Of a DNA stretch of 22,229 nt, positions 1 to 22,229 are shown piece by piece. Both the position numbers and the translations under genes were made by a program. Position 1 is the stretch's first letter. Each line of letters opens with the position of its first letter. The stretch covers positions 1-22,229 of the IMG/VR virus record IMGVR_UViG_3300019776_000313. One strand, written 5' to 3'. Source of the stretch: a virus. The notes under the pieces are model-generated. The model searched no databases, had not been told where the DNA came from, and was given only the letters and a program-made list of their open reading frames with translations.

Positions 1-15
1 AGGATGGCCGCATGA
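1..15 (+). CDS. 3' tail of an upstream ORF (partial)
   Basis: The first five codons read in frame 1 end in TGA at 13-15 and would be the last residues (R-M-A-A) of a gene that lies outside the window. The stop overlaps the next start in an ATGA junction (ATG at 12), which is the style used throughout this operon. Nothing can be said about its product. Confidence 0.3.
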   Translation, partial: RMAA

Positions 16-152
16 GGCCAGTCATCGAGGCGCTGATGGTCTTGATGATTGGAGCAGTGGTCAGCGTAGTTTTTGCCGTAATCATCCTGATCCGCACGGC
101 TCAGGGCGCGTGGAGCTTACTCGGAGAGACAGATGGCCAGCACGGGAATTGA
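12..152 (+). CDS. 46-aa single-pass membrane protein, unknown
   Basis: This small ORF starts with an ATG that overlaps the preceding TGA (ATGA) and ends inside the first codons of the next gene, a 20-base overlap. Residues 4-28 form one long hydrophobic run (IEALMVLMIGAVVSVVFAVI and beyond) followed by Arg, as expected for a single transmembrane helix; the last 18 residues are polar. I do not recognise the family. It sits just before the late antiterminator, a place where lambdoid phages carry variable small ORFs. Translational coupling on both sides argues that it is expressed, but its shortness leaves real doubt. Confidence 0.5.
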   Translation: MRPVIEALMVLMIGAVVSVVFAVIILIRTAQGAWSLLGETDGQHGN

Positions 153-690
153 GCGTCAATCAGCAGTGGCGGAGCGTCTGGCCGTTCTAACTGCACGCAG
201 CAAGCACATCAACGGCGAAGGCTACGGCACCACCAGGGCAGATCCGATGATGATGGCCGGTGCGCTGGCAGGGCTGACGCCACTGCAAGCCGAGCTCATG
301 CACGCCAAATACCGGCTGGAATACCGCGCCCAAGAGACGGCTGTCACGCTGTACGCCGCCACCATCGCCCGGCAGTACGCGCTGACCTTGCCAAAGGCCA
401 CGGCAGTGAGCCGGGCCGCCGTCCACTGCGTCGTGCATGGGGCTGCTTGCAAGATGTGCATGGGCACTGGTGTGATGCCGGATCAGCGCGAATGTAAGCG
501 GTGTGAAGGCGTGGGCATGAAAGCAGTCAGTGACCGGCAGCGAGCGCTGGTTGCCGGAATTCCATGCACGACTTGGCAGCGCTGTTTTGCCGACATAGCA
601 GACAATGCTGAAACAGCTTTGCGTCGTGTCGAAGCCGATGCGCTCGCCACGATTACAAAAAACCTGCGAGAAGGCGAAGAGGCTGCTTGA
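133..690 (+). CDS. Q-like late antitermination protein
   Basis: The 185-aa protein has a DnaJ-like zinc-binding motif in its C-terminal half: C106-x2-C109 followed by GTG, then C121-x2-C124 followed by EGVG. Lambdoid Q-type antiterminators carry a comparable four-cysteine motif and are about this length. Known Q proteins load onto RNA polymerase at the late promoter just downstream of their own gene and let it pass terminators through the lysis and virion genes. The context fits closely: the stop codon lies inside a perfect -35 hexamer (687-692), a terminator follows at 750-775, and the lysis genes come next. The assignment rests on motif, length and position. The alternative is another small zinc-ribbon regulator. 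Confidence 0.7.
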   Translation: MASTGIERQSAVAERLAVLTARSKHINGEGYGTTRADPMMMAGALAGLTPLQAELMHAKYRLEYRAQETAVTLYAATIARQYALTLPKATAVSRAAVHCVVHGAACKMCMGTGVMPDQRECKRCEGVGMKAVSDRQRALVAGIPCTTWQRCFADIADNAETALRRVEADALATITKNLREGEEAA

Positions 691-715
691 CACAGTGGGT
701 TAAATTTTCAATGAT
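687..715 (+). promoter_or_regulatory. Candidate late promoter PR'
   Basis: There is a perfect -35 hexamer TTGACA at 687-692, overlapping the stop codon of the Q-like gene, a 17-base spacer, and AATGAT at 710-715 (four of six matches to TATAAT). Transcription would start near 722, about 30 bases before the terminator at 750-775. Promoter, short leader and terminator right after Q is the arrangement of lambda PR' and tR'. Predicted by eye only. Confidence 0.6.
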
Positions 716-749
716 ATTTGCCATATTGGGGTAACTACCCCTGACACCT

Positions 750-776
750 AAAGCCTCGCCATCGTGCGGGGCTTTT
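750..776 (+). terminator. Intrinsic terminator, tR'-like
   Basis: A hairpin with 10-bp arms (AAAGCCTCGC at 750-759 against GCGGGGCTTT at 766-775, one T-G pair) ends in a T run at 772-776. It lies between the candidate late promoter and the lysis genes, so without antitermination it should stop late transcription early. Confidence 0.75.
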
Positions 777-795
777 TGCTTTCTGGAATCCCGAA

Positions 796-1227
796 ATGAA
801 CCTCACACCGCACTTCACTCTGGCCGAGTTCACCCAGAGTCAGGAAGCCGCGCGTCGAGGTTTATCGAACCAGCCAAACGAACGCATCCAAGAAAACCTG
901 CTCATGACAGCCAACGCCATGGAAGCGGTGCGAGCACTGCTAGGTGGCAAAGGCATCAGGATTAGCAGCGGATACCGCTCACTGGCGGTTAATCGCGCCT
1001 TGGGCAGCAAGGACACCTCTGCCCATGTGCAAGGCTTCGCTTGCGACTTCATCTGCCCAGCCTTCGGCACGCCGCTTGAGATATGCAAAGCAATCGAGGC
1101 ATCTAGCATCCGCTTTGATCAGCTGATCGAGGAGGGCACCTGGGTGCATCTATCCATTGACCCGCGTATGCGCCAGCAAGTGCTGACCATGCGCAATGGC
1201 AAATACAGCACAGGCCTCTCCAAATGA
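796..1227 (+). CDS. Endolysin, M15 family zinc peptidase
   Basis: The 143-aa protein matches phage M15-type (D-Ala-D-Ala carboxypeptidase-like) endolysins, which cut peptide cross-links in peptidoglycan at lysis. The metal ligands are visible: H77 and D84 in S-A-H-V-Q-G-F-A-C-D, and H118 in E-G-T-W-V-H, with E112/E113 placed as the likely catalytic acid and the ISSGYRS segment of the substrate pocket at residues 56-62. The N-terminal HFTLAEFTQSQEA segment is typical of the family. There is no signal peptide, so it needs a holin for release, and that gene follows with a 4-base ATGA overlap. In many lambdoid phages the holin comes first; here the order is reversed. Confidence 0.88.
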   Translation: MNLTPHFTLAEFTQSQEAARRGLSNQPNERIQENLLMTANAMEAVRALLGGKGIRISSGYRSLAVNRALGSKDTSAHVQGFACDFICPAFGTPLEICKAIEASSIRFDQLIEEGTWVHLSIDPRMRQQVLTMRNGKYSTGLSK

Positions 1228-1418
1228 TTCGTGAAGAACTGGCAGCCGCCGCCGCAAACAAAGCCACAGCAGCCAGCTACATCACATCAGGGAGCGCTTT
1301 CATGATTGGCGGCTTTACTGCCAACGAATTCGCCGCATTGGGCGGCCTGCTCTGCGCAGTCGTGACAACCATCGCAAACATCTACTTCAGAGCTCGTGAG
1401 AGCCGGAGCAAGCAATGA
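1224..1418 (+). CDS. Holin, S21 pinholin-like (class II)
   Basis: This 64-aa protein has a weakly hydrophobic first segment rich in Ala, Gly and Ser (about 15-32) and a strong second helix (about 36-55), then a charged tail FRARESRSKQ. The pattern S-Y-x-T-S-x-x-S near residue 19, E-F-A-A-L-G-G-L in the middle and N-x-Y-F-R-x-R-E at the end resembles the class II holin of phage 21, whose first helix leaves the membrane at triggering. It overlaps the endolysin gene by four bases and the next ORF by four bases. Note that pinholins normally pair with SAR endolysins, whereas the endolysin here shows no SAR segment, so it may form larger holes. Confidence 0.75.
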   Translation: MIREELAAAAANKATAASYITSGSAFMIGGFTANEFAALGGLLCAVVTTIANIYFRARESRSKQ

Positions 1419-1588
1419 ACCCTGAAAACATCGACAAGGCACTGCAAGTCGGTCTGATCGTAATGGCCTGCGCCCCGCATGTGGCTGCCGTCATCGGCAC
1501 GCCATTGCTGATTGCTCGTATTGGCCTGATCTCAAAGCTATACACCTTTCTCGCCGGCAACTACCTCAAGGCCAAGAACGCAAAGTAA
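1415..1588 (+). CDS. 57-aa membrane protein in lysis cassette
   Basis: The ATG at 1415 overlaps the holin stop in ATGA, and the TAA at 1586-1588 overlaps the small terminase start in TAATG, so the ORF fills the gap exactly. Residues 10-40 are mostly hydrophobic (VGLIVMACAPHVAAVIGTPL onward), followed by a basic tail with several Lys. It may act as a second holin or an antiholin, an inference from position, size and hydrophobicity only. It does not look like an Rz or Rz1 spanin: there is no coiled coil and no lipobox. Confidence 0.65.
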   Translation: MNPENIDKALQVGLIVMACAPHVAAVIGTPLLIARIGLISKLYTFLAGNYLKAKNAK

Positions 1589-2178
1589 TGGCGCTTACCT
1601 CGAAACAGAAGCGATTTGTTGACGAATACCTGATTGATCTGAATGCCACGCAGGCCGCTATCCGTGCCGGCTACAGCGAGAAGACCGCTACAGAGCAGGC
1701 ATCACGCCTGTTAACCCTTGTTAAGGTTCAAGAAGCGATCTCCGCAAGCACTCAGAAGCAGCAGGAGCGCACGCAGATCACGGCTGATCGGGTGCTGAAT
1801 GAGTACGCCCGCCTAGCTTTCTTCGATCCGCGAAAGCTGTTCGATGACGAAGGCAGGCCCAAGCCTATCCAGATGCTTGATGACGATACTGCCGCCGCGC
1901 TGGCCGGCCTCGATTTTCAAGAGGTCTACGAAGGCTTCGGCGAAGAGCGCCAGTTCATTGGCTACACCAAGAAATACAAGTTGGTTGACAAGAAGGGTGC
2001 TCTCGACTCGATTGCCAGGCACCTCGGCATGTTCAACGACAAGTTGAGCGTGACCGGAACGCTTGAACACTCCATCAAGAATCTTACCGATGACCAGCTA
2101 TCCGCCCGCATTTCACAGCTTGCAACAGAAGCAGGAGTTGCTGCTTCTGTTGGAAGAGCAGAAGCGTCGAAGGAATGA
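1588..2178 (+). CDS. Terminase small subunit
   Basis: The 196-aa protein opens with the Terminase_2 signature: LTSKQKRFVDEYLIDLNATQ, then A-A-I-R-A-G-Y and a T-A-x-x-Q-A-S-R-L-L helix, a helix-turn-helix that recognises the packaging site. The rest (about 60-196) contains the oligomerisation region, including RLAFFDPRKLFDDEG and GALDSIARHLGMF. It works with the large subunit encoded next and equals P22 gp3 in role, though by sequence it belongs to the common Terminase_2 type. The start is fixed by the TAATG junction with the preceding ORF. The 3' end overlaps the large-subunit gene by about 90 bases. Confidence 0.9.
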   Translation: MALTSKQKRFVDEYLIDLNATQAAIRAGYSEKTATEQASRLLTLVKVQEAISASTQKQQERTQITADRVLNEYARLAFFDPRKLFDDEGRPKPIQMLDDDTAAALAGLDFQEVYEGFGEERQFIGYTKKYKLVDKKGALDSIARHLGMFNDKLSVTGTLEHSIKNLTDDQLSARISQLATEAGVAASVGRAEASKE

Positions 2179-3520
2179 GGATCGGCTGTCCGGCTATCGG
2201 CCGTACGCAAAGCAGCTGGAATTCCACAATCTAGGCGATTCATACCGTGAACGCCTGTTCATGGCTGGTAACCAGCTGGGCAAGACATGGGGCGGCGCTT
2301 ACGAGGTTGCCATCCACCTGACTGGGCTCTATCCGGAATGGTGGAAGGGGCTGAGATTCGACAGGCCGACAACCTGGCTTGCCGGGTCTGAATCTGCCGA
2401 GCTGACCCGCAAGGGCGTTCAGCGCTTGCTGCTGGGTCCGCCCGAAGTTCGTGCGCTTTGGGGCACTGGCGCCATCCCGAAGGATTGCCTTGTTGGTACG
2501 CCTCCGATGAAGCCCGGCGTGCCAGATGCTGTCAGCAGCATCACCGTCCGGCACGTCTCTGGCGGCCTGAGCATCATCAAGTTTGCCTCCTATGATCAGG
2601 GCCGAGGCAAGTGGCAGGCCGACACGCTGGATGGCGTCTGGTTCGATGAAGAACCGCCCGAAGACATCTACTTCGAGGGCATCACTCGAACCAACACGAC
2701 TCAGGGCCCGGTCATTCTCACCTTCACGCCGCTCAAGGGCATGTCGAATGTGGTGCGCCGGTATCTCACCGACAAGCCAGCGGGCACGGTGGTGATCAAC
2801 ATGACGATCTACGACGCCGAGCACTACACCAAGGAGCAGGCAGACGCGATTGTCGCGACCTATCCGCCCCATGAGCGTGAAGCCCGAGCCAAAGGCATCC
2901 CGACGCTGGGCAGCGGCAAGATTTTCCCAGTGGCTGAGGAAATGATCAGCGAGCCGGCCGTGCAGATTCCAGATCACTGGCGACGCATCGCCGGCATGGA
3001 CTTCGGCTGGGATCACCCGACAGCCGCCGCGTGGATTGCCTACGACCTCGATGCCGACTGCATCCATGTCTATGACTGCTACCGGCAGAAAGAACAAACA
3101 CCGGTTATCCATGCCGCCGCGATCAAACCGCGCGGTGACTGGATTCCCATGGCATGGCCGCATGACGGTCTACAGCACGACAAGGGCAGCGGTGAGCAAC
3201 TGGCGCAGCAATACGAAGCCCAGGGCGTGAACATGCTGCCCGAGCGCGCCACCTTCGAGGATGGCGGTAACGGCGTCGAGGCTGGGCTGATGGACATGCT
3301 CGACCGGATGCAGACCGGCAGATTCAAGGTCGCCGCGCACCTTCACGAGTGGTTTGAAGAGTTCCGGCTCTACCACCGGAAAGACGGCAAGGTGGTCAAA
3401 GAGGCCGACGACCTGATGGCCGCAACCCGATACGCAATCATGATGCTGCGCTTTGCCAAGACGAAGCCGCAGCCACGAACCAAAACACGATCAAACGGTG
3501 GCACTGGATGGATGAGCTGA
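2090..3520 (+). CDS. Terminase large subunit, P22 gp2-like
   Basis: This 476-aa packaging motor closely resembles P22 gp2 (499 aa). From ATG 2090, the ATPase P-loop is A-G-N-Q-L-G-K-T (59-66), Walker B is V-W-F-D-E-E (183-188) and the coupling motif is T-F-T-P (211-214). The RNase H-like nuclease has its acidic residues at D304 (GMDFGWD), D359 (AWPHDG) and D440/D441 (ADDLMAATRY). It pumps DNA into the prohead through the portal and cuts it by headful. An in-frame TTG at 2063 would add nine residues; I prefer the ATG because P22 gp2 also has only a short extension before its LLELLEEE-type segment. It overlaps the portal gene by 13 bases. Confidence 0.93.
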   Translation: MTSYPPAFHSLQQKQELLLLLEEQKRRRNEDRLSGYRPYAKQLEFHNLGDSYRERLFMAGNQLGKTWGGAYEVAIHLTGLYPEWWKGLRFDRPTTWLAGSESAELTRKGVQRLLLGPPEVRALWGTGAIPKDCLVGTPPMKPGVPDAVSSITVRHVSGGLSIIKFASYDQGRGKWQADTLDGVWFDEEPPEDIYFEGITRTNTTQGPVILTFTPLKGMSNVVRRYLTDKPAGTVVINMTIYDAEHYTKEQADAIVATYPPHEREARAKGIPTLGSGKIFPVAEEMISEPAVQIPDHWRRIAGMDFGWDHPTAAAWIAYDLDADCIHVYDCYRQKEQTPVIHAAAIKPRGDWIPMAWPHDGLQHDKGSGEQLAQQYEAQGVNMLPERATFEDGGNGVEAGLMDMLDRMQTGRFKVAAHLHEWFEEFRLYHRKDGKVVKEADDLMAATRYAIMMLRFAKTKPQPRTKTRSNGGTGWMS

Positions 3521-5670
3521 AAGCAAATGACAGCGCTTCGCTCAAAGACGAAGACTTGCTGTCTCAAATGCGAGCCCACAAAGCGGCTGTCGATGAGATT
3601 GACGGCCACAACCGCGAATCGTTCGAGGACTCGCTGCGCTTTCTGGAAGGCCACGGCCAGTGGGATGAGAAGGTTAAGGCCACTCGCGCATTGCAAGGCC
3701 GCCCATGCCTGACCATTAACAAGCTGCCGCAGTTCGTCGCCCAAGTCGCCAACGACATCCGCATGAACCGGCCCCGCATCAAGGTCAAGCCCGTGGATAG
3801 TGGTGCTGATCCCGAAGTGGCAGAGGTCATGGAAGGGTTGATTCGTAACATCGAGTACAGCAGCCGCGCCGATGTCGCCTATGACACAGCCAGCTTCTAC
3901 GCTGTCGCCGGTGGCCGTGGCTTCATCCTGATCGAAACTTGCTACGCCGACGACGATGCGTTCGATCAAGACATCCGAATTCGCCGTGTGCAGAACCCGC
4001 TGACGGTCTACATCGATCCTGATTCGCAAGAAGCCGATGGCAGCGATATGTCGTGGGCCATGATCTCGCGCCTAATGCCGAAGAAGCAGTTCAAGAAGAA
4101 ACACCCGAAGGCCGAAGCCAATTCGATCCAGTCTGACGACAATTCGCAGTGGTTCACGGAAGACTCAGTGCGCCTGGCTGAGTATTGGACCCGTGAATGT
4201 GTGCCCCGCAAGCTGGCGCTGCTCGATGACGGCACGGTCGTGGATGCTGACAAGGTGCCCGAGGGCGCCACTGTTGTGCGCGAACGTGAATCGCAGCGCT
4301 ACAAGGTCATGTACCACCTGTGCAGCGGTGCCGAGGTACTTGAGCGCAAGGCGTGGCCGGGCAAGTACATCCCGATCGTTCCCGTGTGGGGCGAAGAGAT
4401 CAACATCAATGGCAAAGTGTATCGCCGTGGTCTGATCCACAACGCCAAAGACTCGCAGCGCATGTACAACTACTGGCGCACCACAGCCACTGAGCTGGTT
4501 GCTCTGGCACCGAAAGCCCCAACATTGCTGACTCAGCGCCAGATTGATGGCCATGAGGATGATTGGGCCGAATCGATCAATACGCCTAAGCCGTACCTGA
4601 TTTACAACAACGACGCTTCGGCCCCCATGCCGCAGCGCTTAGAGCCTGCCAGCGTACCGCAGGGCGTGTTTAGTGAGGCTCAGGTCTGCGTCGATGATAT
4701 GAAGGCAACGACCGGCATCTATGACGCCAGCCTAGGCCAGCGCAGCAATGAAAACAGCGGCGTGGCCATTCGTCAGCGAGAAGCCCAAGGCGACACAGCC
4801 ACTTTCGTCTACACCGACAACCTGAGCCGTGCGATTGCCCAGGTCGGCCGCATCATCATTGACCTGATCCCGACCATTTACGACACCAAACGCATCGTTC
4901 GCGTGCTGGGTGAGGATGGCAAAGACGAAGCAGTCACGATCAATGAGCCGACCGCCAACGAGCGACTGCTCAACGACCTGACTGTCGGCAAATACGATGT
5001 GCAGATTGAGTCCGGCCCGAGCTTCGGCACCAAGCGCCAAGAAGCCGCCGAAACCATGATGGAAATGATGAAGAGCTTCCCAGGCGCAGGCCCGCTGTTG
5101 GGTGACCTGATTGCGCGTAACATGGACTGGCCGGACGCCGACAAGGTAGCTGACCGCCTGAAAGCCATGCTGCCGCCTGAGATCAAGGCGCTTGAGGAAG
5201 AGACCGACCTGCCGCCGCAGATTGCCCAGATGATGGAGCAGATGAAGGCGCAGTTGCAGCAAATGGCCGAACAGAACGCTCAGTTGCAAGCAGCGGCTCA
5301 GTCCAAAGAGCAGGAAGCCGAATTCAAAGCTGGCGAGCTCGACATCAAGCGTCAGGAACTGGCGCTGAAGGGCTATGAGCTGTGGCTGAAGGCGCAGCAG
5401 GAAGATGCCAAGCGCGAAGCCGAAGAAAACAAAAACGATCAGGACACGGCCATTCAGGTGGCTGAACTGACGATGGCCTACCGCGAAGACATGATGCAGA
5501 TCATCGGGCCGATCTTCGAGCGCATCCAAGCCCAGCACAACGAGCTGATGGAAGGCATCACGCAGCCAATGGTCTTGCCAGCGGGTGAAGAAATGCCGAT
5601 GGAGCCGCCTGAGCCGAGTATGGATGACCAGATCAAGATGCGCATGCTGGCGGTGGCGGAGTCGCTGTAA
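3508..5670 (+). CDS. Portal protein, P22 gp1-like
   Basis: At 720 aa this matches P22 gp1 (725 aa). The N-terminal half has the P22-type portal segments: RFLEGHGQWDEK, GRPCLTINKLPQFVAQV, NDIRMNRPRIKVKPVDS and VAYDTASFYAVAGGRGF. Residues about 568-645 are Gln-, Glu- and Lys-rich and strongly helical, corresponding to the C-terminal barrel of P22 portal that reaches into the head and senses DNA fill. Twelve copies would form the vertex through which DNA enters and leaves and to which gp4- and gp10-like proteins attach. The ATG at 3508 lies inside the terminase gene; the TAA at the end forms TAATG with the next gene. Confidence 0.93.
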   Translation: MDELKANDSASLKDEDLLSQMRAHKAAVDEIDGHNRESFEDSLRFLEGHGQWDEKVKATRALQGRPCLTINKLPQFVAQVANDIRMNRPRIKVKPVDSGADPEVAEVMEGLIRNIEYSSRADVAYDTASFYAVAGGRGFILIETCYADDDAFDQDIRIRRVQNPLTVYIDPDSQEADGSDMSWAMISRLMPKKQFKKKHPKAEANSIQSDDNSQWFTEDSVRLAEYWTRECVPRKLALLDDGTVVDADKVPEGATVVRERESQRYKVMYHLCSGAEVLERKAWPGKYIPIVPVWGEEININGKVYRRGLIHNAKDSQRMYNYWRTTATELVALAPKAPTLLTQRQIDGHEDDWAESINTPKPYLIYNNDASAPMPQRLEPASVPQGVFSEAQVCVDDMKATTGIYDASLGQRSNENSGVAIRQREAQGDTATFVYTDNLSRAIAQVGRIIIDLIPTIYDTKRIVRVLGEDGKDEAVTINEPTANERLLNDLTVGKYDVQIESGPSFGTKRQEAAETMMEMMKSFPGAGPLLGDLIARNMDWPDADKVADRLKAMLPPEIKALEEETDLPPQIAQMMEQMKAQLQQMAEQNAQLQAAAQSKEQEAEFKAGELDIKRQELALKGYELWLKAQQEDAKREAEENKNDQDTAIQVAELTMAYREDMMQIIGPIFERIQAQHNELMEGITQPMVLPAGEEMPMEPPEPSMDDQIKMRMLAVAESL

Positions 5671-6524
5671 TGGGCGCGCCATTGGCGGTTTCGCCTGAGT
5701 CGCTACTGCTGCTCAAGCTGGCGAAGGCGGTCAAAGAATTAAAGGCCCGTCAGCCTGAGAAGGGCGATGCAGGCCGTGAGCCAACAGCGGATGAGATTTT
5801 TACGGCTGTCAGCCTATGGATGGAGTTTCACCGCGAGGAAGTGCGCGGCGAGCCCGGCAAGACGCCAAAGGCAGTGCCTGGTCCCGCTGGTGTCGGCATT
5901 GATGACCTCGATGTCGAAGATGGCGAGCTGGTTGTCGCCCTGACGGATGGCCGGAAGAAGCGATTCAAGCTGCCGATGGCCAAGGATCGCCGACACAGCA
6001 CCGCCTATCTGGGTGCTGGCGGCATGGCTTCCAGCAATCCAGTGGTGAGCGGAAACGCTTCGGCTGGCTGGGCGCAGTACGCTGACACGGACTACACGTC
6101 TGAAAGCCCGTTTGCTGCCAATGACGGCGCAGAGGTGGCGCTGCCAAATAATGCTGGCACCAGCATCACAGATTTTCTGCCAACTGGTGTTGATGCGCTG
6201 TATGACCCGATCTTGCAGCGGATTACCCCCAAGGCAATCGGCGACTACCAGACCATCACCGTGCGCTTTAAGGCTCGAGCATCGGTTGCCAGCAGCTATC
6301 TGGACTTCGGTATAGACATCGGTGGAAGCCAAGGTGTGATCTTTCGCGAGACTAAGGTCTTTGCCAAGGGTGCCGATGTTGAGCACAGCTTTGCTTTCGT
6401 CGTGCCTGGCTATTCGCTGAATAGCTTCGTCGCTAATGGTGGCCAAGTGAAAGTAACGCCAGGCGGTGGCGATGTTGAGCTCTACGGCATCGAGTATCAG
6501 ATCGTGAGGCACTACGAAAAATGA
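5670..6524 (+). CDS. Putative virion fibre/decoration protein, collagen-like stalk
   Basis: The 284-aa product is not a P22 homologue that I recognise. It has a helical N-terminus (1-65), a short collagen-like stretch around 67-84 (G-E-P-G-K-T-P-K-A-V-P-G-P-A-G-V-G), then D-D-L-D-V-E-D-G-E-L-V-V-A-L-T-D-G-R, a stalk motif common in phage fibres. A Gly/Ser/Val-rich half (about 105-284) follows, probably beta-sandwich and trimeric. The short G-x-y stretch followed by the L-x-V-x-L-T-D-G-R motif suggests a fibre attached to the capsid or portal vertex. It is coupled to the portal gene by TAATG and to the next gene by ATGA. It is the first of four genes inserted between portal and scaffold. Virion role inferred. 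Confidence 0.6.
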   Translation: MGAPLAVSPESLLLLKLAKAVKELKARQPEKGDAGREPTADEIFTAVSLWMEFHREEVRGEPGKTPKAVPGPAGVGIDDLDVEDGELVVALTDGRKKRFKLPMAKDRRHSTAYLGAGGMASSNPVVSGNASAGWAQYADTDYTSESPFAANDGAEVALPNNAGTSITDFLPTGVDALYDPILQRITPKAIGDYQTITVRFKARASVASSYLDFGIDIGGSQGVIFRETKVFAKGADVEHSFAFVVPGYSLNSFVANGGQVKVTPGGGDVELYGIEYQIVRHYEK

Positions 6525-7057
6525 GTGCTGACTTCAAGGTTTATTACGACAGCGACCGCAAGAACGTGGTGGTCGGCCCGAATACCCGATTGTTCGCAGC
6601 TGGTTCGCTGATCGCTCAGGCTGATCGCGGCAGGGTGTCGATCTACTACCGTTCGACGAACTATCGCGAGGTGTACCTGCCGTTTGCGCGTTTCGCCAAG
6701 CAGGACGGGTCTACGGCTGGAGCAAGCATCTCGGCAGTCATCGACTACTTGAATGCCGAGTTCAACAAGACGCCGTTCGTCGAAAACGCTACGTCAATGC
6801 GCGTCACCACAATCGACGTTGGCACTGTCGGCGTGTACGAGGCGGCGCTGACGGTAATGGATGCCGCAGTAGTTCCGACCAGCATTATCACAGCCAACAT
6901 CGCCGGCCCGATGCCAGGTACAAAAGACGCCGACGAGCTGGAGTTTGATCGCATGATCCTGCATGCCGTGGCTGCTACAGGCCAATTCACGCTGTACATC
7001 GAGGCCATTCCCGGCCCGATATATGGTCAATTTCCAATTGCTTATGGAATAGCCTGA
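6521..7057 (+). CDS. Hypothetical virion-operon protein (178 aa)
   Basis: The ATG overlaps the preceding stop (ATGA). The protein is soluble, with no signal or membrane segment, and rich in beta-forming residues: DFKVYYDSDRKNVVVG at the N-terminus, RGRVSIYYRSTNYREVYLPF in the middle, and a last third with FTLYIEAIPGPIYG. I do not recognise the family. Its place between the fibre-like 284-aa protein and the repeat protein suggests that all belong to one decoration or fibre module; this is inference from context. Confidence 0.65.
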   Translation: MSADFKVYYDSDRKNVVVGPNTRLFAAGSLIAQADRGRVSIYYRSTNYREVYLPFARFAKQDGSTAGASISAVIDYLNAEFNKTPFVENATSMRVTTIDVGTVGVYEAALTVMDAAVVPTSIITANIAGPMPGTKDADELEFDRMILHAVAATGQFTLYIEAIPGPIYGQFPIAYGIA

Positions 7058-7058
7058 C

Positions 7059-7982
7059 ATGGCGATTATTCGCGACCCTTCTAACCCCGCCCGAATTCTC
7101 AAGATCAACGAGGACGGCAGCATCAATGTCGTCGCGGTGCTGACCGAGTTGGAGGTCAAGAACGACGCTGGCAACCCGCTGAACGTTACTGACCCGGCAT
7201 TCGGCACGGCTGGCGGCACAACGGCACCACCCAACGGCACTGGCGTCATCGGCTGGCTGCGTGGGATCTATGACAAGTTGGTGGCTGGCATCGCCGTCAC
7301 CGGCACGCAGACCGACGCGCTGACCAATGCCCAGCTTCGCGCCAGCGCTGTGCCCGTGTCCGGCACAGTGACGGCTGCGGTGAACAACTTCCCGACAACA
7401 CAGGCTGTCAGCGGGAACGTGAATATCGCCAACAGCCCGACAGTCAGCGTTTCCAATTTTCCATCGACACAGACAAACGCGCTGACAAACACGGAACTGC
7501 GAGCCACCGCGCTTCCAGTATCCGGACCTGCCACTAACGCTGAGTTGCGCGCCAGTGCGCTGCCGGTTTCGCTGTCTGGTGTCGGCACGGCGATGAATAA
7601 CCCGATCTACGCATTCGAGCGACCAGCAAACTTAAAGGTCAAACAGGTTAGTGCAGCCAATACTGCGCAGACAGTTACGCTGCCTGCTGTTGCTGGCGAG
7701 TTTCACTACATCATTGGCGCAATAGTTCAGCGTTACAATAGCACTGCTACCGCTGTGGCTGGCGCAGCTGCAAACTTGGCAGTGACAACAACAAACCTTG
7801 GCGGCCTTGAGTTCCGTTTCGGAAATGCAGTAACCGCTGGAGGTGGTGACACGCCAGTCAACCTGCAGCCCAGCAACCCTGTGAAGTCGGACACGGTCAA
7901 CACGGCCACCACTGTAGTGGTGCCGGCATTAGGCGCTGGCATCATCTCCGTGGTCAACGTCATCTATTTCACGGCCCCGTAA
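7059..7982 (+). CDS. Repeat-containing virion protein (307 aa)
   Basis: The N-terminus (about 1-45) reads IIRDPSNPARILKINEDGSI followed by a beta-rich segment. The middle holds three degenerate repeats of the form L-T-N-x-x-L-R-A-x-A-x-P-V-S-G at about 87-102, 141-156 and 159-174. A second motif, N-F-P-(T/S)-T-Q, occurs at 110-115 and 133-138. The C-terminal domain (about 180-307) is Ala-, Thr- and Val-rich. Similar L-R-A-x-x-V-P-V-S-G repeats occur in structural proteins of many phages and are probably short beta-turn stalk units, but their function is unknown. It starts one base after the previous stop. Likely a capsid- or tail-associated fibre. Confidence 0.6.
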   Translation: MAIIRDPSNPARILKINEDGSINVVAVLTELEVKNDAGNPLNVTDPAFGTAGGTTAPPNGTGVIGWLRGIYDKLVAGIAVTGTQTDALTNAQLRASAVPVSGTVTAAVNNFPTTQAVSGNVNIANSPTVSVSNFPSTQTNALTNTELRATALPVSGPATNAELRASALPVSLSGVGTAMNNPIYAFERPANLKVKQVSAANTAQTVTLPAVAGEFHYIIGAIVQRYNSTATAVAGAAANLAVTTTNLGGLEFRFGNAVTAGGGDTPVNLQPSNPVKSDTVNTATTVVVPALGAGIISVVNVIYFTAP

Positions 7983-7984
7983 TC

Positions 7985-8359
7985 ATGGCTTATGTCGCGC
8001 TGCCGATCAGTATCCACTTGATGGCCAACCCATCCAGCCAACTCTTGACGCTGGGTGGCGTGGAGTTGGCCGACAGCCGCAAGGTGCTCGACTTTGCTGG
8101 CATCGAAACCGTGCGACTGCAGTACAAGGGCAATCTGGATGTTCGCGTCGAGTATTCGCTCGATTGGGCCGCGAGCTGGAGCACCCTGATTTCTGAGGAC
8201 ACTTTTGTCATCGGCAACAACCCGTTCGTGACCGGCTGGCTGCGAGTGCCGGACGATCTGCCGATCTATGGTGAAGTGCTGCTGCGCTGCATTGGCATCG
8301 GCGCTGGCTTAGTGACGACAACGACCTATGTCGAAATGCAATACAAGGGCGCGCAGTAA
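7985..8359 (+). CDS. Hypothetical beta-rich virion-operon protein (124 aa)
   Basis: The start lies two bases after the previous stop and the gene is the last of the portal-scaffold insertion; an intrinsic terminator follows 28 bases downstream. Predicted strands dominate: VALPISIHLM, IETVRLQYKGNLDVRVEYSL, WLRVPDDLPIYGEVLLRCIG and TTYVEMQYKG. The general look is a small beta-sandwich, as in capsid decoration or head-fibre base proteins. There is no recognised motif, and no cysteine pair or membrane segment. Confidence 0.6.
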   Translation: MAYVALPISIHLMANPSSQLLTLGGVELADSRKVLDFAGIETVRLQYKGNLDVRVEYSLDWAASWSTLISEDTFVIGNNPFVTGWLRVPDDLPIYGEVLLRCIGIGAGLVTTTTYVEMQYKGAQ

Positions 8360-8387
8360 GTCCCGAACAAACCAATTTCACAAAACG

Positions 8388-8410
8388 ACCGGCCAAGTGC
8401 CGGTTTTTTT
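8388..8410 (+). terminator. Intrinsic terminator before scaffold gene
   Basis: A perfect 6-bp hairpin, ACCGGC (8388-8393) and GCCGGT (8399-8404) with a five-base loop, runs straight into seven Ts (8404-8410). It separates the four inserted genes from scaffold and coat. No convincing promoter follows, so scaffold and coat should depend on read-through by antiterminated polymerase. Confidence 0.85.
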
Positions 8411-8421
8411 GTGCCCGAAAA

Positions 8422-8457
8422 CTGCGAAAGCAGCCCGTACCTGTCCGGCCTGACAGG
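8422..8457 (+). promoter_or_regulatory. Two-hairpin leader upstream of scaffold gene
   Basis: The leader holds two adjacent perfect hairpins. The first is CTGC-GAAA-GCAG (8422-8433) with a GNRA-type tetraloop. The second is CCTGTC (8440-8445) and GACAGG (8452-8457) around a six-base loop. The ribosome-binding site and ATG (8480) come about 15-23 bases later. P22 scaffold protein is known to limit its own synthesis after transcription, so this leader is a reasonable place for such control; that link is inference. Confidence 0.4.
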
Positions 8458-8479
8458 GTAAAAATCCTTGGTGAGAGCC

Positions 8480-9304
8480 ATGCAAATCCAAACGCAAGAT
8501 GACATTACCGCCGTCGAGGCGACCCCGGCCGCTCCTGCAACGCCCGAGCCTACGGCCAGCCCGGAACCCGTCGCCAATGATGATGAGGCGCAGCCACCAG
8601 AACCGGAGAGAAAGCCGGACGGTGTGCAGAAACGCATCAATGAACTGACCGCAAAGGCACGAGCGGCCGAGCGTCGCGCAGAAATCCTTGAACGTGAGCT
8701 TGAGGCACGCCAGCGGCAACCAGAGCCTGCAAAGCAGGCAGTGGACGCACCGCAAGGCAAGCCAACGATTGACCAGTATCAGAGCTATGACGAATACGTC
8801 GAGGCGCTGACCGACTGGAAAACCGACCAGAAGCTCGCAGCACGCGAACAGGCAGCCGAAGCCAAGAAGACCCAAAGCACTCAGCAGGCTGAACACCAAG
8901 CGCTTTATGAGCGCCATCAGCAGCAAGTGAAAGATGGGCGCGGTAAGTACAGTGATTTTGACGAGAAGGTGATGGACAACCCTGACCTCCCGATCACGCC
9001 CTCGATGGTGAATGCGCTGACGGAGAGTGATGCAGGGGCAGACATTGCGTACTACCTCGCCGATCACCTCGATGAAGCCGCCGACATCGCTTCCATGTCG
9101 CCAACACGCCAAGCCATTGCCTTGGGGCGAATCGAAGCCAAGTTGGCATCAAAACCCCCTGCAAAAACTGTTTCCACAGCTCCCGCACCGGTCGGGTCAC
9201 AGCTGAACGGCGGCGCGTCTCCAAGCAAAGCCGACCCCAGCAAGATGACCGATGCCGAGTGGGCCAAGTGGGATGCAGAGCAGGCCAATAAATCTCGACG
9301 TTGA
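8480..9304 (+). CDS. Scaffolding protein, P22 gp8-like
   Basis: The 274-aa product is hydrophilic and highly charged, with no cysteine: a Pro/Ala/Glu-rich N-terminus (10-50), a long helical middle (about 55-150, with RINELTAKARAAERRAEILE) and a basic C-terminal tail ending KSRR after a helix with TDAEWAKWDAEQ. P22 gp8 (303 aa) has the same character and binds coat through a basic C-terminal helix-turn-helix. It directs prohead assembly and then exits. Position directly before coat supports the call. ATG 8480 is preferred over TTG 8468 because GGTGAG (8470-8475) sits four bases before it. Confidence 0.85.
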   Translation: MQIQTQDDITAVEATPAAPATPEPTASPEPVANDDEAQPPEPERKPDGVQKRINELTAKARAAERRAEILERELEARQRQPEPAKQAVDAPQGKPTIDQYQSYDEYVEALTDWKTDQKLAAREQAAEAKKTQSTQQAEHQALYERHQQQVKDGRGKYSDFDEKVMDNPDLPITPSMVNALTESDAGADIAYYLADHLDEAADIASMSPTRQAIALGRIEAKLASKPPAKTVSTAPAPVGSQLNGGASPSKADPSKMTDAEWAKWDAEQANKSRR

Positions 9305-9314
9305 GTAAAACATC

Positions 9315-10526
9315 ATGCCTAACACCAATTTAACGCATCAAATGATCGCCCGCGAAGCAGCCAAGATTCTGGCTGAAGAAGCGCCCTTTATCATGAACAT
9401 CAACCGCGGCCGCCAAGACGAATTTGGCGAAGCCGTAAATGGCTACCAGAAGGGCCAGACCGTCAAAATCAAGATTCCGCCCACTGGCGTTGTTTTCGAT
9501 GGCGCTCAGTTCGCTGGCGGTGGCGCAGCTTCTGACTCTGTCGAAACCTCAGTTGATCTGACGCTTGACACCCAGAAGCACATCGCTCTGCAGTTCGGTG
9601 CCAAAGAGAAGCTGCTGGAAATCACCGATTTCCGTGAGCGCATCCTGCGCCCGCAGATGCAGACGCTCAGCTCGGTTATCGAAGCCGACTTGATGCGCAA
9701 AGCTCTTGGCGGCGTCCCCAACTTGGTCGGCACTCCCGGCACCGTTCCGTCGGTCATGAAGACTTATGCTCAGGCTCGCGCCCGCATGAACAACTTCCTG
9801 ACACCGGTCGGTGAGCGCACCGTCTGCTTCAGCTCGGATGCCAACACTGAGCTGGTGGATTCGTCGCGTCAGCTGTTCAACCCGAAGGCATCGATTGAGC
9901 GCGGCTATCTGCGCGGCGACATCGGCGAAGCCCAAGGCGCGATGTTCTACGAGCATCAGTCCATGCCGGTTCAGACCAACGGCACGCAGGCCACCGGCTT
10001 CACCGTAAGTGGCGCCGGCCAGTCTGGCACTGTGCTCGCGCTGGCAGGCCTGACCAACGCCGCAACGCTGACCAAAGGGCAGGTCTTCACGATTGCCGGC
10101 GTGTTTGCTGTGCACCCGCTGACTGGCATTGCCACGAACCAACTGCAGCAGTTCGTTGTGACGGCTGACTTCACCGCAGGTGGCGTCACTGGTTCGATCA
10201 ACATCTTCCCTGGCATCAAAGCGACCGGCCCGAATAAGACCGTCAGCGCTGCGCCTGCGAACGGTGCTGTTGTGACGCTGGTTGGCGCGGCCTCGACGTC
10301 GTATCGCCAGAACCTGATGTTCCACAAAGACGCCTTCACGGCAGCCTTTGCGCCGCTTCCGGTGCTGGCCAGCTGCGAGGGTTACACCGCGCGTCTGCCG
10401 AACGGCGTCAGCGTGCGTGTAATGACCTTCGGTGACGGCAACAACGATTACGAGCGCACTCGTATCGATGTGCTGTACGGCTTCACTGTGGTGCGTGGCC
10501 TGCACGCTGCTCGTATCACCGAGTAA
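9315..10526 (+). CDS. Major capsid (coat) protein, P22 gp5-like
   Basis: At 403 aa it compares with 430 aa for P22 coat. The N-terminal arm and HK97-fold core are seen in 1-205 (ALTHQ-type start, GQTVKIKIPPTGVVFDGAQF, FRERILRPQMQTLSSVIEAD). Residues about 215-335 are Gly/Thr/Val-rich (TGFTVSGAGQSGTVLALAGL and on) and fit the inserted I-domain that stabilises the P22 subunit. The fold then returns with MFHKDAFTAAFAPLP and ends in YGFTVVRGLHAARI. It forms the icosahedral shell with the scaffold as template. It follows the scaffold gene by 10 bases and is closed by a UUCG-loop terminator, which may help keep coat the most abundant late product. Confidence 0.92.
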   Translation: MPNTNLTHQMIAREAAKILAEEAPFIMNINRGRQDEFGEAVNGYQKGQTVKIKIPPTGVVFDGAQFAGGGAASDSVETSVDLTLDTQKHIALQFGAKEKLLEITDFRERILRPQMQTLSSVIEADLMRKALGGVPNLVGTPGTVPSVMKTYAQARARMNNFLTPVGERTVCFSSDANTELVDSSRQLFNPKASIERGYLRGDIGEAQGAMFYEHQSMPVQTNGTQATGFTVSGAGQSGTVLALAGLTNAATLTKGQVFTIAGVFAVHPLTGIATNQLQQFVVTADFTAGGVTGSINIFPGIKATGPNKTVSAAPANGAVVTLVGAASTSYRQNLMFHKDAFTAAFAPLPVLASCEGYTARLPNGVSVRVMTFGDGNNDYERTRIDVLYGFTVVRGLHAARITE

Positions 10527-10536
10527 GCGGTTTCAA

Positions 10537-10564
10537 GCCGGCCCCTTCGGGGGTCGGTCTTTTT
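10537..10564 (+). terminator. Intrinsic terminator after coat gene
   Basis: A 9-bp stem (10537-10545 with 10550-10558, including two G-T pairs) is capped by the very stable C(TTCG)G tetraloop and followed by CTTTTT. It starts 11 bases after the coat stop and overlaps almost to the next ribosome-binding site, so read-through is needed for all downstream virion genes. Confidence 0.85.
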
Positions 10565-10575
10565 CGGAGGCAGAA

Positions 10576-10743
10576 ATGCAAATCCAAGAATTCCCAAAAA
10601 TGCTGATTCGTGAGGATCTGCATTGTGTCGTGCTCGATGAGGCAGAAGAGTCTGCCAGGCGAGAAGAAGGTTATGTGATGGCCGGCGAAGCCCCCAAGAC
10701 TCGCGCCAAGCCTGCTACCAAGCCAAAACCGAAGGCAGACTGA
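10576..10743 (+). CDS. 55-aa head-region protein with basic tail
   Basis: The ATG at 10576 has a strong GGAGG at 10566-10570. A longer reading of this frame would start inside the coat gene and is rejected. The first part holds an acidic helix with LDEAEESARREEGYVMAG, a pattern seen in small phage proteins encoded beside coat genes. The last 15 residues alternate Lys, Pro and Ala, a flexible basic tail that could touch DNA or acidic protein surfaces. No function is known to me. The first 12 bases of the coding region are identical to those of the scaffold gene. Confidence 0.75.
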   Translation: MQIQEFPKMLIREDLHCVVLDEAEESARREEGYVMAGEAPKTRAKPATKPKPKAD

Positions 10744-10746
10744 CCC

Positions 10747-11439
10747 ATGGCCGTGACCGCCCAAGACATCATCACCCGCGCGCTGCGCAAGATCGGCGCG
10801 ATTGATGCGATTGAAGTGCCTACCGCTGAGGAAATGTCGGACGCGCTTGGTTCGCTCAATGACGTGCTGGGCGCATGGTCGATCACTCGCGGCCTGATCA
10901 CTGCCCAGACCAAGCTGCAGTTGCCGCTGACGGGCCTTGCGACATACACGCTGGGCGAGGGCGGTACGCTGAACATTGTGCGTCCTGTACGCATCGAATC
11001 GGCCTTTGTGCGCGAAGGCGGCATTGATAACCCAGTTGGCATTGATCCCATCGAGTATTTCGACGCCGAGTCGTTCAAGTCCGAGCAGGGCACGCCGTGC
11101 ACAGCCTATGTGCGCTACGGCAACCCATTGGTCGAGCTTTCGCTGTTCCCCGTGCCGAGCAGCGGCGTGCTGCACATGAATGCCTGGATGCCGGTCGATG
11201 AAATCAGCGATGCCTATGCTGACTTGGAGATGCCGCGCTACTTCGCCAGCTACCTGCGCATGTGCCTGCAGATCGATCTTGCGCCAGATTACGGCCGCGC
11301 CATTGAGCCCATGTGGGAGATGCAGCGCCAAGACCTGCGCACCCAGATCACGGCTGTGCATGGTCGCCGCAGTCGCGTGTCGTTTGATATGGCCATCCAG
11401 CAGCGCGGCGCTCACGCCGACTTTCATCGGGGCAACTGA
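10747..11439 (+). CDS. Head-completion/tail accessory factor, gp4-like
   Basis: The N-terminal segment (TAQDIITRALRKIGAIDAIE, then AEEMSDALGSLNDVLGAWSI) is the characteristic helical part of P22 gp4-type tail accessory factors, which bind the portal ring after packaging and start tail assembly. The protein is 230 aa against 166 for P22 gp4; the extra length is a beta-rich middle (about 57-150). A later helical part (YFASYLRMCLQIDLAPDYGR) matches the P22 region with RIAPDYA. The order coat, gp4-like, gp10-like supports it. It starts three bases after the previous stop and shares one base with the next start (TGATGG). Confidence 0.82.
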   Translation: MAVTAQDIITRALRKIGAIDAIEVPTAEEMSDALGSLNDVLGAWSITRGLITAQTKLQLPLTGLATYTLGEGGTLNIVRPVRIESAFVREGGIDNPVGIDPIEYFDAESFKSEQGTPCTAYVRYGNPLVELSLFPVPSSGVLHMNAWMPVDEISDAYADLEMPRYFASYLRMCLQIDLAPDYGRAIEPMWEMQRQDLRTQITAVHGRRSRVSFDMAIQQRGAHADFHRGN

Positions 11440-12839
11440 TGGCTGAGTTTGACATTATTGCTGCCGCTACCAGCGCTCGCAGCAGGGCAGCGTCTGCGCA
11501 GCATTTGCTGAACCTCTACATGGAGAAGCAGGATCAAGGCGTTGTGCTTTACGGCACGCCCGGTCTGCGCCTGTGGTCGACGGTCGGCACTGGCCCGATT
11601 CGCGGCATGAAGAAGGCCAACAACGGTTTTGCCTATGTCGTGAGCGGCACTCAAGCCTTCAAGGTTGCGCCGGATGGCACGGCAACGCTGCTGGGCACGG
11701 TCGCTGGCACTGGGCCGGTAGCTTTGGCTGAGAACGGTGTGCAGATGTTCATTGCCGCCGGCAAGCCGAGTTACATCATCACGCTGGCCACGGGCATCAT
11801 CGCAGAGATCACCGACGAGGATTTCCCGGGCGCGGCAATGGTGGGCTTTCTGGATGGGTTTTTCCTGTTCAACGAGCCCGGCACCGGCCGCTTCTGGGCT
11901 ACCAGCGCCTATGACGGCAGCATGATTGATCCGCTGGATTTCGCCACGGCTGAGGGTGCGCCCGACCCGCTGATGTCGCTGCTGATCGATCACCGTGAAA
12001 TCTGGCTGTTTGGCACCGACACGACCGAGGTTTGGTACAACGGCGGCAACCCTGACTTCCCCTTCGAGCGCGTGAATGGCGCGTTCATCGAGCATGGCTG
12101 CGCCGCTACATTCAGCGTGGCCAAGGCTGACAACACGGTTTTCTGGCTGGGGCAGGATGAGAACGGGCGTGGGGTTGTCTGGCGCGCTGAAGGCTACACG
12201 CCGCAGCGTGTCAGCACCCATGAGATCGAGAACAAGCTGAGCCGCTACGCCGTGGTGAGCGATGCCGTGGCGTGGGTTTATCAGCAGGACGGCCACCTGT
12301 TCTATGTCCTGAACTTCCCGACCGAAAACGCGACGTGGGCTTACGACATTGCGACTGGCACTTGGGCAGAGCGCGGGTATCGCAACCCCGAAGATGGCCT
12401 GATCGAGCGCCACCGAGGACAGAATCACATGGCCTTTGCCAGCATGAATCTGGTTGGCGACCACACCAGCGGCAAGATTTACGAGCTCGACCCCGACTGC
12501 TACGAAGACGATGGCCAGCCCATTGTGCGCGAAGTGGTTGCGCCGCACTCCCGCACCGGCAAGCGCGCTTTCTATGCCGAGGCTGAGATTCGCATGGAGT
12601 CCGGCATTGGCCTCACCGAAGGCCAGGGCAGCGAGCCTCAAATCATGCTGCAGATGTCTGACGATGCCGGCCGCACTTGGGGCAGTGAGCACTGGCGACC
12701 CATGGGCAAGATTGGCGAGTACCAGACCCGCGCTGTCTGGCGTCGGTTGGGCTCGGCCTTTAATCGCACATTCCGAATTCGCATTACTGATCCGGTGCCC
12801 GTGTGCCTGGTCAATGCTCGCGTGGAGTTCACGCAATGA
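11439..12839 (+). CDS. Tail hub / packaged-DNA stabilisation, P22 gp10-like
   Basis: At 466 aa (P22 gp10 is 472) it has the family look: an N-terminal SAQHLLNLYMEKQDQGVVLY followed by YGTPGLRLW, then a chain of beta-propeller-like blades with GFLDGFFLFNEPGTGRFWAT, EIWLFGTDTTEVWYNGG and VFWLGQDENGRGVVWRAEGY. The C-terminus ends in a beta segment. In P22 gp10 forms the hexameric hub below gp4 and carries the tailspikes and the needle. The ending overlaps the next gene in ATGA. Confidence 0.9.
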   Translation: MAEFDIIAAATSARSRAASAQHLLNLYMEKQDQGVVLYGTPGLRLWSTVGTGPIRGMKKANNGFAYVVSGTQAFKVAPDGTATLLGTVAGTGPVALAENGVQMFIAAGKPSYIITLATGIIAEITDEDFPGAAMVGFLDGFFLFNEPGTGRFWATSAYDGSMIDPLDFATAEGAPDPLMSLLIDHREIWLFGTDTTEVWYNGGNPDFPFERVNGAFIEHGCAATFSVAKADNTVFWLGQDENGRGVVWRAEGYTPQRVSTHEIENKLSRYAVVSDAVAWVYQQDGHLFYVLNFPTENATWAYDIATGTWAERGYRNPEDGLIERHRGQNHMAFASMNLVGDHTSGKIYELDPDCYEDDGQPIVREVVAPHSRTGKRAFYAEAEIRMESGIGLTEGQGSEPQIMLQMSDDAGRTWGSEHWRPMGKIGEYQTRAVWRRLGSAFNRTFRIRITDPVPVCLVNARVEFTQ

Positions 12840-13243
12840 CCGGCATCAAGATTCGCGTCAATGAGGCGGATCTGCTGCGCGCAGGCTGGCCGAGAGATGC
12901 CGTCAATGCGCTGCGCGGCATCATCGCCGTGATTGGAACCAGCGTCAGCATTGGCAGCGTCAGCGACCTAGAAACACTCATCCTGACCACGACATCAGGA
13001 AACGCCAGAGATGCCAACACGGCCGCTCAGATGCAGGCCTTGGCCGATGAGCTGGGGCAGGTCAGACGCAACGCAACCGCATTCCAGCAGGCCGTCAGCC
13101 ATCGCCTTGACGCATTGGAAGGCCAGCTGCGCCGAGCGCAAGAGATTCCCCCGCGCGTGGACGCCATCGAGCGCGCCATCCGCACCAACAACCTTCAGCA
13201 GCAGATCAATGAGCTGCGCGATTTCACCTTCGGAGCACGATAA
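12836..13243 (+). CDS. 135-aa coiled-coil protein at the tail-needle position
   Basis: The ATG at 12836 overlaps the gp10-like stop; an upstream in-frame start at 12803 is rejected. Residues 1-60 hold a helix (NEADLLRAGWPRDAVNALRG) and a Val/Ile/Ser-rich stretch. Residues about 62-130 show heptad-like spacing of Leu, Val and Ala (LADELGQVRR, HRLDALEGQLRRAQEI, RVDAIERAIRTNNLQQQINE), a probable coiled coil. In P22 the trimeric coiled-coil needle gp26 (233 aa) is encoded exactly here, so this may be a shortened needle or a plug. The sequence itself does not resemble gp26 enough to be sure. Confidence 0.65.
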   Translation: MTGIKIRVNEADLLRAGWPRDAVNALRGIIAVIGTSVSIGSVSDLETLILTTTSGNARDANTAAQMQALADELGQVRRNATAFQQAVSHRLDALEGQLRRAQEIPPRVDAIERAIRTNNLQQQINELRDFTFGAR

Positions 13244-13585
13244 ATGGCACTGACCTACGCCAAGCTATTTGAGCCGGCACAGCTCACCACCTCGCTGGTG
13301 ACGTTTTATACCGTGGCTGCCATGCCTTCGACCAACTTGCTGCGCAATGGCCGTGTGCGACTCAGCAACACCACGGCAGGCGCTGTGGCTGCTGATGTGC
13401 ATGCCGTTCCGTCTGGTGGCTCAGCCTCTGATGCCAATGCCTTGGCAAAGGGCGTTGCGGTACCTGCCAACAGCTCGATCGACATTGATCTGCCGATCAT
13501 GAAAGTAGGAGATTTCCTACAAGCCAAGGCCGGTGCAGCGAACTCGATCAGCATTCACGCTATTGATGGGGTGGTTTTCTCTTGA
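13244..13585 (+). CDS. 113-aa beta-rich virion-operon protein
   Basis: The ATG follows the previous TAA directly. The protein is soluble and rich in Ala, Ser, Thr and Val, with segments such as RVRLSNTTAGAVAADVHAVP and KGVAVPANSSIDIDLPIMKV, resembling small beta-sandwich proteins encoded in many phage structural operons. A knob or tip protein that works with the coiled-coil protein before it is possible, which would make the two together equal to a longer needle; this is speculation from position. Confidence 0.6.
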   Translation: MALTYAKLFEPAQLTTSLVTFYTVAAMPSTNLLRNGRVRLSNTTAGAVAADVHAVPSGGSASDANALAKGVAVPANSSIDIDLPIMKVGDFLQAKAGAANSISIHAIDGVVFS

Positions 13586-14070
13586 GGATTGAGCGGACAA
13601 CTGATCCAGAGTTGATTCGCTATGTAATTACTCACGAATCCATCTACCCACATGTTTCTGATGATGGATCGGCAGCCCCTGATGACTATGAGCCTGTCAT
13701 TGGCGAACCAATTTACTGGTTAGCAGTAATGGATGGGCAGCAAGTCGCAGGACTTTTCATGGTTCACCCATGGAATAGCGCAACCGTAGAGATTCACACC
13801 TGCATCTTGCCGTCATGGCGAGGCGTTCAGGCGCGCGAAGCGGCCTCATTGGTTCTGGCGTGGATATTTAACAAAACTGCTTTTCAGAAAGTAGTAACGC
13901 ATGTGCCTGCAACCAATCGGCTTGCCAAAAAATTAGCGCTTGATGCTGGCTTCAGCATTGAGGGCATCAACAGAAAAAGTTTCTTAAAGAACGGCCATTT
14001 GATCGATCAGGCCTTACTTGGAATTACAAAAGAGGAGTGGTCAACATGCCAGTTGCAGCAGCAGTTGTAG
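13582..14070 (+). CDS. GNAT-like acetyltransferase at the gp14 position
   Basis: The 162-aa protein looks like a GNAT fold: an N-terminal strand-helix part, IYWLAVMDGQQVAGLFMVHP for beta2-beta3, then VEIHTCILPSWRGVQAREAA with R-G-x-x-A-R in the place of the acetyl-CoA-binding Q/R-x-x-G-x-G/A loop. THVPATNRLAKKLALDAGF matches the N-x-x-A-x-x-x-A-x-x-x-G-F end motif. In P22 the small head-assembly gene 14 lies here, and related phage proteins with this look occur in the same slot. Substrate unknown. The only upstream start is TTG at 13582, overlapping the previous stop (TTGA). Codons are visibly more A- and T-rich than in neighbours. Confidence 0.75.
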   Translation: MRIERTTDPELIRYVITHESIYPHVSDDGSAAPDDYEPVIGEPIYWLAVMDGQQVAGLFMVHPWNSATVEIHTCILPSWRGVQAREAASLVLAWIFNKTAFQKVVTHVPATNRLAKKLALDAGFSIEGINRKSFLKNGHLIDQALLGITKEEWSTCQLQQQL

Positions 14071-14789
14071 GCAGCGCAATCGTTGGTGGAGCAGTGCAGA
14101 GTCGTGCCGCGAGCAAGGCCGCAAAGGCACAAAGACAAGCAGCTGATCAGGCCAATGAGACTCAGCGCTATATCTACGACCAAACGCGCGAAGACCAAAT
14201 GCCTTGGCAAGATGCCGGACGTGCGGGGCTTAACTCGCTTATGGGCTTGTATGGCTTCGAGCAGAAGCCAGTGCCTGGCACGGGCAAAGCGGCGGTGCCC
14301 GGAACGCCAGCAGGATCAGGCTTATTAGGTGCATTTTTACAGCCAGCCAAGCCTGGTGAAGCAGCTATTCCGCCCGATATGGAATGGCAGCGAGCAGCCA
14401 ATCCGAGTGGCGTCGCCAATTCCTTCATGACCATGGATCCCGGCTATCAGTTCCGACTGAAAGAAGGGCAGCGCAATTTGGAAAACAGCGCAGCAGCACG
14501 CGGCGGCCTGATGTCGGGCAACTTCCTCAAAGCGACCACAAAGTACGGTCAGGACTACGGGGCCAATGAGTTCACCAACATCGCGAATCGTTACTCGGCA
14601 TTGGCGGGGGTTGGGCAGGCAACAAACCAGACCTTAGCCACGGCCGGGCAGAACTATGCAAATGCGTACGGCCAGAACGTCACAAATGCGGGCGCCGCAA
14701 GAGCATCTGGTTACGCGGGGCGAGCAAACGCAATTACAGGGGCACTAGAGACTGGCATGAATGCTTTCGGAAAGTTCGGATCAAAATAA
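14046..14789 (+). CDS. DNA ejection protein, gp7-like
   Basis: This 247-aa protein matches the P22 gp7-type family of ejected virion proteins. It has a small-residue hydrophobic N-terminus (VAAAVVGSAIVGGAV, 3-17), a helical SRAASKAAKAQRQAADQANE segment, then the family core D-P-G-Y-Q-F-R-L-K-E-G followed by N-S-A-A-A-R-G-G-L-M-S-G and KYGQDYGANEF. The C-terminus is Ala/Gly/Asn-rich. Such proteins leave the capsid first and help DNA cross the cell envelope. ATG 14046 has AGAGGAG (14031-14037) eight bases upstream; GTG at 14037 lies in that site and is rejected. It overlaps the GNAT gene by 25 bases. Confidence 0.85.
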   Translation: MPVAAAVVGSAIVGGAVQSRAASKAAKAQRQAADQANETQRYIYDQTREDQMPWQDAGRAGLNSLMGLYGFEQKPVPGTGKAAVPGTPAGSGLLGAFLQPAKPGEAAIPPDMEWQRAANPSGVANSFMTMDPGYQFRLKEGQRNLENSAAARGGLMSGNFLKATTKYGQDYGANEFTNIANRYSALAGVGQATNQTLATAGQNYANAYGQNVTNAGAARASGYAGRANAITGALETGMNAFGKFGSK

Positions 14790-14806
14790 GGTATCAGGGG
14801 TAAATC

Positions 14807-16108
14807 ATGGCTTATGACATCGCAGGCGCTTTACGGCCTTTTAACCCGATGAATGCCTACGCCCAAGGCGCAGAGCTTGGTCGTCAGGAGACAGAACGAC
14901 GCGAAGCAAAAGCGTTGACTGAGAGTCGAAAGCAATACGGCAAAAACTACCTCATGGCGATCAGTGCGCAATCACAGCCAGAGTACGGCGAAGGCCAAAG
15001 CTTCAGCAAAAATGCTTTCATGAATGGCCGCATGCTTGGTTTAGACACTGAGCAAGGCCTTGATATGACTAAGCCACAAGTGCCATTTGCTGAGCAGAAA
15101 GCAGCCGGCATCAAGGAGAATATCGCTCCTATCGTTCGGCCAGCGGCCCAGTACGATCAAGGCGCGCACTTGGCACAAGTTGCTCAGGATGCGGCAAAAG
15201 CTGGCGACTGGGATACTTTAGCAGAAATTCAAAAGCTATCCGGCACTGGTGCAGAGTTCGGCATGAATCCCCAGCAGGGGATTGACCCAAATACTGGCCG
15301 ACTCAGTTACTTTGTTACCAGCAAGCAGGGCCAGCCGCGCTTTCTAGGCATCGAGGCGCAGCCAAAGCCGGTATTTCAGGGTGGCTTCCAGATTGATCCT
15401 GCCTCCGGCCAGCCTATTGCCGAACTGCCGATGAGCTCGAAAGATCGCGCCATGATGGGGCGACAGGATCAGCAGTTGCAGGTGACCTTGGCAAATCTCG
15501 GTATGACGCAGCAGCGCATGCAGACTGAAATGCAGGAAAAGGCTCAGAAGCAACAGCTTGAACTACAGGCGCGCGACAATGATCGCCGCGAAGCTGCTGC
15601 AGCAACTGACATTGCCATGGATAGCCTCAATACGCTGACCAAGCACCCTGGCTTGGCGCGAGGCACAGGTAGCGTGCTCGCGCCCATTGCGAGAAACATC
15701 CCCGGCACAGACGAAAAGGGCTTTGCAGCTCAGCTTGAGCAATTCAAAAGTCAAACCTTCTTGCCAGCAGTGCAGCAAATGAAGGGCATGGGCCAGCTTT
15801 CCAACGCGGAAGGTGCCGCACTGCAAAAAGCGGTGGGTAATCTAGACCCTGACATGCCAACGGCGGAGTTTCAGCGTCAGGCAGCAAAAATCATGGCGCA
15901 GATGAGAGCCTACCGGCAGCGCAAGTTTGGTGATCTACCTGCCACGACATGGGATGGCCAGGATAAGGCCAGGCAGAATTCAGGCGGAATGGCTATTGGC
16001 CAGGAACTGAAGACTATGCCAGCGCCATCCACTATGCCTGGTGCAATCGTCAATATGCATGGGATCAGATTCCAGTCTGATGGCAAGTCCTGGCTGAGGG
16101 TCAAATAA
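14807..16108 (+). CDS. DNA ejection protein, gp20-like
   Basis: At 433 aa (P22 gp20 is 471) and placed between gp7-like and gp16-like genes, this is the second ejection protein. It begins with ALRPFNPMNAYAQGAELGRQ, is mostly polar and Gln-rich, and contains a probable coiled coil at about 209-272 (MQTEMQEKAQKQQLELQARD). No enzyme motif is seen. The family forms part of the transenvelope conduit after infection. The start has AGGGG about eight bases upstream (14797-14801 region). The stop forms TAATG with the next gene. Confidence 0.78.
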   Translation: MAYDIAGALRPFNPMNAYAQGAELGRQETERREAKALTESRKQYGKNYLMAISAQSQPEYGEGQSFSKNAFMNGRMLGLDTEQGLDMTKPQVPFAEQKAAGIKENIAPIVRPAAQYDQGAHLAQVAQDAAKAGDWDTLAEIQKLSGTGAEFGMNPQQGIDPNTGRLSYFVTSKQGQPRFLGIEAQPKPVFQGGFQIDPASGQPIAELPMSSKDRAMMGRQDQQLQVTLANLGMTQQRMQTEMQEKAQKQQLELQARDNDRREAAAATDIAMDSLNTLTKHPGLARGTGSVLAPIARNIPGTDEKGFAAQLEQFKSQTFLPAVQQMKGMGQLSNAEGAALQKAVGNLDPDMPTAEFQRQAAKIMAQMRAYRQRKFGDLPATTWDGQDKARQNSGGMAIGQELKTMPAPSTMPGAIVNMHGIRFQSDGKSWLRVK

Positions 16109-18237
16109 TGGCGATTACGATTGAATGGCTGCCGACCAGTCAGCCAGCAGAGCAGCCAAGTAGCCAGCGCTCAAGCCAAGGGATTTTTATTGAAAGCCTG
16201 CCGACCAGCGCTCCCACGCTGGAAAATGCAGTTGCCAATACGCCAGAGGTCGGCGCGCTAACCGTGCCAACGCCGCCCCAACGCAGTGGCGTGACGCGCT
16301 TTCAGGACGCTTTCACCGAGAGCGTGCTTGGCATTCCTCGTGGCGTGCAGCAGTTGGCCATTCAGGCTGGAGGTTCGCCCGAGCAGATTGCAGAAAATCA
16401 GGTAGAGACTGATGTGCGCCGTGGCCAGTACAACAAAGACATCGGCACGCTGCCGGGCTTTGCTGGCGCTGTTGCAGGGCAAATGGTTGGCGGGGCTGGA
16501 CTCATTGGGCTCGCTGGCAAGCTGCCGCGCTATGGCAAGGCCGCACAGGCAGCAATTATGCCTACGACTGTGAGTCGCGGCGCTGCACTCGGCGCTGCCA
16601 ATGCAGGCCTGCAACCTGTCACCTCTGATGAGAGCCGCATCGCCAACGCCGGCATGGGCGGTATCGGCGGCGCAGCTGGCTACGGCATGAGTGTTGGCTT
16701 GCAGTCGATGCTTGATCGCATGACCGGCGGGCAGATCAGCAAGCGTATTGCTCAGCAGGCGCAGCAGTCCGCGCCGAGCGCCCCATCGGCCGAGCAGGTG
16801 CTGGCCAGCGTTGGCGTTGACGCCTCTCAGCTGCCACCCAGCGCGCTCGCATCCGTTGACGACTATGTGCGCCAGGCAATGGCCAGTGGCGGGCGAATCA
16901 AGCCGGAGGAGGCCGCACGGCAGGCGCTGGTTGAGAGCTTGCCAGTACCGATCCCGCAGATCACTCGCGGCCAGCGCACGCAGGACTATGTGCAGCAGGA
17001 TACGGAGTCGCTGCTTGCTGACACAGATACTGGCGCCATGCTTCGCAATCTGCGGCAAAACCAGCGCGAGCTGCTGGCTGCCAACGTGGACAAGGTGGTG
17101 GAGCCATTGGGGCAGTCAGTCACGCGCCAGCAACTCGGCGAGCAGGTTCGCGGTGACTTGCTTGCTCGACGCCAGGCTGCGGCCGCTGGTGTTCGCAACC
17201 TCTACCAGCAGGCAGAGCAGCAGGCAGGCGGCAAACCAGTTCAGGCTAATGCGCTGGTGGACTTCTTCAATGCCAATGAGGGGCTGGAAGGAGTTGGCGA
17301 GCTGTTGAGTCGAGCAAAGGCACTAAAGATCGTTGGCGCTGACAAGGAAGGCACGCTCATTGCCAATACGGTGCCGCTGGCCAAGCTGAACGATCTGCGC
17401 CGATCGGCCACTGTTGTTGGCGGCGGCGCTGATCCAACAAAGGGCTATTTTGCCGGCAAAACCAAGGGTGTGATAGATGACTTAGTGGCTCAGGAGGGTG
17501 GCAACGCCTACCAGCCAGCCATTCAGGCACGCCGCAAGATGGGCGAGGAGTTCGACAATAACCAGGGCGTCGGCGGGCTGCTGAGAAAGCAGGGCGGCCG
17601 CTTCGGCGCTGACTTCGCCGTGCCCGACGAGAAAGTGTTTGATCGCGTCGTGAAGTCTGGCTCTATCAAAGACCTTGATCGCCTGCTGAAAGTGGCCGGC
17701 CCAGAATCGATGGGCTCACTGCGCGCCACGCTGGGCAATCACCTTCGTGAAACGATGGTGGGCGATGTGAATGGTCCAACGACGATCTCACTCAGTGCGC
17801 TTGAGCGTGAAATGAAGCTCATCGGCCCTGAGAAGCTGGAGCGCATCTTGGGTAAAGGTCCGACATCGCAGCTCAACCAGGTCGTGTCGGCGGCACGCCT
17901 CATCGAGCGCAAGCAGCCAAATCTCGCCGGCGGCAGTCAGACGACCTCGCGCATGGCGAATTTGCAGAACATGGGCTGGTCAATCATCGAGCGTGCAGCA
18001 GGCGCCATTCCGATGGTCGGCCCGGCAGCGGCAGGTATTGCTAAGAAGGGCGCCAAGGATGTTGCCGATAGCCGTCAGCTCAAGCAGGCGATGCAGCCCA
18101 TGAGCGAAGAGTTACGCCAAGCAATGCGTCAGCGATCAAGGCCCGTCACTGGGGTTAACGCCCTCATGTCGATGTTCGGGGGCGCTGCGCTTCCAGGCTA
18201 CGGTAACTATGCGCCAGAGGATCTGCAGCAGCAGTGA
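16108..18237 (+). CDS. DNA ejection protein, gp16-like
   Basis: The 709-aa protein (P22 gp16 is 609) is the third and largest ejection protein by position. The N-terminus is Pro/Ser/Gln-rich (about 1-55). A Gly/Ala-rich apolar region at about 115-140 (GFAGAVAGQMVGGAGLIGLA) and another near the C-terminus (AAGAIPMVGPAAAGIAKKGA) could insert into membranes. Between them lie long helical parts with RQNQRELLAANVDKVVEPLG and a Lys/Arg-rich middle. P22 gp16 is needed in the particle for DNA to cross the inner membrane. The last 102 bases overlap the leftward gene at 18136-18360. No lytic transglycosylase motif was recognised. Confidence 0.8.
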   Translation: MAITIEWLPTSQPAEQPSSQRSSQGIFIESLPTSAPTLENAVANTPEVGALTVPTPPQRSGVTRFQDAFTESVLGIPRGVQQLAIQAGGSPEQIAENQVETDVRRGQYNKDIGTLPGFAGAVAGQMVGGAGLIGLAGKLPRYGKAAQAAIMPTTVSRGAALGAANAGLQPVTSDESRIANAGMGGIGGAAGYGMSVGLQSMLDRMTGGQISKRIAQQAQQSAPSAPSAEQVLASVGVDASQLPPSALASVDDYVRQAMASGGRIKPEEAARQALVESLPVPIPQITRGQRTQDYVQQDTESLLADTDTGAMLRNLRQNQRELLAANVDKVVEPLGQSVTRQQLGEQVRGDLLARRQAAAAGVRNLYQQAEQQAGGKPVQANALVDFFNANEGLEGVGELLSRAKALKIVGADKEGTLIANTVPLAKLNDLRRSATVVGGGADPTKGYFAGKTKGVIDDLVAQEGGNAYQPAIQARRKMGEEFDNNQGVGGLLRKQGGRFGADFAVPDEKVFDRVVKSGSIKDLDRLLKVAGPESMGSLRATLGNHLRETMVGDVNGPTTISLSALEREMKLIGPEKLERILGKGPTSQLNQVVSAARLIERKQPNLAGGSQTTSRMANLQNMGWSIIERAAGAIPMVGPAAAGIAKKGAKDVADSRQLKQAMQPMSEELRQAMRQRSRPVTGVNALMSMFGGAALPGYGNYAPEDLQQQ

Positions 18238-18360
18238 TGCGATCTCAATAAAGAAGTTCATCACGCGCTCGACATAGGGCGCAGCGAGAAAAATAAGCGG
18301 CATCGCACAGGCCATTACTAAGGCCTGCTGTGGAATACCCGGAATCCATTCGTTACTCAT
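18136..18360 (-). CDS. 74-aa leftward inner-membrane protein at sieA position
   Basis: The gene is read leftward, against all its neighbours. A good ribosome-binding site (AGAGG on the minus strand, complement of 18366-18370) lies five bases before the ATG. The product has two hydrophobic segments, about 13-29 (ALVMACAMPLIFLAAPY) and 34-54 (MNFFIEIASLLLQILWRIVT), then a polar basic tail with KRSAPEHRHEG. In P22, the leftward gene sieA lies between gene 16 and the tailspike and encodes an inner-membrane protein that blocks entry of related phage DNA. This one is shorter (74 versus 160 aa) and not visibly homologous, so the function is inferred from position, orientation and membrane topology. 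Its 3' end overlaps the gp16-like gene antisense. Confidence 0.7.
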   Translation of the reverse strand: MSNEWIPGIPQQALVMACAMPLIFLAAPYVERVMNFFIEIASLLLQILWRIVTVAWKRSAPEHRHEGVNPSDGP

Positions 18361-18371
18361 CTCAACCTCTC

Positions 18372-18394
18372 AGCCCGCCATGCGCGGGCTTTTT
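18372..18394 (+). terminator. Intrinsic terminator before tail adhesin gene
   Basis: A perfect 7-bp stem AGCCCGC (18372-18378) and GCGGGCT (18384-18390) with loop CATGC is followed by TTTT (18391-18394). It lies 16 bases upstream of the adhesin ATG. The same inverted repeat lies in the leader of the leftward 74-aa gene, directly upstream of its ribosome-binding site, so it could affect expression in both directions. Confidence 0.75.
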
Positions 18395-18409
18395 GCTTTG
18401 GAGCAAAAC

Positions 18410-21400
18410 ATGGCAAAGCTGATGCCACCGCTGGTGACGCACTTTGACGACGACAATGGAAATCCATTAGTCGGCGGCAAGGTATTCTTTTATGAGGCAG
18501 GAACCAGCACGCCAAAGAACACCTTCACAGACGCAAACAGCGGCATCCCCAATCCTAACCCAGTTGTGCTTAATGCGCGTGGGGACGCTTCAATTTGGCT
18601 GACGGCCGGCGAGCCATACAAGGCCATCATCAAGCGCGCCGATGACTCTGTTGTGCGCACCGTCGATTTCATCACGCGAGATGCTGCTGATGATGCCACT
18701 TACGTTGCACTGGAGGCTGCTGAGGCGGCGCGGGATGTGGCGATTGAGCAAGCTGGCATAGCCACAGCTCAGGCGGTTATTGCCACTGAGCAGCGCGTGC
18801 TGTCTGAGGCCGGGCGTGTTGGTTCTGAGACTGCCCGCACAGGCTCCGAAGCAGCTCGAGATGCCGCCCTCCTATCCCGTGGCGTATTCGCCAGCACTGC
18901 CGATGCGCTGAGCAAAGGGGTCAACCAATTATCGATTACAGGCAATGGCTCTGGCGGCACTAACGGCGCAGGCTTCAAGGGTACTTTCACCGGTGGCGGC
19001 GGTACTGCTGCTGAGTTCTCATTCACTGTGGCTGGCGGCGCTATTGTCCCATCGAGCGTTGTCATCACGGCATCCGGAAAGAACTACACAAGCGCCCCTA
19101 CTGGCATTGATGTTTCGGCATCTGCCGGTCTGACGGGCGTGACGTTCACTGCTGGTATTGGTTTTAACGCCAGTGTTGGCGAGTATTTTGCCGTGGTGCT
19201 GGCCGGTAGTGATTATGAGTATATTTGGTATCGCGTAGATGCTGGCCCAGTAGCGACTGAGGTCGTGCGAGGGGCGAAAGCTAATGTTCTGCTTCCGTCA
19301 TTCGACATAATTCTGCCAAAAAATCTCTACAACCCGGCCCTTGCGGTGGATGGGTTTATTTATAACTTCGTTGGTGGCACCGCAGGGGCATTCGCTACCA
19401 GCATCATTAGCGGTTATGTGCCGGTGGTTGAGGGCAACACCTACACTTTATGGCAGAAGTCGCCAGAGAAGGGATTTTTTGATGCCGTCTATTGCTACGA
19501 TGCGTCACTTGCATATCTCGGCATGTCAAAGTTAGTCACAAGTAATCCAGTGGTTGCTGGTATGGGGCTTGTAGCAAGTGATCCGGGCGGCACAGGAGGT
19601 TATCGCAAGATAACATTCACGATCCCTATCGGTTCCGGTGTCGCCTACATTGGCGCGCTGATGCTATACAACTACGCCGCTCATACAACCGAAGACTTTG
19701 ACCGAATTCGCAACGCTACTCAGCTTGAAATTGGCTCAGTTGCGACATCATTTGAGGCTTATGGGACGCCAGCTAAAGCCTATATCAAGGAAGAGTATCT
19801 ACCAGATACCCTGCAACTTTCAGCACCAGTAGCGCCAATTATCGACGGCTTTACAGTCACTCAATCTCGTAACTTGTATGACAAGAGCGTGGCTGTTGAT
19901 GGTCATTTAATAAGTTATGGCACCGGCATGAATGTGGCTTTCGCTACCGGCATGGCGCTTGGGTATTTTCCTGTTGAGCCGGGTAAAACCTACACCCTTT
20001 CTATGGGGGATTCGCTAGGATTTGACTCACAGCGCCCTTTGTACTGTCGCGATGCCAACGGATCGTATCTTGGCGTTGATCACACCATTGGTGCTACCCC
20101 CGGAATGGCAAGTCCTCCAACTGGGGTTGTCTGGACCGGCAACAACACCGTCACTTTTACCATTTCTATTGGGTCAGCCATTCGTTATGTCGGGTGTCAA
20201 GCTGCTTACAGCACGCACAATCTCACAGACTTTAACCGTGTTATAGGTTCTATTCAGGCAGAAGAAGGCGTCGAAGCTACCGCTTACCAGCGGTACGCAC
20301 CTTATGGCCTTATTTCACCTAAAGATCAGACGACAACGCCAAGTACCGTAACAATGCCACTATTGATTGAGCGAGTAGGCGACGACATCTATATTCGATC
20401 CAGTTTTGATTCAACTCATGATCTAGTACAGAAAGTCTCACTTTCCGGCGGTGCTGGAGGCACAGTTAATGTCATGGGTGCAAAGAAGATGCCCGTCATA
20501 GCTGAAGGCGCAATAGGAGGCTGGACGAATGGAGTACTGCTGGTGAGCCAAGGTGATGACACCGCACCGTTGCAGTATAACAATACATACATTGGGGCCA
20601 ATCACGGCGCGAGCTTTGTTAAAGAAGTTACGGCAACAGCACACGGAAAAGCAGTGCAGGATGTTGGGTCTGAGTGGACTGATAGTGCGAGTCGAAAGTG
20701 GTATTTGCTGAAAATCGTGGATGCAAATAAGTTGTGGTTTCTATCTGAAAATCTTGCTGTTTATCCTGCATGGTCTTTTGCAGCTACTATTACAGGATCG
20801 ACGCTCACTCACAGTGTTGGCGCTACCAACACCGGAGCAATAACAGTTGCCAGCTTTGTAACTACTCGGCTCTACCCTGCGCTTCAAGGTCAGACCGCAA
20901 AAGTGCTGCTTGACGGCATCACGGAGGTATCAGCAGACGGCCTGTATCGCTGCATGACTTTGGATGTCGTGAACAGTTACACGATCCCAAACCCAGCAGA
21001 TGTTATAGAATTTTTGAAGACCCAAACCGGAAGTAGTACGCAGCCGTCATTTGTTGATATATCTATTGATGCTGATGTGCGTCGAACGACTACTTATCGC
21101 TATGCTGAGAACGGTTCCTCTAACATTGTGGACAGTGTTCAGGTTCTGCAACCAATCACGCTGAATTATTTCGGCGCGACACAGGCGGGTCCGCTGGCCT
21201 ACTCTGGTAAGCAGCTCTGGCAATACATACCAAGAGTTAATCCGGTCGTGGGGGGTATTAAGACTTGGGACTTCAAGGCGCAGGAAAATATTAGCGGGTC
21301 ATTTGAGGTACTTAACTTCGGTACGTCAACTTGGTCTGATGCTAACAACCCACCAGATCGCATGGCGCAGATTGTGAAGACCGCAGGTGTACCAGAGTTC

Positions 21401-21835
21401 GGTCTGATGGTTGGTTACTCTCCATTACGGTCTGTTGGTGTTCCTGCTCTTCGTAAGACTCTGGTCAGTAATGCGTGCTTTCTGTCCAGTAATAGAAAAC
21501 AGTACCCCAGAGCTATCGATGTGGGCGGGCTCTTGCCAGTCGGTAGTTACTTTGAAATTATTGCTTTTCGATCCTACTGGTCTGCAAGCACTAATCTGGC
21601 TGCGACGTGTTTTGTTTGGTATCGCGATGGCAAGAGCATCATTGTGGTCGCAGACTTCCATCAAAACGTATCACTGTCAAAGCTCCCATTACCACCGCAG
21701 TTCACTGGCATGGATGTGGCGGTTGTAGACAAGAGTGCGTCAATGACTCTGCATGGTAACGGTGTGCTGGCTGCTGATGGCCTGCTGGTCAGCGTGACTG
21801 GCGGCTATGGCTATGGCGTTTTTAAATTAAGCTGA
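18410..21835 (+). CDS. Tail adhesin (tailspike/fibre), modular, 1141 aa
   Basis: ATG 18410 follows GGAG (18400-18403) by six bases; an earlier in-frame start at 18380 lies in the terminator and is rejected. Order of parts: a virion-binding head (1-90; GGKVFFYEAGTSTPKNTFTD, similar in style to P22 and other phage tailspike heads); an Ala-rich helical stalk (about 98-160); a Gly-rich beta stretch (170-300); two related modules of about 165 residues starting near 304 (K-N-L-Y) and 487 (R-N-L-Y), each with A-V-D-G, an F-A-T segment, G-x-x-Y-T-L and Y-x-x-D/Y-L-G motifs; then an unassigned C-terminal half (about 650-1141). It should bind, and perhaps cleave, host surface polysaccharide. The second half is clearly richer in A and T than the capsid genes. 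Confidence 0.82.
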   Translation: MAKLMPPLVTHFDDDNGNPLVGGKVFFYEAGTSTPKNTFTDANSGIPNPNPVVLNARGDASIWLTAGEPYKAIIKRADDSVVRTVDFITRDAADDATYVALEAAEAARDVAIEQAGIATAQAVIATEQRVLSEAGRVGSETARTGSEAARDAALLSRGVFASTADALSKGVNQLSITGNGSGGTNGAGFKGTFTGGGGTAAEFSFTVAGGAIVPSSVVITASGKNYTSAPTGIDVSASAGLTGVTFTAGIGFNASVGEYFAVVLAGSDYEYIWYRVDAGPVATEVVRGAKANVLLPSFDIILPKNLYNPALAVDGFIYNFVGGTAGAFATSIISGYVPVVEGNTYTLWQKSPEKGFFDAVYCYDASLAYLGMSKLVTSNPVVAGMGLVASDPGGTGGYRKITFTIPIGSGVAYIGALMLYNYAAHTTEDFDRIRNATQLEIGSVATSFEAYGTPAKAYIKEEYLPDTLQLSAPVAPIIDGFTVTQSRNLYDKSVAVDGHLISYGTGMNVAFATGMALGYFPVEPGKTYTLSMGDSLGFDSQRPLYCRDANGSYLGVDHTIGATPGMASPPTGVVWTGNNTVTFTISIGSAIRYVGCQAAYSTHNLTDFNRVIGSIQAEEGVEATAYQRYAPYGLISPKDQTTTPSTVTMPLLIERVGDDIYIRSSFDSTHDLVQKVSLSGGAGGTVNVMGAKKMPVIAEGAIGGWTNGVLLVSQGDDTAPLQYNNTYIGANHGASFVKEVTATAHGKAVQDVGSEWTDSASRKWYLLKIVDANKLWFLSENLAVYPAWSFAATITGSTLTHSVGATNTGAITVASFVTTRLYPALQGQTAKVLLDGITEVSADGLYRCMTLDVVNSYTIPNPADVIEFLKTQTGSSTQPSFVDISIDADVRRTTTYRYAENGSSNIVDSVQVLQPITLNYFGATQAGPLAYSGKQLWQYIPRVNPVVGGIKTWDFKAQENISGSFEVLNFGTSTWSDANNPPDRMAQIVKTAGVPEFGLMVGYSPLRSVGVPALRKTLVSNACFLSSNRKQYPRAIDVGGLLPVGSYFEIIAFRSYWSASTNLAATCFVWYRDGKSIIVVADFHQNVSLSKLPLPPQFTGMDVAVVDKSASMTLHGNGVLAADGLLVSVTGGYGYGVFKLS

Positions 21836-21890
21836 GGCTTAAAATATAACGATGCACTCTGGGCATTCCTAAAGTTCTATGCGTAAGGTT

Positions 21891-21909
21891 CGGCACACTT
21901 TCCGGCACA
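21891..21909. repeat. CGGCACA direct repeats, possible integrase arm sites
   Basis: CGGCACA occurs at 21891-21897 and 21903-21909, 12 bases apart, and a third GGCACA lies at 21944-21949. Short direct repeats with this spacing within about 100-150 bases of an attachment core are the usual form of integrase arm-type sites. No integrase gene is in the window, so the assignment is inferred. Confidence 0.4.
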
Positions 21910-21932
21910 TCCGCTGGGGTCAGTAGTGTTTT

Positions 21933-21975
21933 ATAGGGGAGTTAAGGCACAACATATTGTGTTTTGCGCCCCTAT
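21933..21975. repeat. Nested inverted repeat
   Basis: A perfect outer 7-bp pair ATAGGGG (21933-21939) and CCCCTAT (21969-21975) encloses an inner hairpin CACAA-CATA-TTGTG (21948-21961). There is no T run after it, so it is a poor terminator. It may be a structured RNA end for the adhesin transcript or a site for integration proteins. Confidence 0.45.
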
Positions 21976-21998
21976 TTGCCACTGTAATACCGGCTTTT

Positions 21999-22023
21999 GC
22001 AGGTTCAAATCCTGCCGTCTTGA
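21999..22023 (+). other. tRNA 3'-end fragment, candidate attR core
   Basis: Positions 21999-22015 form a textbook tRNA T arm: a perfect 5-bp stem GCAGG/CCTGC around the 7-base loop TTCAAAT, with the conserved G-T-T-C-A-A. Seven bases that could be the 3' acceptor strand (CGTCTTG) and an A follow. No matching 5' half exists upstream, and there is no CCA, so it is not a functional tRNA. A 3' tRNA fragment at the end of a prophage is the usual trace of integration into a tRNA gene. The tRNA identity cannot be told. Confidence 0.5.
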
Positions 22024-22051
22024 AATGCAGGCTGGAAGCATGATGGGAAAA

Positions 22052-22082
22052 TTATATTAGACAGGACGGTTTATATTAGACA
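22052..22082. repeat. 12-bp direct repeat TTATATTAGACA, two copies
   Basis: TTATATTAGACA is present exactly at 22052-22063 and 22071-22082, separated by seven bases. On the minus strand each copy begins TGTCTA, so the array starts with TGT and carries a second copy 19 bases in. This resembles tandem transposase-binding sites at ends of Mu-, Tn7- or IS21-like elements, but no transposase is in the window. Confidence 0.6.
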
Positions 22083-22091
22083 ATCGCCCAC

Positions 22092-22115
22092 AAAAAAGCC
22101 CCAGCAATGGGGCTT
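22092..22115 (-). terminator. Terminator of the tRNA-Lys transcript
   Basis: Read leftward, AAGCCCC (complement of 22109-22115) pairs with GGGGCTT (complement of 22096-22102) and is followed by six Ts (complement of 22092-22097). It lies 29 bases past the tRNA 3' end, showing that host sequence extends at least this far left of the tRNA gene. Confidence 0.8.
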
Positions 22116-22121
22116 AGTTTG

Positions 22122-22138
22122 CCTGCTGATTCAGCAGG
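22122..22138. repeat. Perfect palindrome next to the tRNA 3' end
   Basis: CCTGCTGA (22122-22129) and TCAGCAGG (22131-22138) form an 8-bp inverted repeat with a one-base centre, five bases beyond the tRNA-Lys CCA end. As RNA it would form a tight hairpin in the precursor tail and may help 3' processing; it could also be a protein-binding site. Confidence 0.6.
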
Positions 22139-22143
22139 TTATT

Positions 22144-22219
22144 TGGTGGGTCGTCCGGGACTCGAACCCAGGACCAATTGGTTAAAAGCCAACTGCTCTA
22201 CCAACTGAGCTAACGACCC
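22144..22219 (-). tRNA. tRNA-Lys (anticodon UUU)
   Basis: The minus strand folds into a complete 76-base tRNA with encoded CCA (complement of 22144-22146). The acceptor is GGGTCGT/ACGACCC with discriminator A, the D arm reads AGCTCAGTTGGTAGAGC, the anticodon loop is CTTTTAA with the anticodon TTT at 22184-22186, and the T arm has TTCGAGT. The 5' half is nearly identical to lysine tRNAs of gammaproteobacteria such as Escherichia and Pseudomonas. It appears intact, has its own terminator, and is taken as host flank of the prophage. Confidence 0.97.
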
Positions 22220-22229
22220 ATGCTGACTA

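What the first reader, a model, noticed from the sequence alone, without database searches (positions are those of the whole stretch)
18136..18360. Leftward two-helix membrane gene in the sieA slot: candidate superinfection-exclusion gene
Seen: the only minus-strand protein gene in the prophage part, with a good ribosome-binding site, two hydrophobic segments and a basic tail, placed between the gp16-like gene and the tail adhesin. Known: P22 has leftward sieA, an inner-membrane exclusion protein, in the same slot. Inference: this 74-aa protein is a lysogeny-expressed defence gene of a new family that blocks DNA entry, possibly by acting on the ejection proteins encoded next to it. It also overlaps the gp16-like gene antisense by 102 bases, so its transcript could lower expression of that gene.
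Basis: partly seen in the sequence, partly recalled or inferred. Interest (0 to 1): 0.65.

Follow-up and report, generated by a model that had tools for sequence, protein, structure and literature searches.

The report
Small leftward membrane gene, sieA slot
A real but previously unannotated 74-residue membrane-protein gene sits backwards between a prophage's DNA-injection genes and its tail gene, where phage P22 keeps its anti-competitor gene sieA; other phages have an unrelated tiny membrane protein in the same place, so the spot probably often holds genes that block rival phages, though no function has been tested.

Summary
The ORF at 18136-18360 (minus strand, 74 aa) is real and protein-coding. 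It has an AGAGG ribosome-binding site and recurs in two other IMG/VR contigs. Outside its overlap with the upstream gene, 5 of 6 substitutions are silent in its frame (P about 0.002). A 279-bp block (18136-18414), starting exactly at the ORF's stop codon, is about 97% identical among the three contigs, while the upstream gene is about 65% identical and the tail genes diverge. So it looks like a mobile module. It has no relative in Pfam, PHROGs, NCBIfam, PADLOC, the PDB, or the phage, plasmid and species-genome collections.

P22 synteny (gp7, gp20, gp16 position, slot, tail gene) holds. It is not a SieA homologue: the size, motif and sequence tests fail.

Unexpectedly, an unrelated 53-aa leftward membrane protein fills the same slot in Rhodoferax phage P26218, two Manatee Spring phage records and 14 IMG/VR contigs. 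Xanthomonas phage PBR31 has a 116-aa relative. Thus at least three small membrane-protein families, including SieA, share one slot and orientation.

SieA-like exclusion of superinfecting DNA is the best explanation (about 0.45), unproven. Presence in lytic P26218 and integrase-free contigs weakens the lysogeny-only reading. No leftward promoter was found.

The parts
18136..18360 (-). 74-aa small membrane protein gene (family A), ATG at 18360, TGA at 18136-18138
   Evidence: frame conserved in L001 and L002
18366..18370 (-). Shine-Dalgarno-like AGAGG, 5 nt from the ATG
   Evidence: sequence; only SD-bearing hydrophobic minus ORF
18136..18237 (.). antisense overlap with the 3' end of the gp16-position gene (last 33 codons plus stop)
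   Evidence: the 3 substitutions here are all silent in the plus gene and missense in the minus gene
18136..18414 (.). exchange module: about 97% identical in three contigs, flanked by diverged sequence; left edge is the first base of the minus-ORF stop codon
18372..18390 (+). rightward intrinsic terminator-like hairpin after the gp16-position gene; lies in the leader of the leftward gene
18391..18408 (.). dyad TTTTGCT-TTGG-AGCAAAA spanning the terminator tail and the tail-gene RBS; unchanged in all three contigs; role unknown
16108..18237 (+). gp16-position (last ejection-position) gene, 709 aa, positional assignment only
   Evidence: synteny; no similarity to P22 gp16
14807..16108 (+). gp20-like ejection protein
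   Evidence: phrog_2534, E 3e-26; P22-like phages by tblastn
14037..14789 (+). gp7-like ejection protein
   Evidence: phrog_598, E 4e-44; P22_gp7 PF25688, E 5e-6, just under its cut-off
18410..21835 (+). tail/receptor-binding gene with a tailspike-type N-terminus
   Evidence: tblastn of residues 1-97 to tailspikes of PBR31, P26218, X14

Best explanation
The locus is a small mobile module in a P22-type temperate phage carrying a leftward gene for a 74-aa inner-membrane protein. Shown: it is a conserved coding gene, its sequence block has been exchanged between phages as a unit, and it lies where P22 has sieA. Inferred: the protein inserts in the inner membrane and interferes with the injection conduit of incoming related podophages, so their DNA does not enter; SieA does this to gp16/gp20 (PMC10883804). 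Inferred: its exchange and the non-homologous occupants of the slot reflect arms-race turnover of exclusion genes kept beside the ejection genes they match.
For: Purifying selection on the frame: 5 of 6 substitutions silent outside the overlap, P 0.002; fewest amino-acid changes of all six frames and no stops. Slot and orientation as in P22, where sieA is leftward right after gene 16. Ejection proteins gp7-like and gp20-like directly upstream. Hydrophobic helix. Module edges at the gene's stop codon and the tail-gene start. Temperate context: integrase in L002's contig, window and L001 share a tRNA-Lys junction. Slot empty in relatives L007 and L012, so the gene is dispensable. Recurrent occupation of the slot by unrelated leftward membrane proteins: family B, 58% identity between P26218 and MW202655, E 1e-12, 14 more contigs; SieA. 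SieA escape mutations map to gp16 and gp20.
Against: No homologue of known function anywhere searched. No promoter detected leftward, whereas P22 sieA has an annotated one. Only three sequences, few substitutions. Topology uncertain: one helix in the model, not a clear hairpin. Family B also occurs in a lytic phage and in integrase-free records, so a shared exclusion role during lysogeny is not required. Position is not function.
Confidence: 0.45

Rival explanations
1. A small membrane protein with another role during infection or lysogeny (for example modulating lysis timing, membrane potential or receptor display), kept in this slot because it is a permissive gap between the end of the ejection operon and the tail gene.
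For: Amphipathic second helix with E39, Q46, R50 on one face; family B in a lytic phage and integrase-free contigs; a terminator separates the two rightward operons, making a permissive site.
Against: The window already has a holin (PF16080, E 4e-10) and M15 endolysin (PF08291, E 5e-16) in its lysis cassette; orientation opposes late transcription; the one slot gene with known exclusion function, sieA, is a membrane protein (PMC10883804).
Confidence: 0.3
2. The conserved block is mainly a homologous-recombination hinge for swapping tail genes; the leftward gene is real but carried along, with weak or no current function.
For: Block of 279 bp about 97% identical between diverged flanks, tail genes swapped.
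Against: Silent-substitution excess in the leftward frame (P 0.002) and an intact frame in all three; the left edge coincides with the ORF's stop codon; the block extends through the ORF rather than only the junction.
Confidence: 0.12
3. The leftward transcript acts as antisense RNA lowering expression of the gp16-position gene, with the peptide secondary.
For: 102-bp overlap; family B overlaps by 36 bp wherever that end is held; no leftward terminator before the overlap.
Against: The selection signal is at the protein level in the part that does not overlap; no promoter found; P22 sieA does not overlap gene 16.
Confidence: 0.07
4. Spurious ORF: no protein is made.
For: 28% of long minus ORFs in this window are hydrophobic by chance (20 of 72); an open antisense overlap is common (71% of synonymous resamplings).
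Against: RBS, gap placement, conserved frame with silent substitutions.
Confidence: 0.06

Closest known systems
SieA of Salmonella phage P22 (phrog_7745)
   Same: Leftward gene between gene 16 and the tailspike gene, inner-membrane protein, adjacent to ejection-protein genes (PMC10883804)
   Different: SieA is 162-164 aa with three predicted TM segments and an FxRYPxEAxxFNK-type motif; this is 74 aa, lacks the motif, has no significant similarity (E 0.088), and overlaps the upstream gene
53-aa slot protein of Rhodoferax phage P26218, MW202655/MW202557 and 14 IMG/VR contigs (family B, found here)
   Same: Same slot, same orientation, start facing the tail gene, 3' end overlapping the last ejection-position gene, hydrophobic N-terminal half; upstream gp7-like protein is homologous (E 7e-34)
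   Different: No sequence relation by BLASTP (E 2.6) or profile comparison (probability 0.3%); also in phages without integrase
Small exclusion proteins such as T4 Imm and HK97 gp15
   Same: Phage proteins reported to block DNA entry (Imm: PMC11436027; gp15, predicted inner-membrane: PMC10883804); their small size is from my own knowledge
   Different: Different phage types and genomic positions; no similarity tested or claimed

Membership tests
SieA (phrog_7745) | Position leftward between gp16 and tail-gene homologues | tested here: met
   gp16 assignment positional
SieA (phrog_7745) | Sequence similarity or profile match to SieA | tested here: not met
   BLASTP E 0.088; no PHROG hit, while P22 SieA itself hits at 9e-109
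SieA (phrog_7745) | FxRYPxEAxxFNK motif | tested here: not met
   absent from the 74 aa; motif from PMC10883804
SieA (phrog_7745) | About 160 aa, three or more TM segments | tested here: not met
   74 aa, at most two hydrophobic segments
SieA (phrog_7745) | Blocks DNA injection by P22-like phages | not testable with these tools
   needs plating and injection assays
Family B 53-aa slot protein | Conserved LLKPF...KxKR...PL sequence | tested here: not met
Family B 53-aa slot protein | Slot, orientation and antisense 3' overlap with the last ejection-position gene | tested here: met
   (36-bp overlap in B, 102 bp here)
Known anti-phage defence or phage protein family | Match to PADLOC, Pfam, PHROGs or NCBIfam | tested here: not met
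Phage holin | Match to a holin family, location in the lysis cassette | tested here: not met
   no hit; the holin is at 1224-1418

The most novel reading that the evidence does not exclude
The junction between the ejection-protein genes and the tail gene of many podophages is a general exclusion-gene slot. It is filled by unrelated, mostly unannotated leftward micro-membrane proteins (SieA, the 74-aa family, the 53-aa family) that jam the injection conduit of competitors, in lytic as well as temperate phages.
Probability: 0.35. Interest if true: 0.72.

Novelty: new variant of a known kind. Interest (0 to 1): 0.55.

Why it matters
If true, it gives a positional rule for finding small exclusion proteins that sequence searches and gene callers miss, and shows exclusion genes turning over beside the ejection proteins they may target. 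It also offers a cultured test pair: Rhodoferax phage P26218 and its host IMCC26218, whose phage carries a same-slot protein that the public annotation omits.

Tried and rejected
Homology searches of the 74 aa in phages, viral contigs, species genomes, Pfam, PHROGs, NCBIfam, PADLOC and PDB: only two near-identical viral contigs. Two weak PDB hits have names of designed coiled coils, E 0.05 and 1.3. Fold search in the viral library: nothing. Distant DNA matches of the block in phages and plasmids are short chance or terminator-like matches. gp16-profile scans found no prophage in species genomes. Candidate slot ORFs in L030, PAE2 and Rhizobium phage N3_2 either failed the membrane-ORF filter or are not rare under the null, and are not counted. 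A plus-strand rival for the window signal (tail-gene frame extended upstream, which shares third positions) was rejected: stop TAG at 18275-18277 in all three contigs, TAG at 18380 in L001, no start codon in the window in between. A plus-strand rival for family B is weaker but not excluded (BLOSUM 125 against 153; open in 10 of 11); SD-like sites in L059 and L060 favour the leftward frame.

Full report
Observation. The minus-strand ORF 18136-18360 (74 aa, MSNEWIPGIPQQALVMACAMPLIFLAAPYVERVMNFFIEIASLLLQILWRIVTVAWKRSAPEHRHEGVNPSDGP) is present exactly as described, with AGAGG at 18366-18370, 5 nt before the ATG. Its N-terminal 41 codons fill the gap between the end of the 709-aa gene (18237) and the tail gene (18410); the last 33 codons plus stop lie antisense over that gene. 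Hydrophobicity alone is not evidence: 20 of 72 long minus ORFs in the window reach KD 1.6. Only this one also has an SD-like site and less than 70% antisense cover. Shuffling the gap yields a comparable membrane ORF in 3% of trials.

Conservation. Two other IMG/VR contigs (L001, L002) encode it at 97% identity. A block 18136-18414 is 96-98% identical in all three, while the 709-aa gene upstream is only 64-66% identical between the window and the other two (28% in the last 50 bp before the block), and the tail genes diverge from about 18415. The left edge is the first base of the minus ORF's stop codon. In the non-overlapping part, 5 of 6 substituted sites are third positions and silent in the minus frame (simulation P 0.002), with one missense change (S2G). 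The minus frame has the fewest amino-acid changes of six frames and no stop. In the overlap, all 3 changes are silent in the plus gene and missense in the minus gene, so the plus gene dominates there. The plus frame sharing third positions is the tail-gene frame; it is closed by TAG at 18275 in all three and by TAG at 18380 in L001, so it does not explain the signal.

Context. Upstream are gp7-like (phrog_598, E 4e-44) and gp20-like (phrog_2534, E 3e-26) ejection proteins; the terminase also resembles those of P22-like phages. The 709-aa gene is in the gp16 position but has no significant similarity to P22 gp16 (E 0.18). The tail gene's first 97 residues match tailspikes. L002's contig has an integrase. 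The window and L001 share 21892-22229 including tRNA-Lys, L002 only up to 22026, consistent with a prophage end. In P22, sieA is leftward directly after gene 16 with its own annotated promoter. The slot is empty in relatives L007 and L012.

Anatomy. Two hydrophobic peaks (KD 1.81 and 1.85); the second is amphipathic, with moment about 0.5. AlphaFold2 gives one helix, residues 11-59, mean pLDDT 77, on a three-sequence alignment. The topology is thus uncertain. No leftward sigma-70 promoter stands above background. A rightward terminator hairpin lies in the gene's leader.

A second family in the same slot. Scanning the slot in other phages with related tail anchors or ejection proteins gave a 53-aa leftward membrane protein in Rhodoferax phage P26218 and in MW202655, absent from the P26218 annotation. 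The two are 58.5% identical (tblastn E 1e-12). An alignment scan found 14 more IMG/VR contigs. Wherever that end is held, the ORF overlaps the last ejection-position gene by exactly 36 bp, and its start lies 27-53 bp from the start of the divergent tail gene. The leftward frame is the best conserved of six (mean BLOSUM 153 against 125 for the next; substitutions by codon position 23/13/54); because the next frame shares third positions, the frame choice rests on amino-acid conservation, hydrophobicity and SD-like sites in L059 and L060. PBR31 has a 116-aa leftward ORF with a related N-terminus (pairwise E 6e-5). The gp7-like proteins of P26218 and the window are homologous (E 7e-34), but the two slot proteins are not detectably so. 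PBR31 and the records of L060 and L061 carry an integrase; P26218, MW202655 and three 36.7-37.3-kb contigs do not; P26218 is described as lytic (PMC4657236).

Interpretation. [quoted passage not shown] Three apparently unrelated small leftward membrane-protein families in one slot, beside ejection genes, make a SieA-like role the best single explanation for the 74-aa protein, at about 0.45. It is not a SieA family member: sequence, size and motif tests fail. The lysogeny-only reading is weakened by family B's presence in phages without integrase; exclusion by a lytic phage is known for T4 Imm (PMC11436027). Antisense regulation of the upstream gene is possible but without independent support.

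What would change the view: a plating and DNA-entry test, most practically in Rhodoferax IMCC26218 with P26218, and transcript data from a lysogen.

Noticed in passing
L033:4810-4971 (-) = NC_029061; L035:4823-4984 (-) = MW202655; L048-L061 near 3001: A conserved 53-aa leftward membrane protein between the last ejection-position gene and the tail gene, missing from the P26218 annotation; 36-bp antisense overlap in all loci that hold that end.
   Followed up: yes
L031:4579-4929 (-), Xanthomonas phage PBR31: Unannotated 116-aa leftward ORF with an N-terminus related to the 53-aa family and a GGAGG site upstream; overlaps 'internal protein C' by 168 bp.
   Followed up: partly
L035:4866-5000 (+), MW202655: Annotated 44-aa plus-strand ORF faces the leftward 53-aa gene with aligned third positions; probably an annotation on the wrong strand.
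   Followed up: partly
window 18391-18408: Perfect dyad TTTTGCT-TTGG-AGCAAAA between the terminator and the tail-gene start, covering the tail-gene RBS, unchanged in three contigs; could be an operator or an RNA hairpin.
   Followed up: no
window 21892-22229: End of the phage part: 21892-22026 is shared with L001 and L002, 22027-22229 with tRNA-Lys only with L001; a tRNA 3'-end-like stretch near 21995-22025 may be the att core.
   Followed up: partly
window 18136-18237 (+): The last 33 residues of the 709-aa protein are identical in three contigs although the preceding region is the least conserved; the C-terminus may have been acquired with the module.
   Followed up: partly
window 14807-16108 and L001, L002, L007: gp20-like protein is mosaic among relatives (96%, 71%, 67% best-segment identity), and the gene in the gp16 position of L007 looks different from that of the window.
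   Followed up: no
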